Under the pieces are notes generated by a model. It saw nothing but the letters and a program-made list of their open reading frames with translations, was not told the origin of the DNA and searched no databases. Below are positions 1-64,000 of a stretch of DNA of 64,000 nucleotides, in pieces. Location of the stretch: positions 1-64,000 of the IMG/VR virus record IMGVR_UViG_3300001533_003144. One strand, given 5' to 3'. How positions within the stretch are numbered: position 1 is the first letter of the stretch; each line of letters begins with the position of its first letter. Source of the DNA: a virus. Position numbers and translations under genes: made by a program.

Positions 1-675
1 CAACCTTTAGAGTGGTGTTCTGTTTATAGGTTATCTTCTATCTTCTTTACCTGCGATCTAAATAAGTGTCCTGATATAACTTTAAAGGACATAGATACTA
101 CCTCTCTTACATCAAAAAGGGCTAATTTATTTCTTAATGGTCAAAATGAGGAAATTAAAGTAAATAAAGATGCCTCCACTGATGGTTCTTCTGTGGAAAT
201 AGACAGGGTTAATGAAGAAGAACCTTCTGGTTTATCTACTTCGCAGATGAAAATTCTGGAGCAGTTGTTAGGTTCTTCTGATGGAGGTTTGAGCGAAATA
301 CTTAATGCTATTGACGGAGTGAGTGACACTCACGGCCGTATATTAATAATGACAACCAACCGTAAATATGCCCTTGACGATGCTTTGCTTCGCCCAGGGC
401 GTATAGACCTTAGTATAGAAGTGGGGTATGTTACTCCGGATGTTTTTAGACAGTTTGCAAAGGTTTTCTTTCCTGATAAAGAGTTACCTAAACACTTTTT
501 AGTTAAGGGAAAAACAACGGTAGCGGAACTGCAGCAGAAGGTGTTGGAGAAAAGGTCGTGGGAGGAGATAATTAAAGACTGTATCAATAGTGATTTAGAA
601 GAAAGAATGGTTGCAGGTTTAAATGTCGCTTATAAGGTGTCCGAAGATTTAGATAAACATACTACAAAACTGTAG
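1..675 (+). CDS. BCS1-like AAA+ ATPase, C-terminal part (5' end outside window)
   Basis: The frame is open from the window edge, so the N-terminus and the Walker A motif are not visible. The visible part has a Walker B-like LKDID (nt 82-96), a long Ser/Glu-rich insertion, then the BCS1-type core LSEILNAIDGVSD, sensor-1 ILIMTTN and the arginine-finger segment LLRPGRIDLSIEVGYVTP. In BCS1-family AAA proteins the Walker B is usually LEDID, so Lys in place of Glu is odd and may reduce hydrolysis. BCS1 proteins translocate or remodel folded proteins. The phage role is unknown. It is followed after 14 bp by the next gene with a strong ribosome binding site. The family call is firm; activity is not. 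Confidence 0.75.
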   Translation, partial: QPLEWCSVYRLSSIFFTCDLNKCPDITLKDIDTTSLTSKRANLFLNGQNEEIKVNKDASTDGSSVEIDRVNEEEPSGLSTSQMKILEQLLGSSDGGLSEILNAIDGVSDTHGRILIMTTNRKYALDDALLRPGRIDLSIEVGYVTPDVFRQFAKVFFPDKELPKHFLVKGKTTVAELQQKVLEKRSWEEIIKDCINSDLEERMVAGLNVAYKVSEDLDKHTTKL

Positions 676-689
676 TGAAGGAGGAAGTT

Positions 690-1262
690 ATGGCTAAAGA
701 AAAAATCAAATGTGCGTTGGTCTCAGAAGTGTGGTTTGAGTTTGATTGGGACGATGAAAAAGAGTTGCCTCGTTCCCGTATTCCTGAGGATTTTCCCAAA
801 GAAGTCCAGGAACTTATTAAGCTCAATAAAACTGAGTTAGGGGAAAAGAATTTTTATGTTTCAGGAATATACCATCTAAAGAGCGGTGCAGCTGTTGGTA
901 GTTGTGATGAGAAAAGATACCCTGCAAAGAGAGAGGAATCTAACGAAGGTGGTGGTTCTGGGGCTGTAAAGGTAGATTACTCTTACAGAGGTCCTACCCT
1001 TAAAGGGATCGAGTTTACATCGAGGTACAAATATGGGGATATAGTGAAATTTACCCCTGACGGAAAGACCCTGTTTGATGCTGTGGTTGTGGGTTGTGTT
1101 TTTAAGGGTCATAAAAATGGTTACAGTATTGTTCTGGAGACCGGAGCAGATACGAAGGTTTACGGGGAAAGGGTTTTGGTTTTTCCTGTAAACGAGGATC
1201 TTAAAATAAAGACAATAGAGTTTTTTAATAATGTTCTGGGCTCTGATGAGCCGGGGCTGTAG
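690..1262 (+). CDS. hypothetical protein, 190 aa
   Basis: The start is taken as the ATG at 690 because GGAGG lies 7 bases upstream; a GTG at 675 overlaps the previous stop but would place the ribosome binding site inside the gene. The product is soluble and acidic with a Gly/Ser-rich stretch in the middle (around residue 90) and a beta-rich C-terminal half. There are no recognised motifs. It sits directly behind the AAA ATPase gene, which makes a partner or substrate role possible but unproven. Confidence 0.6.
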   Translation: MAKEKIKCALVSEVWFEFDWDDEKELPRSRIPEDFPKEVQELIKLNKTELGEKNFYVSGIYHLKSGAAVGSCDEKRYPAKREESNEGGGSGAVKVDYSYRGPTLKGIEFTSRYKYGDIVKFTPDGKTLFDAVVVGCVFKGHKNGYSIVLETGADTKVYGERVLVFPVNEDLKIKTIEFFNNVLGSDEPGL

Positions 1263-1291
1263 TGGTTATATATTTTTTTTTTGAGGTAATT

Positions 1292-1687
1292 ATGTTAAGT
1301 TTAGCTATTCTTAGTAATGGTAGGATCTTGTGTGGTAAGTTAAATGAAGAAGGGGATATGGAAGATGCTACTGAGGTGTATCTTACTCGTGAGCAGGTTG
1401 ATGAAGAGGGTAATCCTATACCTAAAGATCAAAAAGGTCCCGTTATGATTGGAGTAAGGGTAGTAGGTATTGTACACCCTACTTTTCATTACTCGGACGA
1501 AGGTATTATTCCTTTTACTGTAAGGTTACGGGAAGCTCTGACGGTATATCCCTTAGAGGCTTTAAAGAAAGAGATGGTAAAGGCTATAGAACCCCGATAC
1601 GCAAAGTTCTGGAAAGATTTGGAAGGGAATAGTCCTCAATTTGTACCTCCAAAAAACAAAGGAAAGCTTATTGGGATTGATAAATAG
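1292..1687 (+). CDS. hypothetical protein, 131 aa
   Basis: The ATG at 1292 is preceded by TTGAGG, so it is preferred over a GTG at 1262 that overlaps the previous stop. The segment between holds a run of ten T. The protein starts MLSLAILSNGRILCGKL and has a beta-rich first half with a Pro-rich C-terminus. It resembles small phage proteins that handle a single barrel-like domain, but no family can be named. Confidence 0.6.
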   Translation: MLSLAILSNGRILCGKLNEEGDMEDATEVYLTREQVDEEGNPIPKDQKGPVMIGVRVVGIVHPTFHYSDEGIIPFTVRLREALTVYPLEALKKEMVKAIEPRYAKFWKDLEGNSPQFVPPKNKGKLIGIDK

Positions 1688-1719
1688 TTTATAGAGTATT
1701 TAGTTAAAGAAGAGGAGTT

Positions 1720-2280
1720 ATGGCTAAGGTATCAAAATCCGGGCTTACTGAAATTCCCTTATTTGGACCCTTATCAAAGATATCCCCTAAACCCGATTTA
1801 CCTAAACTGAAAAAAAAAGAAGTAACTTTATTTGCCCCTTTTAATGGGATATCTGGGGCAAGATTAGCTCTTGAAAGGTTAGGGTTGGGGGTGGTTAAGC
1901 ATTATGTTTCTGAAATAGATCAGTATGCAAACAAGATTACAATGAAACATTATCCCGATACAATCCAGTTAGGAGATGTTACTAAATGGAAAGAATGGGA
2001 TCTGTCTGAGATGGTGGGTATAGATTTTATGATTTTTGGGTCACCTTGTCAGGATCTTTCTATAGCAAAAAAAGATCGTGAAGGTATAGGTGGTGGTAGG
2101 TCAGGGTTGTTTTGGGATGCCTTAGCTTTGCTCCGTCAACTGAAGCCTAAATATTGGATAATGGAGAATGTAGCTTCTATGACCGATCAGGATATGGATA
2201 TTATTACAGCCGAGTTAGGATACCCTCCTAAATACATTAATTCCGCTTTGGTATCCGCACAGAACCGGCAGAGTTGTTAA
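1720..2280 (+). pseudogene. DNA cytosine-5 methyltransferase, 5' fragment
   Basis: This is the catalytic N-terminal part of a C5 methyltransferase. Motif I is FAPFNGISGARLALERLG, motif IV FGSPCQDLS carries the catalytic Cys, motif VI is ENV, and the frame stops inside motif VIII: AQNRQSC then TAA, where an intact homologue (14413-15573 here) has AQNRERYYW. The target-recognition region is missing and motifs IX-X reappear only at 4064-4330. Between them lies a restriction-modification cassette of different base composition. The fragment has its own ribosome binding site (AGAGGAG) but should lack target recognition, so it is probably inactive unless it pairs with the 3' piece. Confidence 0.85.
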
Positions 2281-2452
2281 TAAATCGAGCTTCAGTATAA
2301 GTTTGGGGAAAGGAATTACATTGAATATTATTCCAAATATTAAGATTACTGTTTACGGACGCAAAATCAATTAAGATCTGATTTAAATTGATTTAGGCAA
2401 CATAATCAAGTTGCGTATTAATTGATTGTTTTATACACTCAAGGAGAAAATA
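2281..2452 (+). other. non-coding junction upstream of inserted restriction-modification genes
   Basis: This 172 bp spacer is where phage-like sequence gives way to the inserted cassette. It contains an inverted repeat, AAATCAATT at 2364-2372 and AATTGATTT at 2386-2394 with a 13-base loop, followed by GCAAC (2397-2401) and GTTGC (2410-2414). These could be control sites for the methyltransferase promoter or remnants of the insertion event. No coding sequence is supported here. Confidence 0.5.
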
Positions 2453-3397
2453 GTGAATCGAGTTGAATCAGTGGAACAAGAAAGATTGTTTAAGGATATC
2501 AGCAAGGGGGAGGTTTTAGAAAAAGAACCGGTAGCATCTTTTTCAAAAATATTTAAAAAGAATGATAGCTGTTTGTTTGAGGGGGATTGTTTTAAGTGGC
2601 TCAAATCTCTCCCATCTGAGTCGGTTGATCTTGTTTTTGCCGATCCTCCGTACAACATAAAAAAGGCAGACTGGGATAAGTTTGAATCCCAAGAAAAATA
2701 CATTGATTGGTCTATCCAGTGGATAAGTGAAGTCGCCAGAATATTAAAAAAAGATGGAACACTCTATGTTTGTGGTTTTTCCGAGATATTGGCTGACATA
2801 AAACACCCGGCTATGAAATATTTTGAATCCTGTAAATGGATAGTATGGTACTATAAAAACAAAGCAAACATAGGAAACGATTGGGGTCGGTCACATGAAA
2901 GCATCCTGCATTTCAGAAAATCTAAAAAACCAACTTTTAATGTAGATGATGTTAGAATTCCATATGGAGAACACACACTAAAGTACCCGTCTCATCCACA
3001 GGCTGAGACGAGTCAATACGGTAATAACGGAAAACGAAAGGATATCTGGACCCCGAACCCAAAAGGTGCAAAACCAAAAGATGTAATTGAAATTCCAACC
3101 ACATGCAACGGAATGGGCGAAAAGACCCCTCACCCTACACAAAAACCAGAAGAATTATTAAGAAAAATCATTTTTGCGTCTTCAAACCCTGGAGACTTGG
3201 TAATAGATCCTTTCTCAGGCTCTGGCACCACTCTGGTTGTTGCAGAGCAATTAGGCAGAAAATGGATGGGATGTGAGCTTAACAGTGACTACAACAGTTA
3301 CGCTATATCCAGGCTCCAAAATGTTATTTATAGAAGTAAAGATGAGTGGATTGAACATGACAGAAAAAATGAAAAAAGGAGGAAATCCATCAGATGA
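2453..3397 (+). CDS. beta-class amino DNA methyltransferase of an inserted R-M cassette
   Basis: The GTG at 2453 follows AAGGAG by 6 bases. The motif order is that of beta-class N6-adenine or N4-cytosine methyltransferases: catalytic motif IV DLVFADPPYNIKKADW comes first (about residues 60-75), and the AdoMet site VIDPFSGSGTT comes near the C-terminus. A WGRSHESILHFRKSK segment typical of the class lies between. Length (314 aa) is normal, so the enzyme looks intact. The stop overlaps the start of the restriction enzyme gene (ATGA), the arrangement of a type II R-M pair. Codon and base use differ from the neighbouring phage genes (more AAA/ACA/CCA, fewer GGT/TTT runs), which supports recent transfer. 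Confidence 0.85.
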   Translation: MNRVESVEQERLFKDISKGEVLEKEPVASFSKIFKKNDSCLFEGDCFKWLKSLPSESVDLVFADPPYNIKKADWDKFESQEKYIDWSIQWISEVARILKKDGTLYVCGFSEILADIKHPAMKYFESCKWIVWYYKNKANIGNDWGRSHESILHFRKSKKPTFNVDDVRIPYGEHTLKYPSHPQAETSQYGNNGKRKDIWTPNPKGAKPKDVIEIPTTCNGMGEKTPHPTQKPEELLRKIIFASSNPGDLVIDPFSGSGTTLVVAEQLGRKWMGCELNSDYNSYAISRLQNVIYRSKDEWIEHDRKNEKRRKSIR

Positions 3398-4116
3398 ATT
3401 TAAACGAATTAAGAGAATTTGCGTTGAACAAAGAAAACTTTACTTCCTTACAAAACTATATTGATTTTTGCTCCCACTACCTAGAATTTATATCTACAAA
3501 TCTTCAGGCCGTCATTGTATCGAGAAACGAAAACCATTATCGATTTTATCAATATAAAGAAGATGGAACATATAATGTAACTAGACCTATAAATAGCAAC
3601 ATCATGCTGTCTTTAGATCAAATTCCCAACACATCCTCTGAAATGTTTAGGATCCTTGACGAACTAAAAGCAACAAGAAACAGCCTAAATATAAATGGAG
3701 AGGCCTTGAACAAACTAGTTTATACCTGCCAACAATCAATTGGTGCGACACTCGATGCTCTCCCAGCAAAAAAATCCAACTCAGCAAGAAAAATAAACGG
3801 AGATCTCTTTGAAAGACTTGTTCTTTTTTTGTTACAGCATATCGGCATTAATGTTGCTCCCGGCAATGTCCGGGTTCCCATCAGAGATACGGGACAATTT
3901 ATGTCTTACCAACATGACCTGATAATAAAGGTTGAAAATGAAACAAAAGCAATTGGTTCAGTAAAGACCTCAAGTAAAGACAGAATAGATAAAATCTTTG
4001 TTGATAAATATCTGTACAATAAGCTCACCGGATCTGAGGTGCCCCATTTTGCAATATTCTTAAATGATGTTCAGAGAAAAGGGAAAGAAGGTAAATACAG
4101 TATCTATAACCACTAA
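3394..4116 (+). CDS. type II restriction endonuclease-like protein, probably 3'-truncated
   Basis: It is translationally coupled to the upstream methyltransferase. A PD-(D/E)XK-like core is visible: NGDLFERLVLFLLQH (E in the helix), then QHDLIIKVENETKAIGSVKTSSKDR, where D and the V-K pair fit the catalytic D...(E/S)xK pattern. It continues DKIFVDKYLYNKL and AIFLNDVQRKGK. The frame then runs directly into the returning C5 methyltransferase sequence and stops after YSIYNH. From memory, related enzymes continue well past the LNDVQR segment, so the C-terminus looks lost. Whether the 240-residue product still cuts is unknown. Confidence 0.6.
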   Translation: MNLNELREFALNKENFTSLQNYIDFCSHYLEFISTNLQAVIVSRNENHYRFYQYKEDGTYNVTRPINSNIMLSLDQIPNTSSEMFRILDELKATRNSLNINGEALNKLVYTCQQSIGATLDALPAKKSNSARKINGDLFERLVLFLLQHIGINVAPGNVRVPIRDTGQFMSYQHDLIIKVENETKAIGSVKTSSKDRIDKIFVDKYLYNKLTGSEVPHFAIFLNDVQRKGKEGKYSIYNH

Positions 4117-4330
4117 AGGTGGTGGTCTTGGAGCTAAGACAGGTTTGTATAAAGTAGATCTTCCTGATGGTGATTATATTATCCGGAAACTAACCCCTTT
4201 GGAGTGTGAGCGGTTACAGACCTTTCCGGATGGTTGGACAGAGGGCATAAGTAAAACACAACGGTACAAGTGTTTAGGGAACGGTTTTACTGTTTCGGTG
4301 ATTTCGCATATAATAAAACAGGTGTTATGA
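4064..4330 (+). pseudogene. DNA cytosine-5 methyltransferase, 3' fragment
   Basis: This fragment carries motif IX (RKLTPLECERLQTFPDGW) and motif X (KCLGNGFTVSVISHI) of the C5 methyltransferase whose front half is at 1720-2280. The frame is open from an ATG inside the restriction gene, but no ribosome binding site precedes it. Homology starts only near nt 4095 (TTKGGGLGAKTGLYK), so the first 10-15 codons belong to the cassette. The whole target-recognition region between motifs VIII and IX is absent, so cassette insertion was accompanied by a deletion. Confidence 0.8.
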
Positions 4331-4338
4331 GTTTTTAT

Positions 4339-4349
4339 TCCGTATTATA
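4339..4349 (+). promoter_or_regulatory. class A promoter-like motif TCCGTATTATA, copy 1
   Basis: Exact copy of an 11-base motif found six times in the window, always in or near an intergenic gap ahead of a gene. Here it starts 8 bases after the end of the broken methyltransferase and 28 bases before the ATG of the next gene. TATTAT resembles a -10 box. No TTGACA is seen at the usual distance. Confidence 0.65.
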
Positions 4350-4376
4350 TTGTTAGTAAGTTTTTTGGGGATGATT

Positions 4377-4625
4377 ATGTTAAGTAGGTTTAGCTGGTTT
4401 TTAGTTGGGTTGTTTTTAATTTTTCTTTCCTTAGCTGTCTTTTATCGTTTCGGGTTGAATCCTTTTCTGCTAAATTCTTTATCAGGGTTCTTCTTGTCTT
4501 TATTTGAATTGCTCCGGTTTCTTTTTTTGCTCCTTTTATGGTTATTGTTTATTGTTAGTGGTTTTATTCTTATGATCACAGGTGTTCTTGTTTGCTGGGC
4601 GAATTTATTTGATAGTGAGGTATAG
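4377..4625 (+). CDS. small hydrophobic membrane protein, 82 aa
   Basis: The ATG at 4377 follows TTTTGGGG by 6 bases and is preferred over the ATG at 4371, which abuts the binding site. The protein is almost entirely hydrophobic, with about three predicted membrane segments rich in Leu and Phe (FLVGLFLIFLSLAVFY near the start). No lysis-protein signature is seen, and it lies far from the endolysin gene, so a holin role is not favoured. It is the first gene after a class A promoter. Confidence 0.6.
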   Translation: MLSRFSWFLVGLFLIFLSLAVFYRFGLNPFLLNSLSGFFLSLFELLRFLFLLLLWLLFIVSGFILMITGVLVCWANLFDSEV

Positions 4626-4626
4626 T

Positions 4627-5031
4627 ATGTTATTTGGTCATGTTGCTACTGATAAGCTGTGTAATCTTATTTATGTTTTGTCTGAAATTCAATCTGTTCC
4701 TGTTGGCTGGTTCGCTCTGGATATAGCCCAGAGAATAATTAAACAGACTCCTATATCAGAACTTTTAAAGTCGGTACAGTCTCAGATAATTGAAAGTTAT
4801 GACAAGGTAATAATTACCCGTGAAATGTGTACCGGTTGTGAGACTATTGTATCTCGGTTGCCTCAAGAAGCCCCTTGTTTAGATTTTGATGATTATAAAG
4901 AGTTCTTAACAGATAAACTTAAATCGGATTCTTCTATAGTGTTTCCTCTTTTATTAAAAAAAGGTATTCTTGTTGTTGACGGTAAAAGTATGGATGAGTT
5001 CTTAAAGCAGTTTAATATCCATAAAGAATAG
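4627..5031 (+). CDS. hypothetical protein, 134 aa
   Basis: The ATG at 4627 follows GTGAGG of the preceding gene's end by 8 bases and begins directly behind its stop. The protein looks soluble and helical, with one Cys pair (MCTGCETIV, about residue 75). No family is recognised. It is co-transcribed with the membrane protein before it. Confidence 0.55.
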   Translation: MLFGHVATDKLCNLIYVLSEIQSVPVGWFALDIAQRIIKQTPISELLKSVQSQIIESYDKVIITREMCTGCETIVSRLPQEAPCLDFDDYKEFLTDKLKSDSSIVFPLLLKKGILVVDGKSMDEFLKQFNIHKE

Positions 5032-5062
5032 GAGTCATATACTTTGTTAGATGGAGTGTTAA

Positions 5063-5935
5063 ATGTCTGATTTAATTTTATTTGAAAATGAAGGGTTCAA
5101 AGTCCGGGTCTGTATGATCGAGAATGACCCTTGGTGGGTAGCTCAAGATGTCTGTGCCGTTCTTGGTACACAGACAAGGGATCTTAGGAAGATATTGGAC
5201 CCTGATGAAATCAGCGAAATTCCCAATGTGGATATTACTTCAACTGGTTTAAATCGTGTGTTAAATCCGGAGACTATCGGGGTTAATGTTGTTGAGGTAG
5301 GTTCTTTGGTGTCTCAAAGGGGTGGAAAACCTCCTTTAATTATCAGTGAAGCCGGGTTGTATTCTTTGATTCTCAGGTCTCGTAAGCCTATAGCAAAGAA
5401 GTTCCGAAGATGGGTTACGCACGAGGTAATACCTTCTATCCGGAAACACGGTATGTATGTTACTGATCCTCTTCTTGCTGTGGCTAAAAAGAATCCCAAG
5501 GAGTTTCTGGAACTAGCTATGGTTATAGTAGAAGAAAGCGAAAAAAGGATTAAAGCAGAGGCTCGTGTGAAGGAGCAGCAGGAAAAACTTGTTATACAGA
5601 AACAGGTTATCCTGGAAAGTAAACCTTTAATAGACTTTTCTTTGCGGTTACAGGATCAGGAAGGAGACCTGTCTTTATCAAAGGCGGCTAAGTTGTTGGG
5701 TTTCCCTGGTATTGGTCGGAACAAGTTGGTTAAGATGTTACAAAAACTTAATATTTTTTTGGCGTTTTGCCCTGAACCTCGGCAGACTTATTGTAATCTG
5801 GGTTATTTTAATGTAAGGTCTCGTAACATTAAGACTAAATATGGGAAAATTCGTACTGTAACAAAAGCTACAGTAACTCCCAAGGGTTTAGCTTTTCTGC
5901 ATAAAAAGATTGGTCAGGAATTAGGGGTTTTTTAA
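5063..5935 (+). CDS. phage antirepressor (Bro-N / KilAC domains)
   Basis: The N-terminal 130 residues match a BRO-N domain: EGFKVRVCMIENDPWWVAQD, CAVLGTQTRDLRKIL, ISEAGLYSLILRSRK and a RRWVTHEVIPSIRKHGMY end. A charged coiled-coil linker follows (about 140-185), then a KilAC-type C-terminal domain (SLSKAAKLLGFPGIGRNKLVKML). This two-domain architecture is common in phage antirepressors that bind DNA or inactivate repressors. At 290 aa it is full length. Its substrate here is unknown, and no repressor gene is visible in the window. Confidence 0.85.
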   Translation: MSDLILFENEGFKVRVCMIENDPWWVAQDVCAVLGTQTRDLRKILDPDEISEIPNVDITSTGLNRVLNPETIGVNVVEVGSLVSQRGGKPPLIISEAGLYSLILRSRKPIAKKFRRWVTHEVIPSIRKHGMYVTDPLLAVAKKNPKEFLELAMVIVEESEKRIKAEARVKEQQEKLVIQKQVILESKPLIDFSLRLQDQEGDLSLSKAAKLLGFPGIGRNKLVKMLQKLNIFLAFCPEPRQTYCNLGYFNVRSRNIKTKYGKIRTVTKATVTPKGLAFLHKKIGQELGVF

Positions 5936-5946
5936 AGGAGGAGATA

Positions 5947-6438
5947 TTGCTTACTATACCTTTAGACAGGATTGTTACTTATAAGTTTAAGTGTTATAAG
6001 CTGGTTGAAGATTATGTCGGTTGTGACCTTTGTGCTTTTAAAGACATCCGATACAACTGTCCTCTTGATGTTGTAGGTCAGTGTGATATGCGGAAGAGAC
6101 CTGATGGTTTGTCAGTTATTTTTGTTGAAGTGCCTAAACCTAAAACAAAGGAAGTTAGGGAAATGCGGCAAAAAATAGCAAACCATTGTTGTGAGTTTTG
6201 TGGTAAACCTGTTTCCGGGATGAACGAGCATTTACATCATGTCATAGATCGAGATGGTACAAGACACGAAAAGTACGAGTGTGTGGAAACTACTCGGTTA
6301 TTGTGTCACGACTGTCACGAGGGTCCTAACAAAGGTACCGTTTTACAATATTTCCGGAAAGCTGTTGATCGGTGGTTACTGCTCCAGTACAATGAAGATG
6401 AGGTACGGGAAATAACCGGTAGAGGTTTACACATTTAA
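5947..6438 (+). CDS. HNH-like zinc-binding protein
   Basis: The start codon is TTG, 6-7 bases after a very strong AAAGGAGGAG site, and no ATG fits better. Two Cys clusters are seen in the first 45 residues. The second half has an HNH-like array: CCEFCGKP, HLHHVIDR, then LLCHDCHEG. The usual central Asn and final His of an active HNH nuclease are not obvious, so it may be a structural zinc protein or a degenerate endonuclease. It neighbours the antirepressor and sits close to the modification genes. Confidence 0.6.
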   Translation: MLTIPLDRIVTYKFKCYKLVEDYVGCDLCAFKDIRYNCPLDVVGQCDMRKRPDGLSVIFVEVPKPKTKEVREMRQKIANHCCEFCGKPVSGMNEHLHHVIDRDGTRHEKYECVETTRLLCHDCHEGPNKGTVLQYFRKAVDRWLLLQYNEDEVREITGRGLHI

Positions 6439-6448
6439 GGGGGTTTCA

Positions 6449-6727
6449 ATGAAAGGAGAAAGGCTAAAGTTTGATGATATGGGTGCTGAAGGTAAACATC
6501 TTAAATTTGTTTTTTTTAAAATGAGTTCGTCTGGTAAGACTAAATTATGGCGAGTGATTAATAAATATGAAGATTTTACTTTAGGGTTTATAGCTTGGTT
6601 TTCAAAGTTCCGGAAATATTCTTTTTATCCTAACGAAAACACGGTATATGAAAAAGACTGTCTGCGTGACATAGCCTGTTTTTGTGAAAAAAAGACATCG
6701 GAACATAAAATTAACTCATCTAATTAG
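6449..6727 (+). CDS. hypothetical protein, 92 aa
   Basis: The ATG has a GGGGG site 7 bases upstream. The protein is basic and aromatic-rich with two Cys near the C-terminus (DIACFCEKK). Nothing identifies a family. It lies in a run of small accessory genes ahead of the methyltransferases. Confidence 0.5.
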   Translation: MKGERLKFDDMGAEGKHLKFVFFKMSSSGKTKLWRVINKYEDFTLGFIAWFSKFRKYSFYPNENTVYEKDCLRDIACFCEKKTSEHKINSSN

Positions 6728-6745
6728 ATAGAGGAGGAACAAAAG

Positions 6746-6964
6746 ATGGATGCTAAATTAAGAGCTACAAGGTTATTAAGGGTAGGGGCGGCTTTAGAGA
6801 GAAAAGAGCCTCCGAGAGTCCCTAAGATGGTTCTTACTGAAGAAGAGTATCGGGGTAAGTTTCCTGATAGGTATAAGAGTTTGATGAAATGGAGGCGGCA
6901 GTTTAAGGTTCTTCTGGATCTACAGGAAAATTTTATAAAAAAGAGTTTACATATAGAGGATTAA
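6746..6964 (+). CDS. hypothetical protein, 72 aa
   Basis: A GAGGAGG site precedes the ATG. The small basic protein has many Arg and Lys residues (MDAKLRATRLLRVGAALERK) and a helical C-terminus. It could bind nucleic acid, but there is no recognised motif. It abuts the next small frame without a gap. Confidence 0.5.
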   Translation: MDAKLRATRLLRVGAALERKEPPRVPKMVLTEEEYRGKFPDRYKSLMKWRRQFKVLLDLQENFIKKSLHIED

Positions 6965-7102
6965 ATGTTCGTTATTTATGGTTGGAGTTTCTGGGAAGGT
7001 TGTAGTGTTGGTTTATTAAGTGCTGATCTTAATTTAACTCAAAGCTCATTACAATATAATTATGATTGGGTAAGGTGTAGTTTTGCAGGGGTATTTGAAT
7101 GA
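6965..7102 (+). CDS. small hypothetical protein, 45 aa
   Basis: The ATG directly follows the stop of the preceding gene. The frame fills the gap and ends in an ATGA overlap with the methyltransferase start at 7099, which is how real genes are coupled here. The peptide is aromatic-rich (MFVIYGWSFWEGCSVG at its start). Translation would have to be coupled to the upstream gene, because the only Shine-Dalgarno-like bases are the GAGG at its end. Confidence 0.4.
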   Translation: MFVIYGWSFWEGCSVGLLSADLNLTQSSLQYNYDWVRCSFAGVFE

Positions 7103-8640
7103 AATCTTTTGATTTGTATAACGGAGATTGTTTAGAGGTTATGAAAACCTTTCCGGATAATTCTGTTGACAGTATTGTAACCGATCCTCCTTATGGTCTA
7201 TCTTTTATGGGGAAGAAATGGGATTATGATGTTCCTAGTGTAGCAATATGGGAAGAATGTCTGAGAGTATTAAAGCCGGGAGGGTATCTTTTATGTTTTG
7301 CCGGTACACGGACACAGCACCGCATGGCAGTAAGAATTGAAGAGGCTGGGTTTGAAATTCGTGATATGATCGCTTGGGTGTATGGTTCAGGTTTTCCAAA
7401 AAGTTTGAATATTGGGAAGGAAGTTGATAAGATAGGTGGTCAATCGCTATCTTGGTTTATTGATTATATTTTGAAGGTTGCTGATGAAAAAGGGATAAGC
7501 CGAAAAGAATTGACGATGCTATTCCCAAGCAAAAATGGAAATCCAACGGGGTGGTTATGGGACAAGCAAAAAACACAAGGGATTACTCTTGAACAGTATC
7601 ATAAAATAAAAGAGTTTTTACAATTACCTTTCACTGACATAGCAGAATGTGAAAGAGAAGTAATTGGTCGTGGTAAAGCAGGACTTACAGCGGGAACGGT
7701 TGCGAATTTTGCAGGAGAAAAAGAGTTTGATTTAACCAAAGGTTCATCACCATACGAAGGTTGGGGAACTGCTCTTAAACCTGCACTTGAGCCTATCACA
7801 GTAGCAAGGAAACCTTTATCAGAAAAAACAGTAGCCGAGAACTGCCTTAAATGGGGAACAGGTGGGATTAATATTGATGCTTGTCGAGTTCCTTTGAATG
7901 GGGAACAGAACCCATCAGGCAGAGCAAAAAGAGTCTATGCATCAAATGAATACACAGATGCTAAGATTTATGGTGACAACAAAGAGACACCGGACAATGG
8001 CCGCTTCCCGGCAAACTTAATCCACGATGGATCTGATGAAGTAGTGAGTTTGTTTCCTGATAGTAAAGGACAGCAGGGAGATGTTAAAGGAACAGAACCT
8101 GCAGATATTACAAAAGACATATACGGTAAATTTGCAAACCGCTTACCCGCAGAAAAAAGGAATGACTCAGGTTCAGCTTCACGCTTCTTCTACTGTGCAA
8201 AAGCAAGCAAGGGTGAAAGGAATGAAGGGTGTGAAGGGCTGGAAGAGAAACTATTTGGTCAGAGTGGGGGGGCTTTAAAGGCTCTTTCTGAGGGAAAGAC
8301 GGAATATCAGACAACAAATGCAAGTACCGGATTGAATACTATTAAAAAGTATAAAAACAATCATCCTACAGTTAAACCTATATCCTTAATGAGGTATCTT
8401 TGCCGGTTAGTTACTCCTGCTGGGGGTATTGTATTGGATCCTTTTGCCGGGAGTGGTTCTACTGGATGTGGTGCGGTTCTTGAGGGGTTTTATTTTAAAG
8501 GTATCGAGCTTGAGTCTGATTACTGTAAAATATCAGAAGTTAGGATAAAGTATTGGGGTGGTTTTAAAGAGGTAGAGCTTGACTCAGAAGATGAAGTTGG
8601 AGTGCAATTATCTTTTAGTTTTGGAGGGGATATTAAATGA
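7099..8640 (+). CDS. amino DNA methyltransferase (DPPY type), 513 aa
   Basis: Catalytic motif IV VDSIVTDPPYGLSFMGKKW is near residue 25 and the AdoMet motif IVLDPFAGSGSTGCG near residue 450, so the order is that of beta-class N6-A or N4-C enzymes. The HPTVKPISLMRYL segment typical of the family precedes the AdoMet site. The central region (about residues 110-415) contains EGWGTALKPALEPI and ACRVPLNGEQNPSGR, known in long phage methylases, and has a base composition unlike the two ends. That region probably holds target recognition. A phage enzyme of this kind would protect the genome against host restriction. Confidence 0.85.
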   Translation: MKSFDLYNGDCLEVMKTFPDNSVDSIVTDPPYGLSFMGKKWDYDVPSVAIWEECLRVLKPGGYLLCFAGTRTQHRMAVRIEEAGFEIRDMIAWVYGSGFPKSLNIGKEVDKIGGQSLSWFIDYILKVADEKGISRKELTMLFPSKNGNPTGWLWDKQKTQGITLEQYHKIKEFLQLPFTDIAECEREVIGRGKAGLTAGTVANFAGEKEFDLTKGSSPYEGWGTALKPALEPITVARKPLSEKTVAENCLKWGTGGINIDACRVPLNGEQNPSGRAKRVYASNEYTDAKIYGDNKETPDNGRFPANLIHDGSDEVVSLFPDSKGQQGDVKGTEPADITKDIYGKFANRLPAEKRNDSGSASRFFYCAKASKGERNEGCEGLEEKLFGQSGGALKALSEGKTEYQTTNASTGLNTIKKYKNNHPTVKPISLMRYLCRLVTPAGGIVLDPFAGSGSTGCGAVLEGFYFKGIELESDYCKISEVRIKYWGGFKEVELDSEDEVGVQLSFSFGGDIK

Positions 8641-9065
8641 CAAGAAGAAACGATTTAATTGATTTGATAAGAAACCATGATTGTAGGGTATTCTCTACTG
8701 ATCAGGTAATGGTCTTAGTGGAAATTAACCGGTCTTGTGTTACCCGTTATAAAAAACTGGGTATGCCTTTTGAATTTAAAAAGGGGAATATGTACTTTTA
8801 TGATATTGAAAAGTGTTTGAACTGGGCGATAGAGACTAAACGGGTTTCTCTTAAAAAGAAGTTATTGAAGCTACCTTTCAGTTTCTATAAGATAGGTCAA
8901 AAAGAAAGTGATGTATCTTGTACTGAGGTAGAATCTTTTCCGGAAGAATCTACGGCTTGTCCTGTTGAAATGTCTTTAGATGTAATGAATGAACTTGATC
9001 GTAGGTATCGGAGTTTTAAAGGTCTTTTAGATAAGGTTATGGGTAGTTTAAAAAAGGGGTTATAG
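8637..9065 (+). CDS. helix-turn-helix DNA-binding protein, 142 aa
   Basis: It overlaps the methyltransferase stop by four bases. The first 60 residues fit an excisionase/Nu1-like winged helix: STDQVMVLVEINRSCVTRYK, then GMPFEFKKGNMYFYD and a Trp-Ala helix end. Domains like this occur in small terminase subunits, excisionases and MerR-type regulators. The position among methyltransferases favours a regulatory or target-binding role. The second half is helical and charged without known motifs. Confidence 0.5.
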   Translation: MTRRNDLIDLIRNHDCRVFSTDQVMVLVEINRSCVTRYKKLGMPFEFKKGNMYFYDIEKCLNWAIETKRVSLKKKLLKLPFSFYKIGQKESDVSCTEVESFPEESTACPVEMSLDVMNELDRRYRSFKGLLDKVMGSLKKGL

Positions 9066-9067
9066 TT

Positions 9068-9567
9068 TTGGGTAGTTCTCCTCATTTTGATTATATTAAA
9101 TGTCCCTTACACCGGTGGACTTTCAGTGCTGGTCCTATTAGGTCTTGGGTTGAGAAAACTTGCGAAGGTAAAACCCTGAACTTGTTTGCTGGGAGAACTA
9201 AATTGAATATAGATGAGGTAAGGAATGACTTAGATGCTGAAGCATTAGCCAATTACAACAAAGATGCTTTAGCTTTTGTGAGAGAATGGGATGGAGAGAA
9301 GCTTGATACTGTTTTATTGGATCCTCCCTATGCTTACCGTAAAAGTATGGAAATGTATAAAGGAATTAAGGCTTCTCCGTTCCGGCAGCTTAAAGATGCT
9401 ATTCCTGGAATTTTAAAGAGGGGTGGTCTTGTGGTTACTTTTGGGTATCACAGTAATACTATGGGTAAGGGTCGGGGGGTTTTTTTTTTGTTGAGAGGAT
9501 AGCCTTATTTTCTCACGGGGGAGCTATACACGACACTATAGCAAGTGTGGAGAGGTTTTTGGTTTAA
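9068..9567 (+). CDS. DNA methyltransferase-like protein interrupted by a frameshift at a homopolymer
   Basis: The TTG at 9068 starts a frame with an AdoMet-like region (LNLFAGRTKLNIDEVRNDLD) and catalytic LDTVLLDPPYAYRKSMEMY. In frame, it ends early at 9502 after GKGRGVFFLLRG. At 9474-9489 the DNA is a run of six G then ten T. Shifting to the -1 frame there restores VERIALFSHGGAIHDTIASV and a stop at 9565-9567, which looks like the expected family C-terminus. A single missing base, or -1 slippage on the T run, would give a protein of about 166 aa. The enzyme class is probably amino-methyltransferase. Confidence 0.65.
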
Positions 9568-9586
9568 TTTTTTTTGTGGGGTTGTT

Positions 9587-9739
9587 ATGGAGAAGATTAA
9601 GGTCTGTGAGGATTGTCCTCATCTTAAAGGTGTAGCCGGTTGTTTTTATATTGCCGGTAAAATCACTGAAAGGTGTCCAAGGGTAATTGAGGCTTACGAA
9701 AAGTTCAGACAGAAAGATGAGGTAGAAGATGAAACCTAA
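9587..9739 (+). CDS. small cysteine-rich protein, 50 aa
   Basis: The ATG at 9587 follows TGTGGGG. The peptide has a possible zinc site made of VCEDCPHLKG, a lone Cys in VAGCF and ITERCP. It ends overlapping the next gene by 11 bases. Function is unknown. Confidence 0.5.
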   Translation: MEKIKVCEDCPHLKGVAGCFYIAGKITERCPRVIEAYEKFRQKDEVEDET

Positions 9740-10019
9740 AGAATTTATTAAGAAACATTCATTAATTAAGAAGAGCCTGATAACTGATCGGTTTTGGGAC
9801 GATTTTACTTCGGAGTTTAAGACGGTGGTGAAAGCTCAGAACGGTGAGAAGAATCCTGATGGTTTCTTTTCTGCTGTAAGGATAATGAAATCTAAATGGG
9901 ACTCTATCAGGATCCACAGTGGTAACACTTATTTTACCGAAAAGGCTTGGGGATGGTTTTATGCCAATAAAGTTATCCCTTATAAAGAAGAGATATTCAA
10001 ACCTGTTGAGGAGAAATGA
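9729..10019 (+). CDS. hypothetical protein, 96 aa
   Basis: The ATG lies inside the end of the upstream gene, with GAGG of GATGAGGTAG 8 bases before it. The protein is basic, helical and Trp-rich toward the C-terminus (AWGWFYANKV). No family is recognised. It is coupled to the methyltransferase that follows. Confidence 0.5.
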   Translation: MKPKEFIKKHSLIKKSLITDRFWDDFTSEFKTVVKAQNGEKNPDGFFSAVRIMKSKWDSIRIHSGNTYFTEKAWGWFYANKVIPYKEEIFKPVEEK

Positions 10020-10020
10020 T

Positions 10021-11712
10021 ATGATCTTAGTAGAAAACCCTCGTACAGAGCTGCTAATAGGAGATAGCTTGGAAATTCTTAAAACATTTCCTGATGAGTC
10101 GGTTAATACTTGTATAACCTCTCCTCCTTATTATGGCCTCAGGGATTATGGAACTGCCGAATGGGAAGGTGGTGATGCCGCCTGTGATCATATTGAGAAG
10201 TTTACGAAACATTCAGGACAACGAGCGGATGGGGATCAGTCCAGTCGGGTGTTTTTAGCGAAAGAGGTTTGTTCTAAGTGTGGTGCAAAAAGAATTGATC
10301 GTCAGGTTGGTCTTGAAGAAACTCCTGAAGAATATGTCCAGAAACTGGTTGAGGTTTTCCGGGAAGTGTATAGGGTACTTAAAAAAGATGGGACTCTATG
10401 GCTTAACTTAGGTGACAGCTATTCAAGTCAAGGTGGTAGTCAGGTAGAGCAATCTATCAGAGGAAATAAAAATAGTGTCAATTCAGGACAGCTCGAAAGT
10501 AGGGGTTCTGGAACATCAAGAAATGTTGTCGCAGGACTCAAGCCCAAAGACCTTATAGGTATTCCTTGGGCCGTTGCAAAGGCATTAAGGGACCCTTACT
10601 ATGCTGGTAATATTACACAAGAAAAAGACAGGGCGTGGATGGCCGCAATGATTGACGGGGAGGGTACTATCTGTGGGTTTGTACATAAAAGAAAAGATGA
10701 TGGTAGGACAAGGACGGGCATAAATATTAATATCACCAATTCCAGTATATGCTTGCTTGATGAATCCTATAGAATATGGCCTACAAGCAGAAGGGAACCC
10801 AATCATCATGGCAAAGGGCATTTAGGCAGCTTACCCACAATGAGATGGATAGTACATGGAACTGAAAACAAGATATTGTTTTTAAGAGAAATATATCCAT
10901 ACTTAATTGCCAAAAAAAGACAGGGGCTGCTTGCATATAATTTACTTGTTCTTCAGCAAAAAGCCAAACACTATGGCAAAACGCCTCAAAAAGACAGCGT
11001 TAGTAATAAAAGGGCTTTAATATGCGAACTAATATCGAAATGCAACAAGCAGATACCCGTTGACATCCCAGATTGGTGCATTGAACCTCCTTCACTTTAT
11101 GAACAGGGGTTCTATCTCAGGCAGGATATAATTTGGAGTAAAGGGAATCCGATGCCGGCAAGCGTAAAAGACAGGTGTACAACTTCGCACGAATATCTTT
11201 TCCTGTTGTCGAAAAGTCCAAAATATTATTTTGATAATAAAGCTATTCAGGAATTTGCTTCTGGTTATGATGGTAGAAAAGATACTATGATGAAAGGATC
11301 TGAAAAGTATAAAGTTCCTGTTGTACCTGGTCAACCTGAACACACTATGGCAAGTAGAGGTCACGAGCGTTGGAAATTTGATGATTCAGGTATTCCTGTT
11401 AGAAATAAAAGATCGGTATGGAAGGTTAATACTAAACCTTATCCGGGGGCACATTTTGCTACTTTTCCTGAAGAACTTATTACTGATTGTGTCCGGGCAG
11501 GTTGTCCTCGTGGTGGGGTGGTATTAGACCCTTTTGTAGGTTCAGGTACTACTTTATATGTGTCAAGGGTATTAGGTCGTAAGTCTATTGGAATAGATCT
11601 TAACCCCGGTAGTGAGTATCTAGTTGACTGTAGGTTGAAAGGGCAGACTCCCGTAAAAAAAGATTGCAGTGATTCTATGCAACTAACTTTTTTCTCCGGA
11701 GAAGAGGGTTGA
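10021..11712 (+). CDS. amino DNA methyltransferase with an in-frame LAGLIDADG-type insertion
   Basis: The ATG at 10021 is used, since catalytic motif IV CITSPPYYGLRDYG lies about 35 residues in. SPPY is common in N4-cytosine enzymes. A zinc-like CSKCG lies at about residue 85. The AdoMet motif VVLDPFVGSGTT is near residue 500. Between AVAKALR and FYLRQDIIWSKGNP sits an insertion of about 173 residues with a LAGLIDADG-like motif (AWMAAMIDGEGTI). Homologues without the insertion would join these two segments. No intein splice residues are present at the junctions, so the domain probably stays in the mature enzyme. Confidence 0.85.
   Translation: MILVENPRTELLIGDSLEILKTFPDESVNTCITSPPYYGLRDYGTAEWEGGDAACDHIEKFTKHSGQRADGDQSSRVFLAKEVCSKCGAKRIDRQVGLEETPEEYVQKLVEVFREVYRVLKKDGTLWLNLGDSYSSQGGSQVEQSIRGNKNSVNSGQLESRGSGTSRNVVAGLKPKDLIGIPWAVAKALRDPYYAGNITQEKDRAWMAAMIDGEGTICGFVHKRKDDGRTRTGININITNSSICLLDESYRIWPTSRREPNHHGKGHLGSLPTMRWIVHGTENKILFLREIYPYLIAKKRQGLLAYNLLVLQQKAKHYGKTPQKDSVSNKRALICELISKCNKQIPVDIPDWCIEPPSLYEQGFYLRQDIIWSKGNPMPASVKDRCTTSHEYLFLLSKSPKYYFDNKAIQEFASGYDGRKDTMMKGSEKYKVPVVPGQPEHTMASRGHERWKFDDSGIPVRNKRSVWKVNTKPYPGAHFATFPEELITDCVRAGCPRGGVVLDPFVGSGTTLYVSRVLGRKSIGIDLNPGSEYLVDCRLKGQTPVKKDCSDSMQLTFFSGEEG
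10591..11109 (+). mobile_element. LAGLIDADG homing-endonuclease-like domain inserted in methyltransferase
   Basis: The single motif WMAAMIDGEG (nt about 10636-10665) is followed by VHKRKDDGRTRTGININIT, IWPTSRRE, a WIVHGTENK segment and LREIYPYLIAKKRQGLLAYN. This is the beta-beta-helix pattern of LAGLIDADG domains. One motif implies action as a dimer if it is active. The boundaries are set by the flanking methyltransferase sequence and are approximate. Base composition differs from neighbouring phage DNA. Confidence 0.65.
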
Positions 11713-11715
11713 GTA

Positions 11716-11726
11716 TCCGTATTATA
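11716..11726 (+). promoter_or_regulatory. class A promoter-like motif TCCGTATTATA, copy 2
   Basis: Exact copy, starting 3 bases after the methyltransferase stop and ending 82 bases before the sigma-like gene. This is the longest leader among the class A copies and contains a hairpin at 11770-11790. Confidence 0.65.
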
Positions 11727-11769
11727 ATGATGTTACTTGTTCTTTGAAGATAGAAGAATGTTGCAGATT

Positions 11770-11790
11770 GGGGGGTTTGAGAAACTCCCC
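11770..11790 (+). promoter_or_regulatory. leader hairpin upstream of sigma-like gene
   Basis: GGGGGGTTT and AAACTCCCC pair over 9 bp (one G-T pair) around a GAG loop, ending 17 bases before the ATG at 11808. No T run follows, so it is not a standard terminator. It could stabilise the transcript or modulate translation of the sigma-like gene. Confidence 0.5.
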
Positions 11791-11807
11791 TACTTTAGAG
11801 AGAGAAG

Positions 11808-12479
11808 ATGAGTAAAGAGATACCGGCATCATTTCAGGAATTTTATGTTCAGTGGGAAGAAAAAATCCGTAAAACTGTTCGTAACAGGACAAAAATAGCC
11901 CCTCACGAGGTAGATGATGTTGTGCAGGTTATTTTAACAGCGTGTTTTGAGAAAAAATGGTTAGAGCAGTACGATTATACTTATGCTTTTTCAACCTTTA
12001 TCTATACTTATGTACATACCGAAATACAGAATTATATTAACAAGAGAGACAGTTCTAATACGGTAAGATCTTCCGGGGCAGTTCGTTACACTTCTTTTTC
12101 AAGCTTACCTGTCGATGTCAACTCTTTAGAAAACTTTTTAGATAGAATAGCCTATTTAGACTGTTCTTTTGGGGATACTCAAGTAGAGGATGATATAGAC
12201 TTTAATTTATTTCTTGAAGAGTCAAAAAAATATAAAATAACTACCGTGTGTAAGAGTGTTCCTTGTTTTAAAGTTATTTTGTTGCGGCTTAATATTTATT
12301 TAGGAAGAGAAGAACAATTAGGGGATGTTAAGGAGTCTAATATAATTAATGATTTTATTTGTGATTCTTTAGGAATAAGTCATTTGGATTTGCTGAAAGT
12401 TGATGAGTGTATTAAGCTTTTGGTTGAGAAGAAAATTGAAGATGCTTTGAATTACTTACGGGAGAAGTTTTTGTTATGA
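11808..12479 (+). CDS. sigma-70 region 2-like protein (candidate phage sigma factor)
   Basis: Residues about 30-90 resemble sigma region 2: APHEVDDVVQVILTACFEKK followed by YAFSTFIYTYVHTEIQNYI, where the D-D-V-Q and the F-x-T-x(I)-Y-x-x pattern match core-binding and DNA-melting helices. At 223 aa it has the size of small phage or ECF-like sigma factors. The last 90 residues are helical but do not show a clear region 4 helix-turn-helix. It is transcribed from its own class A motif and overlaps the primase gene. It may direct later transcription in this phage. Confidence 0.5.
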   Translation: MSKEIPASFQEFYVQWEEKIRKTVRNRTKIAPHEVDDVVQVILTACFEKKWLEQYDYTYAFSTFIYTYVHTEIQNYINKRDSSNTVRSSGAVRYTSFSSLPVDVNSLENFLDRIAYLDCSFGDTQVEDDIDFNLFLEESKKYKITTVCKSVPCFKVILLRLNIYLGREEQLGDVKESNIINDFICDSLGISHLDLLKVDECIKLLVEKKIEDALNYLREKFLL

Positions 12480-13153
12480 ATCTTAATTTTAGTCTTTACT
12501 ACAAAAGGATCTTACCTAAACTTTCTACTATGCTTTTTTACCGCCCTTTAATGATTGTTACTGTAGATATGTATAAGTCTGAGGAGTTTAAGCGTAGGTT
12601 TGAGTCCGGGGATAGAGAAGGTGCTTTTAAACTGGGGGGTCGTATCCCTTTACAATTGACTCTGGAAGAAGAGATTCCGGGCTGGGTGGACACATATAAT
12701 CCAGTTGAGGTGCATATAAGTGTTACCCGATTTTTTGAGTCCTCGTTTAAACATATTTACATTGATCTGGATGCTTCTCCTGCAATAGGGCTTATGACGG
12801 TATTTGATTATGCTAAGGGTTTATCTGAGTATGTCTTAAAGAAGGAAGGTGTGCAGTCTTTAAGGATGGTTTTCACCGGTAATAGAGGATTCCATTTCCA
12901 TGTTGAGTTATCAAAACGGTTGTCTACTGAGGAGGTAACTGGTTTTATGCAGGAAGTACAGGAGTATAAAGAGCCTTTTATTGGTAAGATAGATATGGGT
13001 GTTAATGTTCCTAATCACTCTATAAGATTACCGTATTCCTACAATTTAAAGGGCAATAAGTTTGCCTTTTATGTGGATAAATTAAATGAGTTCAGTGAAG
13101 ATATTGCTCAAGACTGGAGTGACCATTTGTATAAGGGGGTGATGGGTGAATAG
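12476..13153 (+). CDS. archaeo-eukaryotic-type primase (PriS-like) catalytic protein
   Basis: The three AEP motifs are present in order. YIDLD (residues 95-99) gives the metal-binding acids, TGNRGFHFHV (134-143) is the conserved G-x-H nucleotide-binding strand, and KIDMG (171-175) with the downstream RLPYS (184-188) is the third. The protein is 225 aa, a minimal catalytic core without a fused helicase. It would synthesise primers. A separate CHC2 zinc-finger protein is encoded at 60372, so priming may use both. The start overlaps the sigma-like gene by four bases. Confidence 0.75.
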   Translation: MNLNFSLYYKRILPKLSTMLFYRPLMIVTVDMYKSEEFKRRFESGDREGAFKLGGRIPLQLTLEEEIPGWVDTYNPVEVHISVTRFFESSFKHIYIDLDASPAIGLMTVFDYAKGLSEYVLKKEGVQSLRMVFTGNRGFHFHVELSKRLSTEEVTGFMQEVQEYKEPFIGKIDMGVNVPNHSIRLPYSYNLKGNKFAFYVDKLNEFSEDIAQDWSDHLYKGVMGE

Positions 13154-13745
13154 GGAGGTTTTATTCTTTATTGCTCCTGATTCTTTTAAGCCGGATACAT
13201 CTAAATACCGTTTTTGTGAGGCTTTTGATGGTCGAAAGGTTGCGGTAGAGGAGGTTAGAAGCCTTTCTGATTACCGGGGGATCCTTTACTATTTCTACAA
13301 TGTTGATTGCTTCAGTTCGTATGTGAGCAGTGCTTTACTGAAAATTGTTGAGGAAGGGTTATGTAGCTTTTATTTTCAAGCAAAAACTGTTGTAGGTTGT
13401 AATCGTGCTTTAGTGAGTAGGTGTGTTAAAAAGTTTTCACCTGAAGCCGTTAAACTCTCCTCTTTAAAAGAAATGGTATTGTCTTTGGGGTTGAGTGAGT
13501 CCGAGGCTACAATTGTTGAAGCTTTACTAGGATTAAGGGAAGTGCCTTATCAGTATTTATTAAAAGAGGGTACTGACTATTCTAAAATATTCTCCTTGCT
13601 TTCTGTAGCATATATAAACCAGGGTACATTGACACAGGTAAAGAGGTCTGTCTGGCAGAAGGTTAAGTGGATATTTTCTCAGCCCTTTTTTAAAGCCAAT
13701 CGTTATACCTTACTATATTTATGGAGGCATATTTATGGACCGTGA
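13146..13745 (+). CDS. clamp-loader delta'-like protein without P-loop (tentative)
   Basis: The start is GTG at 13146, overlapping the primase stop. The stretch SSALLKIVEEG (61-71) followed by a beta strand and NRALVSRC (86-93) matches the pattern NALLKxLEE...LLPTxxSRC of clamp-loader AAA+ subunits. There is no Walker A, as in delta' subunits. Helices follow to residue 199. Neighbouring polymerase and primase genes fit this call. The similarity is short, so other AAA-derived proteins remain possible. Confidence 0.4.
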   Translation: MNREVLFFIAPDSFKPDTSKYRFCEAFDGRKVAVEEVRSLSDYRGILYYFYNVDCFSSYVSSALLKIVEEGLCSFYFQAKTVVGCNRALVSRCVKKFSPEAVKLSSLKEMVLSLGLSESEATIVEALLGLREVPYQYLLKEGTDYSKIFSLLSVAYINQGTLTQVKRSVWQKVKWIFSQPFFKANRYTLLYLWRHIYGP

Positions 13746-14412
13746 TTTAATTAAATGGGCTTGCAGTGTTTCTTATGTTGCTCCTAGGCGGTTGTGGGGG
13801 GTTGGGGAGGATCGTGATTTAGTTCCTGAAAAGAATGTTGATCTTTTTGATTCAATGGAAGAGATGATGTTTGTTTGGTTTTGTCAGGAGTTGTTGTCCA
13901 AAGGTTACTTGAAGGTGGTGTATTTGTTTCCTATAACTTTTGCTTTAAGTAATAAGCAAAGTTATACTTGTTTAAAGCCTTTAAAAACTAAGGTTAAAGA
14001 GGTTACAAGAGGCTTAACAGGAGGACATGTTTATACGCCTGATTTCTTGTTGGTATGGTCAGAGAAATCCGAGGGTATTTTTTATCATAATCTGAAGGTT
14101 GCTAGTGAATATAAACAGTCCCCTTTTTTAGCTCAGTCGTTTGAAGTCAAGGGTGCAGAAGAGACGGTTTCTCTGGTAGAAATCAAACCCTCTTTCACTA
14201 AATACAATATGGATAAACTGTTTTATATGAACCAGAAATGGTTATTGCAGCGGTTCGACCTTTATACGAATCTGGTTCGGATAAGTAACAAAGAAGGAAG
14301 TTTCTTTGATAGGGTGTTTACTCCGGAACGATATAAATTAACGGATGCAGGGCATAGACCTCGTAAGTTGTATTACAAACCTAAGTCTTTGGAAGATTTT
14401 ATGGGGGCTTAA
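13735..14412 (+). CDS. PD-(D/E)XK nuclease-like protein
   Basis: The active-site pattern is visible as YTPDFLLVW (about residues 99-107) and SLVEIKPSF (about 146-154), the D and E-x-K of the PD-(D/E)XK fold. KWLLQRFDLYTNLV follows, like the helix after the core. The length of 225 aa suits a resolvase, Cas4/RecB-like or recombination nuclease. It lies within the replication operon. Specificity cannot be told from sequence. Confidence 0.6.
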   Translation: MDRDLIKWACSVSYVAPRRLWGVGEDRDLVPEKNVDLFDSMEEMMFVWFCQELLSKGYLKVVYLFPITFALSNKQSYTCLKPLKTKVKEVTRGLTGGHVYTPDFLLVWSEKSEGIFYHNLKVASEYKQSPFLAQSFEVKGAEETVSLVEIKPSFTKYNMDKLFYMNQKWLLQRFDLYTNLVRISNKEGSFFDRVFTPERYKLTDAGHRPRKLYYKPKSLEDFMGA

Positions 14413-15573
14413 ATGTTTAGTATAGGTAATGTGTTGTCTTTATTTGAAGGGATGGGTTGTGGTAGGCTGGCTTTAGATCGTATTGGGGTTGATTATGGTA
14501 ACTACTATGCCTCCGAAATAGATTCTTCTTGTTTAAAGGTAGTTCGTTATAATTTTCCTGATACCGTTCAACTGGGGGATGTTAGGGGGGTTAAAGGTTC
14601 TGATCTACCTGAAATAGATCTTTTGATCGGGGGGTCTCCCTGCCAGGGCTTTTCTTTAGCTGGCAGGCAGTTGAACTTTGAAGATCCTCAGAGTATTCTT
14701 TTCTTCGAGTTTGTTCGGTTACTTAAAGAATGTAAGCCTAAATGGTTTTTGCTTGAAAATGTTAAAATGGCTAAAGAATCTCTTGATATTATTACAAAAT
14801 GCCTTAGAGCTTATCCCCTTTTGATAAACTCATCTTTAGTTTCTGCTCAGAACCGTGAGAGGTATTATTGGACAAATATCCCTGTTGCAGATGTTCCAAA
14901 AGACCGGGGTTTGTTAATTGAAGATATTCTTGAAGATGCTGTACCCAAAAAATATTTCCTGAGTGATGTTGCTTTAAAAAAGATAAAAAGACACGGAAAC
15001 GGTTCTTGGGGTAATGCTAAATCTAACACTATTCACGCAGGGTACTATAAGCCGGGGGGTAGAGATCAGCAGTATGTTCTTGGTGCTGTCACCCTAAGAA
15101 ACCGGGGCTTAGGTAAACAGCCTGAACTGGGAGGTACTGATAAGGCAAATTGTTTAACGGGAGTGCAGTCAGATTCAATGGTAATTACACACAATTTACA
15201 GCCTAGATCAGGTAAAGGTAAAGGGGGTAAAGGTCCTTTATCAAAGAAAGACGGTAAGAGTTATTGCTTAAAACCTGATACAGGTCAGTGTATTGAAAAG
15301 GGTTTGGCTATCCGGAGATTTACTCCTTTAGAATGTGAGCGGTTGCAGACAGTTCCGGATAATTTTACTTTATATGGTAGGGAGGAATCTGGTAAGGTTG
15401 TTAAGATGAGTGATACTTCAAGGTATAAAATGTTAGGTAATGGGTGGACAGTTGATATTATTTCGTGGATATTTCGGTTTATTGATGAAGAGTTTGTTTT
15501 AGAGTGTATTTCTAAGAAGAAAGAACCTACTTTCAAGGAACTTAATAGGTTAATGAATGTTTCGAGAAATTAA
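14413..15573 (+). CDS. DNA cytosine-5 methyltransferase (intact)
   Basis: All key motifs are present: I VLSLFEGMGCGRLALDRIG, IV GGSPCQGFS with the catalytic Cys, VI LENVK, VIII SAQNRERYYW, IX RRFTPLECERLQTVPDNF and X KMLGNGWTVDIIS. The target-recognition region lies between about residues 165 and 305. At 386 aa it is a normal monospecific enzyme. It is the intact counterpart of the broken gene at 1720-4330, from which it differs enough to have a separate origin. Confidence 0.9.
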   Translation: MFSIGNVLSLFEGMGCGRLALDRIGVDYGNYYASEIDSSCLKVVRYNFPDTVQLGDVRGVKGSDLPEIDLLIGGSPCQGFSLAGRQLNFEDPQSILFFEFVRLLKECKPKWFLLENVKMAKESLDIITKCLRAYPLLINSSLVSAQNRERYYWTNIPVADVPKDRGLLIEDILEDAVPKKYFLSDVALKKIKRHGNGSWGNAKSNTIHAGYYKPGGRDQQYVLGAVTLRNRGLGKQPELGGTDKANCLTGVQSDSMVITHNLQPRSGKGKGGKGPLSKKDGKSYCLKPDTGQCIEKGLAIRRFTPLECERLQTVPDNFTLYGREESGKVVKMSDTSRYKMLGNGWTVDIISWIFRFIDEEFVLECISKKKEPTFKELNRLMNVSRN

Positions 15574-16438
15574 AAAAATGGTACCTCCTTTGGTTATAAG
15601 GGGGAATTTAAATGACCCTTATTTATTGCATATTTTAAAAAACTTTTTAACCTCTCTATATACGGTGGAAGAGATTACAAAAGAGAATTTTACCGAGATA
15701 AGGGACTACGATACTAATTATCTATTTGTTCCTGCAAAGCCTAGAGTGTTTTTAATGAACACTTTAATGTTTCCGGGGAAGGGTGAGGATTTTAGAAAGC
15801 TCTCAAAAAAGAAGGTAGTGTTTTTAGAAAACTTTAATATGGATCATAAGCTTGATATACCTCTAATAAAAATACCTCGACTTAAACCTACAAAAAAGAC
15901 GGCAAAAATCATATCGGATTATTGTGACCTTTATTTAGGACAACCTACTGAGGTGGAAGCTGAGATATGGAAACAGATATATAGTCCTTCCTTTTCGGTT
16001 TTGAAGGATATAGAAAAAACTATTTTGGCTTATGGTGAAATAACGGTTTCCGGGTTTAATGATGTTACTTTGACCAGTCCGGTATCTATTCAGGTTATTG
16101 AGCTTTTAAAAAATATCTTGGAGGGTTCGCTTTTGGATTCTATTAAGGCTTTAGAGGTTGCTTGGGAATCTGGGATGTCCCTTGAAAAGGCTTTAACTTG
16201 GTTTGGTAATAAAGCAGAGTCTTATTTAGAGAATTATGCTAAGGGTTTATCTGTGGAAGCTTCTTTAATTGAAATTGAAGTTACAGGAAACTTGAAAAAA
16301 ATATTTAATTATGTTACAAAGCAATCAGCTAATGATTTGGTTAGTCGGATTTGGTTTTCTCTCTCTAACTGTTACTACTATAAAGGACGAACCAAAGACA
16401 TTATGCTTTTGTTATATTTGTTTAATTTGATTAAGTGA
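15557..16438 (+). CDS. hypothetical protein, possibly clamp-loader delta (HolA)-like
   Basis: The start overlaps the methyltransferase end by 17 bases. A basic N-terminal half ends in an Ile/Pro segment (IPLIKIPRLKPTKKTAKII), followed by helical segments. LLDSIKALEVAWESGMSLEK and the preceding EVTGF-type strand pattern resemble the third domain of HolA proteins, where two to three helices precede the collar. It directly precedes the polymerase gene, which fits. No motif is decisive. Confidence 0.35.
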   Translation: MFREIKKMVPPLVIRGNLNDPYLLHILKNFLTSLYTVEEITKENFTEIRDYDTNYLFVPAKPRVFLMNTLMFPGKGEDFRKLSKKKVVFLENFNMDHKLDIPLIKIPRLKPTKKTAKIISDYCDLYLGQPTEVEAEIWKQIYSPSFSVLKDIEKTILAYGEITVSGFNDVTLTSPVSIQVIELLKNILEGSLLDSIKALEVAWESGMSLEKALTWFGNKAESYLENYAKGLSVEASLIEIEVTGNLKKIFNYVTKQSANDLVSRIWFSLSNCYYYKGRTKDIMLLLYLFNLIK

Positions 16439-16445
16439 GGGTTAT

Positions 16446-17543
16446 ATGTATCAGGTAAATGTTAAGGAGATCAAGGCTCTCTTCCGGACAATTCAATCTA
16501 AATCAGAGGCAATTGAATATTTCAGTAAGTTTTCTGGTAAATTTTATGCCTTTGACTATGAAGCAGCCGCAAAGGATCCTACTCAGGCAGTGTTGTATAA
16601 AAAGGCTTATATTATGGGGGTTTCTTTCAGTTATGATTATAATGAAGCTGTGTATCTCCCCATTAAACACCGTTCAGAAAACGCAGAACCCAAAGCCTTA
16701 GAGGTAGCTTTGGAGTTTATGCGGTCGTATCCCTCTGTAGCGTTTAATATGCCTTTTGAATATGGGTTTACTAAATATCATTATGGTTTTACTCCGACTG
16801 TTTATACAGATGCCGGGGTACTCGCTAAGGTCTGGGACAGTAATTTACCTAATGGGCTGAAGGCTTTAATTTTGGCTCTTTACAAATACAAAATGCAGAC
16901 ATTTGAGGAAGTTACTAATAACAGAAAAGACTTTTCTACCGTTAGTGTTAAGGAGGGGTTTTTTTATGGGGGTTCAGACAGCCTTTGGACTTTCCGGGTA
17001 GTTTCTGACTATGAGCCTAAAATAAAACAGGACGAGGGGTTAGCTGGTATTTTGCGTATAGAAAATCAACTTATTCCAATTATGTGTGAAATGATATATA
17101 ATGGTATTCGTGTAGATCTTGATTTGTTGAAAGAATATGATCCAATAGTCCTTAACCGGGTGAAAGCTCTTGAGAAAGAATTACATCGTTTAATTCGGGA
17201 TCGTTGTCCTGATCTTGTTTCAGATGGTATTATTCCGGGAACTTCTGTACTAAACTGTAACCTTAATTCGCCTAAGCAGCTAATGGAATTGTTTCACCGT
17301 TTAGGAATGCATATAGAAAGCACAGGTAGTGCCGTGCTTAAAGAGTTGGGAGATCCTGTTGCAGAAGTTCTTACAGAATATAGAAAGGAGATGAAGCTGT
17401 ATAATACATATATAAAGGCATACTATAGTCATATTCAGGAGGATAACATTGTACACTTTGGCTTGCATCAGATTGGGGCACCTACCGGTAGAATGGCTGG
17501 GGTAACTCCTAATCTTATGGCAATTCCTAAAATAAGGTCATAA
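16446..17543 (+). CDS. DNA polymerase family A, N-terminal half (3'-5' exonuclease and thumb)
   Basis: The exonuclease ExoI motif is FYAFDYEAAAKD (about residue 32) and an ExoII-like VAFNMPFEYG is near 100. Thumb and palm-entry motifs follow: RIENQLIPIMCEMIYNGIRV, NSPKQLMELF and finally APTGRMAGVTPNLMAIPKI. The protein stops there, exactly before the palm catalytic motif A. The remainder is encoded at 19264-20424 with three genes between. No 5'-3' exonuclease domain is present. The halves must associate to give an active polymerase. Confidence 0.9.
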   Translation: MYQVNVKEIKALFRTIQSKSEAIEYFSKFSGKFYAFDYEAAAKDPTQAVLYKKAYIMGVSFSYDYNEAVYLPIKHRSENAEPKALEVALEFMRSYPSVAFNMPFEYGFTKYHYGFTPTVYTDAGVLAKVWDSNLPNGLKALILALYKYKMQTFEEVTNNRKDFSTVSVKEGFFYGGSDSLWTFRVVSDYEPKIKQDEGLAGILRIENQLIPIMCEMIYNGIRVDLDLLKEYDPIVLNRVKALEKELHRLIRDRCPDLVSDGIIPGTSVLNCNLNSPKQLMELFHRLGMHIESTGSAVLKELGDPVAEVLTEYRKEMKLYNTYIKAYYSHIQEDNIVHFGLHQIGAPTGRMAGVTPNLMAIPKIRS

Positions 17544-17554
17544 AGGAGGTTACT

Positions 17555-18121
17555 ATGGTCGAAAAGAAGGAAGTTATGGCAGTGGTTACTACGAACCCTT
17601 TAAACATTTACAAGGTGCTCGGGTCTTTCAGTGAAAAGAAACACACTAAAACAATTGAACTGGAGGATGAGTATTATGTTAAATGTGTTCATCTCGGATC
17701 AGATGGGTCTATTAAGGTTGGTATTGTTATTGATCCTGAAAAGAGGGATTATTTAAAAACGCATTTGGATGATGGTTTTGAGTCTGAATCAGTTCAAACA
17801 GGTCTGGATGATCTGGATTCTGTGGATACCAATACACCTATGGAAGGTTCTCAGGAAAAGAGTAGTATCCGTAAGTTGTGGGAAAGTTGGGTTAGGTTTG
17901 AGGGGAACACTATTGTAGTTGATCGTATTGAGTTCTTTGATGAGTTGCATGTCTTTACAGATTTTAAACACGCTTTTTCTAATGTGTATTATTTAAACCC
18001 CTCCTGCTGTGAAAGTGCTTATATGATAATAAATACAAGGAAAGAGGTACTTTGTTCCTGTTGTGGTAAGACCTACCCCTCTACAGGGTGGTGTAAACCT
18101 AAGCCGTCAATAACCTTTTAA
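17555..18121 (+). CDS. hypothetical protein between polymerase halves, 188 aa
   Basis: AAAGGAGG precedes the ATG. The N-terminal two thirds is acidic with a low-complexity Asp/Ser linker, and the C-terminus carries a probable zinc site (NPSCCESAYM and LCSCCGKTYP). No homing-endonuclease motif is seen, which argues against it being the agent that split the polymerase gene. Confidence 0.55.
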   Translation: MVEKKEVMAVVTTNPLNIYKVLGSFSEKKHTKTIELEDEYYVKCVHLGSDGSIKVGIVIDPEKRDYLKTHLDDGFESESVQTGLDDLDSVDTNTPMEGSQEKSSIRKLWESWVRFEGNTIVVDRIEFFDELHVFTDFKHAFSNVYYLNPSCCESAYMIINTRKEVLCSCCGKTYPSTGWCKPKPSITF

Positions 18122-18131
18122 GGAGGAGCTA

Positions 18132-18668
18132 ATGTTGTGGTTATCTGAAATTAAACTGGATCAGATCTTAACAAGTATAGATAATAAAGCGTTTTTAGCT
18201 GAGGTGACTCCTCACTTTGTTGCGGAAGAGCACAGGTTATCTAAGATGTTAGAAAATATTCAAAAAGGTGAAACGGATCCATATCAGCTTGAGACCTTTT
18301 CAGGGGATTTTTTAGACATACTTTCCGGGCTGGTGCCGGTAAAAGCTATGTTTAATCTGCTGATTATAAAGGTATCTGAAAAACTTCTGGAGCAGGGTTA
18401 TGGCAAGCCTGATAAAGAAAATGTAGCTCGGATGTTGGTTATGGTGTTGGTTAGCCGTGCTTTCCAAAAGGCAGAGGCTTTACCTATCCCCGAAGATATA
18501 GAAAAGGCAGGGGGATCTTTAAAAAGGTCGTATTACCTTACGAACGCTATAATGAATTGTGGGTTGTTTACGCATACCAATGATCCCGAAGTGTTTTTAC
18601 ACGCTTTAAAAGGTATGGGTTATAAGGTTAAGGACTTTAATGTAGGAGAAAACAATGAACAAGGTTAG
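18132..18668 (+). CDS. hypothetical protein between polymerase halves, 178 aa
   Basis: A strong AAGGAGGAG site precedes the ATG. The product is soluble and mainly helical, without Cys clusters or known catalytic motifs. The stop overlaps the next gene by 14 bases. Its position suggests a replication accessory role, but nothing in the sequence shows it. Confidence 0.55.
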   Translation: MLWLSEIKLDQILTSIDNKAFLAEVTPHFVAEEHRLSKMLENIQKGETDPYQLETFSGDFLDILSGLVPVKAMFNLLIIKVSEKLLEQGYGKPDKENVARMLVMVLVSRAFQKAEALPIPEDIEKAGGSLKRSYYLTNAIMNCGLFTHTNDPEVFLHALKGMGYKVKDFNVGENNEQG

Positions 18669-19218
18669 GTGGTTGTTTCTTGATGATTTATCTTTTGGGC
18701 TGACTCCCAAAGAGGTAGCTAATGCTTTAAAAAAGCGTGGTAGGTATGTTCGTTTAGTATATTTTATAGAGAAAGAGGTGTCCGAGGTAGATACACTTCG
18801 ACCCTTGTTTGAGCTTACTGCATTTAAAAATGGTTTTCCTGATTTTGTTATGGAACAATGTCCAGGGTATGATGAATACCTTTTTGTTATTTTTAATAGC
18901 TCTGTGCCTCATCTTCTGTACCATCAGCCGGATCGGGGGGTTGCACAGTCTATGTACATGAGGATTATAGGGTCTTTTGATATTATTACAGATCATTTTG
19001 CTCTATATAACGGACCTGAAAGGGTTCCTGAAGAAATTAACCGGTGGGAGTTTGTTACATTAATGACTAACAGGAAGTTTTATACTTCTAAATTTGAAAC
19101 TCTGGAATCTTTTGTGTCTTACTTAGCTTCAGACCCTCTTGTGGGTATAGATGCCTTTAAGAAGGAACCTTTAGTGGAAATTTGTGAGTTGAGTTTTAAA
19201 AACCTATCCCGTGTTTGA
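18655..19218 (+). CDS. hypothetical protein between polymerase halves, 187 aa
   Basis: The ATG follows GTAGGAGAAAACA and overlaps the preceding gene. A hydrophobic strand with acidic residues begins the protein (VRWLFLDDLSFGL), and a pattern of alternating strands and helices suggests an alpha/beta fold. A class A promoter follows the stop. No family is recognised. Confidence 0.55.
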   Translation: MNKVRWLFLDDLSFGLTPKEVANALKKRGRYVRLVYFIEKEVSEVDTLRPLFELTAFKNGFPDFVMEQCPGYDEYLFVIFNSSVPHLLYHQPDRGVAQSMYMRIIGSFDIITDHFALYNGPERVPEEINRWEFVTLMTNRKFYTSKFETLESFVSYLASDPLVGIDAFKKEPLVEICELSFKNLSRV

Positions 19219-19225
19219 TTTTCTA

Positions 19226-19236
19226 TCCGTATTATA
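19226..19236 (+). promoter_or_regulatory. class A promoter-like motif TCCGTATTATA, copy 3
   Basis: Exact copy ending 27 bases before the ATG of the C-terminal polymerase half. It would let that half be transcribed separately from the N-terminal half. Confidence 0.7.
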
Positions 19237-19263
19237 TAGGTAGGTTGTTTTGAGGAGGTCTCT

Positions 19264-20424
19264 ATGGCTAGTCAGACAGTAGATCTTAGAAAACTTTTTT
19301 TACCCTCTAAGAAAGACTGGTGTTTTGTTGATGCCGACTGGGCACAGGTAGAGAACCGTATTGGTGCTATTCTTACAGGAGAAACTTTTCTGTTAGAAGC
19401 TTTTGAAAGGGGTGAGGATATATATAAAAAGGTTTATTCTCAAATGTTTGGTGTTTCTTTAGATTCTGTTACCAAAGAACAGAGACAAGTAGGAAAGTCT
19501 CTTGTTTTGGGTCAGAACTATGATATGACTTATGTAGGACTATCTACTGCTTTAGGGTGTTCTGAGGTTCAGGCTAAAGAGTATGTGCAGCAGTATAAAG
19601 ATTCTCATCCTATGACTCAAATAGCAAAACAAAGTCTTATGGATTTTTGTAGGTCTAACGGGTATATAAAGACACATTTCGGTAGGATTCGCTATATTAA
19701 GGATATAAATTCTACCGATAAGACCCTTCGGTCTATGGCAGAGCGAGAGGTTTGGAATACCTATATTCAGGGGACAGCTTTGGATATTTTGAAAATATCT
19801 TTAATTAGGTTGGATGGTCTTATTAAAAAGGAAGAGAGGGTAGCTCGAATAGTTTTACCCGTACACGATGAGATTTTGTGTGAAGCCTCTGTTATTGAGG
19901 AAGATATTTGGGATGTATATTTGCTAATTAAAAGGGCAATGGAAGTTGAGTTGAAGGGAGTCAAATTACCAGTTGAAGGGGAATTTGGTTGGTCTTTCGG
20001 AGGTCTGTATCCTTCTTTTGAGCTCTTTGTAGAAAACTCTCCTAAAGAGTATCAAAAGAGGCTATTAGAATCTTCTTACTTTAAGCAAAGGGTTGAGGAA
20101 GATGTTCCGGAAAAGGATATTCCTGAGATTAAAGAGTCCTTCGTTGAAAAGGATGTTCCTGATGAAGAGCAAAAAGAAGAGGCTGTCAGGGTAGTTGAAA
20201 CTGATTATCAGTTACCTGCTTTTGTTAAGTATATAGATAAGGCGGCTGAGGTTCCTCTGGATTTCCTTCTCAAGGTAGCCGATTATAAGGATCCTTTCGG
20301 GTATTGTGTTTATTTTGTGGTTTCTCCTGATAATGCTACTTACAAACTGCCTTATAAGGTTAGGGCGGAATTTAAGTTGGTTTTAGAAAAACTTCAGGGA
20401 AAATTGGAGTTATTGTCTGTTTAA
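19264..20424 (+). CDS. DNA polymerase family A, C-terminal half (palm and fingers) with extension
   Basis: Palm motif A VDADWAQVENRIGA is near residue 20, fingers motif B RQVGKSLVLGQNYDM near 75 and motif C LPVHDEIL near 200, so all catalytic polymerase residues are here. The first residues (DLRKLFLPSKKDW) pick up the family alignment where the N-terminal half stops. After the polymerase core (about residue 255) comes a linker with repeated acidic VPEKDIPE / VEKDVPDEE and a further domain of about 80 residues not found in ordinary family A enzymes. Tyr follows Asn in motif B, where most enzymes have Tyr-Gly. Confidence 0.9.
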   Translation: MASQTVDLRKLFLPSKKDWCFVDADWAQVENRIGAILTGETFLLEAFERGEDIYKKVYSQMFGVSLDSVTKEQRQVGKSLVLGQNYDMTYVGLSTALGCSEVQAKEYVQQYKDSHPMTQIAKQSLMDFCRSNGYIKTHFGRIRYIKDINSTDKTLRSMAEREVWNTYIQGTALDILKISLIRLDGLIKKEERVARIVLPVHDEILCEASVIEEDIWDVYLLIKRAMEVELKGVKLPVEGEFGWSFGGLYPSFELFVENSPKEYQKRLLESSYFKQRVEEDVPEKDIPEIKESFVEKDVPDEEQKEEAVRVVETDYQLPAFVKYIDKAAEVPLDFLLKVADYKDPFGYCVYFVVSPDNATYKLPYKVRAEFKLVLEKLQGKLELLSV

Positions 20425-20435
20425 TGGGGTGTTAT

Positions 20436-21032
20436 ATGTGTTATTTAAAAAGAGTGGAAGAGTTTTTGGTTAAAAAAGAACCAAAAAAAGAGGGGATGTT
20501 AAAGGGGCTTTTAGCCTTACCTGAAATATCTTTAACAAAAGACATTTCTTTACTCACTTCTTTACTTATTAGGGTAAGGCAGTATCTTAATTTGGCGGTA
20601 CAGTTGTATCGTAATGTGGAGATGTTGCAAAGTTCTGTTAAGGTATTTTATTCGGACTTGGATTACATCTTAACCGAAAACAAGATTAAATGCTTATCAG
20701 ATCCTGAGTGGGTTAAGGTAAACCTTCTACCTAAGATGTCTAAGGAGGAGAGGGAAATGAACGCTCGAATGTATAATAAGGATTTATCTGATGCTCTACA
20801 TAGGCTTGATATGTTTTCTGTAAGTGTAGATAGTTTAAAACGGGCTATCTACAACAAAAAAGAAGATCTTGAAAGGGTGAGGAAAGACCTTACTGCAATG
20901 GTCTGGGGTGTCCGGACAGAGGAGCTTCTTAATAATCGGGTAGCTCCGGAAGATCGGGAGAGGGTTAAGGAGTTTCTCTCAACAGGAATAAAAGGTGTGG
21001 ATGATTACCTTAATATGAATAAAAGGAAGTAG
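20436..21032 (+). CDS. hypothetical coiled-coil protein, 198 aa
   Basis: The ATG at 20436 sits 7 bases after GGGGTG and is preferred to the ATG at 20424 that overlaps the previous stop. The protein is highly charged and helical with Leu-rich heptads in the middle and C-terminal parts. No catalytic motifs are visible. It lies between the polymerase and the SSB-like gene. Confidence 0.55.
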   Translation: MCYLKRVEEFLVKKEPKKEGMLKGLLALPEISLTKDISLLTSLLIRVRQYLNLAVQLYRNVEMLQSSVKVFYSDLDYILTENKIKCLSDPEWVKVNLLPKMSKEEREMNARMYNKDLSDALHRLDMFSVSVDSLKRAIYNKKEDLERVRKDLTAMVWGVRTEELLNNRVAPEDRERVKEFLSTGIKGVDDYLNMNKRK

Positions 21033-21041
21033 GGGGGTACT

Positions 21042-21713
21042 ATGAGTTTATACGCCAAGTTTAAGCCGGGTGACAGGTTTGCAATACTTAGTTCGGTTTT
21101 TTATTGTGTTAAAGTTCATTTTATTAAGTCGGAGAGGAAATTTATTCAGTGCTTAGCACCTGACCGGTGCTTTCTCTGTGAAAAGAATTTTAAGAAATGG
21201 GATCGTTTTGGTGCTTTTGTTTATGATTATCAGGAGACAAACCCTCAATTCAGGATAAAAGGGTTTGTACATCAATCAGAGATACTTAATAAATACTTTT
21301 ACTCTATTGCAATAAATTCCGGGTTACAGTCTCTGGATTATATTTACGGACTTAAAAAGAGTAAGTCCGGGACAGAGTATATTCATATTGAAACGGTAAA
21401 AGACTCCTTACCTTTATGGTATCAAAAAAAGCCTGATGAAGTAAAAAAGTTGTGGGAAGATTTTGAGGAAGAGGATATAAAAGATCTTATTGGTAGGCAT
21501 CTTATTTATTCGGCTCAGGTGGCATTTATTGATCAGATAAATAAAGTTGAAAGGGGTGAGGAACCCGTTCCGGTTAAAAATGCTGTTAGCCAGTTCTTAG
21601 CCTCTCCCACTAAACCGGGAAATAGTCCTTCTCAAGGTAAAGGCAATAAGCCGAAGGAGGGTGAGTTTAGTTCTAACCGAGCTTTTAGTGGAATACCTGA
21701 TGATCTTATGTAG
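21042..21713 (+). CDS. single-stranded DNA-binding protein-like (gp32/SSB type)
   Basis: The N-terminal region is beta-rich and aromatic (KFKPGDRFAILSSVFYCVKV) with a possible zinc loop CLAPDRCFLCEKNF at about residues 37-50. After residue 180 comes a flexible Gly/Pro/Ser/Lys tail that ends in the acidic and hydrophobic tip FSGIPDDLM. This resembles the tip with which SSBs bind partner proteins. Size (223 aa), tail and location beside the polymerase and recombination genes all fit. The core fold is not proven. Confidence 0.5.
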   Translation: MSLYAKFKPGDRFAILSSVFYCVKVHFIKSERKFIQCLAPDRCFLCEKNFKKWDRFGAFVYDYQETNPQFRIKGFVHQSEILNKYFYSIAINSGLQSLDYIYGLKKSKSGTEYIHIETVKDSLPLWYQKKPDEVKKLWEDFEEEDIKDLIGRHLIYSAQVAFIDQINKVERGEEPVPVKNAVSQFLASPTKPGNSPSQGKGNKPKEGEFSSNRAFSGIPDDLM

Positions 21714-21721
21714 AGGGTACT

Positions 21722-22165
21722 ATGTCTATTTATTTGGAAGCTAAAAAGAGTGGGGTGTTAAACCCTGAACCGGGGCAGCCTAAGATTAAAGTTAAAGGGT
21801 TTGTTCTTCCTTTTGATAACTATTCCTTATTATGGTCTGCTGTTGAGGGTTGTAGGGCTTTAGTTTTTATAGACAGTTATAATTGGGTTTATTTTAAGAG
21901 ATTTGAATTGTTCGAGTTTATTTTAGAGATACGAGATCTCAATATAGGTCTTACCGTGTTAAAGGGTCTCCCTATAGGTTCTTTTGACACTTTAATAATA
22001 GACTCTACGGATAGTATGGTTGGGGACATCGTCCCTTTGTATGAGTTTTGTGTGTGTAATAACATTAACCTTTTCTTTGTTTTAGGGGTAACTCAAAATA
22101 AAAGGTTTTTCAGGTATAATGTCTTTTTTCAAAACACCTTAGACGAGGTTATTGAGCCATGTTAA
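21722..22165 (+). CDS. RecA-fold-like protein lacking a P-loop, 147 aa
   Basis: The segment FDTLIIDSTDSMVGDIV (about residues 96-112) looks like the Walker B strand and following loop of RecA/Sak4-type ATPases, and NLFFVLGVTQNKR the next strand. No Walker A glycine-lysine loop precedes it. It may be a regulatory or structural relative of a recombinase. The call depends on a short pattern. A class A promoter follows. Confidence 0.3.
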   Translation: MSIYLEAKKSGVLNPEPGQPKIKVKGFVLPFDNYSLLWSAVEGCRALVFIDSYNWVYFKRFELFEFILEIRDLNIGLTVLKGLPIGSFDTLIIDSTDSMVGDIVPLYEFCVCNNINLFFVLGVTQNKRFFRYNVFFQNTLDEVIEPC

Positions 22166-22172
22166 AACTCGT

Positions 22173-22183
22173 TCCGTATTATA
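22173..22183 (+). promoter_or_regulatory. class A promoter-like motif TCCGTATTATA, copy 4
   Basis: Exact copy ending 28 bases before the SbcC-like gene. The flank AACTCGT immediately upstream is shared with copy 5 at 26516. Confidence 0.7.
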
Positions 22184-22211
22184 TAGGTGAGACTTTTTTG
22201 GAGGTTGTCTT

Positions 22212-23543
22212 ATGTTAAAACGGGTTATTATTAAAAACTTTCAGTCCATTAAAAAGGCTGAGGTAGATATGAATCATCCTGTGGTTGTTATAACAGGACA
22301 TACCGATGAAGGGAAATCTGCTTTTTTGAGGGCAATTAAGAATGCGGTTTTTGATGGGGTTGGTGGTGGTTTTTTCCGGAAAGAGTTGGATACCGAGTCT
22401 GGGAAAACCAAAACAACTTCTTCTATGTCTGTTGAAGTGGAAACAGACAGGGGTAAGGTGGAGTGGCTTAAAAGTAAAACAGATGCTACTTATGTAATTA
22501 ATAGCACGGATAGAAGAGAAAACTGTGGTAGGGTTATTCCGGAAGATGTACCTAAAGCATTGGGTTTAACTTCTGTATCTTCTTTAGGGGAGAATTTGCA
22601 TTATAGGTCACAGTTTGATGCGGCTTTCCTGTTGAATGATAGGGGAGGTAAGGACTGCTACCGTTTTATTTCAAGGTTGATGGGGGCTGATGTTGTAATT
22701 GAATCAGTGGCTGCTCTTGAGAAAAACAGCCGGGAACTTGCTAAAGATGTTAAGGCTTTTGAAAAGAATTTAGAAAAGGCTCAAGAACACCTAGATAAGT
22801 ATTTCAGTGTAGAAGATTTACAGCAGATGGAGGTACAGGTTCAGGGTGTCTTATCTGATCAAACGGAATTAAGTGTTTTACGAGTTCGGAAGGAGTTCTT
22901 GGAGAATTTAATCCTGTTGTCTGAAGAGTTCTATAAAATAACAAAAAACCTTAAAAAGGGGGAAGAGAAATTTACCCGTTTAAACGGCCTTGCTATGTTT
23001 GTGGAAACCTCTTTAGAAGACATGGTTGTTTTAAGTAGTCACTTAAAGCTCTTACAGTCTATGAAAGAAACGGGTCAGTTAGTTTCTGAGATGGGTGGGA
23101 GGCTTCAGAAAGCTTCCTGGATAGAAGCTTTTGATATAGAAGAACTGTCTAAGGACTTAGAACATCAAGAGACATATAGCCATCATATAGATACTCTGGA
23201 GAATGTTTTACAGAAACATAAAGAGATAGAAGCTATTGAATTCGTAAAGGTTCCTCCCGTCAATGAAATTGAAGCCCTTTTTGGTTCTTTGGAGTTAGAA
23301 CAGGGTAAGTACGCTTCTTTATTAGGTATAGGAGAGACTGGAGCGTATCTTAATACGGTTGTTTGTGAGATAGGGCAGAAAGAGAAAGAGATTCGTGAGC
23401 TTGAGAAATGTCTTCCGGTAAAAATGAGTTCTGGTGATTACTGTGTTTCTCACGGTGACGAAAGCATTACAGTATCTTTGGTGGGGGATTTGTATGTTCC
23501 TGACTTAAAAGGGTTTAAGATAAAGGAGGGTTGCTGTGAATAG
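22212..23543 (+). CDS. SbcC/Rad50/gp46-like ATPase, N-terminal part with coiled coil
   Basis: The N-terminus LKRVIIKNFQSIKKAEVDM followed by Walker A TGHTDEGKS (residues 28-36) is that of SMC-family recombination ATPases. A Q-loop-like HYRSQFDAAF is near residue 135. From about 165 the protein becomes long helical coiled coil, and it ends without a signature motif or Walker B. Those are encoded separately at 25882-26508. SbcC with SbcD processes DNA ends, and T4 gp46/gp47 is the phage model. The SbcD-like gene overlaps its end. Confidence 0.8.
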   Translation: MLKRVIIKNFQSIKKAEVDMNHPVVVITGHTDEGKSAFLRAIKNAVFDGVGGGFFRKELDTESGKTKTTSSMSVEVETDRGKVEWLKSKTDATYVINSTDRRENCGRVIPEDVPKALGLTSVSSLGENLHYRSQFDAAFLLNDRGGKDCYRFISRLMGADVVIESVAALEKNSRELAKDVKAFEKNLEKAQEHLDKYFSVEDLQQMEVQVQGVLSDQTELSVLRVRKEFLENLILLSEEFYKITKNLKKGEEKFTRLNGLAMFVETSLEDMVVLSSHLKLLQSMKETGQLVSEMGGRLQKASWIEAFDIEELSKDLEHQETYSHHIDTLENVLQKHKEIEAIEFVKVPPVNEIEALFGSLELEQGKYASLLGIGETGAYLNTVVCEIGQKEKEIRELEKCLPVKMSSGDYCVSHGDESITVSLVGDLYVPDLKGFKIKEGCCE

Positions 23544-24483
23544 AATTGCCGTTGTAGGAGATCTTCATTTGTCTATGGGGACTGAGACACGAGACTTGCC
23601 TGTGTTGGATACTATAGCAAAACTGGAGTATATTAGGGATTATTGCGTATCTAACGAGGTTAGGTTATTACTTCTTTTAGGGGATTTCTGGGACAACCTA
23701 AATCAGTATTTTCCTGCTTCTTTAATTCGTAAGATTGCTGATATATTGTCGGATTTTAGTCGGGTGTTCTTTCTTATGGGTAATCACGATTACCATAAAT
23801 CTTTAGGGCTGGATTGGAAAGATGAGCCTATAGGCATCTTAATGGGGCTTGTTCCTGGGATGTCTTTATTGACAGAAGAGGCTATTGGAAAATATACCCT
23901 TATAGGTAAGAATTGGAAAAAAGATTATGATCGTAACCTTCTTTCGGATTTTGAATGTCCCAAAGGATATAATCCTGATAACACGGTTATAGCTGTCCAC
24001 GCTTATCTGTTACCTAAGTCAGAAAATGTTATGATGAAGTTTCATCAGTTGGAGGATATTGAAAATCCTGTTAATACTTATATGGTAGGGCACTATCATA
24101 AAAGGCTGGGTTATGTTAAGACACAAAACACTAAAGCAATTATACCGGGATCGTTGACTCGGATAAAGAGTTCTGAGGATCATATTCCTGCAACATATGT
24201 TATGGATATGGACTCTGATGATTTGTTTGGTTCTTGTGTTTGTTTAGAAATACCTGCTAGAGATGGTAATACTGTTTTTAAGGATATGTCTGAAGAAAAA
24301 CACATTAAGAGGTTGAATGAAGATATAAAGGATTTTGTCAAGACACTTAATAGGGAGACCAAAGTAATGACCCGTGACGATTTTTTTGATGCTTTTGCCG
24401 AGATCTCCGCTTTGGATTTTCCGGAAGAAAACATTAAGTTGAATAAGTATGCTAACCATATTTTAGATACGAACGAAATTTAG
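23536..24483 (+). CDS. SbcD/Mre11/gp47-like nuclease (calcineurin-like phosphoesterase)
   Basis: The GTG at 23536 follows AAAGGAGGG. The phosphoesterase motifs are all present in order: VVGDLHLS (D-x-H), LLLGDFWDN, FLMGNHDYH, VIAVHAYL and MVGHYHKR. These residues bind two metals in Mre11-type exo/endonucleases. The length of 315 aa is typical. It should pair with the SbcC-like ATPase halves either side to process double-strand ends for phage recombination. Confidence 0.85.
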   Translation: MNRIAVVGDLHLSMGTETRDLPVLDTIAKLEYIRDYCVSNEVRLLLLLGDFWDNLNQYFPASLIRKIADILSDFSRVFFLMGNHDYHKSLGLDWKDEPIGILMGLVPGMSLLTEEAIGKYTLIGKNWKKDYDRNLLSDFECPKGYNPDNTVIAVHAYLLPKSENVMMKFHQLEDIENPVNTYMVGHYHKRLGYVKTQNTKAIIPGSLTRIKSSEDHIPATYVMDMDSDDLFGSCVCLEIPARDGNTVFKDMSEEKHIKRLNEDIKDFVKTLNRETKVMTRDDFFDAFAEISALDFPEENIKLNKYANHILDTNEI

Positions 24484-24493
24484 GAGGATTATT

Positions 24494-24805
24494 ATGGAAA
24501 ATGTTTTAGGTCTGGATGCTGCAAAAATCTCTGTAGCTGAAAGAGTTAAAGAGGTTGTGGGGCAGCATAAAAAGGCTCAGGAAGCCATTTCAAAGCTCCG
24601 GACAACTAAAGAGGTTAAGGAAGAGGAACTTAATTCTCTCCTTAAAAAGTATTCTGATACTTATGGGGAGACTGTTAAGATAGAGCAGGTCCCTGATAAG
24701 TTGCAGGAGTTGAAAACAAAAATATCCGAAAAGGAGGCTAAAATACTTAAAGCCTGTGATGAGTTCAAAGAAAAATGGGAAGGGGGAGACTCTAATGAAA
24801 ATTAA
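24494..24805 (+). CDS. small coiled-coil protein, 103 aa
   Basis: The product is nearly all charged helix (Glu/Lys/Leu) from residue 15 to the end. It sits between the nuclease and the clamp-like gene. It could be the missing hinge-side coil of the split SbcC-like ATPase, but it has no CxxC zinc-hook motif. The last bases overlap the next gene by 11. Confidence 0.55.
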   Translation: MENVLGLDAAKISVAERVKEVVGQHKKAQEAISKLRTTKEVKEEELNSLLKKYSDTYGETVKIEQVPDKLQELKTKISEKEAKILKACDEFKEKWEGGDSNEN

Positions 24806-25871
24806 AAATATCGAAAGACTTTCAAAAATTAAACAGAAATCTAAGTTGGCGGAGTTTGGTTGTTGTTTTAATGGTAAAGAGTTTTTCTTTTTTAACATCG
24901 GTGTCTATGAATGGGTCTGTGTTATGGACTATGAAGAGGATGAGTTTCCTTTAAAAAAGGGGACACTTTTTCTTGATATGGATTCTTTGCGGCAGATCTC
25001 CGAGATATTTATTGAGGGGGATGTTGTGCTGTATCGTAAAGATAATTCTTTATATGTAGAGCAAGGTACCCAGAAATTTGTTATGGCAATTAAAGAAGAG
25101 ATTGTTGAAAGTGTGCAGTTACCTAATACTAACAGTGGCAAGCCTTTTGTAAAAATGGGTAAAATAGGTCAGGAGGTCTATAATCTTACAAAAATACCTT
25201 TTAAAGGTACGGTGGGTTTTGAGACTTTATTAAACCTTAACGAAGATGTTGCTGTAAGGATGTCAAACTCTTTTGTAGCTCTAACTCGTAAGGTTGCTTG
25301 GGATTATTTTCCTCCGGAAAAGCGTTTGTTTATTGAGTCCGAGGTTGTAAGGTATCTTGAGGGGGCTACTTTATTGTATAATGGCTATTGCTTTAAACTT
25401 GAGGCCGATGGGGTTTCGGTTGTGCTTCCTAAATCAGAGCCGATTGACAACTATGATCATAAAGAAGCTTTCCGTAACTTTAAAGAGGAGACTTTTAAGG
25501 ACCATATTCAGATCCAGACCAAGCAGGTTGTAGGGGTTACGGATCTGGTATCCAAATTGTTTTCAGATAAGCCTACTTTATCAGGGCTTAAATTTACTAC
25601 AACCGAGACAGGGCTAAAGGTAGAGTGCGGAGACAGTGTGGCTCTTTTTTCTCATTTTATTGAGTGTGATCATCAGTTGCTGCCTGAATTTATTTTCCAT
25701 GTAAACTCAAAGACCCTTTCTAATTTGAAATATGTTGATGCTGAGGTGATGTTTATAAGGTTCTGTTTCAGAGATGAAAAGCCTATTCAGGCGGTGTTCT
25801 TTTCTGACTTGGACAAAGGTTATGAATTGTCAGAAGCTGTTTGTATGGTAGCTATACAAAATATGTCTTAG
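24795..25871 (+). CDS. sliding-clamp (DnaN-like) protein, tentative
   Basis: The ATG at 24795 lies 6 bases after GGGGGAG. The 358-residue length equals a bacterial beta clamp, and the protein shows repeated beta-alpha-beta patterns (VGFETLLNLNEDVAVRMSN, then VRYLEGATLLYNGYCFKLE, then KFTTTETGLKVECGDSVAL). The last part reads GLKFTTTETGLKVECGD and ends FFSDLDKGYELSEAVCMVA, in the style of clamp domain III. The phage also has DnaX-like and delta-like clamp-loader candidates, so a clamp is expected. Confidence 0.5.
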   Translation: MKIKNIERLSKIKQKSKLAEFGCCFNGKEFFFFNIGVYEWVCVMDYEEDEFPLKKGTLFLDMDSLRQISEIFIEGDVVLYRKDNSLYVEQGTQKFVMAIKEEIVESVQLPNTNSGKPFVKMGKIGQEVYNLTKIPFKGTVGFETLLNLNEDVAVRMSNSFVALTRKVAWDYFPPEKRLFIESEVVRYLEGATLLYNGYCFKLEADGVSVVLPKSEPIDNYDHKEAFRNFKEETFKDHIQIQTKQVVGVTDLVSKLFSDKPTLSGLKFTTTETGLKVECGDSVALFSHFIECDHQLLPEFIFHVNSKTLSNLKYVDAEVMFIRFCFRDEKPIQAVFFSDLDKGYELSEAVCMVAIQNMS

Positions 25872-25881
25872 GAGTTGTATT

Positions 25882-26508
25882 ATGTTGGATAAAAAAGTGT
25901 CTGAGCTTTCCGAATTATTGCAGGGATATAAAGCTACTCGTTTAGAGCGTATTAGTCAGGTTGAGTATTGTCAAAAGGTCCTTGCTACGACTAAGGAAGA
26001 GTTAATATTGTCGGATAAAGCCGTTGTTGTTGCTAGGTCGGTGTATGATACTCGTGTAGCTTCTTTTTTTAGTGATTTGGAGAGCCTGGTGTCCACAGGT
26101 TTGTCAAAAGTGTTCAGCCGGGACTATCAGTTCAAGATTGACTATCAATCGTCAGGTACGAAGTTTTTGTTGGCTTCCGAAGAGACTGGTGGGGAGTATG
26201 TAGGGATACTATCCTCACATGGAGGGGGTATCGTTCAGGTTATATCCTTTATTTTACAGGTATATGCTATGCAGTTCTCTTCTGCTGACAAGGTAATAAT
26301 GTTTGACGAGCCTTTTGCTCAGGTAAGTTCCGGGTATTTTAAGGAGCGACTGGCTCAGCTTATAATAGAACTGTGTGATCAGTTTAATTATCAATTCATT
26401 CTAGTCACTCACGATACCGAGTTGCTGGAGTTCCTTTTGGAGAATCCCTCCGTTAAAAACTACAAGGTCAGTTTGAAAGAAAACCAGACTATACTGGTCT
26501 CTGCCTGA
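25882..26508 (+). CDS. SbcC/Rad50/gp46-like ATPase, C-terminal part
   Basis: After about 75 residues of coiled coil come the SMC-type ATPase elements: a signature-like ILSSHGGGIVQVISF, Walker B KVIMFDEPFAQVS and the H-loop FILVTHDTELLEF. These are exactly the pieces missing from the 22212-23543 protein. The two would build one head domain by association, as split Rad50-like enzymes must. The start has GGAGTT, and a class A promoter follows the stop. Confidence 0.8.
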   Translation: MLDKKVSELSELLQGYKATRLERISQVEYCQKVLATTKEELILSDKAVVVARSVYDTRVASFFSDLESLVSTGLSKVFSRDYQFKIDYQSSGTKFLLASEETGGEYVGILSSHGGGIVQVISFILQVYAMQFSSADKVIMFDEPFAQVSSGYFKERLAQLIIELCDQFNYQFILVTHDTELLEFLLENPSVKNYKVSLKENQTILVSA

Positions 26509-26515
26509 AACTCGT

Positions 26516-26526
26516 TCCGTATTATA
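26516..26526 (+). promoter_or_regulatory. class A promoter-like motif TCCGTATTATA, copy 5
   Basis: Exact copy, starting 7 bases after the preceding stop, with flank AAACTCGT shared with copy 4. Confidence 0.7.
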
Positions 26527-26551
26527 TTATAGAGAACTTTTGGGGGTTGTT

Positions 26552-26947
26552 TTGTTGTTTACTCGTATAATGTTTGAGGAACGGTTAAAACTTTTGCAAT
26601 TTAAACCTCGTTTACTTATTCGTAAAGGTAGCTTTGTCGGGGTTTTCAGGTACAAACGAGGGACAAAGAGGTGTATCTTAACTTTTAAGATCACCAAATC
26701 TCCTTATGAGGTTTATACGGAATTTGATGTAGCGGATTCCGGTGTGTATTACCTTAATAATGTGCCTCAGTATGAACAGGCTTTAATAGAGGCTGATGAG
26801 GTGCATATAATACCTTCCGGGTACGATCTTCGCTTAAAAGAACATCGGAAACTTTTAAAAGGTTCTTTAGGTGGGGATCATCGGTCGGTACAGGTTAGGT
26901 TATTTAGATTGGCTCCCTTGGATTTTAATTTTAGATTTGAGTGGTGA
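26552..26947 (+). CDS. hypothetical protein, about 131 aa
   Basis: The start is uncertain: TTG at 26552 or 26555 lies 5-8 bases after a TGGGGG site, and the first ATG is at 26570. The protein is basic and beta-rich (KGSFVGVFRYKRGTKRCILT). No family is recognised. It begins a run of unidentified genes that leads to the clamp loader. Confidence 0.5.
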   Translation: MLFTRIMFEERLKLLQFKPRLLIRKGSFVGVFRYKRGTKRCILTFKITKSPYEVYTEFDVADSGVYYLNNVPQYEQALIEADEVHIIPSGYDLRLKEHRKLLKGSLGGDHRSVQVRLFRLAPLDFNFRFEW

Positions 26948-26952
26948 TCGAG

Positions 26953-27843
26953 ATGATTTTATTTTTAAGGCCTAAAGAAGTTTTATCTTGGATAGTACCG
27001 GGATATGTTCATCCTTATGAGAACTGTTTAATACATAAACACTCTTGTGAGGTACTGTATCTTGAAGATGTTATCTCTGACTTTTCTCTCTTATCCAAGG
27101 TGGAACATATTTATGCTCTTTCTGCTATTCCTGTTTTACAGACGGGATCCGAGTTTTGGTCGTTGGTAAGTAAAAAAAATATACCTGTGAGTTGCTGGAA
27201 AGAGACATTACCCTTGTTGAGGGGCTTGGTAAATGTTGTTCCTATAGGAGTTACTTCAGATTTAATAATAGAATCGGCTTCTTTAGAAAAACATAGATTT
27301 AATCAGTTTCGTGCAGATGCAAGTGCCGATTATCCCTCAATACTTAGGAACGCCTACATATACTCACAGTATATTGTGTTTAAGCCGGTCGGAGTAACTT
27401 TTATGGATATTATTCCGGAAAATGTTATTACCTTTTCCGAGGATGGTTGGTCTCCTGATCGGGGATATTTCATAGGTACTTTTGATATGTTTTATCGTAA
27501 CTTCTTACCCCAGCTTCAGGAGAAATCTGTAGGGGTTCAGAAGATTAAGGCTTATATCTCGTTTTTCCCTGAGATAACTCAGATAGATTCCAAGAAAGGT
27601 GTTTTAGATCGGTATTTTGAGGTTATGGATTCTGTAAAAAAGAGTTTAAAGCTAAATCTATATTTTTCCGGGTATGGTTCTGAGATCTCTTATTTTCTTA
27701 ATTTTCGGATGAAAGGTGTTAAGGTTGAGGTCTCCGATGATTTTCATTATCGTGTTCAGGAGGCTCGTTTAAAGGTTATGTGTTCAAGGACATTCCCAGA
27801 CAGGCTGCCTGTAACAAAAACTTTTTTATTGCGGGGGAAGTGA
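26953..27843 (+). CDS. hypothetical protein, 296 aa
   Basis: The ATG at 26953 is chosen; a GTG at 26941 overlaps the previous stop. The protein has an alpha/beta character with several hydrophobic strands. Near the C-terminus LNLYFSGYGSEISYFLNF followed by GVKVEVSDDFHYRVQEARL resembles the strand-loop-helix of a barrel enzyme such as a tRNA-guanine transglycosylase-type fold, but this is only a pattern impression. The function is unknown. Confidence 0.5.
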   Translation: MILFLRPKEVLSWIVPGYVHPYENCLIHKHSCEVLYLEDVISDFSLLSKVEHIYALSAIPVLQTGSEFWSLVSKKNIPVSCWKETLPLLRGLVNVVPIGVTSDLIIESASLEKHRFNQFRADASADYPSILRNAYIYSQYIVFKPVGVTFMDIIPENVITFSEDGWSPDRGYFIGTFDMFYRNFLPQLQEKSVGVQKIKAYISFFPEITQIDSKKGVLDRYFEVMDSVKKSLKLNLYFSGYGSEISYFLNFRMKGVKVEVSDDFHYRVQEARLKVMCSRTFPDRLPVTKTFLLRGK

Positions 27844-28370
27844 TGTATTTATTTCAAATTGAGTGGAGAGATAAAGGGCTGTCAGGGTATCAGCAAAACA
27901 CTTTATTGCGAGCTTTCTTATACAATTTAAAGACGAGAGAATTTCATCATCTGTTCCCTAGGGTAGGTAGAACAGATATTACTTATGTTTCGATAGACAT
28001 AGATCTGACTTTGGAGGAGATCCCACCCGTGAGGAAGCTTGTCCTTTTAAAGAAGGTGAAAGAATTTGTAACCCATTTCAGGGTAGTTGGGGTTCCTAAA
28101 GATGTGAAGTATATTGAAAATTTGTATAAGTTTGAGGGAGGGGATTCAAGGAATCTTACTAAATTTCAACTGCTTAATTCCCCCTTTAAGTCAGTATGGA
28201 TTAGTATTAATGAAGGGTATAAAAACAAGAGGCTTACTTTAGATATACGAAAGTTCGTAAAGCTTATTAAGTTGCGTAAAGATAGTGTGGTTGTGGAGAT
28301 CCCTCCGTATGTGTCTGTTTCCGAAATGTTGTTTTATATGAAAATAAAAAAATGGGGTGTTTTAGTATGA
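27843..28370 (+). CDS. hypothetical protein, 175 aa
   Basis: The ATG at 27843 overlaps the upstream TGA and follows GGGGGAAG. The product is basic, with alternating strands and helices and no recognised catalytic motif. It ends in the start region of the next, HTH-like gene. Confidence 0.5.
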   Translation: MYLFQIEWRDKGLSGYQQNTLLRAFLYNLKTREFHHLFPRVGRTDITYVSIDIDLTLEEIPPVRKLVLLKKVKEFVTHFRVVGVPKDVKYIENLYKFEGGDSRNLTKFQLLNSPFKSVWISINEGYKNKRLTLDIRKFVKLIKLRKDSVVVEIPPYVSVSEMLFYMKIKKWGVLV

Positions 28371-28624
28371 GTAAAAAATGGCAAGCATGGGAGATAGATT
28401 TACTTATGTCAGATGTGCCTTGTAATATGGTTGCAGAAAAAACTGGCAGGAGTCTTACTTCCATATATAAAAAGAAAGAAAGGCTTGGAAAAACCTCTCC
28501 TACACAGAGCAAGCCTTTAGAAGTTCCTGATGTGCGTGTCTGTCTTAATGCTCGTAACGAGTTAATTATTGTTATTAAAAAAGAAGTTAAAGAGAAGGTA
28601 GTTATCAAATTTAAGGGGGTGTAA
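28367..28624 (+). CDS. small SANT/HTH-like DNA-binding protein, 85 aa
   Basis: The ATG at 28367 lies after GGGGTG. The first 45 residues match the pattern WxxWEIDLLMSDVPCNMVAE then TGRSLTSIYKKKERLGK, as in small phage SANT/Myb-like or GcrA-type HTH proteins. The C-terminal 35 residues form a beta-rich tail. It has a divergent paralogue at 28788 with the same two-part layout, which suggests a regulatory pair. Confidence 0.55.
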   Translation: MSKKWQAWEIDLLMSDVPCNMVAEKTGRSLTSIYKKKERLGKTSPTQSKPLEVPDVRVCLNARNELIIVIKKEVKEKVVIKFKGV

Positions 28625-28625
28625 G

Positions 28626-28787
28626 ATGTTTTTTAGTGCCATGACCTGGGTATGCCTGTGTTTGGCTGTTTTGTCGTCTTTTTTGGGAGTGTCCGCTGCA
28701 GTGCCTTGTACTTTTGTTGTTATGGCTATTCTTGCCAGAATTGAGGGGAGATTGGAAAAGGTTCAGGAATCTTTAAAGGAGAAGTAG
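28626..28787 (+). CDS. small membrane protein, 53 aa
   Basis: The frame begins one base after the preceding stop, with a GGGGGTGTAAG site upstream, and runs to the start of the next gene. One or two hydrophobic segments (WVCLCLAVLSSFLGVSAAVP and FVVMAILA) precede a charged C-terminal helix. It is probably a single-pass or hairpin inner-membrane protein of unknown role. Confidence 0.55.
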   Translation: MFFSAMTWVCLCLAVLSSFLGVSAAVPCTFVVMAILARIEGRLEKVQESLKEK

Positions 28788-29045
28788 ATGAGAAACCTAT
28801 TTAATGATAATGAGCTTGGGTGGATAGAAGAGTCTGCTGAGTTTTTATCTTCAGAGGATCTTAGTGCTGTCTTGGGCCGTCCCGTAAGTTCTGTGAGGGT
28901 AAAACTTACTCGTATGGGTAAGCTTTTTAATCCGAATCTTTTAAAATTAAATCAGATTAAGGATGTTACTATTGAAGAGGATGAAGGTAAAATAGTTATA
29001 AATGTTGCTCGGTTTAAAGGTGCTTTAAAGGTTGTTGTAGTATGA
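28788..29045 (+). CDS. small SANT/HTH-like DNA-binding protein, 85 aa (paralogue)
   Basis: It resembles the 28367 protein in length and layout: an N-terminal ELGWIEESAEFLSSEDLSAV then GRPVSSVRVKLTRMGK, where small helices pack as in a SANT/HTH domain, followed by a beta-rich tail. AAAGGAGAAG precedes the ATG. The pair is probably an old duplication interrupted by the small membrane gene. Confidence 0.5.
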   Translation: MRNLFNDNELGWIEESAEFLSSEDLSAVLGRPVSSVRVKLTRMGKLFNPNLLKLNQIKDVTIEEDEGKIVINVARFKGALKVVVV

Positions 29046-29227
29046 ACTTGGTTCTAGCTAAACTCCCTTTTAACCGGGCTATATTATATCTTAAACAGGG
29101 GGATTCTTTAACAAGGGTCTATCCTTTAATAGAAGCTTCTGCAGAAGTTTCAGATGTTGTGGATTTAATAGAAAAAATCAAAAAGGAATGTGCTGTATGT
29201 GTGCAAACTCAAAATGCTACTGCATAG
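29042..29227 (+). CDS. hypothetical protein, 61 aa
   Basis: It overlaps the preceding stop by four bases. The peptide is a mix of short strand and helix, ending with Cys-rich KKECAVCVQTQNATA. No family is recognised. Confidence 0.45.
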   Translation: MNLVLAKLPFNRAILYLKQGDSLTRVYPLIEASAEVSDVVDLIEKIKKECAVCVQTQNATA

Positions 29228-29400
29228 CTTTTATATATGTCTATGTTGTCCTGTTCTTTGAGAGATTTGGTAAAGCCCTTCAGTTGATAGACAAGTTGCC
29301 GGGAAAGGTGTTCTTTTTTTTTGTAGGTAGGGTTGTATTTGTGTTTAATGGAGATAAGTTTGACTTTAGCTGTAAAATATCGTCCGAAAGAGTTCAGTGA
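29197..29400 (+). CDS. possible small membrane protein overlapping two genes
   Basis: The ATG at 29197 has AAGGAA 8 bases upstream. The frame covers the 120 bp gap before the clamp loader and has a hydrophobic segment (CIAFIYVYVVLFF) after a Cys-rich start. It overlaps the preceding gene by 31 bases and the next by about 50, which is more than usual here, so it may be a chance frame. Confidence 0.3.
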   Translation: MCANSKCYCIAFIYVYVVLFFERFGKALQLIDKLPGKVFFFFVGRVVFVFNGDKFDFSCKISSERVQ

Positions 29401-30397
29401 GGTTTTAGGGCAGGAAACGGCTGTAAGGATTATTAGTAATTCTTTAGGTCTTTCTGGTGCTAAGATATATATGTTGTCCGGAACTCGTGGTTCTGGTAAA
29501 ACTACTTTAGCTCGGTTGATTGCCTCCCATTCTGATTTGAGAGGTACGGATCTTTTAGAGATAGACGGGGCTACTTATAACAAGGTGGCCGATATTGAGT
29601 CTATTGTTATTCCTTTCTTGTCCACTTACCCCAAGGGAGAAAGGAAGATGATTATTTTGGATGAATGTCACATGTTGTCACGGTCTGCTTGGTCTGCTCT
29701 CTTAAAGCCTTTAGAGGAGCTTCCTCCCTATATGATAATAGTTTTTTGTACTACAGAGGTGTCAAAGTTACTGCCAACTATTTTAAGCCGGTGTATAGAC
29801 ATTAGACTACCTAATGTCTCGTTTAAGGCGGTTTTTGATCGTTTAAAGTATATTGTTCTTCAAGAAAAGATAAATACAGATGAGGCTTCTTTAGAGATAA
29901 TAAGCCGGATGTCTGATGGGTCTATGCGAGAAGCTATATCAATTCTGGAGAGTTGTTATTTATATTCTAAAGAAATTACTCCTGAGATAGTATGGAAATG
30001 TATGAATCAGTTGCCTGATTACCAAAGAGCAGAATTTGTTATGGCTTTAAGGGATCAGGATTTATTGAAGGTAGAGAAGGTACTGTGTCAGGTGTCTGAT
30101 TTATTGTTTTTCTTTGAGATGTTTATTGATTTTTGTTCTTCTGAAATTCTTTCTGTCATTAAAAAGGATTCGTTGTTTTTTAAAGAAGAAGATGTTTCTT
30201 TTCTTAAATATGTGTTGAAAAAGTCTTTAAATATACAGTTAAGGTTTTCCGGATGTGATATAAGTTTAAATATTCTTATAAAAGCGTTTTTTCTTACTTT
30301 AGCTAAAACCGTCTCTTCCGGAGAGGTTTCTGAGCATAAAGAGGTTTTAGGGTTGTATAAGGTTTTAGATACTTGCGGTTTTGTGAAGGTCTGGTGA
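29348..30397 (+). CDS. DnaX-like clamp-loader ATPase
   Basis: The N-terminus LAVKYRPKEFSEVLGQE is the classic clamp-loader opening. Walker A GTRGSGKT is at residues 45-52, Walker B IILDECHML at about 102-110, then ALLKPLEELP and sensor/arginine-finger LLPTILSRC at 141-149. The zinc module of bacterial DnaX is absent, so it is more like a minimal gamma or RFC subunit. It would load the candidate clamp at 24795. The start is uncertain: TTG at 29339 has the better-spaced site, while the ATG at 29348 gives MEISLTLAVKYRP. Confidence 0.85.
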   Translation: MEISLTLAVKYRPKEFSEVLGQETAVRIISNSLGLSGAKIYMLSGTRGSGKTTLARLIASHSDLRGTDLLEIDGATYNKVADIESIVIPFLSTYPKGERKMIILDECHMLSRSAWSALLKPLEELPPYMIIVFCTTEVSKLLPTILSRCIDIRLPNVSFKAVFDRLKYIVLQEKINTDEASLEIISRMSDGSMREAISILESCYLYSKEITPEIVWKCMNQLPDYQRAEFVMALRDQDLLKVEKVLCQVSDLLFFFEMFIDFCSSEILSVIKKDSLFFKEEDVSFLKYVLKKSLNIQLRFSGCDISLNILIKAFFLTLAKTVSSGEVSEHKEVLGLYKVLDTCGFVKVW

Positions 30398-31083
30398 TGC
30401 TATTAATAACGGATCGAGACATAATCTGTTTAACCGTTTTTATATCAAAAACAGTTAAACGGGAGGAGGATCGTACTCTTTTATTGGAGACCTTAGCCAC
30501 AGGTAAACCTGTTATAGCTAAAGCACTGTTGTTGGTATTGGCTGGTGCTGATTTTGGGTTTATACAGACTTACACAAGAATGCCGGAGGGGTACTTTCAA
30601 AGGTTTCTTGATAACTTCTATGAGTTTCATGGCAAGTACCCTCGGCTAGTTTTCCTGTTTCCTAATTTACGGGAAAACATAGAGGTAATGAGACAGGTAT
30701 ATTTTACGGCAGGGTTGCGGAAAGATTATGAGTTCTTAAAGGAAGCCGAGCGAGTGTTGGGTGTTTATGAGAAGCTGTCAAAGGTAGCCGGGAAGCTAAT
30801 TGTTCCTCCTGTTCCTGTAGAGAAGAGTAAATCTACAGAAGGTTCAGAGAAATCCGATAAGTCGGATAAGAGACCGACTGAGTATCTGGAGAAATTAGAA
30901 GAGCTTGCTCGACTGGACAAGGTTGCTGAAGAGTTTTTGAGTAATTATGACTATACTGAGAAAGTTAAGTTTATTGAGGCTATGAGCAAAGACCCCAGTT
31001 CTTTTATTGAAAGCGTTTTTGGTAAGAGGGGCTTTAATGGTAAGAAGTCTGATGAAGATGTTTCGGAAGATAAAAAACCATAG
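30397..31083 (+). CDS. hypothetical protein ahead of terminase; possible small terminase or replication accessory
   Basis: The ATG at 30397 overlaps the clamp-loader TGA. The N-terminal 130 residues are helical with aromatic clusters, then a Lys/Ser/Asp linker (SEKSDKSDKRP), then a helical end. Location just upstream of terminase is suggestive of a small terminase subunit, but no HTH is obvious. A late clamp-loader subunit is another option. Confidence 0.4.
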   Translation: MLLITDRDIICLTVFISKTVKREEDRTLLLETLATGKPVIAKALLLVLAGADFGFIQTYTRMPEGYFQRFLDNFYEFHGKYPRLVFLFPNLRENIEVMRQVYFTAGLRKDYEFLKEAERVLGVYEKLSKVAGKLIVPPVPVEKSKSTEGSEKSDKSDKRPTEYLEKLEELARLDKVAEEFLSNYDYTEKVKFIEAMSKDPSSFIESVFGKRGFNGKKSDEDVSEDKKP

Positions 31084-31094
31084 TGGAGGAATAG

Positions 31095-31340
31095 ATGCCT
31101 ATATTTGTGTGTGAAAAGTGTGGGGCTATAGAAAACACTGCTTTAGGGCATTTCTGGGGGAAAGCCCATTTCAGGTTTAAGGATGCCAATTTAAACGGTA
31201 AAGCTTTGTGTAGTCGTTGTGTCCCAATTCAGTTTATTTCTGGGGCTAAAACAGGGTACAACGGGGAATGGCATAACAAATTTCCTTTTGAGATATATGA
31301 TCCCGTTAAACACAAGGATTGGGATATAATAAATAAATAG
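31095..31340 (+). CDS. zinc-ribbon-like protein, 81 aa
   Basis: A GTGGAGG site precedes the ATG. Two Cys pairs, CEKCG near residue 5 and CSRC near 38, are spaced like a zinc ribbon, with aromatic residues between. It directly precedes the terminase large subunit gene. Small zinc proteins next to terminase are often accessory packaging or DNA-binding proteins; this is inference. Confidence 0.5.
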   Translation: MPIFVCEKCGAIENTALGHFWGKAHFRFKDANLNGKALCSRCVPIQFISGAKTGYNGEWHNKFPFEIYDPVKHKDWDIINK

Positions 31341-31348
31341 GTAGATAT

Positions 31349-32254
31349 ATGGATTCTAAGCTTCTCAAAGATTCCGCTATTGCTGATATGGTTAATGAAT
31401 TAAAAAAATTTCCTCCGGAAGCTAGATTCCATATTATTTTTCGTAAACTTATGGATGATGTTTATGATCGGCTTGTTCCTGATATGGATAAGTTTCTTTT
31501 TGATCCTCGGTTCTTGGGGTTTTCTGAGAGACAGATATTTCCTAGAGTCAGGGAAGTCTTGAATGTAATAGATCAGGATGATATTCGTGAGGTTTATATT
31601 GTTGCCGGTAAAGGTTCGGGTAAGTCGGTTATTGTGGGTATCTCCAAGTTGCGGATGCTTTACAAAGTCTTATGTTATGTTAATCCGAGTGCGTATTTTG
31701 GGCTTCTTCCGGGTACTTATATTGCGGCAGTTAATATGTCTATTAATAGCAGTCAGGCTTTAAATGTTATTTTCAAAAGGTTTTTACATTACCTTAATCA
31801 ACTGGATTCTTTTAAAAAACTTACTAAACAGGCAATACTTAAATACAAAAAATCCGAACAAGACAAAGAATTTAGTCTGCATAACTATGATTTGAAAGAG
31901 AACTTATCTAAATACGAGCTTTATGCGGAGACCGTAGGTATGGTTACTTTTCCGGGTAAGGATATAGTTGCAATATCCGGACACAGTAAAGCAAGTGCGT
32001 TTTATGGGTACGATGTTATTTTTGGTAGTATTGATGAGATGTCTTGGTTTGAGACAGGTAAGGAGAGGGTTTCAGATACCGATGAATTGCCCTCAGAAGA
32101 AATATATCAGGGTTTAAGTTCTTCGGGTTTATCCCGTTTTCCTGATCAGTATAAGATCGTGTCTATAAGTTCTCCAAGGGCACGAGTAGGAGACCCTTTG
32201 TGGAAAAGGTATGAGCGTGTTAAGAATATGGGTTCGGTTTTTACTGCTTTATAA
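31349..32254 (+). CDS. terminase large subunit, N-terminal ATPase part
   Basis: Walker A VAGKGSGKS is at residues 85-93, Walker B VIFGSIDEMSW near 228 and coupling motif III KIVSISSPRA near 278. The protein ends just after that (RYERVKNMGSVFTAL). A typical TerL continues into a linker and RNase H-like nuclease, and that part is on a separate gene at 34550. Three genes lie between. The 301-residue ATPase part is complete as a motor domain, so packaging needs the two subunits to assemble. Confidence 0.85.
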   Translation: MDSKLLKDSAIADMVNELKKFPPEARFHIIFRKLMDDVYDRLVPDMDKFLFDPRFLGFSERQIFPRVREVLNVIDQDDIREVYIVAGKGSGKSVIVGISKLRMLYKVLCYVNPSAYFGLLPGTYIAAVNMSINSSQALNVIFKRFLHYLNQLDSFKKLTKQAILKYKKSEQDKEFSLHNYDLKENLSKYELYAETVGMVTFPGKDIVAISGHSKASAFYGYDVIFGSIDEMSWFETGKERVSDTDELPSEEIYQGLSSSGLSRFPDQYKIVSISSPRARVGDPLWKRYERVKNMGSVFTAL

Positions 32255-32258
32255 TCTC

Positions 32259-32269
32259 TTTATATAATA
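32259..32269 (+). promoter_or_regulatory. class B promoter-like motif TTTATATAATA, copy 1
   Basis: Exact copy of an 11-base motif also at 43598, 49921 and 53191, with CTC directly upstream. It starts 5 bases after the TerL N-terminal stop and ends 26 bases before the GTG of the next gene. It is in the packaging/structural half. Confidence 0.6.
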
Positions 32270-32295
32270 CTTTAGACTTTTTATTGGAGGTCTTT

Positions 32296-32850
32296 GTGTT
32301 TTTTACTTCGTTACTTCATAGGCTTTTTGCGTTATGGTGTAGAGTATATAATTGGTTTGAGTCTGAATACTATCCTGATATAGTCATACCTAAATATACC
32401 TATGGTGTAGAGATTAGCCAGTCTTGGCGGAACCTTATACTTGACTACAGTATAGAGTATCATAAAGATAAGTGGTATATGTTATGCGATGTTATCTCTA
32501 TTCCTGTTGCAATTCTGTCTCGTGGTTGGGGTGATTGTGATGATTTTGCACGACTGGCTCATTCATTTTTTGGTGAGAGTTTCTTGTATGAGGGTAGTAC
32601 CTTTAAGTTTAAGGGCTTATATGCTTTAATATACTCAAAAAAACCTCATCACATGGTAGCTGTTTGGGAAAATTCTTTAGGTTGTGTTATTTCAGCTGGG
32701 GATGTTCATCGGGTACGGGTTCATTCTAATTTCAGATCATTTGAGGCGGATTTTGGTCGGAACTCCTCTGGACACTCTTTAAAGGGATTAAGCAGGTTCT
32801 TGATTATTTCCGGGAAGGTTTATTATAAAAACACTTTTAAGGTGTCATAA
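32296..32850 (+). CDS. transglutaminase-like cysteine protease-fold protein
   Basis: The GTG at 32296 is 5 bases after TTGGAGG. The papain/transglutaminase-type triad is readable: Cys81 in GWGDCDDFAR, His119 in KPHHMVAVWEN and Asp136 in VISAGDVH. Related phage proteins are thought to act as amidases or proteases, sometimes in virions or lysis. It lies between the two terminase pieces, an unusual place. The substrate is unknown. Confidence 0.6.
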   Translation: MFFTSLLHRLFALWCRVYNWFESEYYPDIVIPKYTYGVEISQSWRNLILDYSIEYHKDKWYMLCDVISIPVAILSRGWGDCDDFARLAHSFFGESFLYEGSTFKFKGLYALIYSKKPHHMVAVWENSLGCVISAGDVHRVRVHSNFRSFEADFGRNSSGHSLKGLSRFLIISGKVYYKNTFKVS

Positions 32851-33116
32851 TGGAGATGATTTCTGTTTTATTTCAGTACCACGCTATAATAGTTTTTGTT
32901 GTGCCTGTGTCTTATCAGATATTGTCTTTACCTATAATTAAGTCACGGTTAGAGGCCAAGTTTCTTGTCCCTCTATTTGTTACTTTTCTTATATGTATAT
33001 GTTTCTTTTATGAGGAAGGGTTGATGTCTATTTTACAGAATACCGTTGAGTATGCTGGTAAAAGTATAATTTTAAACGAGGTTTATAAAAATGTTTTTAA
33101 AAGGAGGGAGAAATGA
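32850..33116 (+). CDS. small membrane protein, 88 aa
   Basis: It overlaps the upstream stop (TAATG). Two hydrophobic segments (YHAIIVFVVPVSYQILSL and FLVPLFVTFLICICFFY) precede an amphipathic C-terminus. This could be a holin-like protein, since a transglutaminase-like protein precedes it, but the endolysin is 4 kb away. Confidence 0.55.
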   Translation: MEMISVLFQYHAIIVFVVPVSYQILSLPIIKSRLEAKFLVPLFVTFLICICFFYEEGLMSILQNTVEYAGKSIILNEVYKNVFKRREK

Positions 33117-34516
33117 AAGGGGAAAAAGTTAAAGCCGCTGATAAGGTTTTTAAAAGTACCGAAGTGGTTCTTAGTGATGCTCTTGCTCATTGTAAGGACT
33201 GGTTAAAGGTTATGACCGGTGTAACTGAAGCTGCTAAAATTATGCAGACCATAGCAAAAAAGGCTTCGGGATCTACTACCCATGCGAAAGCTTTTGTAAA
33301 CTTGGTGGGTATGACCAATAAAGAAAGCGACCTCTATACCGCAGTGAAGACTCTTTTTGAGACTATTCAGTCTTATGCAAAGGTAGCTAAAAGTGGTAGT
33401 ATTGCTCAACAGGTACTCGAATATGTTTTTGGTAATGTTGAGGCTTACGGAGGTAAAGAGAAGCTTGATTTGTATCTGCAGCAGTTGGAGGCAGATAAGG
33501 ACCGTTTGATCCTTCAGTTTCCTGTAGGTTCTCCTGGTGAGTTTGATAAGGTTGTTGAGTTGTTTGTCGAGAAGCGTGTCCGGACATCTCCTTATTCTGT
33601 CAAAAGGACAGAAATGTTGTCAAGCGTAATTGAGCTTATGGGTACTTATGTTGAAGATGCCGGCAGAAAGTATAAGGAAGCTGTGCAGAGTATTGGTGCT
33701 TTAAATGAGTTCTTAGTGCTGGTCAATGAATATGCTTCTTTAAAAAAGCCTGAAGATCGTGACAGGGTTGAACAGCAGTTAATGCAAAATCCTCTTTGGG
33801 AAAAGTTTGGTGCGTTGGTATCTTTTCCGGCAGAGAAGGGTAGCTATGTATATGATATGGAAGTGATGGATCCTGCTCCAAAAGTCCAGAGTTTTATGTT
33901 ACAGGCGGCTATGTGTGTTCGTGCTTTCTTGGATGATCCTATAGAAGCTTTTATTACTGTAGATAGTATTCTTGAGACTCTGGTGATCGGGATGAGTGAA
34001 GTCATCTCTTACACCCTAGATGTTGTAGAGGAGGAAGTTCCTGAACCTGCTGTTGAAGAAGATTTGTACGGTGAGCTTGAGTTAGCTGCCAGTTTTAAAC
34101 AGAAAGCGTTGGACATAAGCGGTGATATCTCTACGGAAGAGATTATGAAAGCCCGACAGATCCTTGAAGATGCCGGGATCTCTGAGGAGATTATATTTCT
34201 TCTTCCTTCGGTAGAGGAAGTTGATCAGCTTAATCAGGTTGCAGCAAACAAAAAAAGTGCTGTGACTCTGGAACTTATTCGGGGGTATGCCAACCATTTT
34301 GATGTCGTAGCTAAATCGGGTGGTAGGCTTGACCCTATAAAGAATGCTTTAATTTCAGATGTGAGGTCTCTGGGTGTTACAGCTTCCAGGGTTAAGGTTC
34401 TTTCCGGGATGTCTGTTAATTCTCTTTATTCTGAGACACTTTTTCCTGAAAAGTTTCTTACAGGTTATTTGGGTATGAAGCCTGTTAAAGCTGTTCGTAA
34501 GGTTAAGGATATATAG
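33113..34516 (+). CDS. large helical structural-like protein, 467 aa
   Basis: AAAGGAGGG precedes the ATG and the start overlaps the previous stop. The sequence is helical with repeated Ala, Lys, Glu and Val, few Cys and no catalytic motifs. The last 80 residues are basic. Its position between terminase pieces and the size suggest a virion or head-associated protein, which is inference only. Confidence 0.55.
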   Translation: MKGEKVKAADKVFKSTEVVLSDALAHCKDWLKVMTGVTEAAKIMQTIAKKASGSTTHAKAFVNLVGMTNKESDLYTAVKTLFETIQSYAKVAKSGSIAQQVLEYVFGNVEAYGGKEKLDLYLQQLEADKDRLILQFPVGSPGEFDKVVELFVEKRVRTSPYSVKRTEMLSSVIELMGTYVEDAGRKYKEAVQSIGALNEFLVLVNEYASLKKPEDRDRVEQQLMQNPLWEKFGALVSFPAEKGSYVYDMEVMDPAPKVQSFMLQAAMCVRAFLDDPIEAFITVDSILETLVIGMSEVISYTLDVVEEEVPEPAVEEDLYGELELAASFKQKALDISGDISTEEIMKARQILEDAGISEEIIFLLPSVEEVDQLNQVAANKKSAVTLELIRGYANHFDVVAKSGGRLDPIKNALISDVRSLGVTASRVKVLSGMSVNSLYSETLFPEKFLTGYLGMKPVKAVRKVKDI

Positions 34517-34549
34517 TTATATTTATTTGGTTTGTTCTATTTATGGTGA

Positions 34550-36061
34550 ATGATGTCTGATGATCGCTTAGAAATGTACCGGAGTGGGTCGAAGGTTGCT
34601 ATAAAAGGTTCCACTTGGGTTTTTAAGGGGGTCTCTAAAGATCTGTTTCAAGATGAGTTTGATTCTAATCCTGTAAAGGCTCGAAGAGATTATGGTGCAG
34701 AGCCTCCTGAAGGTTCTGGTAATGCTATTCCTATGCCCGAACTTATTGATACCTATTCAAACAAAGGCAGGGAGGACCCTGTTGACAGTTCATTAAACCG
34801 GTTGGGCTGGGTTGTTCCTCCGATCTTTGAGTGGTTTGTTGGGGATCCTCGGTTTAACTATTACCTACACTTTGACCTTTCAAAGTCAGGAGACCAGACA
34901 GGTTTAGGTCTGGTGCATTATGATCATTATACTAATATGTATGCAGCTGACCTTATAATGAAAATCCCTGTGTCAAAAGACTGGAATCTCAAGTTTAAGT
35001 CTATAGAGATTTTGGTAGATTTTTTGATTGGTAGAGGGTTTTATTTGGCAACAGTTAGTTTTGATGGTTTTCAGTCTTTACAGATAATACAAAACCTGAC
35101 AGCTAAAGGTATAAATGCTTTACAGTTTTCGGTGGATCGTTCTCCGGAAGCTTATGATACCTTAATATCTACAATTCTTCAGAATAGGTTTGATTACTAC
35201 TATCATTATACTTTTTGTGAAGAACTTAAAGCAATTCAGATAGTGGGTAATAAGTATGATCACCCTTCTGGAGGGTCTAAGGATGTAAGTGACGGTGTTG
35301 CCGGGTCTTTAGCTAATTGTGTTAGGGCTTCTACGGCCGTTGCTTTTAACCGGGAAGATCTTTCCGATGTTTTTATTGATTCAGAAATGGTGTTTGAAGA
35401 CGGTTTCGTTATTGATAAAGAAACCGGGGCTGTTGAAATAACTAATTTACACGCCATTCGTTACGGTAATTTAAGCAGCTTTTATATAGACTCCTATGAA
35501 GATGTAGTTTTAGTGTTGCGAGGGTATCTTGAGAACCGTGTTTTCTTTTTGGATTATGTTGAGTTGTTTGATTTGGGTACTCCTAATTTATATGATATTC
35601 TCCTTAATTTAATCTCAGCCTTTAAACCTGCGTTTGTAGGCTTGGGTCGGTCGGTATCTTTCCATATTGTGGATATGCTTAGGGAAGCTAGAATTCGTGC
35701 TGTTTCTGCTGATACCGGTAGATTGGATACTGCTTCCAACAAAAACATCCGGGTAGTTCGTCAGAATCTTAGGGAGACAATAGAAACTTTGGTAGCTCAG
35801 ATAAAACAAAAGTCCTTTAAAGTTGTAGATCGCCTAACTATATTTAATCAGCTTTCCGAACTCAATTACAATAACTACCAGAACAAGTTATTAGCAGTCT
35901 CTATGGGGGCTTGGTTACATTATATGCTACAGGAAACTAAAAGGAGTTTAGGTAAGATGCCAAGACCCGTGTTGGGTGGGGAGAATGTTTCTTATTCGGT
36001 AAGAACACCCTCTGTCCCCAATGCAAGGCAAGGGGGTCGCCCTAAACCAAAGTTCCGGTAA
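34550..36061 (+). CDS. terminase large subunit, C-terminal nuclease part with extension
   Basis: The start (ATG at 34550 or 34553) is weakly preceded by GGTG. After KVAIKGSTWVFK, which aligns with the TerL linker strand, the RNase H-like nuclease residues are visible: LHFDLSKSGDQTGLG, TVSFDGFQS and SKDVSDGVAGSLAN give the three acidic positions. After about residue 260 there is a further domain of about 240 residues (LFDLGTPNLYDILLN onward) ending in a Pro/Arg tail. The extension is longer than in usual terminases. It would join the ATPase part at 31349. Confidence 0.8.
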   Translation: MMSDDRLEMYRSGSKVAIKGSTWVFKGVSKDLFQDEFDSNPVKARRDYGAEPPEGSGNAIPMPELIDTYSNKGREDPVDSSLNRLGWVVPPIFEWFVGDPRFNYYLHFDLSKSGDQTGLGLVHYDHYTNMYAADLIMKIPVSKDWNLKFKSIEILVDFLIGRGFYLATVSFDGFQSLQIIQNLTAKGINALQFSVDRSPEAYDTLISTILQNRFDYYYHYTFCEELKAIQIVGNKYDHPSGGSKDVSDGVAGSLANCVRASTAVAFNREDLSDVFIDSEMVFEDGFVIDKETGAVEITNLHAIRYGNLSSFYIDSYEDVVLVLRGYLENRVFFLDYVELFDLGTPNLYDILLNLISAFKPAFVGLGRSVSFHIVDMLREARIRAVSADTGRLDTASNKNIRVVRQNLRETIETLVAQIKQKSFKVVDRLTIFNQLSELNYNNYQNKLLAVSMGAWLHYMLQETKRSLGKMPRPVLGGENVSYSVRTPSVPNARQGGRPKPKFR

Positions 36062-36071
36062 AACTTAGAAG

Positions 36072-36082
36072 TTTATACAATA
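36072..36082 (+). promoter_or_regulatory. class B-like motif TTTATACAATA (one mismatch)
   Basis: Matches TTTATATAATA at 10 of 11 bases. It lies 10 bases after the terminase nuclease stop and 30 bases before the ATG at 36113, the same spacing as the exact copies. Confidence 0.4.
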
Positions 36083-36112
36083 AATGAGATTGTTCTTGCT
36101 ATGGAGGTTTGT

Positions 36113-36376
36113 ATGGGAGCTAAAGTGGTTGGAGGCTTTTTAGAGGAGATCCAGGCAGCTATGGAGGTTTTAGACGAGCCTAAAGCCGTTGAAAATGGTG
36201 ACGGGACTTCGGTTGTGACGGATTCAACGGGGTTTTGTTCTGAGGATATGGATACCGAAAGCCTGGATGAGTTTCTAAGTTATGCCCGTTATGGGAACGA
36301 AGTTCAGTTTGGGTCTTTTAGACATAATCGGGACTTTATTGTGAAAAATGGTAGGTTGTTTGTACTTCAAAAATAG
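36113..36376 (+). CDS. hypothetical protein, 87 aa
   Basis: The ATG at 36113 follows ATGGAGG by 6 bases. The product is acidic in the first two thirds (DGTSVVTDSTGFCSEDMDTE) and beta-rich at the end. Nothing identifies it. It begins an operon leading to the endolysin. Confidence 0.5.
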   Translation: MGAKVVGGFLEEIQAAMEVLDEPKAVENGDGTSVVTDSTGFCSEDMDTESLDEFLSYARYGNEVQFGSFRHNRDFIVKNGRLFVLQK

Positions 36377-36385
36377 GAGGGAATA

Positions 36386-37132
36386 ATGGATTTTTTAGAC
36401 AAAGGTACAGTTACTACCGGGGATTTTAAAGATTACTTAAAATCTTTGGTTGAGTTTGGTCAGATGATAGGAGACGCTGCTGACGAGGAGGTTTTACAGA
36501 ATACTCACATTAAAGATATTGTAACTGCCAAACATCGTAAAAGGGCGGCTATTCGTGAAGCAGCTTTAGGGAATTCCCCTAAAGTTAAGCTACTGAAAAA
36601 TGTTGTTGCTATTAAGAAAAAAGAAGAGTCAGGCTGGGTTGTTTATGACAGTTCTGGTAAAAAGCGGTTAGGGGGTCCTTATTCTTCTGAAAAGGAGGCT
36701 GATAAAAGGCTCGATCAGGTTGAGTATTTTAAATCTAAGTCTAAAGAGAAAGAACCTGAAAAAAGGGTTGAAGCTAAAGACAGGACAGAGAGTGAGATAG
36801 ATTCAGTTTCTGCCTATGATTTGTCGAGGAAAGTAACGGCTTTTGTTAGTTGGGCTATGATGAAGGGTGGTCCCAGAGTTCGTAGTTATGCTCAATCTAT
36901 TAATCTGGGTATGACAGCTCTTGCCCGAAGTGTCGGGAGCAGTTTATATGCAGTTCATAACCGGAATGAGATTGGTAATAGTTCTTCATTTGGTTTAAGG
37001 GCGGTTCAGGAAGCGAAGTCCCGTGTGGAGACATTGTTGTCTTTAAAAATAACTGCAAAAGAGAAAGATCATCTTCTTGGTCTTATGAACGACCTTAATT
37101 TGGTAGAAAAAATAGTTAAGTTAAGAAAATAG
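36386..37132 (+). CDS. hypothetical phage protein with a small conserved WVVxD...LGGPY domain
   Basis: Residues about 75-110 contain SGWVVYDSSGKKRLGGPYSS and EADKRLDQVEYFKS, a small domain recurrent in large phage structural or accessory proteins whose role is unknown. N- and C-terminal parts are helical and basic. GGAGGG precedes the ATG. It lies between terminase and endolysin genes and may be a virion component. Confidence 0.55.
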   Translation: MDFLDKGTVTTGDFKDYLKSLVEFGQMIGDAADEEVLQNTHIKDIVTAKHRKRAAIREAALGNSPKVKLLKNVVAIKKKEESGWVVYDSSGKKRLGGPYSSEKEADKRLDQVEYFKSKSKEKEPEKRVEAKDRTESEIDSVSAYDLSRKVTAFVSWAMMKGGPRVRSYAQSINLGMTALARSVGSSLYAVHNRNEIGNSSSFGLRAVQEAKSRVETLLSLKITAKEKDHLLGLMNDLNLVEKIVKLRK

Positions 37133-37143
37133 GAGGTCTTACT

Positions 37144-37434
37144 ATGTTAAATGGTACTAATTTTGTTCCTGTCACCAAAGATATTTTTAAGCAGATGAGT
37201 TCTGCCGAAAAGGAAGAAGTTATTTCACATTTTAAAAGGGAATGTTTGATGGCTTCTGATGATATTCAGGGTGTTATTGATTTTGCTACGGATGTAATCC
37301 GATTGAGTCATAAGTTGCCGGTTAAACTAGATTTCAGTCAGATAATTGCAGCTATTAATAATGAAGAGGTAGCAGATCCAACTGTTATTGAGCATAGTGA
37401 AGTGGCTAAGGGGGGTGAAAATGTCCCCGAATAA
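37144..37434 (+). CDS. hypothetical protein, 96 aa
   Basis: TAGGAGG precedes the ATG. The product is a helical, mostly acidic protein with no recognised motifs. Its end overlaps the endolysin start by 14 bases, so the two are translationally coupled. Confidence 0.5.
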   Translation: MLNGTNFVPVTKDIFKQMSSAEKEEVISHFKRECLMASDDIQGVIDFATDVIRLSHKLPVKLDFSQIIAAINNEEVADPTVIEHSEVAKGGENVPE

Positions 37435-38188
37435 AAAAGTTAGAAAGAAAAAAACTGAGGTAGAGGCTGTTGCTCAGTCTGTGCCTACTAAAGCTTCTTT
37501 GGCTAGAAACCCTAAGAAGTTTGTTGGTTTTAAGCTTGTCAGGTTTCCCCAGGGTATTTTAAAAGATATTTATGGTAATCCTGAGTTGCTTGTTCCTCGT
37601 ATGCGTTGGGTAAATGCTGAGGTATTCTCTGTGGTAGATCGTGTTTTGAAAAGTCCTTACCAAAAGGTTATTGTCATTACGGATACTTTCAGATTACCTT
37701 CCGAAAGTTATGTAGCCCGTATGAAAAAAGGAGGTAAGGTAGCTCCTACAGGTCTTTCCGGGCATAACTATGGCATTTCATGGGATATTGCTCTTGAACA
37801 TACTTATTCGGCTTCTGGTAAGTCTCATTCCGAGTTAGTAAAGGACTTGTCTGGCCTTGGTTTGTATCCTATATCAAGAGAGCCTTGGCACTTCAATTTG
37901 GTTTTTAAAGATGAGCGAGAGTATTTCTTTTCACTCTTTGATAAACTTTCTTTTTTACATAAAAAAATGGCGAAAGACATGGTTAAATCGTTCAGTAGTC
38001 TGGTTGTGTCTGTTAAGTCTATTAAAGATATTCAGTCTAAATTGGGTTTAGTTGCTGACGGTATTGTTGGTAAGCGTACTGGGATGGCTGTTACAATGCT
38101 GTTGGCCGAGAAGAAGGGGTTGTTCAAGGGTGTCTTAGATGATAAGGTTAATGAAATAAATGTTAATTTAGTTGATGTATGGGAGTAG
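37421..38188 (+). CDS. endolysin: M15-type peptidase with C-terminal peptidoglycan-binding domain
   Basis: The ATG at 37421 follows GGGGGG. After a basic leader comes an M15/VanY-type L,D- or D,D-peptidase core: TGLSGHNYGISWDIALE (about residues 110-126) carries the metal-binding His and Asp, and REPWHFN (about 152-158) the third His. Residues about 205-245 (SIKDIQSKLGLVADGIVGKR) are a PG_binding_1 repeat. This architecture cuts cell-wall peptides and anchors to peptidoglycan. The gene sits in the structural region, so it may act in lysis or at entry. Confidence 0.8.
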   Translation: MSPNKKVRKKKTEVEAVAQSVPTKASLARNPKKFVGFKLVRFPQGILKDIYGNPELLVPRMRWVNAEVFSVVDRVLKSPYQKVIVITDTFRLPSESYVARMKKGGKVAPTGLSGHNYGISWDIALEHTYSASGKSHSELVKDLSGLGLYPISREPWHFNLVFKDEREYFFSLFDKLSFLHKKMAKDMVKSFSSLVVSVKSIKDIQSKLGLVADGIVGKRTGMAVTMLLAEKKGLFKGVLDDKVNEINVNLVDVWE

Positions 38189-38190
38189 TT

Positions 38191-38751
38191 ATGGAAAATT
38201 CTACTGATAAATTAATTATTAAATCTACTGGTACATTAGGGGATGTTGCTCTTCCTGATATGGATGCTGAGGAGATAGCGGCTTGGGAAGGTAAGGAAGT
38301 TCAGGATCAGGAAGGTCGTGAGTATATTCTGAAATACAAAACCAATAAAGATCTGGGTGGTGGGGATGTTGTCAAGAATCTTGAAGCTGAACAGAAGAGT
38401 TCTCCGGATTCGGTGCATCTCGGCGAAGGTGTCGAGGTTAGCGGTAAATGGGACCCTTATCAATACCTGGAAAACCTTTATAATGATTACTTGGATTTGG
38501 TACAGAAGTCCGATCTTCTTTTTTCACAAAAACTGGCAGGAGAGTATGACGGTAAAATATATGATGAGTTCAGTTGTTTTGAGGATTTTTGTCAGGACTG
38601 TTTAGAGCATTTAAAGGATCAGTTGAAGTTGTTCCAGGCTAAACTTAGGCAGAATGCTATTAATAACAGACAATATCAAAATGCTAAACTAATCTTAGAT
38701 ACCTGTACCGAAGCTCTCCGGAAGTTCCTGTGTGGGGACATAAAATTTTAA
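38191..38751 (+). CDS. hypothetical protein, 186 aa
   Basis: The ATG at 38191 lies 7 bases after GGGAG. The first 70 residues are acidic and extended (ADEEI-type helices), and the rest is helical with several Cys (FSCFEDFCQDCLEHL). It is followed by the giant multidomain gene after 12 bases, which suggests a chaperone or packaging partner. No family is recognised. Confidence 0.5.
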   Translation: MENSTDKLIIKSTGTLGDVALPDMDAEEIAAWEGKEVQDQEGREYILKYKTNKDLGGGDVVKNLEAEQKSSPDSVHLGEGVEVSGKWDPYQYLENLYNDYLDLVQKSDLLFSQKLAGEYDGKIYDEFSCFEDFCQDCLEHLKDQLKLFQAKLRQNAINNRQYQNAKLILDTCTEALRKFLCGDIKF

Positions 38752-38763
38752 TGGAGAGTCCTT

Positions 38764-41700
38764 ATGGGTAGCGGTCCCTCTTTTCTTACAAAAGGTTTCC
38801 TTACTTCTCTTGTAAAAAAGATAACTCTTTTTGATTTTGACGGTACAATTGCTTTTACTGGGGAAGAGTTTGAAGACAATCGTTTGATTAATCCTATCGA
38901 AAACCGGGAGATAACTTCCAAGCTTAAAGAACTTATCGAGTCCGGGGAATCTGTAGGGATTCTTACCGCCAGAAAGAACGAGGGTCTGATCCGTAAATAT
39001 CTTTATCATATTGGAATATTTGCGGAGGAGTTGGAAATTTTTACTGTAGGGGATGCTGATTCCGAGGCTAAAGGTGAGTTTATATTGGAAAATTTTACGG
39101 ATTATGATATTGTTGTCCTGTATGATAACCGGTCAGATTATTTAACTTCTGCTGCCGAGATATTAAAAGACTCTGGAATAGGTTTTGCTCCTGTTTTGGT
39201 TGCTGATAATAGGGAATATAAAACCCAGGGTTCTGATCAACCGAATAAGGCATACCAGAGGATAATTGATGCTTACATACAGGATGTTCAGGGTGTGTCT
39301 GTTGAAGATATATCAAGCCTTTGGTATTTAGATCCTGAAGAAGGAGATTTATGGGTACAGATTAAAGAAAGGTTTTTTTCTTTAGTATCTTCCAAAGAGC
39401 GGGAGTTTATAGAATGGGTTTCTCGCTTGCCCGAAAACCTTAAATATGCGGTGTATGCTGTGGATATGGAATTTGACGGGGTACTCGAAGATTTTATTGA
39501 TCATTATGGCGTTAGTGAACTCTATGAACTGGAAAACCTGGTTGATGTTGATTTTTTTCAAAAATGTCTTGATAGAAGAATGGAAAGTTATCGTCTTTTT
39601 CCCTACTTTATGTCTCACGGGTGGCTTTTTAAAGACGGTACTTCTTTAGATGCTTCCGGGGATGATCATCGTCTTATTCCTATGGAGTTATGGTTTCCAG
39701 AGAATATTATAACTCTGCACTTATCCGGATCTGATTTATCGGCTAGGTTGAACACTACAATGAATCAGGGTCAGGTCAGGGCTTTAAACAGGATAATCAA
39801 AGAATTGGGGGTTTCTACCTTTACCTACGATGTTTATCAGGGGAACGATCAAGTTAGTTCGGGTGTTGTAGATCTTATTTCTGAGAGGATAGATTGGGCA
39901 GCTATTCTAAACCCTGTTAAGGTTTCTGGTAGTGAAACTCTTGGATTAAAAAAAGCTACTGATTTAGTAAAGGTGTTGGCAAAAACCATACCTGTTCCGG
40001 ACGAGTACCTTAATCAGATATTTTATCACGGGGGTTATTATGAGGACTCTGTAATTCAAGATATTTTTACAAATGGTCTAAAGGGTAGGGATGTTCAAGG
40101 AAGGGCTATGCTTGCTCCTTTAAAAAACTTTGTTTATATGACTAAAGATTTTAACTACGCTTTAATTTATGCTGTGGGAGGTTCTATTTTAGGTTCCGGT
40201 AGTCCTATGTCTGATTCTAAAGATAAGCCTTGGGGTCTCGTTTTTGAAATACCTGGATCTTCCCTTTCTAATATACAGCCTGACGAGGATGCTATTGGTG
40301 AGCTTATATGGAGAGCATATAGCGAAAACAATGCTTCGTTGGAGTGGTTAAAGTATTATGCAGAAACTTATCTTACCTCTAATCAGTTAAAGAAAATAAA
40401 GGAAGGGGAATATATGTATTATGCTCAAGGAGGTAAAAGGCTTACTAGGTATTTACCTCATAGCGTGTTAGAAAGGTTATTGCAGGTTTCTTTTGCTTTT
40501 TCAAACGAGGGAAGAGTTGCTGTGTCTGGGGCTTATGTTGTTGACAGAAGGCACCCCGAAGTGTTGGGAGGTGATTTTGATTCTATTAAACAGTATATGG
40601 TACATATATCGGGTTTTTCTGAAATGCCTCAAGCCATTGTTCAGTTGGAAGAGCAAGCTAAGATACTGGAAGCTGAAAAAGTTCAGGCAAAGAAAGTAAC
40701 CTCTTCGGAATCTGGGTCTATTCCTTCTACGGTTTCTGGTAAAGATGCTTCTTCTCAGGACATACTTGATTTTTTTTGTGTTACCTCTTCCGGGATTTAT
40801 GGTCTTATCCTTGTAGCCCCCGCTACGGTAGTTGATTGGGTTGAGGGAGTTAAGGACTTGCCTTTTGAGGAAGGGGTTACTTGGTTGTTTAAAAACTATC
40901 CTGATCCTGAACTGACTTTAGAGGTCTGTAATTATCTGAGAAAATTGTACACTAAAATTGCTGGGATAAACATAAGATCTATAAATGCTGTGTGGGAAGA
41001 AAGTATTTGTCCCCGTCTTGTTAAAGATGCCGGTAAAAAGTTTCTTGGTAGTCAGGATAATATTTGGGATGAAGATGGTAATCTTATTAAAGCTTCTTCT
41101 TCTTTGTCGGTTGTTACTGTGGGAGACTATTCCGGTGATTTAAGGGAACTGGCGCATTTAGTTAAGGCAGGGGATCCTGAAGGTATATACTTGGCAGGTG
41201 AACTGATGTCAGAAATTGTCTCTGATGGTTCAATTCTTGTTCCTGTCCCAAGTAGAGAAGGGTATGCCACAACTACTTTAAATTTGTGTGAGTCTATTGT
41301 TAAACATAACCCTTCTTGTCAAGTTTATGATGTTTTAAAAGGGGCTAGCCGGGAGTCTCTTTATGAACTTAAAAAGCAGGGTAAAACTTTAACTGAGGAT
41401 GAGCTTGGTTTGACTCTTTACGGAGATCTTCCTGAAGGGTCTCCTGTATATTTAGTAGATAATGTTGTTGCCACCGGAGCTACTGGTTTAGCTGCTCACA
41501 AAGTTATTCCTAATTCTATTTTGGTAGCAATAGCAGATGATTCCGGGGTGGCTAAAGCTGGTACACATTACACTAATCTGTTTCGCAATGTTGCTTCTGG
41601 GGAAGATTTTAATGCTTTTCTGAAAGGCTTTATTGGTCCTGTTTATCGAGGAGGTTCTAATAAAGATTTATCTCAGGATCAATCTCCTTTCTATTTTACT

Positions 41701-43146
41701 CCTGATAAAGAGAGCGCTTCTTTTTATGGTGAAGTTACACAATATTTTATTAAGGCAGAAAAATCTTTGACAGAAGATTATTTTGGGGCTGAAGATAATG
41801 ATGTTCCTATGGATGCTGATTCGGCTTTTGAAGAGGGTTATGATTGCTATATTGCTGAAAATACTAATGATGGTTATAGTGACCTTGATCAGGTAGTTGT
41901 TCCGGACATTTCGCAGGTTGTTGATGCTTCCCCTATTACTTATGACGATTCGGGTGAAGTGGTTCCTCTGAGTCGGCGATTTAATTCTAACAGTAAAGAT
42001 GTTAGGGCTAAGGAAGTTACTTCTTCGGAGAATTATCATTTTAATCCTGATGATGTTTTACCTCTGTTGCCTGATTTTGTTCCGGAAGATACTCGGTTTG
42101 CTCCTGAGTTTGTTGAATTTAGTTTACCGGGAGATGCTGAGATTTATGGTTACAAGTTAATTCCTATTGAAAATCTTGTTCCTTCCGAGAAGCTTTCTGA
42201 AAAAGATCCTGATAAAGTTGCTTCTATTAAAGCTTCCATTGAGGAAGGAAAAGAAATGCCTCCTCTAATAGTTGAGTTTACTCCTGTACTGGATAAAGGT
42301 AAGCCTTATCAGTTTGCTATATTTGATGGACATCATAGGTATTTAGCTTATAAAGATTTAGGTGTAACAGCTATTCCTTGTGCGGTTATTGTTACCCGTG
42401 AGGATTATTCTTTTGAAACCAATATTGCTGTTGAAGAGCTTTTTCGTGTTGGGGATGCTTCTTTAGAGGGTGCAGAAGTAAGGGCTTCAAGTCAGGTAGA
42501 AATTACTCCTGAAAAGTTAAATAAAATAAACAGTCAGGAATGGTTTACTGGTAATAGAGGATCGGATCATCCCCTTTCAGATTTCCCTGTTTATCTCCCT
42601 TCCAGTTTAACGGTAGCCACTCTTTTTGCTGAAGCCGGTAAATATGTAATGGAAGTAGATGGTGAGGTCTTTATGAATATAGATGAACACGAAGCTCAGA
42701 TCCTTACCAATGCAATAGATCCTGTATTTGTTCCGGAAGATATTGTAGGATGGAAAAGTAATTTACTTGATCCCGAAATTGTTGGTGAGGAGGAAGCTCA
42801 GGCTGTTAAAAAGGCTTTAGAGTATTTTGGTCTGGTGGATGTAACTTCTTTCCGGTTATTGCTTAAAGATGAAAGTATTTCCGGGGTATTTGTTGCAAGG
42901 GTAAGTCTTAAAAATGTTAAGGTAGTAGATTATTATGGTCGAGTAAGGGGATCGGAAGATACTTTTTTAGGTGTAGATGCTCGACAGGCTAAAGACGAGG
43001 GTTGTGATGGTTTCTTAGGTAAAAATATTCGTGAAGGTGGTTTAGTTTTTGAGGAGGATTTTCCTATAGCGGATACTTTAGTGGTATTTGATGGATCTTC
43101 CATATCCTCTTTTGAGAAAAACCTTATTAAAGGTTATGGAGGTTAG
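38764..43146 (+). CDS. 1460-residue polyvalent-type protein: HAD, ART-like, PRTase, ART-like, ParB-like, ART-like domains
   Basis: Domains in order. A HAD phosphatase-like unit with LFDFDGTIAF (about 22-31), VGILTARKNEG and VVLYDNRS covers residues 15-180. An ADP-ribosyltransferase-like region starts at QIFYHGGYY (about 420) with a VYMTKDFNYALIYA strand. A phosphoribosyltransferase has the PRPP motif PVYLVDNVVATGAT (about 890). A second ART-like unit has VYRGGSN and SPFYFTPDKESASFY (about 960). A ParB/sulfiredoxin-like unit has FDGHHRYLAYKDLG (about 1185). A third ART-like unit ends the protein (FPVYLPSSLTVATLFAEAG, later DEGCDGFLGKN). This mosaic is that of phage polyvalent proteins, thought to be packaged and injected as multifunction effectors. 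Catalytic competence of each domain is unproven. Confidence 0.7.
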   Translation: MGSGPSFLTKGFLTSLVKKITLFDFDGTIAFTGEEFEDNRLINPIENREITSKLKELIESGESVGILTARKNEGLIRKYLYHIGIFAEELEIFTVGDADSEAKGEFILENFTDYDIVVLYDNRSDYLTSAAEILKDSGIGFAPVLVADNREYKTQGSDQPNKAYQRIIDAYIQDVQGVSVEDISSLWYLDPEEGDLWVQIKERFFSLVSSKEREFIEWVSRLPENLKYAVYAVDMEFDGVLEDFIDHYGVSELYELENLVDVDFFQKCLDRRMESYRLFPYFMSHGWLFKDGTSLDASGDDHRLIPMELWFPENIITLHLSGSDLSARLNTTMNQGQVRALNRIIKELGVSTFTYDVYQGNDQVSSGVVDLISERIDWAAILNPVKVSGSETLGLKKATDLVKVLAKTIPVPDEYLNQIFYHGGYYEDSVIQDIFTNGLKGRDVQGRAMLAPLKNFVYMTKDFNYALIYAVGGSILGSGSPMSDSKDKPWGLVFEIPGSSLSNIQPDEDAIGELIWRAYSENNASLEWLKYYAETYLTSNQLKKIKEGEYMYYAQGGKRLTRYLPHSVLERLLQVSFAFSNEGRVAVSGAYVVDRRHPEVLGGDFDSIKQYMVHISGFSEMPQAIVQLEEQAKILEAEKVQAKKVTSSESGSIPSTVSGKDASSQDILDFFCVTSSGIYGLILVAPATVVDWVEGVKDLPFEEGVTWLFKNYPDPELTLEVCNYLRKLYTKIAGINIRSINAVWEESICPRLVKDAGKKFLGSQDNIWDEDGNLIKASSSLSVVTVGDYSGDLRELAHLVKAGDPEGIYLAGELMSEIVSDGSILVPVPSREGYATTTLNLCESIVKHNPSCQVYDVLKGASRESLYELKKQGKTLTEDELGLTLYGDLPEGSPVYLVDNVVATGATGLAAHKVIPNSILVAIADDSGVAKAGTHYTNLFRNVASGEDFNAFLKGFIGPVYRGGSNKDLSQDQSPFYFTPDKESASFYGEVTQYFIKAEKSLTEDYFGAEDNDVPMDADSAFEEGYDCYIAENTNDGYSDLDQVVVPDISQVVDASPITYDDSGEVVPLSRRFNSNSKDVRAKEVTSSENYHFNPDDVLPLLPDFVPEDTRFAPEFVEFSLPGDAEIYGYKLIPIENLVPSEKLSEKDPDKVASIKASIEEGKEMPPLIVEFTPVLDKGKPYQFAIFDGHHRYLAYKDLGVTAIPCAVIVTREDYSFETNIAVEELFRVGDASLEGAEVRASSQVEITPEKLNKINSQEWFTGNRGSDHPLSDFPVYLPSSLTVATLFAEAGKYVMEVDGEVFMNIDEHEAQILTNAIDPVFVPEDIVGWKSNLLDPEIVGEEEAQAVKKALEYFGLVDVTSFRLLLKDESISGVFVARVSLKNVKVVDYYGRVRGSEDTFLGVDARQAKDEGCDGFLGKNIREGGLVFEEDFPIADTLVVFDGSSISSFEKNLIKGYGG

Positions 43147-43147
43147 T

Positions 43148-43555
43148 ATGTCTAAAGTAATTGGTTCTATTGTGGCGGTGTTGCTTGTTGTAATATCGTT
43201 CAGTTTGGTGTTAATGTCTGGAGGAGAGTCTGAACAGGTTATTCCGGGAAAGAACGGTTCGGAATATTCCGTATTGTTGGATCTTCCTACTGGAATTCTT
43301 GAGCTTATCGAAGAGTGTAAATTAAAGGAGGTTGACCAGACCTGTAATGTAGCTGTTACAGTTAAAGTTAAATTACTTAAAAAACCCTCTGGGCCTGGTA
43401 CTCTTCCTGAAAAAGAGACTGAGGTGGAAGAGATTGATGTGGAGGGAAAAAAAGAAACCCCTGATAAATCTGGGGAGGAAAAAGAAGTTCCGGATACGAA
43501 TACCGTTCTGGAAACTTCTGGAGATATAATAATCCCTTCTAAAGCAGGGGCTTAA
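43148..43555 (+). CDS. membrane-anchored hypothetical protein, 135 aa
   Basis: The start lies immediately after the giant gene, with GGAGG upstream. An N-terminal hydrophobic helix (IGSIVAVLLVVISFSLVLM) precedes a short extracytoplasmic beta part with two Cys and an acidic low-complexity tail (EETEVEEIDVEGKKET region). No lipobox is present. A class B motif follows the stop. Confidence 0.55.
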   Translation: MSKVIGSIVAVLLVVISFSLVLMSGGESEQVIPGKNGSEYSVLLDLPTGILELIEECKLKEVDQTCNVAVTVKVKLLKKPSGPGTLPEKETEVEEIDVEGKKETPDKSGEEKEVPDTNTVLETSGDIIIPSKAGA

Positions 43556-43597
43556 AATATAGTCTTAGTTTTCTTGTTTCCTATAGAAGTTTTCTCT

Positions 43598-43608
43598 TTT
43601 ATATAATA
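43598..43608 (+). promoter_or_regulatory. class B promoter-like motif TTTATATAATA, copy 2
   Basis: Exact copy with CTCT upstream, in the 89 bp gap before 43645 and ending 36 bases from that ATG. It would drive the portal operon. Confidence 0.65.
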
Positions 43609-43644
43609 TAGTGTAGATTTTTTTCGTTTATTACGGAGGTCAAA

Positions 43645-44049
43645 ATGAGCGAAACAGGATATGCTCGTTATTGTGAGCAACAGCGTATAGCTAAAGGAGA
43701 TCCTTTGAGTGGGGCTTTTTTGAAGGTTAAGGCTGATCGTGAGGAGAAAGAAGGGTTATCAGAGTTTGATGGGCTGATAGATGTTGACCGGGTGGAGGAA
43801 CCTGTTTTTGTTAATGTTGAAGATGAAAAAATTATTGAAGAGATGTTGACTCCTATTACAGAGGATGGAGAACCCTTAGACTTTGAATCTTTTGAGGATC
43901 GTGAGGAGAAGAAATTTAACTACGATTCTGAGGAAGAAGAGACTTTTGAAGACCCCGAAAAACGGGTTAAGGAAGAGGTTGGTGATGCTAAGGTTCTTGT
44001 AGAGGATTTGGATGATTCCTTGTCTGAGATTGAAGGTATTCTTGATTAA
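43645..44049 (+). CDS. acidic hypothetical protein, 134 aa
   Basis: TACGGAGG precedes the ATG. The protein is strongly acidic and repetitive (EEEETFEDPEKRVKEEVGD) with a helical start. It is first in the portal operon, so it is probably structural or a packaging accessory. No family is recognised. Confidence 0.5.
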   Translation: MSETGYARYCEQQRIAKGDPLSGAFLKVKADREEKEGLSEFDGLIDVDRVEEPVFVNVEDEKIIEEMLTPITEDGEPLDFESFEDREEKKFNYDSEEEETFEDPEKRVKEEVGDAKVLVEDLDDSLSEIEGILD

Positions 44050-44061
44050 GGGGGTGTTGTT

Positions 44062-44277
44062 ATGAAAGTGACGGCTTTAGTAAAGGCAGCTAATCTGTCT
44101 GAATTGTATCGTCCTGGAGATCCTGTTCAGCTTGAAGATGGTTCTCAGGGTATAATTACTGAAATAGATGAAGCCTCAGGTTTGATTGATATTGAAATGC
44201 CGGAAGATGCTGATGTTGAAAAAATGTCCGTTAATGTACCGCAAGATATTCAAACTCCTTTTAAACGGGTGGACTAA
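44062..44277 (+). CDS. hypothetical protein, 71 aa
   Basis: AAGGGGG precedes the ATG. The middle has a small beta-rich domain (YRPGDPVQLEDGSQGIITEI) resembling an SH3/KOW-like barrel. It overlaps the next gene by one base. Confidence 0.45.
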   Translation: MKVTALVKAANLSELYRPGDPVQLEDGSQGIITEIDEASGLIDIEMPEDADVEKMSVNVPQDIQTPFKRVD

Positions 44278-44615
44278 TGATCGCAAATGCTGTTGTTAGT
44301 GAGATACTTGAAGGAATATCTTTTCCTTCTAGTTTCAGGTTAGTTAGTTCTACAAAATTACCTAACGAGATATTAAGTCGGTTTGAGGTGTTGGTTCAGA
44401 ATTCCGAGACTGTACAGGTGGTTAGGTTTGATGTTTGGGTATCTGAGTATGATGGTGTTGTTTTAGGTTACAGGATTAATGATTATTTAGGTAATGTTTT
44501 ATCTGTTTTAAATGATGATACTGTTCAGCCTTATTTTTATGTTCAGGATCACCGGCAGTATATGGCGGATCTGGGTAGAGTAGCTGTTCGGTTTGGGAGG
44601 TCAAGGTGGCTTTAA
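44277..44615 (+). CDS. hypothetical protein, 112 aa
   Basis: The start overlaps the preceding stop (TAATG). The product is beta-rich with a basic end and overlaps the portal gene start by ten bases. It is likely a small virion or portal-associated protein. No motif is recognised. Confidence 0.45.
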   Translation: MIANAVVSEILEGISFPSSFRLVSSTKLPNEILSRFEVLVQNSETVQVVRFDVWVSEYDGVVLGYRINDYLGNVLSVLNDDTVQPYFYVQDHRQYMADLGRVAVRFGRSRWL

Positions 44616-47245
44616 GATATAAAAAAAGAAGGGGTGTTTCTAAACCTTCTGCAAGGGCTGTTGGTGTAGCAGCCTCCGGGGGCTTTAGTTCTACTTCTTC
44701 TTATTCTATGACTACAGGTACTCCTGATATAAGGGATCCCTTATTTTCTCCGGAAGGTTTTTATATCACTAATCAGGATATTAAGACTTATAATAGGTGG
44801 ATACGGTATTATGATGCTTTTCACCCTATTTTACCTAACTCTTTGGACATACACTCACTGTTCCCTATCAGTGATTTTAGTTTTAAAGGCATTGAAGATC
44901 CTTTTGTATCTAAATTTTATACTTTTGTTAAGGATGATGTTCTCAGTCTCCTCGACTGGGTTATACTTGTCTCTACGGAGTATGAGCGGTTAGGTGAGGC
45001 TTTTTCTTTTTTTCAGTGGGATACCTATAACGGGTACTTTAATACGGCTACTATACTTAATCCTGATCTGCTTGAGATTTATCCGTTTGAATGGGACGGT
45101 TCAAAAAGGTTTGTGGTGTCTATGGATATTCCCGAAACCTTTCAAGTTCTTTATGATAAGAAAGGTGTTGATTCTCGTTATAGGGGTATGTGGTTATCTC
45201 TCGACCCTGTTATTAGAAGATGTGTGGAGTCGGGTTTGCCTATACCTCTTAATCCTGACAATGTTTTTGGTATGCAGAGGTTACAACATGCTTACGATGT
45301 CCGGGGGACTAGTCAGGTGTTGCGTGTCCTGAAAGACCTGATGTACGAAGATAAGCTCAGGGAAGCTCAGATGGCTGTAGCCGATGGTCATATTACTCCT
45401 TATCAGTTATGGAAAATAGGTAACTCACAGCAAGGGTATGTCCCTACGGAAGGGGAACTTGCTGAGTGGGATAAAATGTTAGCAAATGCCGAACACCAAA
45501 ACCTGTTTAGAATAGTAACACACTCGGATGTTGCTTATGAGACTAAAGGGGTTTCGGAGGGGCTTTTAAATATAACCGGTGAAATGGAAAAGATAGAAGA
45601 TCGTATTTTAACTGCTCTATATACCAGTCGAAGTATGACTACGGGTGAGGGTCCTTGTGTTAGTGCGGACACTGAAGTTTTAACGGCTTCTGGGTTCAAG
45701 CCTTTTCCGGAAGTTACTGTAAAAGATTTGGTTGCCTCTGTAAATCCTTCTACACACGAGATAGAGTATTGCTATCCGAAAGAAGTTCTGTGCTTTGATG
45801 TAGAAGGTCCTATGTTTCTCTTTAAGAATAATGCTTTGGACCATAAAGTGACCCCTAATCACCGGTGTTTTGTTAAAACTTCACCTAAAAAGCCTTTTGA
45901 GATATTGAGGGCTGAGTTGATTAAAGGGCATCATAGGTTTATGACTGGGATAACCCCTTTTAAAGGTCAGGATGTTTCCGAGATAAAGATTGGTAATAGG
46001 GCTTATCCTATCGAGGATTATCTTAAATTAGTTGGGTTATATTTATCAGAAGGTAATATTGATTATTCTAAGTCAAAAAATTGTGCTGGTGTTTGTATTA
46101 CTCAGACAAAACAGCATAAGAAAGGATTAAACCCTAGGTTTTTAGAGATATCTGAGGCTCTTTTAAAGTTCAGTCCTCATTTTTATTTTTCAGAGTTAAA
46201 ATCTCCTCAAGGGAGTAAAGGTAGGTTTCGTTTATATGATCCAGAGCTTGCTAAACATATCGTTAAAAATTATGGATGTGGTTCCCTTAATAAGAAAATA
46301 CCTCTTTGGGTAAAAGCTCTTTCTTCTCCTTTGCTTGAGAATCTTTTAGAGGGCTGTTTCCTTGGTGATGGTTCTTTCACAAATAAAACCCGTTCTTCAG
46401 GGGGCTACGAGATATATACGATTTCTAAGGCTTTAGCCGATTCTCTTCAGGAGGTTGCTTTAAAGTGCGGGAAGGTTTCGATTATCAAGTTGAGGAAAAG
46501 ACCTTTACCTAGGAAAGACTTATATCGTGTCCGTATATACTGCCCTGGAGATGTCCGTAAAGAGGTTTTCAAATACCCTTCTTTAGGTAGAACTTCTGCT
46601 ATAAAGACTGAACTTTATAAAGGTAAGGTGTATTCTTTGGATTTACCTCCTAACAGGCTATATGTGTCCCGTAGAAAAGGGAAAATAACGGTTACAGGGA
46701 ATACTTACAGTAATGCTGTAATAGGTTTAAAGGTTCTTGAGGGTAGGTATCAGAATAAGTTGTATCGTATCTCTTCAACTATCCGGAGCCTTTTTAAGAA
46801 GATTGCTTATGCCAACGATTTTTATGAGACTACTCAGGCCGAGCTTTCACACGGTGTCCGGAGATCTAAAAAAGATAGGAAACTGTTGGTCCCTATGGTT
46901 CATTGGGATAATTATTTCAGCTTTTCAAAAGATATTGAAAGGGCAAAGTTTTACCAAACCTTAGCTCAGGCACATAAAATAAGCTGGAGAAGGGTATTGG
47001 AGATATTGGGTCTTGATTTTGATGAGGAACGCAAAATCCTTGCTGAGGATATGAAAACTATTATGGATACCGATGTGTATAAACAGAAAATAACTGATTT
47101 TACGGGTAAAGAAGATCCTTATGCAGGGGGTTCCCCTACGGATCTTTCTTCTCCTCCTAGTCCGGGAGAGGTGGCTATGGAAGATGTAGGGGCGGAAGTT
47201 ATGGAGGATGTTGGTGCCCCCCCTTTACCTGATATAGATGTCTAA
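44606..47245 (+). CDS. portal protein with intein
   Basis: The GTG at 44606 follows GGGAGG. The extein parts (350 and 180 residues) join as GEGP|TYSNAVIGLKVLEGRYQ, the conserved portal segment of large myovirus-like phages, with upstream segments such as YRGMWLSLDP and downstream helices RSLFKKIAYANDFYE. The spliced protein of 530 aa has normal portal length. The C-terminus is acidic and Pro/Gly-rich. Interruption by the 45656-46702 intein is clear; the portal identity rests on the extein pattern and its place before protease, scaffold and capsid genes. Confidence 0.75.
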   Translation: MALRYKKRRGVSKPSARAVGVAASGGFSSTSSYSMTTGTPDIRDPLFSPEGFYITNQDIKTYNRWIRYYDAFHPILPNSLDIHSLFPISDFSFKGIEDPFVSKFYTFVKDDVLSLLDWVILVSTEYERLGEAFSFFQWDTYNGYFNTATILNPDLLEIYPFEWDGSKRFVVSMDIPETFQVLYDKKGVDSRYRGMWLSLDPVIRRCVESGLPIPLNPDNVFGMQRLQHAYDVRGTSQVLRVLKDLMYEDKLREAQMAVADGHITPYQLWKIGNSQQGYVPTEGELAEWDKMLANAEHQNLFRIVTHSDVAYETKGVSEGLLNITGEMEKIEDRILTALYTSRSMTTGEGPCVSADTEVLTASGFKPFPEVTVKDLVASVNPSTHEIEYCYPKEVLCFDVEGPMFLFKNNALDHKVTPNHRCFVKTSPKKPFEILRAELIKGHHRFMTGITPFKGQDVSEIKIGNRAYPIEDYLKLVGLYLSEGNIDYSKSKNCAGVCITQTKQHKKGLNPRFLEISEALLKFSPHFYFSELKSPQGSKGRFRLYDPELAKHIVKNYGCGSLNKKIPLWVKALSSPLLENLLEGCFLGDGSFTNKTRSSGGYEIYTISKALADSLQEVALKCGKVSIIKLRKRPLPRKDLYRVRIYCPGDVRKEVFKYPSLGRTSAIKTELYKGKVYSLDLPPNRLYVSRRKGKITVTGNTYSNAVIGLKVLEGRYQNKLYRISSTIRSLFKKIAYANDFYETTQAELSHGVRRSKKDRKLLVPMVHWDNYFSFSKDIERAKFYQTLAQAHKISWRRVLEILGLDFDEERKILAEDMKTIMDTDVYKQKITDFTGKEDPYAGGSPTDLSSPPSPGEVAMEDVGAEVMEDVGAPPLPDIDV
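45656..46702 (+). mobile_element. intein with LAGLIDADG-type endonuclease in portal gene
   Basis: The 349-residue intein starts with Cys (CVSADTEVLTASGF, block A) and has block B VTPNHRCFVK with the catalytic His. Two LAGLIDADG-like motifs follow, LVGLYLSEGNID and LLEGCFLGDGSF. It ends with GKITVTGN followed by Thr as the first extein residue. The penultimate residue is Gly, not the usual His. Inteins with altered penultimate residues can splice, but slower. The endonuclease motifs look intact. Confidence 0.85.
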
Positions 47246-47256
47246 GGAGGGGTTAA

Positions 47257-47409
47257 ATGGCTTTTAAAATGAAAGGAAAAGGTAAACCTGTTTCTTTAAT
47301 TCGGGGAGAAAAAAAGGTAGATGCTTCTACCGGCAAAACAAAAAAGGTGTTAGTTGAACGACCTATCCCTGAAAAAAAAGAAGAAAAAGAGGATAAATCG
47401 GGAGAATAG
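47257..47409 (+). CDS. small basic hypothetical protein, 50 aa
   Basis: AAGGAGGGG precedes the ATG by 7 bases. The product is Lys-rich (MAFKMKGKGKPVSLIRGEKK) and disordered, ending in an acidic tail. It fills the gap between portal and the next gene, so it is probably real. Function is unknown. Confidence 0.5.
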   Translation: MAFKMKGKGKPVSLIRGEKKVDASTGKTKKVLVERPIPEKKEEKEDKSGE

Positions 47410-47411
47410 TT

Positions 47412-47741
47412 ATGTCACTGTACCTAAACAAGGCGATGTTTAAGTCGCAGATAGATAAGTCCTTTTATTATGGTCTAGGTTTTTTCGGGGGTCTGGGTTT
47501 AGATTTTATGACGGCAACTTCTTCAAAATCTCAAGAATCTAATCCTCCTTATGATGATATAGCTAAAGTTTTTGAGGAGGTTTTAAATAATTCTTCCGGA
47601 TTGAGCTTTAGTGCAAAAAAGGAGATAAAAGACAAGTTATCTCCTTTAGGTGTTGAGCTTACGGACGAGGGGGTTGAGTTTTTGTATAACTCCTATTTAG
47701 ATTGTCTTGAGCCTGATTTATATAATAGTTTTGTAGAGTAG
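47412..47741 (+). CDS. hypothetical protein, 109 aa
   Basis: The ATG follows GGGAGAATAG. The first third is aromatic with a possible amphipathic segment, and the rest is an acidic helical domain (YDDIAKVFEEVLNN). It may be a structural or scaffold partner, by position only. Confidence 0.45.
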   Translation: MSLYLNKAMFKSQIDKSFYYGLGFFGGLGLDFMTATSSKSQESNPPYDDIAKVFEEVLNNSSGLSFSAKKEIKDKLSPLGVELTDEGVEFLYNSYLDCLEPDLYNSFVE

Positions 47742-47754
47742 GAGGGTTTTGGCT

Positions 47755-48528
47755 ATGCCTTTTTTTGTTAGAGCAAAAAGTTCTAAATTACAGATTATAA
47801 CTAAAAAGACTGTTGCCTGTAATGATGTTGAGGTTCCTCTTGATCTTGAAAATCATTTTTATATCCGTAACTGGGCTGTCTCAAGTTATGAACGCTGGGG
47901 ACTAAACACTAATGCTGATGGGTTCAGGCACAGACATCTCAGTAATGATTTCAAGTCTTTTGATGGTGCTTGGGTATGTCTTGATCATGTTGCAGAGTCC
48001 TCTGAAGATAGTGTTGGGTCTGTTTTACATCCAGTATATACTAATGAGCAGTATGTAGAAAATATTCTTGCGGTGAACCGTACCTTAGTAGAGAAAAAGG
48101 GGTATCCTTTTCTTGAGAAGGACATACTTGAAGGTAGGATTACTGACACAAGTATGGGTGCTGTTTCAAGGGCTACAGAGTGTACAATCTGTCGTAATGT
48201 AGCTAGAAATGAGAAAGAATATTGTGAGCATCTCCGGAAAGATGCTTTAGGTAATTCAATGAAAGGTAGGACTGTCGTTGTTGCCGGTAAGCCTCGTGTG
48301 GTTGGTGAGTTGTATGTAGATTCCATTTTTCTTGAGGACTCCATTTTGACAGAAGATGCCGGGGCTGATATTAACGCTAAAATTTTTAATATAGCTGCAA
48401 GCCGAAATAAAGGTGTGGCTTGTGGTGATGCTTTATATTTTGCTATTAAGGCGGCAATTAAGGAACACGGTAGGACTCGTTATTTGAGCAGATTGCTGGA
48501 CAGTTTTGAGCAGAAGATAGATGTTTAG
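47755..48528 (+). CDS. prohead protease-like protein
   Basis: The ATG at 47755 is 9 bases after GGAGG. A herpesvirus-assemblin-like pattern is present: His78 in WVCLDHVA and Ser133 in GRITDTSMGAVSRA, spaced as in phage prohead proteases. A zinc-like Cys cluster follows (CTICRNVA, EYCEHL). The size and position between portal and scaffold/capsid genes support the call. A different head-maturation protein is possible. Confidence 0.6.
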   Translation: MPFFVRAKSSKLQIITKKTVACNDVEVPLDLENHFYIRNWAVSSYERWGLNTNADGFRHRHLSNDFKSFDGAWVCLDHVAESSEDSVGSVLHPVYTNEQYVENILAVNRTLVEKKGYPFLEKDILEGRITDTSMGAVSRATECTICRNVARNEKEYCEHLRKDALGNSMKGRTVVVAGKPRVVGELYVDSIFLEDSILTEDAGADINAKIFNIAASRNKGVACGDALYFAIKAAIKEHGRTRYLSRLLDSFEQKIDV

Positions 48529-48543
48529 TTTAGGAGGAACATT

Positions 48544-49896
48544 ATGAGTGTTTTAGACAAAAAAAGAAAAGCCATTGCTCGTAGGAGTAGAAAGGTTTCG
48601 GCTGCAAATTCTGGACTTAAAAAGAAGGTTTCTGATCTTTATAAAAAGACTCAGGCAGCAAAAAAGGGTACTGATGAAGATTTAAAAAAAAGAAGGGAAG
48701 CTTTTAAGCGGAGAATTCTTGCAAAGAGGGAAGAAAAGGAGGCTTTAGATAAAAATAAAGGTCCTAAAGATCCCAAAGATCTCAAAGATCCTAAAGATAC
48801 TAAAGACTCTAAAACGGTTAAGAAGGGTGAAGAGAGGCGCAAGGCAAGAATTGAAGCTTTTCGTAAGAGGAGAGAAGAAAAAAAGGCAGAAGAAAAGAAG
48901 AAGGGCGTTGTAGCTAAGTCTGATGCTGTTTTGGCTCGGATTCGTGCAAAGGTTAAGGCTCATATAAAGACAAAAGGGGCTGATGTGGATGAGAACGGTA
49001 CTCCTATTGTCGGGGATGGTCCTAAAGTGCAGGAAGAGCTTGCTCCTCCTGTTAAAAAAGGGGGTCCCGAAACGGAAGCAAAGCCTGAACCAGTTGTTCC
49101 TGATGAAGAGAAAAAACCTGCTGATTCTTCCCCTCCGGCTAAGACCGAAGAAGAAGAGATGGCAAGCGTTATTGTACAGGTTAACGACAAGTTGGAAGAG
49201 ATATACAAAAGAGAAGAGGTTGATAAAATTCTTAAAGGTGAGTTGGAAGATATAAAAGAGTCACTGACTTCTGTATCCGCTAAATTTAAGGGTATTACAG
49301 CTTCTGGAAAAGAAAGGGGTCTTACTAAAGACGAGCTTACGGCTATCGTAGGGTTTTTAGCTAAGGTCGAAGCCGCTTATGAAAAAAGGATGGTGGGGTT
49401 TGAGACTACTGCTAAAGTGAAAGATATTGATTCTTTTGGTGCTGTGATCAGTAAGGTCAGGGTGGCTGTTGATGTTTCTAATGAACGGGCACACGAGGTT
49501 TTAAAGGCTTATAATGAGAAGAAGGTTACTGCTCGTGAGCTTAAAGATAGTGTCCGGGAAGTTAAAGCTGCTGTTGAGAAATGGGGGGTTGTTGAGTCTG
49601 TTGTTAATCTTTTCAAAAAAGAGGCTTCCGTTTCTTCTTCCGAAGCTCAAAACACTCTCAAAGTAGTGGCTTTTGTGCAAGAGATGGTCGAGCAGGAAAA
49701 GATTCCTGCAAGAGAAATAACCGCACAGGTGAAGGAGTATTTGAATCTTTCTCCTGTAGAGTTTCGGACTGTGGCGGCTACAATGAAAAGGGTGAAAGGT
49801 TCCGCAGTGTCTCCTGATACTGAGTACCCCGAAAGAATGCACTCTACTCAGGCTGGGGGAGATCCTTTGTCTCTTGAGGACTGTTTTAATGATTGA
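48544..49896 (+). CDS. scaffold-like coiled-coil protein, 450 aa
   Basis: Extremely charged, Lys/Glu-rich helices occupy residues 1-150, including a short repeat (DPKDLKDPKDTKDSK). A Pro-rich linker follows, then long amphipathic helices to the end. It has no catalytic motifs. Such proteins between the protease and capsid genes usually serve as scaffolds removed during maturation. Confidence 0.55.
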   Translation: MSVLDKKRKAIARRSRKVSAANSGLKKKVSDLYKKTQAAKKGTDEDLKKRREAFKRRILAKREEKEALDKNKGPKDPKDLKDPKDTKDSKTVKKGEERRKARIEAFRKRREEKKAEEKKKGVVAKSDAVLARIRAKVKAHIKTKGADVDENGTPIVGDGPKVQEELAPPVKKGGPETEAKPEPVVPDEEKKPADSSPPAKTEEEEMASVIVQVNDKLEEIYKREEVDKILKGELEDIKESLTSVSAKFKGITASGKERGLTKDELTAIVGFLAKVEAAYEKRMVGFETTAKVKDIDSFGAVISKVRVAVDVSNERAHEVLKAYNEKKVTARELKDSVREVKAAVEKWGVVESVVNLFKKEASVSSSEAQNTLKVVAFVQEMVEQEKIPAREITAQVKEYLNLSPVEFRTVAATMKRVKGSAVSPDTEYPERMHSTQAGGDPLSLEDCFND

Positions 49897-49920
49897 GGTG
49901 AACAATGTTGTTGTATGATG

Positions 49921-49931
49921 TTTATATAATA
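49921..49931 (+). promoter_or_regulatory. class B promoter-like motif TTTATATAATA, copy 3
   Basis: Exact copy in the 74 bp gap between the scaffold-like gene and the next gene, ending 39 bases before its ATG. It would boost capsid expression. Confidence 0.65.
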
Positions 49932-49970
49932 TATGTGTTTTGATAACGCTCTAATGTGGAGGAAACTATT

Positions 49971-50492
49971 ATGAGTGAAACTAATCGTTACGGATTTGAT
50001 TTAAGGTTCAGAAGCAATATCCTGGATGGAGAGAGGCACGCAAGTGAAGTTCTTATGTCTGCAGGTTTTGTTTCGGGTCAGCCTTTGGTATGGTCAGCGT
50101 CAGGGTGGATTAAAGCTTCCGCCGGTGATGTTGTGTTTTTCCCTTTTGTAAGTAGGGATGATGTTCTTAATCAGTCTCCTAAGATTGAAAAAGAACTTCA
50201 GGAAGGAACTCCTGTTCTCGGTGTTGTTGGTGGTGTTAATATTGCCCGTATGGAGGGTGGCATTTCTAAGACAGAACATGCTCTTCCTTTTAAAGCTACT
50301 CCATGTTCAGGCAACTGGGCGGTGGATGATAAGCTGTACATTAATGGAGACAATCTTCTTGACAATGCTCCGGAAACTGAGGGGGATCCTTACTATGGTG
50401 TTGTTACTGAGTTTGAAGGGGATTCTGATGATGCTACAGCAATTGTAGCTGTTCTTAATTCTTTTCCAACTTATGTGCCTGTGGCTCCTTAA
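49971..50492 (+). CDS. capsid decoration or head-stabilisation-like protein, 173 aa
   Basis: The ATG at 49971 follows GTGGAGG. The protein is beta-rich with Gly/Ala turns (RHASEVLMSAGFVSGQPLVW) and YINGDNLLDNAPETEG, resembling small decoration proteins of phage heads. It immediately precedes the major capsid gene, the usual place. There is no decisive motif. Confidence 0.5.
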   Translation: MSETNRYGFDLRFRSNILDGERHASEVLMSAGFVSGQPLVWSASGWIKASAGDVVFFPFVSRDDVLNQSPKIEKELQEGTPVLGVVGGVNIARMEGGISKTEHALPFKATPCSGNWAVDDKLYINGDNLLDNAPETEGDPYYGVVTEFEGDSDDATAIVAVLNSFPTYVPVAP

Positions 50493-50506
50493 AGAGAGGT
50501 AGTCTG

Positions 50507-50542
50507 ATGTTAGGTGGGTTTATGGTTATTTTTGAATCTTAA
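50507..50542 (+). CDS. possible leader peptide, 11 aa
   Basis: MLGGFMVIFES then TAA, with AGAGAGG 7 bases upstream of its ATG. It lies 17 bases ahead of the capsid start codon. Translation could couple to or tune capsid expression. A chance frame of this length is common, so support is weak. Confidence 0.2.
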   Translation: MLGGFMVIFES

Positions 50543-50558
50543 TAGTGAGGTAAATGTT

Positions 50559-51452
50559 ATGCTTGAGAAGAAAACTCCTAAAAAGGTGGACCAGAGGAGA
50601 GCCGAAGCTGCTATAGATAGGGCTTTGAAAACTCGTGATGGTATTCACCGAGTGGCGGCCGCTATGTCTAATCCGGTAAAAAGGATGCTGGATTATAAGG
50701 CCATTTTTCGTAACCTTGTTGTGGTCGAGACTAATTATCCGGAAGCACATCCTCTGTCTTATGACAGGGATCTTGAGCCTATTCCGGCTATACGGGTTGG
50801 TGCAACGGCTACTTCCCGTTTTGTTGATTGTAATCCGGAAAGAATTTTCTTGGATGAGTTTGAGATTGTTTCCAGGGTTAAGGTTCCTTACAAAGAGCTT
50901 TATACTCGTAAGTATAAGGTTCTTAACCGGGCAAAGGAAAGACTGGTTGAGGGTGTAGGTCTCCGTGAAGATATCCTTGGGTTCTCTCTTATTGAGGATG
51001 CAAGTATCTTTGGAGGTGAGTATGGCAACACTCCGATAAGCGAGACTACAAGCCTTTCTAAGTCGGCACTTAGTCGTGCTTTTACCCAGCTTAAAAACCG
51101 AAGGATAGCTCCTGGAACTATGCTGATGAACCCTATCGGTACTTCCGGTATCCAGAGATGGGGGTGGAACGAGATAGATCAGGAAGGGTTTAAAGAAATC
51201 CGTCAGAGTGGTTATCTCGGAAACCTTTGGAGAGCCAGTTTTTATGAGTCGGATCTTGTAAAAACAGATAAGTCTTATGTACTTGGAGATCCTGATCTTC
51301 TTGGTTGGATGCCTATCCGTAAGGATACTGAGGTTACTGGTGGTGATGAGCCTGATTATATCAGACTTGGTTTCATTGCTTATATGCTTCTCGGTATGGC
51401 AATCACGAATATTTCCGGAGTTGCTTCGGTTGAATATGATGCCACCAAATAG
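50559..51452 (+). CDS. major capsid protein (HK97-fold, large-phage type)
   Basis: The ATG at 50559 follows GTGAGG. After a basic N-terminal arm (possible cleaved delta region) the 297-residue protein has IFRNLVVVETNYPEAHPLSY, IPAIRVGATATS, SIFGGEYGNTPISET and C-terminal segments LLGMAITNISGVASVEYD, a layout like HK97-fold capsids in large myoviruses. A strong terminator follows immediately, consistent with high expression. Confidence 0.7.
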   Translation: MLEKKTPKKVDQRRAEAAIDRALKTRDGIHRVAAAMSNPVKRMLDYKAIFRNLVVVETNYPEAHPLSYDRDLEPIPAIRVGATATSRFVDCNPERIFLDEFEIVSRVKVPYKELYTRKYKVLNRAKERLVEGVGLREDILGFSLIEDASIFGGEYGNTPISETTSLSKSALSRAFTQLKNRRIAPGTMLMNPIGTSGIQRWGWNEIDQEGFKEIRQSGYLGNLWRASFYESDLVKTDKSYVLGDPDLLGWMPIRKDTEVTGGDEPDYIRLGFIAYMLLGMAITNISGVASVEYDATK

Positions 51453-51475
51453 TTGATTTGTTACCGGTGTTTGTG

Positions 51476-51504
51476 AGGGGGAGTTCTTAGCTTCCCCTTT
51501 TTTT
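51476..51504 (+). terminator. rho-independent terminator after major capsid gene
   Basis: AGGGGGAG (51476-51483) pairs with CTTCCCCT (51491-51498) around a TTCTTAG loop, and a run of seven T ends the signal. It is the clearest terminator in the window. Confidence 0.85.
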
Positions 51505-51536
51505 ATTATTATATTGTTGTTCTATGGAGGAAAACA

Positions 51537-52328
51537 ATGCCAAGAAAACAAGGTAAGCCTACTAAAGGTAAAGAGGAGAAAAAAACTCCTCAAAAAAAAG
51601 ATGTAAAGGTGTCTAAGGTAGATGAAAAGGCTATTGAAGATCAGTTGAATGCTATGGGTGAAGAGTCCATTGACGGCGAAAAAAGGGTCCCAAAGTCCTC
51701 GCCTGTGACTAAGGCTTCTGAAGAGGTAAATCCTGAGTTGGCTACAAAACCTCAAAAAGGTACAGATAGTCCTGATACCTCTCAGACGAAAGAAGAAGAG
51801 TCCTCAAAAGACTCTACGGTAGAAAAAGCTAAGGATGAGGAGATTGCGGAACTGAAAGAAAAGCTTGAGGCGGCTTCTGCTCCCCAGAAAGGAGAGAATA
51901 AAGAAAAGCCGGAAGAGAAAAAAGATCCTACGGATTTCTTTAAAAAAGAATCTTCCGGTAAGTTGATTTTCTCTAACAGAACTCATTTTGAACTTGTTTT
52001 CTCGGATCTTGGTTTCCCCAGCCCTGGAGATAAGTTTGATCCTTTGGTCTTTACTCCTTATGAAGAGAGAGATCTGGAAGCCGAGGGTTTTACCTTTGAG
52101 CAGATCAGAAAATCTATGAATATGAGAAACTTTGTGGCCTCTGGGAAAATAAAGCACGGTAAACTGGAAGAAGGTGATAAACTTCCCGAAGATACTAAGT
52201 TTGGTTCTATCCGGAATCTTGGTGGTGATGTTACTTCTATTGGAGTAAAGTTCTCCGGGCATTATTTTAAGCTTTACATGGATTTTATTGCTAAAGAAAA
52301 GGCAAGGTTTAACAAGGGTGAGGTCTAA
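51537..52328 (+). CDS. hypothetical head protein with charged N-terminus, 263 aa
   Basis: The first 130 residues are disordered Lys/Glu/Pro-rich sequence, and the C-terminal half is a compact beta-rich domain (LIFSNRTHFELVFSDLGFPS). The gene follows the terminator and begins after a TATGGAGG site. It may link capsid and neck or decorate the head. No family is recognised. Confidence 0.5.
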   Translation: MPRKQGKPTKGKEEKKTPQKKDVKVSKVDEKAIEDQLNAMGEESIDGEKRVPKSSPVTKASEEVNPELATKPQKGTDSPDTSQTKEEESSKDSTVEKAKDEEIAELKEKLEAASAPQKGENKEKPEEKKDPTDFFKKESSGKLIFSNRTHFELVFSDLGFPSPGDKFDPLVFTPYEERDLEAEGFTFEQIRKSMNMRNFVASGKIKHGKLEEGDKLPEDTKFGSIRNLGGDVTSIGVKFSGHYFKLYMDFIAKEKARFNKGEV

Positions 52329-52331
52329 CCT

Positions 52332-53171
52332 ATGGCTAACCCTCACGGAACCCCTATCTCATCACAGTCTGAGTTAAAAGGGATGCCCTTTACACTTTCG
52401 GTTGTTTTCCGGGACGGGGGTTATCCTATTGAAGTAAGTAATCCTAAAATAAGGATATTCTCAAAAGACAATGATAACCTTATAGCGTTCAGGTCTCTGG
52501 ACAGTTCTCCTACTACGGGAGACAATACCGAACATCATTTGATACCTATACCTAGTGTTACGGGGTATTCTATTACAATAGATCCTTTATCCTTACCCAC
52601 AGGGTTGTATAAGGTGGCGTTCTCCGGGGAAATGTTGAATGAGGATCAGACTTATGTGGAGGTCGTGGGGGTTATAGGCTTACAGGAATTGTCCAGGGTA
52701 GATCGTATCCTGGTTTCTGCTTTGGCTTGTATGATGGACAATCCGGAAGAGTATTTGTTTAAGCCTCAGGTACATCAGTTCAAGGCTTATAATCTCTACA
52801 AGTTTTTACACAGTGGGATACAGTATATTAACCTTATCCCTCCTATGGCGACTAATTATACTATAGATGATTTACCTGAGCCTTTTGAAGCTCCTTTGGT
52901 GGATTATATTGTAGCTAAAGCTATGTTTGGTAAAGCTCGGTTAGGGATCGAGAACGATTTTAATGTTCAGGATAGTCGTAGTATTCAGCAGGACACTTAC
53001 TCAAAATATAAGAGTATGTATGATACTCTTATTCAAGGTGTAAAAGACTCGGTTAAAGAAGCAAAGCAGTTATTAAGACCCTCTCCAAGAGGGTTTAAAC
53101 GAAACAAGTTTCCGTTGCATGTTCAGCGGATGATTTCTTTGTCTCCGCATTATACTAATGTTTTCTATTAA
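52332..53171 (+). CDS. neck/head-tail adaptor-like protein, 279 aa
   Basis: The first 110 residues form an Ig-like beta domain (PFTLSVVFRDGGYPIEVSN), and the rest is helical (VDRILVSALACMMDNPEEYL), as in phage head-completion adaptors. It follows the capsid module. No exact family is recognised. Confidence 0.45.
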   Translation: MANPHGTPISSQSELKGMPFTLSVVFRDGGYPIEVSNPKIRIFSKDNDNLIAFRSLDSSPTTGDNTEHHLIPIPSVTGYSITIDPLSLPTGLYKVAFSGEMLNEDQTYVEVVGVIGLQELSRVDRILVSALACMMDNPEEYLFKPQVHQFKAYNLYKFLHSGIQYINLIPPMATNYTIDDLPEPFEAPLVDYIVAKAMFGKARLGIENDFNVQDSRSIQQDTYSKYKSMYDTLIQGVKDSVKEAKQLLRPSPRGFKRNKFPLHVQRMISLSPHYTNVFY

Positions 53172-53190
53172 AGTGTTCTGAAAATCCTCT

Positions 53191-53201
53191 TTTATATAAT
53201 A
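53191..53201 (+). promoter_or_regulatory. class B promoter-like motif TTTATATAATA, copy 4
   Basis: Exact copy, with CTCT upstream, in the gap before the next gene and ending 33 bases from its ATG. Confidence 0.65.
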
Positions 53202-53234
53202 ACATAGTAATGTTCTTATTTTTTGGAGGTAATT

Positions 53235-53576
53235 ATGTCTGAAAAGATTTTGGTAGGTGATCAGCTTGTTTTTAATAAAAAAGAGGTTGCAGCTGGAGCT
53301 TCTTTTGTCTCTGATCCTATAAGTATTGACAATAATTTTGATCGTATGACAGTCTATTCTCATTCGTCTGCCCTAGACGGTACTCTTGAGTTAGAGATAC
53401 CGCTTAATGGTAGCTGGTATCCTGCTTTAACTGACAGTATAGTTTCGGGGTCTTTAAGTGTTTTTAGTAACTATCACTTTTTTCCTAAAGTGAGGTTTAA
53501 GTTTACAGCAGGTGCAGGTGCAGGAGCTACGGTTGTGTCTTGTCAGATGAACATTGTTAAGCATGTGGCACAATAG
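53235..53576 (+). CDS. beta-rich structural protein, 113 aa
   Basis: The ATG at 53235 follows TTGGAGG. The protein is a small beta sandwich (FDRMTVYSHSSALDGTLELE) with Gly/Ala-rich end. It begins the tail fibre operon, so it is probably a tail or head decoration part. Confidence 0.5.
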   Translation: MSEKILVGDQLVFNKKEVAAGASFVSDPISIDNNFDRMTVYSHSSALDGTLELEIPLNGSWYPALTDSIVSGSLSVFSNYHFFPKVRFKFTAGAGAGATVVSCQMNIVKHVAQ

Positions 53577-53585
53577 GAGGTTCTT

Positions 53586-55724
53586 ATGGTACTTAAAACC
53601 GGTGGTAAAAGTTACGGGGCTGATTTAAACATTACTATTAAAGAAAACTCTCCCGTAGCTACAGATTCCAATTATCCTATAGGTACGGTATGGATAGTTG
53701 CAATTGAAGAGCCTTATAGGGTTTTTATGTGTGTTGATAATGCTCCTGGATCAGCTTCTTGGGTAGATTTAGGGGGTGGTTTCGGTTCGGCTCACGATAA
53801 AGGTTATTATGACACTGAAGCGGAACTTGTGGCAGCTTACCCTACAGGAGAAGCAGGTGATTTTGCTTTTGTAGGGGAAACAGACACTTTCTGGGTATGG
53901 GATACTGATGCAGGGGCTTGGAAAGATACTCATACCTCATTGTCTCTGATATGGGGTCATATTGGTGGGGATATAACTGACCAGACCGACCTTGACATTA
54001 ACGCTATTAACGATGCAGATGGTAAAAAAGCGGAGTGGAATGGTAAACAAGATAATTTAGGGTTTACACCGGAGAATACGGTTAACAAAATATCAAGTTT
54101 CCAAGCAACTCCCGATGACATAAAATTTCCTACAGAGAAGTTAGTCAAGGATAGTCTCGACGGAAAAGCCGATATCACCGAGTTCAATAATGTTTGGTTC
54201 GTTTCCAAACAGGGAAACAACGACAACGCAGGGAACAGACCTGATAGATCCTTTCTAACAATCAACAGAGCGATAGCTGAAGCAGGTGTCGGAGACCTTA
54301 TTCTTGTGACTGGTTCAGAAGTCTATGAAGAAGACCTCGTTATCGGAGAAAGACTTTACATAGATGCAAACAACGCAATATTGAAAGGAACTATAGTGAT
54401 AGGTTCATGTTCGGTGGTGAAACTGAACAGATTAATTGCTCCGGGAAACAACGCAACTCTTGTGAAAAATGTTGGGTGTAATGGTAGAAGTTATATCATA
54501 GCCAACTGCGTATTAGGTGGCGGAAGTGATATTGCTGGAGCAGAAGATAATTTTAACAATGTTGAAATAGTCCGGAACATCTCTGAAGAGGGTTCTTTAG
54601 TTTTTAAAGCGACACATGTTACAGTCGCAGAAGACGGATATTTCATTTACTCCATTGATACAGGTGGTGAAATTGAGATGACTGGTAGCTCTAATGAGTG
54701 GACAGGTAGTGCTGGCTCCAGTAATCCCCAGAATGTCTGGGTGAACACAGCACTTTCAGCTCTTGCCCAATGGGGAACGCTTGGTGGCGGAGCACTGGTC
54801 ATGGAAGATGGTGAACCAGGAGCATCCGATGTAAAATTCCTGAAATATTCTTTTGTGACACAACAATTGGTGACTGGGTACTCGTTTTTCGCTCACACCA
54901 ATTGGATTCTGAACAGAATGCCGTCTGAGTTTAAAGTCTATGGTTTCAAAGATGCTGCATGGACTCTAATTGAACACAGAACAGGAGTGACTTATGTTGA
55001 AGGAGCAAATGATTTCGATATACCAGTGGGGAGTCAGGATACTTATGCAGAAATAGCATTTGTGTTCCTTGAAACACCAGATGTAGAAAGGGTCTCTCTT
55101 GCAAGGGTTTCCCTCATCAACGATAACTCTGAAGTCGGTGGCAGTATCGAATACCATATAGAGAGAATGGTACTCAGGGATAATGCAACCGCCATTAAAG
55201 CAAGTTCTTCAACTTGCGAATACAATGGTGTAATAGTCGAAACCAGAGATACAGGGAGCGGAACACTTGTTGACATAGACGACGGTACTGTCTCAATCAT
55301 GGGAGCTTGTGCCGATGTCAATACCTTGTGGAATAACACAGGTGGCTCGCTTGCTGTTAGTATTTTGAAAAGAATGGGTGGTTTCTCTGGTATTGCAGAA
55401 CTGTATGCAAAGGCAATCAGAGAAGTTGACCCAGATGATTCAGCAGTTGTAAATCTTGTTGATTCCTTGAGATTCGGGGAAATAAGATTGACAGACAACG
55501 GAGACCAGCAAGTCGTTGTTCCAGCCAACGCAACAGAGGACATTCCGATAGGCTCTGAGTTTGTGATTCAAGGATTAGGAACAGGAACCAAAACAATCTC
55601 ATCCGCTGTAGGAGTTGACATCAACGGAGTCACAGACGACTTTGTCCTCGACAGTCAGTACGCAAGTGCTGTGTTGAGGAAGATTAGTGAGAATGCGTGG
55701 TTGATAATCGGGGCAGTTAATTAA
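53586..55724 (+). CDS. tail fibre/spike protein with parallel beta-helix region, 712 aa
   Basis: Residues 75-130 (GYYDTEAELVAAYPTGEAGD, then FWVWDTDAGAW) are a short domain found in many tail fibres. After about 200 the sequence becomes a beta-helix pattern beginning FVSKQGNNDNAGNRPDRSFL and TINRAIAEAGVGDLILV, with repeated turns. The C-terminal part ends with an ASAVLRKISENAWLIIGAV tip. Base composition changes inside the gene near nt 54080: the 5' part is typical of this phage and the 3' part is richer in AAC/CAA/ACA codons, as if the receptor-binding end had been exchanged. Confidence 0.65.
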   Translation: MVLKTGGKSYGADLNITIKENSPVATDSNYPIGTVWIVAIEEPYRVFMCVDNAPGSASWVDLGGGFGSAHDKGYYDTEAELVAAYPTGEAGDFAFVGETDTFWVWDTDAGAWKDTHTSLSLIWGHIGGDITDQTDLDINAINDADGKKAEWNGKQDNLGFTPENTVNKISSFQATPDDIKFPTEKLVKDSLDGKADITEFNNVWFVSKQGNNDNAGNRPDRSFLTINRAIAEAGVGDLILVTGSEVYEEDLVIGERLYIDANNAILKGTIVIGSCSVVKLNRLIAPGNNATLVKNVGCNGRSYIIANCVLGGGSDIAGAEDNFNNVEIVRNISEEGSLVFKATHVTVAEDGYFIYSIDTGGEIEMTGSSNEWTGSAGSSNPQNVWVNTALSALAQWGTLGGGALVMEDGEPGASDVKFLKYSFVTQQLVTGYSFFAHTNWILNRMPSEFKVYGFKDAAWTLIEHRTGVTYVEGANDFDIPVGSQDTYAEIAFVFLETPDVERVSLARVSLINDNSEVGGSIEYHIERMVLRDNATAIKASSSTCEYNGVIVETRDTGSGTLVDIDDGTVSIMGACADVNTLWNNTGGSLAVSILKRMGGFSGIAELYAKAIREVDPDDSAVVNLVDSLRFGEIRLTDNGDQQVVVPANATEDIPIGSEFVIQGLGTGTKTISSAVGVDINGVTDDFVLDSQYASAVLRKISENAWLIIGAVN

Positions 55725-55733
55725 GGAGGTATT

Positions 55734-58067
55734 ATGAATATTGGTCAAATAGCTTCTACTGCCATTAGGAAACTAAAGGCTTGGAGCATAGGAAAAATGA
55801 ATTCGGAAGGATTCATTGAAAGGACAAAAAATAATGTAGATACGCCTTTGAAATGGGAGCCTTTTGTGACGGAGAGGTTGTGTGCTAAGGGTGATGGTGC
55901 TACCGCTTATATGACAATGAATTCAGCGGTAAACTTTGTATATACTAAAGATTTCTCTATAGAGTATTTATGGCAAGTAAAAGCAATAGATGTTCTGAAA
56001 ACTCTTTTTGGTTCTTCATCGGATACTCTTGACTATTTTCATCAAACGGAAAATAATGACAATCAGATAGGTATGTTTGATGCCGGTATTGGAACGTCAC
56101 GCAAGGTATTTTTTACTTCTGCTTTTTTGATTGATAACACATACCATATTGATAGTTCGTACAGTAAGACTACTAAATTATGGACAATTACAAGAACTAA
56201 CCTAACAAGCGGAGTCGATAATGAAACTGCGAATATAGACTGCACTGGATATAATTTCGACCTGCAAATTAATAGACTATTCTCAAGAGGTTATGGCGAT
56301 AGATTCTTACCCGACTCTATTTGTTGTCTTAAAATGTCAATTGATGGTGTATTAGTAACTAACTACCCTTTAGAGCTGTCGGGTTATGACATATCAGGAA
56401 ACGCCAACCATCTAACCAATTACGGTGTTGACCTTGGAGCAACCTACGAAAACGCAAACGGTGTATATTCCTACAATCTTAACAACGGTTTCGACCTCTA
56501 CTCTAAAGACGGAACAGACCCAGTTGAATACATGGAAGTCCCCTATGTGGACGGTTCACCAGTTGTATCATCTGTCACAGGATATACAAAGGTATCAGAA
56601 CACCCAGCGGGATTCCATTTTAACAATTCTTCTATCAAGTTCGTGCCTTTTTCAACAGGACATGACGGAACTGGATGGGTGGTTCCGCAGGAGATAAAGG
56701 ATATAGATACGGACTTTATATTACATAACGAAACAACAGGCTATGCAATTGAGTTCGATAGAGATACCATACAGGATATATTGACAGCGGACAGCGATTA
56801 TGTATTCATAGACCTGTCCGAAGAAAATAAAGTCAAAAATCTGATGCTCTACAGAGAACCGTTGACAGGCGTTGAGCTTGTAAAAGCAAGGAAGTTCTGC
56901 AACTATGAGGAGTCGTGGGATAATGTTACTTTGAATTTGACACTTACCACAACTTCTGATTCCGAATCTGTTTCGATTGAAAAAGTTATGTTGAGCGAAG
57001 AGAGTGAGATTGACTGGGGTGATGGTAATACAACAACTCTTAATGCTGAAACTGATTATGTACCGCTGTCACATACATACGCAAGTGCAGGCAGTTACAC
57101 TGCCAAGATCAAGAAACCGAGCAGTATAACTCAGATATGGATTCGTAACAACAAAATAAGCGGTTTCCATTCCGCTCAGTTGAGGTTTGCAGATGTCTAT
57201 GATCTTAGATGCAATAATCTTGGCACTGCAAAAGAATGCGTGGTGAAATCGGAGCACATGACTTCTTGGATAGGGTATTATTGGATGTTACACTCAATGC
57301 CGAGCGGAACCTATAATATCGACAGTTCAGACCTGACATCTTGGACAGGGTATTATTGGCAGTTACACTCAATGCCGAGTGGAACATACAACATAGACAG
57401 TTCGGACATGACATCATGGACTGGGGGTTATTGGCAGTTATACTCAATGCCGAGCGGAACCTATAATATCGACAGTTCAGACATGACATCTTGGACAGGG
57501 TATTCTTGGCTTTTACGCTCCATGCCGAGCGGGACATATAACATAGATTCAGCCCACATGGTGGATTGGACTGGGACTGCTTGGTATCTCTACTCCATGC
57601 CGAGCGGGACATATAACATAGATTCAGCCCACATGGTGGATTGGACTGGGACTATTTGGATTCTCTACTCCATGCCGAGCGGAACCTATAATATCGACAG
57701 TTCAGACATGACTTCTTGGACTGGGCAGTATTGGCGGTTATACTCAATGCCGAGCGGGACATACAACATCGGTGCATCAACTATCAGGAACTGGACAACG
57801 AATGAGGTTATCAATCTTTATAATTTAGAGGATTCAGTAAGTGGTCTGAATGTCCTTGCAACAGAATCCGAGTGCATAAAGGTTATTGACGACATCTACG
57901 CAGGTAGATTGACCTTTAGAGGGACACCTGTTCTTATCCTAACAGGAACTAACGCGGATATAACCGATGCAGGAACACGAACCAAGATAGATCACTTGAG
58001 AGCAGGCGATGACGGAGTCGATACATTTCAGCCTTGGGAAATTAATGTTAACGGATATCCAGCATAA
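55734..58067 (+). CDS. tail fibre/adhesin with LamG-like, PKD-like and 25-residue repeat domains
   Basis: TTAAGGAGG precedes the ATG. Residues about 45-225 look like a concanavalin/LamG-type sandwich (CAKGDGATAYMTMNSAV). At about 420-470 there is a PKD-like module (IDWGDGNTTT and SHTYASAGSYTAKI). Residues 509-683 are seven tandem 25-residue repeats, each with SMPSGTYNID and a W-x-L core. The C-terminal part after residue 683 resembles BspA-like repeat caps. The protein is a plausible receptor-binding fibre. Composition of most of the gene after nt 56390 differs from the phage average. Confidence 0.7.
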   Translation: MNIGQIASTAIRKLKAWSIGKMNSEGFIERTKNNVDTPLKWEPFVTERLCAKGDGATAYMTMNSAVNFVYTKDFSIEYLWQVKAIDVLKTLFGSSSDTLDYFHQTENNDNQIGMFDAGIGTSRKVFFTSAFLIDNTYHIDSSYSKTTKLWTITRTNLTSGVDNETANIDCTGYNFDLQINRLFSRGYGDRFLPDSICCLKMSIDGVLVTNYPLELSGYDISGNANHLTNYGVDLGATYENANGVYSYNLNNGFDLYSKDGTDPVEYMEVPYVDGSPVVSSVTGYTKVSEHPAGFHFNNSSIKFVPFSTGHDGTGWVVPQEIKDIDTDFILHNETTGYAIEFDRDTIQDILTADSDYVFIDLSEENKVKNLMLYREPLTGVELVKARKFCNYEESWDNVTLNLTLTTTSDSESVSIEKVMLSEESEIDWGDGNTTTLNAETDYVPLSHTYASAGSYTAKIKKPSSITQIWIRNNKISGFHSAQLRFADVYDLRCNNLGTAKECVVKSEHMTSWIGYYWMLHSMPSGTYNIDSSDLTSWTGYYWQLHSMPSGTYNIDSSDMTSWTGGYWQLYSMPSGTYNIDSSDMTSWTGYSWLLRSMPSGTYNIDSAHMVDWTGTAWYLYSMPSGTYNIDSAHMVDWTGTIWILYSMPSGTYNIDSSDMTSWTGQYWRLYSMPSGTYNIGASTIRNWTTNEVINLYNLEDSVSGLNVLATESECIKVIDDIYAGRLTFRGTPVLILTGTNADITDAGTRTKIDHLRAGDDGVDTFQPWEINVNGYPA
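57258..57782 (+). repeat. seven tandem 75-bp coding repeats
   Basis: Seven consecutive units of exactly 75 bp, with ATGCCGAGC-type cores at 57297, 57372, 57447, 57522, 57597, 57672 and 57747. Each unit encodes MTSWTGxxWxLxSMPSGTYN followed by five residues. Variation is confined to the x positions and the Ser-Ser-Asp end. Silent differences exist between units, and some distant units share the same silent variants, which suggests shuffling between them. Confidence 0.9.
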
Positions 58068-58079
58068 TAGGAGGAAACA

Positions 58080-58580
58080 ATGATAAAAATTAAAGATTTC
58101 ACCCACGAAGAACTCACAACCCTTCTGAATTCCGACACGGACTTCACCCTGGACAACACTGATAAGGTAGGAATAGAAGTTCCTGTCAGAGCGTTGGAAA
58201 TAACTATTAAGAAAAAGATGTATCAGGAAGATATAATTGATACACTTGAAGGGACGCTGACAAAAGAACCAGACTGCAAAGACGGAAAGGAACCAGTAAA
58301 GAAAACCGAAATAGACTGTAAACTAGCAATTGCTCCAGACCACGAAAGAAAGATAAGGGAGTATTTCAGAGTCTATGAGGAAACAAAGGACAAAGCGATA
58401 CTATTGCCTTTTATACAGGACACCAGAGGTCACGAATGCTTCACCAAAGAACAATTGAAATTTCTCCTTGAGATAACAGGCGGACAAATTGTTGAAAGAC
58501 CTGTTAAAGAAGAAGCCGAAGAGACACCTGAATTACAAGTTATAGAAGGAGGGAAAGTATGTTTTATCATCCCGAACTAA
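58080..58580 (+). CDS. tail fibre accessory or chaperone-like protein, 166 aa
   Basis: GGAGGAAAC precedes the ATG. A helical acidic protein ending in an extended Glu-rich tail. It lies directly behind the fibre gene, where assembly chaperones often sit, and shares the altered codon use of the fibre block. No family is recognised. Confidence 0.45.
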   Translation: MIKIKDFTHEELTTLLNSDTDFTLDNTDKVGIEVPVRALEITIKKKMYQEDIIDTLEGTLTKEPDCKDGKEPVKKTEIDCKLAIAPDHERKIREYFRVYEETKDKAILLPFIQDTRGHECFTKEQLKFLLEITGGQIVERPVKEEAEETPELQVIEGGKVCFIIPN

Positions 58581-58771
58581 ATAAAGCAACTATCCGTCCA
58601 AGAATAAAAAATGTAAGTAACCCCTCAGATGATACTATTTATCAGAAGGGTTGGATAGATCTTGTTGATGAAATCCCTGAATATAATCCTGAAACACATT
58701 TTATTCAGGTAAAGAAAATAAGGGTAGAGGGGGGTAAAGCATATAGAGAGTTTGAGGTAGTTTCATTATGA
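58559..58771 (+). CDS. hypothetical protein, 70 aa
   Basis: GGAGGG precedes the ATG, and the gene overlaps the previous one by 22 bases. A small beta-rich protein (WIDLVDEIPEYNPETHFIQV) like tail-assembly tip or accessory proteins. Base composition returns to the phage norm here. Confidence 0.45.
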   Translation: MFYHPELNKATIRPRIKNVSNPSDDTIYQKGWIDLVDEIPEYNPETHFIQVKKIRVEGGKAYREFEVVSL

Positions 58772-58923
58772 GAAAACTCTTTTTCTTAATGATTTTATTG
58801 GTTGTTTGTATTGTTGCTTTAGAGGAATGCCGTAAGGGGTGTGGAAGCTCTTACAATCCTCTTTGTTTGGTCAAGTGTTATGATCAATATAATGAATGTA
58901 AGAGAAATGCTTCCGTATTATAG
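58768..58923 (+). CDS. secreted cysteine-rich small protein, 51 aa
   Basis: The ATG overlaps the preceding TGA. A hydrophobic signal-like start (KLFFLMILLVVCIVA) is followed by five further Cys in a short tail (ECRKGCGSSYNPLC, KCYDQYNEC). It could be an exported superinfection or spanin-like protein. Its 3' end contains the class A motif at 58912. Confidence 0.5.
   Translation: MRKLFFLMILLVVCIVALEECRKGCGSSYNPLCLVKCYDQYNECKRNASVL
58912..58922 (+). promoter_or_regulatory. class A promoter-like motif TCCGTATTATA, copy 6
   Basis: Exact copy that overlaps the last codons of the upstream gene and ends 38 bases before the lipoprotein ATG. Its survival inside a coding end suggests selection for the motif. 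Confidence 0.65.
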
Positions 58924-58960
58924 TGGTGTCCTTTGTTAATTTATTTTTTGTGAGGTTATT

Positions 58961-59281
58961 ATGCGAAATTTAGTTTTGGTTATTTTACTTGTTACTATGT
59001 TTATTGTTGCCGGTTGTCCTACTTCTCGGATTATCCGGGGAAGTTTCCGGGATGGTAGTGGTAATTTGTACAGTTACCTTCTTGAAGATGATCCAAAGGA
59101 GAAGGTGGCTGAGGTTTCTGTTGCTTACAAAGGTAAGGAGTACCGTTGTCAGGTTAAGTACACTACAGACGATCCTAACCTGCTTGAGGTTGATGTCGAT
59201 GTCAGTCAGGCGGATATTACCGGATCGGTTAAAGTTACTTATAAGAAGGTTTCGGTGCATTGTTCTCTTTTAGAAGTTTAG
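58961..59281 (+). CDS. lipoprotein, 106 aa
   Basis: The signal peptide NLVLVILLVTMFIVAGC ends in a lipobox (VAGC). The mature part is a beta-rich domain with two further Cys. Phage lipoproteins often act in superinfection exclusion or as outer-membrane spanins. The class A promoter before it fits early or middle expression, so exclusion is a little more likely. Confidence 0.65.
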   Translation: MRNLVLVILLVTMFIVAGCPTSRIIRGSFRDGSGNLYSYLLEDDPKEKVAEVSVAYKGKEYRCQVKYTTDDPNLLEVDVDVSQADITGSVKVTYKKVSVHCSLLEV

Positions 59282-59291
59282 GGAGGTTACT

Positions 59292-59513
59292 ATGCCTGTT
59301 GAGATGATTCCTGTGGAAAGTTCTAACCTTTCTGCAATCGGGTACGATTCTGATACTTCTACTTTGTATGTAAACTTTCTTAATGGTAGCCAGTATGCTT
59401 ACAAGGAGGTTCCGGAAGAGGTCTTTGAAGAGTTTAAAGAGTCTGATTCTAAGGGTCAGTTTCTTCATCGTAGAATTAAGTTGGGTGGGTTTGAGTACGA
59501 AAGGGCTATTTAG
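59292..59513 (+). CDS. KTSC-domain protein, 73 aa
   Basis: The KTSC family pattern is clear: SSNLSAIGYDSDTSTLYVNF, then GSQYAYKEVPEEVFEEF and SKGQFLHRRIK. Members are small beta proteins found alone or fused to lysyl-tRNA synthetase, with unknown function. GGGAGG precedes the ATG. Confidence 0.85.
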   Translation: MPVEMIPVESSNLSAIGYDSDTSTLYVNFLNGSQYAYKEVPEEVFEEFKESDSKGQFLHRRIKLGGFEYERAI

Positions 59514-59528
59514 CTTTTGGGGTTTGGT

Positions 59529-60266
59529 ATGCGTAATTTTCTGTTAGTTCTCTTGGTTATGGTTTTATTGCTTGCTCTTGGTGTTTTTGGCGCTTTTTAT
59601 GGGGTTGACTTTAGTTTTATTTTTAATGACATTTCAAACTTTCTTACGGTAGCGGTGCTTCCTGGTTTTATTGCTTGGTCCTCAAAGAATCTTTCTGGAC
59701 ATCTAAAACAGGTAGATTTTAGGATATCTGAGACTACTCGTGAAACTACCGAGAAATATAATAAAGTTGAATCCGGGATAATGTCCTTACAGAAGGATAT
59801 AGGGCACATAAGAACACAAGTGAAGCGAATGGTTAAACTAAAAGATACTAAAGCTTTTTACCGCAGAGAGTTACTTAATACACAAAACTTGTGCTTAGAA
59901 TTTATGAGGTACAACGAAAACCTGTTCAAGTTTGCTTCATTAAAAGGAGACTCTTTCAGGTCTTTTGTGTTGGATGTCCACGATATGGATATTACTGCTG
60001 ATTGTGTAGAGGCCGTTATCCGTTTAGGAATAACGGTATCTGAGGAGATGAGGCAAAAGGGTTGTGCTTTGCTTGGTCAGCCTTTTATGAATGCTTTTTA
60101 TGAGGAGCATTCTGTAGAAGTAGAAAAGTTTCTTAAAGACATTTGCCGGATATTTACCGATCCCGATAATTCTAAACATGAAAGGTTACAAGAACATAGT
60201 GTTCGGTTTTTACGGCAGTTTCTTTCGGCCTTAAATAAGTCTTTTATGGGCTTTCAAAAAAATTAA
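59529..60266 (+). CDS. membrane protein with cytoplasmic or periplasmic helical domain, 245 aa
   Basis: The ATG at 59529 follows TTTTGGGG. Two hydrophobic segments (FLLVLLVMVLLLALGVFGAF, and FLTVAVLPGFIAW) are followed by coiled coil (about 60-100) and a helical domain. It may be a signal-transducing or lysis-regulating membrane protein. No family is recognised. Confidence 0.55.
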   Translation: MRNFLLVLLVMVLLLALGVFGAFYGVDFSFIFNDISNFLTVAVLPGFIAWSSKNLSGHLKQVDFRISETTRETTEKYNKVESGIMSLQKDIGHIRTQVKRMVKLKDTKAFYRRELLNTQNLCLEFMRYNENLFKFASLKGDSFRSFVLDVHDMDITADCVEAVIRLGITVSEEMRQKGCALLGQPFMNAFYEEHSVEVEKFLKDICRIFTDPDNSKHERLQEHSVRFLRQFLSALNKSFMGFQKN

Positions 60267-60296
60267 ATAAATTCAGTTTCTTATAAAAAAGTTAAG

Positions 60297-60311
60297 GAAA
60301 TTGAAAATTTC
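60297..60311 (+). promoter_or_regulatory. inverted repeat adjoining host-type promoter
   Basis: GAAATT and AATTTC are separated by three bases and end two bases before the -35 box at 60314. Position fits a repressor operator. No cognate repressor is identified. Confidence 0.35.
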
Positions 60312-60313
60312 TC

Positions 60314-60342
60314 TTGACATAGGGTTTATAGTCCTTTATCTT
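60314..60342 (+). promoter_or_regulatory. sigma-70 type promoter ahead of helicase operon
   Basis: TTGACA at 60314-60319, 17 bp spacer, TATCTT at 60337-60342. The -35 is perfect and the -10 matches four of six bases. It would let host RNA polymerase express the CHC2, sigma-like, loader-like and helicase genes early. Confidence 0.7.
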
Positions 60343-60371
60343 TTAGAGAGTCTATGTTGAATGGGTGTTAA

Positions 60372-60881
60372 ATGAAGCTCTCCAGGGAAGTTAAAAAACA
60401 GATTACAATCCCTCAATACTACAGGTACAAAGGATTACCTTTTCCGGAAAAGGTCGAGAAAGAAGGAGGCTTGTTTTCGTGTCAGATACACGGACCCGAT
60501 CTTAACCCTTCTGCTTTTTACAATCGAAGAGAAGGTACGATGTATTGTTTTGCTTGTGGTTTTTCTGGGGATGTCTTAGCTGTAATTAAAGAACTTGAAG
60601 GGCTTACTTCTTTCCGGGAGGTTTTATCGTTTATCTACATTACTTTTAGGATAGATCCCTCTGAAACTATTATTGAGGAGGATGGAGAAGCTGATTACAA
60701 GGACAAGTTCAGGCAGAGTATTATTGCTGAATTCGAGCCTTTTCTGTGGGAATATATTGATTTAACTCAAGACTTTTCTGTCTTGGAAGATGTGTCTGAT
60801 CTATACTCTATTGAAGATAATACTAAATTTTATAAAGCTATATCACAATTTAAGGAGAAACTAAATGCAAACCGGATTTGA
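60372..60881 (+). CDS. DnaG-type CHC2 zinc-finger protein (primase zinc-binding domain)
   Basis: The zinc ligands Cys37, His40, Cys59 and Cys62 lie in FSCQIHGPDLNPSAFYNRRE and TMYCFACGFSGDVLAV, the CHC2 domain of bacterial primases. The rest (to residue 169) has no TOPRIM acids, so it is not a complete DnaG. The catalytic partner may be the AEP-type protein at 12476. It is the first gene of the operon. Confidence 0.8.
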   Translation: MKLSREVKKQITIPQYYRYKGLPFPEKVEKEGGLFSCQIHGPDLNPSAFYNRREGTMYCFACGFSGDVLAVIKELEGLTSFREVLSFIYITFRIDPSETIIEEDGEADYKDKFRQSIIAEFEPFLWEYIDLTQDFSVLEDVSDLYSIEDNTKFYKAISQFKEKLNANRI

Positions 60882-61338
60882 TTATGTCTTAAAAGAACAT
60901 CAGCTTACTCTAATCGCAATTGCTAGGCAATATGAGTGGTTGACTTTTTCGTGGGAAGATCTCTATCACGATTTAGTTTTGTATGTGGTAGAGCGGTTAG
61001 ATACCTACAAAGGCAAGATGCTCAATATGAACAGTCTTGTTACTTTGCTTGCTCGAAGGTGCGTGAATGATAAGGTTAAAACCTTTTACAACCGGAAAGA
61101 AAAGATTGCTTATGTGCCTTTCATAGATGATATTTTTAAGGTGTATGCTTTTGAAGATGTTCGTCTTTTAGATATGGATATGCAGCAGATAGATAAAGTT
61201 ATTAAAAGCTTCTTATTAGATTGTGCTTCTATAGGAAAAGCTAAGGCGAGGAAGGTACATTGTCTTACTTCTTTTGAGGCGGACTTCTATCTTGAACAGG
61301 CAAGAGAGTTGTTAAAAGATTATGAGGGTATGGTATGA
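60865..61338 (+). CDS. second sigma-70 region 2-like protein, 157 aa
   Basis: The start overlaps the CHC2 gene by 17 bases after an AAGGAG site. FSWEDLYHDLVLYVVERLDT followed by NSLVTLLARRCVNDKVKTFY matches the DLxQ-helix and the melting helix of sigma region 2. There is no clear region 4. With the 11808 protein it forms a pair of small sigma-like proteins. Other phage transcription adaptors have similar patterns. Confidence 0.45.
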   Translation: MQTGFDYVLKEHQLTLIAIARQYEWLTFSWEDLYHDLVLYVVERLDTYKGKMLNMNSLVTLLARRCVNDKVKTFYNRKEKIAYVPFIDDIFKVYAFEDVRLLDMDMQQIDKVIKSFLLDCASIGKAKARKVHCLTSFEADFYLEQARELLKDYEGMV

Positions 61339-61898
61339 CTACTTGTAAAAAATGTAAAGGAAAGGGGTTTATTTTAAACTCGGATAACAGTACATCTTTG
61401 TGTGTATGTCAAAAAACCTTACAATTTAAAAAGGACTTGGAAGATCGTGGCTTCCGGTTAGGTATGATTAAGCCTTGGGATGTTTTAAATTCTCCTGCTG
61501 TTCATAAAATAAAATCTTTGTCTTATAAGGATATTTTTCTTATAGGTAAATCAGGTGAAACTGTTTTTTATTCTTATATGACACATCTTCTTTCAAAGGA
61601 AACCCGTACACGAATCTTTTCCAGTTCGGAACTGACTGAGATATTTCTAAGCAAGGGCTCTGAATACCAGTCTAAACTGTCTTACCTTAGTTTAGGAATA
61701 GTGTTAGGGTTTGATCTGACCAACAGTATTCAGGGAAAAGTTATGGCGGATTTTTTATTCTTCCGGAAATCAAATAAGAACTGGCAGACAGTCTTTTGGT
61801 TGCCTTACAATTCTATGAGGAGGCTGGAAACCGAGTATGGTGATGTTTTTTCGGAATATATTAAAGAAGGTGATTTAAATTTGGTTGAGGTTAAATAA
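61335..61898 (+). CDS. DnaC/DnaI-like helicase loader with degenerate ATPase
   Basis: The N-terminus has a zinc-finger-like CKKCKGKGF and CVC, as in DnaI-type loaders. The AAA+ part keeps the strand before Walker A (DIFLIGKSGETVFYSYM) but lacks the GKT/S signature, and the Walker B-like VLGFDLTNS has no acidic pair. It directly precedes the helicase gene by overlap. It may load helicase without ATP hydrolysis or be an adaptor. Confidence 0.5.
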   Translation: MTTCKKCKGKGFILNSDNSTSLCVCQKTLQFKKDLEDRGFRLGMIKPWDVLNSPAVHKIKSLSYKDIFLIGKSGETVFYSYMTHLLSKETRTRIFSSSELTEIFLSKGSEYQSKLSYLSLGIVLGFDLTNSIQGKVMADFLFFRKSNKNWQTVFWLPYNSMRRLETEYGDVFSEYIKEGDLNLVEVK

Positions 61899-63364
61899 TG
61901 TCTATTAAACAAGAAAAGGAAACCTTAGAAATACAATTAAAAGATCTGTTGGCTGTAGGGTTCCAATCGAGGTCTTTGGACTATTTACAGCAGTTACTAC
62001 TTATCCGGGAAGATTTTTATGTGAATGCTTATTGGTACACTCTGGTTAATGTTTGTGCCGATGCTATGATCGAGTATCGTACTGAGGAAATGTCCGAAGA
62101 ATTTTTGCTCCGTTTTATTGAAAAGAAGAAACTTTTAGCAGGTCCTCTTTTGGCTTATAAAGATTTTATGGCTATGGAAGTTGAGGCTTTGAGCCTTAAC
62201 AGGTTCAGGCTTGAGGTAGATATTTATATTGAAAATATGTCCAAATATCTGTTTAAAAAGTCTATCTACAACTCACTCAAGAACTGGGACGATAATACCT
62301 ATCCCAGTATAAAATCTAAGATGTTTAAGGATGTGGGTGTTATTGATACTTACAGAGGTACGGGCAGTTTGCCTGAAGGTAACATTAATCAGGATATGGC
62401 TGATGTTCTAATTAACATTGAGGCAGGTAAAGCTCTTACTGATCGTGGGGTACTTACCGGGTTTTCTCACATAGACTCTACAACAGGGGGGTTTATTCCG
62501 GGAGATCTTGTTTTTATTCTTGCTTATACTTCTCAAGGTAAATCTACGATGTTACTTAATACAGGTTACAGTTGTATGCTTAATGGGGGTAACTGTGTTT
62601 ATTTTGTGAATGAGTTACAATACCGTCAGGTCAAGGTCAAGTTTCTTGCTAGGCATACAGCAAACTCGGTGTTCTGGGACGGGCAGCTTAACGGTGTGGC
62701 AACAAAATCACTTGAGCAAGGTACTTTATCCAAGACCGAACTTAAAGTCGTTAAACAGGCAGCGAGGGATATAAGGACAAATAAAAAATATGGTAGAATT
62801 TATGTTGTTCAGTTACCTTCCGGATCATCACTAAACTATATTGAGGCTAAATTGACTTCATTACAGGCCACCTTTCCGGTGGATCTGGTTATTATAGATG
62901 ATTTACGGCTTTGTACTGGTGATCTTAAAGGGGATGATAAGGCGGTATTGAGTAAGGTAGTGGTTGCAGCAAAGAAACTGGCTGTAAACTTTAATCAGGG
63001 TAAAGGTGTTCCAATTTTATCTCCTTGGCAGACAAAACAGGTTTCTTTTGAGGAAGCAAAGAATAAGGGTAGATACCCGATAAATATTGCTTCGGACACT
63101 AATGAAGTTGAGAAACAGGGAGATGTTTTGATATGGTTACTGCAGACAGAGGATCTTAAACGGAAACACCAGATCCTTTCTGGTATTACAAAAAACCGTA
63201 TGGGTTCAACTATAGAATCTTTTGTTCTTATGGAAGAATGGTCTTATAGCTATATGTCTGAGCTTTCCGGGGTAGCTGTTGAAGTTGGTGGTAATACTTC
63301 TCCTGAGATTGAGTCTCCGGAAGAGTTTAAGTTTTTGTTAGATGAGGCTTTAAATATTGATTGA
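61898..63364 (+). CDS. DnaB-like replicative helicase
   Basis: The RecA-like core begins GVLTGFSHIDSTTGGFIPGD (about residue 187). Walker A is AYTSQGKST (about 208-216, with Ala in place of the first Gly), Walker B DLVIIDDLRL (about 340) and the arginine finger KNRMGST near 434. The N-terminal 160 residues are helical, as in DnaB or T4 gp41. At 488 aa it is full length. It would act with the CHC2 and AEP proteins at the fork. Confidence 0.85.
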   Translation: MSIKQEKETLEIQLKDLLAVGFQSRSLDYLQQLLLIREDFYVNAYWYTLVNVCADAMIEYRTEEMSEEFLLRFIEKKKLLAGPLLAYKDFMAMEVEALSLNRFRLEVDIYIENMSKYLFKKSIYNSLKNWDDNTYPSIKSKMFKDVGVIDTYRGTGSLPEGNINQDMADVLINIEAGKALTDRGVLTGFSHIDSTTGGFIPGDLVFILAYTSQGKSTMLLNTGYSCMLNGGNCVYFVNELQYRQVKVKFLARHTANSVFWDGQLNGVATKSLEQGTLSKTELKVVKQAARDIRTNKKYGRIYVVQLPSGSSLNYIEAKLTSLQATFPVDLVIIDDLRLCTGDLKGDDKAVLSKVVVAAKKLAVNFNQGKGVPILSPWQTKQVSFEEAKNKGRYPINIASDTNEVEKQGDVLIWLLQTEDLKRKHQILSGITKNRMGSTIESFVLMEEWSYSYMSELSGVAVEVGGNTSPEIESPEEFKFLLDEALNID

Positions 63365-63372
63365 GGTGTTTT

Positions 63373-63567
63373 ATGAAAAAACTAGACAAGTATCTTTTAA
63401 AACTGGCTAAGGAGATCGGTGTTAATGTTGTTGTTAGGTCTGCTAAGTATCCTGATAAACCTATCTTTAGATTAGAGGTAAGTTCCGATCTTTTAACTCA
63501 GTATAATAGGCAGTGTGATGTTTACCGGTTTTGTAAAAAACACGGGATAAAGATTTTGAATGATTGA
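63373..63567 (+). CDS. hypothetical protein, 64 aa
   Basis: The ATG at 63373 follows TGAGGTG. A small basic alpha/beta protein (KLDKYLLKLAKEIGVNVVVR). It has no recognised motif and follows the helicase gene closely. Confidence 0.5.
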   Translation: MKKLDKYLLKLAKEIGVNVVVRSAKYPDKPIFRLEVSSDLLTQYNRQCDVYRFCKKHGIKILND

Positions 63568-63576
63568 GATAAGCCT

Positions 63577-63720
63577 ATGATTAGATTTGAAAGCCTTGTG
63601 GTAAAGGAGTTTCCCGTAAAGGGGTTTACGCTTGATATAAAATATGGGGTATTAAATGAAAAAAGCTTTAATGACACTGACTATGATAGATGCCTACAAT
63701 CAGATACACGATATGTTTGA
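63577..63720 (+). CDS. possible small protein, 47 aa
   Basis: The ATG is preceded only by TGAGAT, and the frame overlaps the next gene by 65 bases. The peptide (MIRFESLVVKEFPVKGFTLD at its start) fills the gap after 63567. It may be a chance frame. Confidence 0.3.
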   Translation: MIRFESLVVKEFPVKGFTLDIKYGVLNEKSFNDTDYDRCLQSDTRYV

Positions 63721-63835
63721 TACAGGTAAAGGTTGGAGGAAACCTCCTGTAGCTAACAAACCTAAGCAGGGTAAGAAAAGACCTGCTGGGAAAGGTAAAA
63801 AGGCAAAAAAATTTGGTAAAAAGAAGAAGAGGTAA
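63656..63835 (+). CDS. small basic protein, 59 aa
   Basis: TATGGGG lies 5 bases before the ATG. A short helix is followed by a Lys-rich tail of about 33 residues (QGKKRPAGKGKKAKKFGKKK). Such tails bind nucleic acid. Function is unknown. Confidence 0.5.
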   Translation: MKKALMTLTMIDAYNQIHDMFDTGKGWRKPPVANKPKQGKKRPAGKGKKAKKFGKKKKR

Positions 63836-63840
63836 GTTAA

Positions 63841-64000
63841 ATGCCTTGTAAAAACTGTATGAACATGGGCTGTCCTTTCAGGTGGGTTAGAATCACCATT
63901 AATGGGGTTCTTAGAGATCCTCAGTTTATAGTGGTAAGGCACGAAATGGCTGGTAGGTTTTTGTTTGGTTGTAAGAAATATCTACCTGATGAAGATTTAA
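63841..64000 (+). CDS. cysteine-containing protein, partial at window end
   Basis: The ATG lies 5 bases after the previous stop, with GAGG upstream. The frame is open at the window edge after 53 codons. A Cys cluster (MPCKNCMNMGCP) suggests zinc binding. The rest is outside the window. Confidence 0.45.
   Translation, partial: MPCKNCMNMGCPFRWVRITINGVLRDPQFIVVRHEMAGRFLFGCKKYLPDEDL

Follow-up and report, generated by a model that had tools for sequence, protein, structure and literature searches.

In the large uncultured phage analysed here, the family A DNA polymerase (PolA) is encoded in two genes separated by three others, which is a rare arrangement. We consider it very likely that the polymerase gene underwent fission and that the two polypeptides assemble non-covalently into one polymerase. 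The window, i.e. the whole stretch of DNA that was analysed, comprises bases 1-64000 of a 119,995-base IMG/VR virus record (G000). Nearly all the genes of G000 are on the + strand, with a median intergenic gap of 9 nt, and the relatives of its capsid and portal include Bacillus phage G. A cluster of replication genes surrounds the split polymerase, with members at the following positions:

12476: AEP/LigD-type primase
22212 and 23536: SbcC/SbcD-like genes
29333: clamp loader
61898: DnaB helicase

No family B or C polymerase was detected in the 120-kb record, and the family A polymerase in two genes is the only one detectable in it.

Organization of the split polymerase locus

The features of the locus are as follows:

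16446..17543, +: PolA N-half (365 aa), with exonuclease, thumb and first palm segment, ending in TGRMAGVTPNLMAIPKIRS
17484..17531, +: conserved TGR..NLMAIPK motif, in alignment with NLQNIP
17544..17549, +: ribosome binding site AGGAGG of intervening gene 1
17555..18121, +: intervening gene 1 (188 aa), orphan, with a cysteine-rich C-terminus, possibly a zinc ribbon
18132..18668, +: intervening gene 2 (178 aa), orphan
18655..19218, +: intervening gene 3 (187 aa), orphan
19226..19236, +: promoter-like motif TCCGTATTATA, 38 nt upstream of the C-half ATG
19252..19258, +: ribosome binding site GAGGAGG of the C-half, 5 nt before the ATG
19264..20424, +: PolA C-half (386 aa), with the rest of the palm, the fingers and a C-terminal extension of ~140 aa
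19330..19359, +: motif A (DADWAQVENR), C-half
19483..19521, +: motif B (RxxxK...L...Y), C-half, with Leu at the position of E. coli F762
19861..19872, +: motif C (VHDE), C-half

The preliminary description of this DNA had proposed a two-gene family A polymerase with three genes inside, and both open reading frames were indeed found at these coordinates, with complementary coverage of PF00476. In Pfam searches the N-half matched profile positions 29-133 (E 7e-15) and the C-half positions 139-379 (E 1e-59); the halves thus adjoin in the alignment, each as an intact open reading frame with its own start, and the family is covered once. The TGR/NLQNIP motif and motifs A, B and C are all present, spread over the two genes. 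When compared with solved structures, residues 35-361 of the N-half align with Klenow, from the exonuclease to NLQNIP (Klenow chain positions 30-357), while the alignment of the C-half with Bst Pol (E 1e-37) starts one residue before RKLF and runs through motif C. The match of the exonuclease domain to PF01612 was below the cut-off (E 0.005); its DxE and YxxxD motifs are kept, and the Asp of exo II is replaced by Glu. Published work associates Leu at PolA position 762 with temperate phages and with enzymes that are slower and more accurate (PMC6302109, PMC13228545). The extension of the C-half (20011-20421) aligns partly with the C-termini of Herelleviridae polymerases.

The last N-half residue homologous to fused polymerases is K362 (17529-17531). 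The N-half goes on for 3 residues past the end of homology and the C-half begins 3 residues before it restarts, in agreement with the earlier statement that the C-half starts where homology resumes. In the joined halves, ~20 homologous residues separate NLMAIP from motif A; this is within the range of 16-37 observed in 51 distinct fused relatives, which indicates that no part of the polymerase has been lost or doubled. The break sits in a variable-length loop between TGR..NLQNIP and motif A. It had been placed at the boundary between thumb and palm; according to the usual Klenow and Taq domain scheme, it is actually inside the palm subdomain.

From the N-half to the C-half the genes are spaced by 11 nt, 10 nt, a 14-nt overlap and 45 nt, i.e. 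66 noncoding nt. None of the three intervening genes gave a match in Pfam (above cut-offs), PHROGs, NCBIfam or in tblastn searches against 50,697 phage records, and structures predicted without alignments for genes 1 and 3 reached a pLDDT of 34 and 41, respectively, too low to be informative. The absence of a homing endonuclease motif pointed out in the preliminary description is borne out, with no such family found in Pfam, PHROGs or NCBIfam, yet this is weak evidence, since the three genes are orphans and could include a diverged endonuclease.

Expression signals and a model for the two-part enzyme

The claims that each half has its own start and ribosome binding site and that the C-half has its own promoter also hold: both halves have a start codon, GAGGAGG precedes the C-half, and the promoter takes the form of a recurrent, phage-specific promoter-like motif, TCCGTATTATA. 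The 120 kb contain 12 exact copies of this motif; all are on the coding strand, and most precede a gene by 11-100 nt (other copies include those at 11716, 22173 and 26516). With one mismatch allowed, 15 copies were found versus 1-4 in six shuffles. A generic sigma-70 scan revealed no enrichment. The nearest copy upstream of the split gene (11716) precedes the gene run that contains the N-half and the three intervening genes; the same motif is therefore located before both gene runs, which suggests that the two halves may be expressed from one promoter class. The C-half would open a second transcription unit and, sharing its promoter motif with the operon of the N-half, the halves would be co-produced.

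In the model that we propose, the N-half polypeptide would supply the proofreading exonuclease, the thumb and the first palm segment, and the C-half polypeptide the fingers, which carry motif B, and the remaining palm, which carries motifs A and C. The separately translated halves would then join without a covalent bond into one polymerase. Given that the primer-binding TGR of the N-half and the catalytic Asp of the C-half must meet, neither half should polymerise alone. The two protein halves probably still give one working enzyme, and by analogy with the split T4-type enzymes this is most likely a functional heterodimer (PMC2988022).

Gene fission versus other explanations

The preliminary description had considered this an established fission and not a fresh intron. 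The first part is well supported, fission being favored over an intron by the scant noncoding DNA, the unstructured RNA at the boundaries, the start, ribosome site and promoter motif of the C-half, and the uniform codon usage, with the scores of both halves and of the three intervening genes within 1 standard deviation of the genome mean. That it is established we only infer, since no relative sharing the polymerase split was found that could show its long-term conservation.

A group I-like self-splicing intron holding three open reading frames, whose removal would restore a single polymerase, appears improbable to us. Family A phage polymerases are interrupted in the same motif, 7 codons upstream of this break, in SPO1 gene 31 (after TGRLSS.P) and in Staphylococcus phage K pol (at the equivalent TSRLSSSNP), and an in-frame junction between the halves of G000 can be drawn. 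However, those are spliced group I introns with endonuclease genes, and the downstream exons of SPO1 and K open without an ATG, whereas the C-half has ATG, GAGGAGG and the promoter motif, and none of the three open reading frames in the gap is a recognisable endonuclease. The core of an intron was taken to require ~200 or more structured noncoding nt, against a noncoding total of merely 66 nt in the gap, and the RNA at the boundaries is as stable as shuffled sequence (z -0.7 and +0.7 for the two 300-nt stretches), compared with z -3.5 for the first 300 nt of the SPO1 intron and z -1.9 for the noncoding start of the second intron of phage K. An Rfam search of G000 yielded no match; this silence weighs little, because in the positive controls the two introns of phage K were missed and that of SPO1 was only weakly found, below the gathering score.

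The replacement of Asp by Glu in exo II and the location of the break within the palm could also be expected of a broken relic in a phage that relies on the host polymerase. This is very unlikely: both open reading frames are intact, keep the conserved motifs, have ribosome sites, show codon usage typical of the genome and belong to a replication cluster, and no alternative polymerase was detected in the record. An assembly artefact that wrongly placed three genes inside a continuous gene would be conceivable in a metagenome assembly represented by one record only, but the break coincides exactly with the boundary of homology, where a new start, a promoter motif and a ribosome site are also present, and the insert shares the codon usage and tight spacing of the genome, making such an error extremely unlikely. 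Finally, inteins are present in the same motif of other phage PolAs (L114, L077, L089) and in the portal gene of G000 itself, and yet there is next to no likelihood that the halves are joined post-translationally through a split intein, which was rejected because the 3 non-homologous residues at the break end of each half leave no room for intein parts.

Comparison with relatives and with known split or interrupted polymerases

As the preliminary description had suggested, fused versions were sought among relatives. The PolA loci nearest to the C-half in IMG/VR, some of them near-copies of one another, have the gene in a single frame in all cases (80 of 80), and every polymerase matched in a scan with a PNLMAIP DNA pattern was a fused PolA. 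The gene is likewise fused in G001, G002 and Rctr197k, and a single open frame holds the PF00476 matches of Tunturi_5 and of LR745208. Searches of IMG/VR (with the C-half, the N-terminal half of the large terminase TerL and the clamp loader singly) and of GTDB genomes (with the C-half) yielded no close relative that covers the polymerase locus. No PolA was found in 30 contigs with related capsid genes, of which 29 are ~30% identical and the other is the 21-kb fragment G003, and these capsid cousins are therefore uninformative on the polymerase.

Three PHROG families may represent standalone halves (phrog_2573, 12241 and 9556): phrog_2573 corresponds to C-terminal parts of Herelleviridae polymerases, and the best match of phrog_9556 is the N-half of MEP401. 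The family A polymerase of OM43 phage MEP401/MEP402 (Methylophilales; OP830906) has already been reported as split (PMC10580990). As in G000, the exonuclease and the N-terminal part of PF00476 are in one gene (gp13) and the C-terminal part in another (gp15), with an unknown gene between them, and the break is also located between the NLQN motif and motif A. It lies, however, ~13 residues closer to motif A, and one 77-aa open reading frame separates the halves instead of three genes. The split enzymes of G000 and MEP401 were grouped in 0% of 200 bootstrap trees, MEP401 being a long branch, which makes the placement less certain; this topology is consistent with splits that may be of separate origin.

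Gene 43 of Aeromonas phage 25 / 44RR (43A/43B) also encodes a phage replicative polymerase as two polypeptides, but this polymerase is of family B, and what separates its halves is a homing endonuclease gene or an untranslated spacer; gp43A/43B of phage 25 co-purify and are active, and the split NrdA of Aeh1 is functional (PMC2988022). PolB of Methanothermobacter thermautotrophicus is another natural two-polypeptide replicative polymerase, although archaeal and of family B (PMC7776575). The polymerase described here stands out through its exact break, the three intervening genes, the separate promoter motif and the fact that another essential gene of the genome is split too.

Genes are interrupted repeatedly between TGR and motif A. 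Besides the introns of SPO1 and K, inteins are inserted after TGRxS or PN in the PolA of L077, L089 and L114. Given that this short stretch is invaded by introns as well as inteins, a homing-related origin of the split is plausible but unproven, and it may have arisen by invasion of this homing-prone conserved motif. A former intron or intein at the break, lost after breakage of the gene, would fit, and so would a cut by a homing endonuclease leading to a multi-gene insertion. In addition, the PolA of LR745208, a 485-kb phage (L026), appears to hold two inteins in the palm/fingers region, and that of L228 is seemingly interrupted right at motif A.

Considered alongside the MEP401 split and the introns and inteins that SPO1, K and others carry, the break marks the TGR-to-motif A stretch as a recurrent target of interruption. 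Being natural and situated in the palm, ~20 residues away from the catalytic aspartate, it would reveal to what extent the core of a family A polymerase can rely on non-covalent assembly, and it provides a native site at which two-part polymerases could be divided.

A split terminase and other genes with apparent insertions

TerL of G000 is divided as well, with three genes separating its parts, and the arrangement was compared with that of G003, whose capsid is 77% identical:

31349-32254: TerL ATPase part, G000 (terminase match)
34550-36061: TerL nuclease part, G000 (terminase match)
L207 100-1038 and 3849-5342: TerL parts, G003
32259, 43598, 47717, 49921 and 53191, and beyond the window 69033 and 79309, +: TTTATATAATA

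The two TerL parts of G003 are 45% and 47% identical to those of G000, and the order and the intervening genes are the same. An essential gene that has undergone fission can thus remain split in this lineage, and the retention of the split TerL in G003 makes persistence of the PolA split plausible, although not proven. The nuclease part of G003 has an in-frame TAA (L207 ~4020-4030), read through in G000, which might be an error, a pseudogene or a case of recoding. A late-like motif, TTTATATAATA, lies between the TerL halves of G000; its seven exact copies are all on the + strand, 25-47 nt upstream of genes, and probably represent a late promoter class.

It is possible, though we consider it rather unlikely, that the lineage keeps polymerase and terminase as stable two-gene heteromers, their dispersal being a maintained design and not an accident. 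Both genes are broken at conserved motifs, both have multi-gene inserts, and there is a promoter motif in each gap, which would make the parts separate transcription units. If so, dispersal could perhaps serve regulation, or shield the genes from homing elements whose target is the intact motif. Next to the split terminase, the split polymerase makes purposeful splitting of essential enzymes in large phages a testable idea.

Other genes of G000 also carry insertions. The portal gene (44606-47245) contains an intein at about residues 354-684 that is missing from the portal of G003, and a DNA methyltransferase (9919-11712; phrog_5046 match) has an internal LAGLIDADG-like insert with no obvious intein ends. 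A C5-cytosine methyltransferase gene (1720-2280, 4064-4330) is apparently broken by an insert made up of another DNA methyltransferase (2426-3397) and a further gene (3394-4116), whose outlying codon usage (z -2.6, -2.8) suggests a recent insertion.
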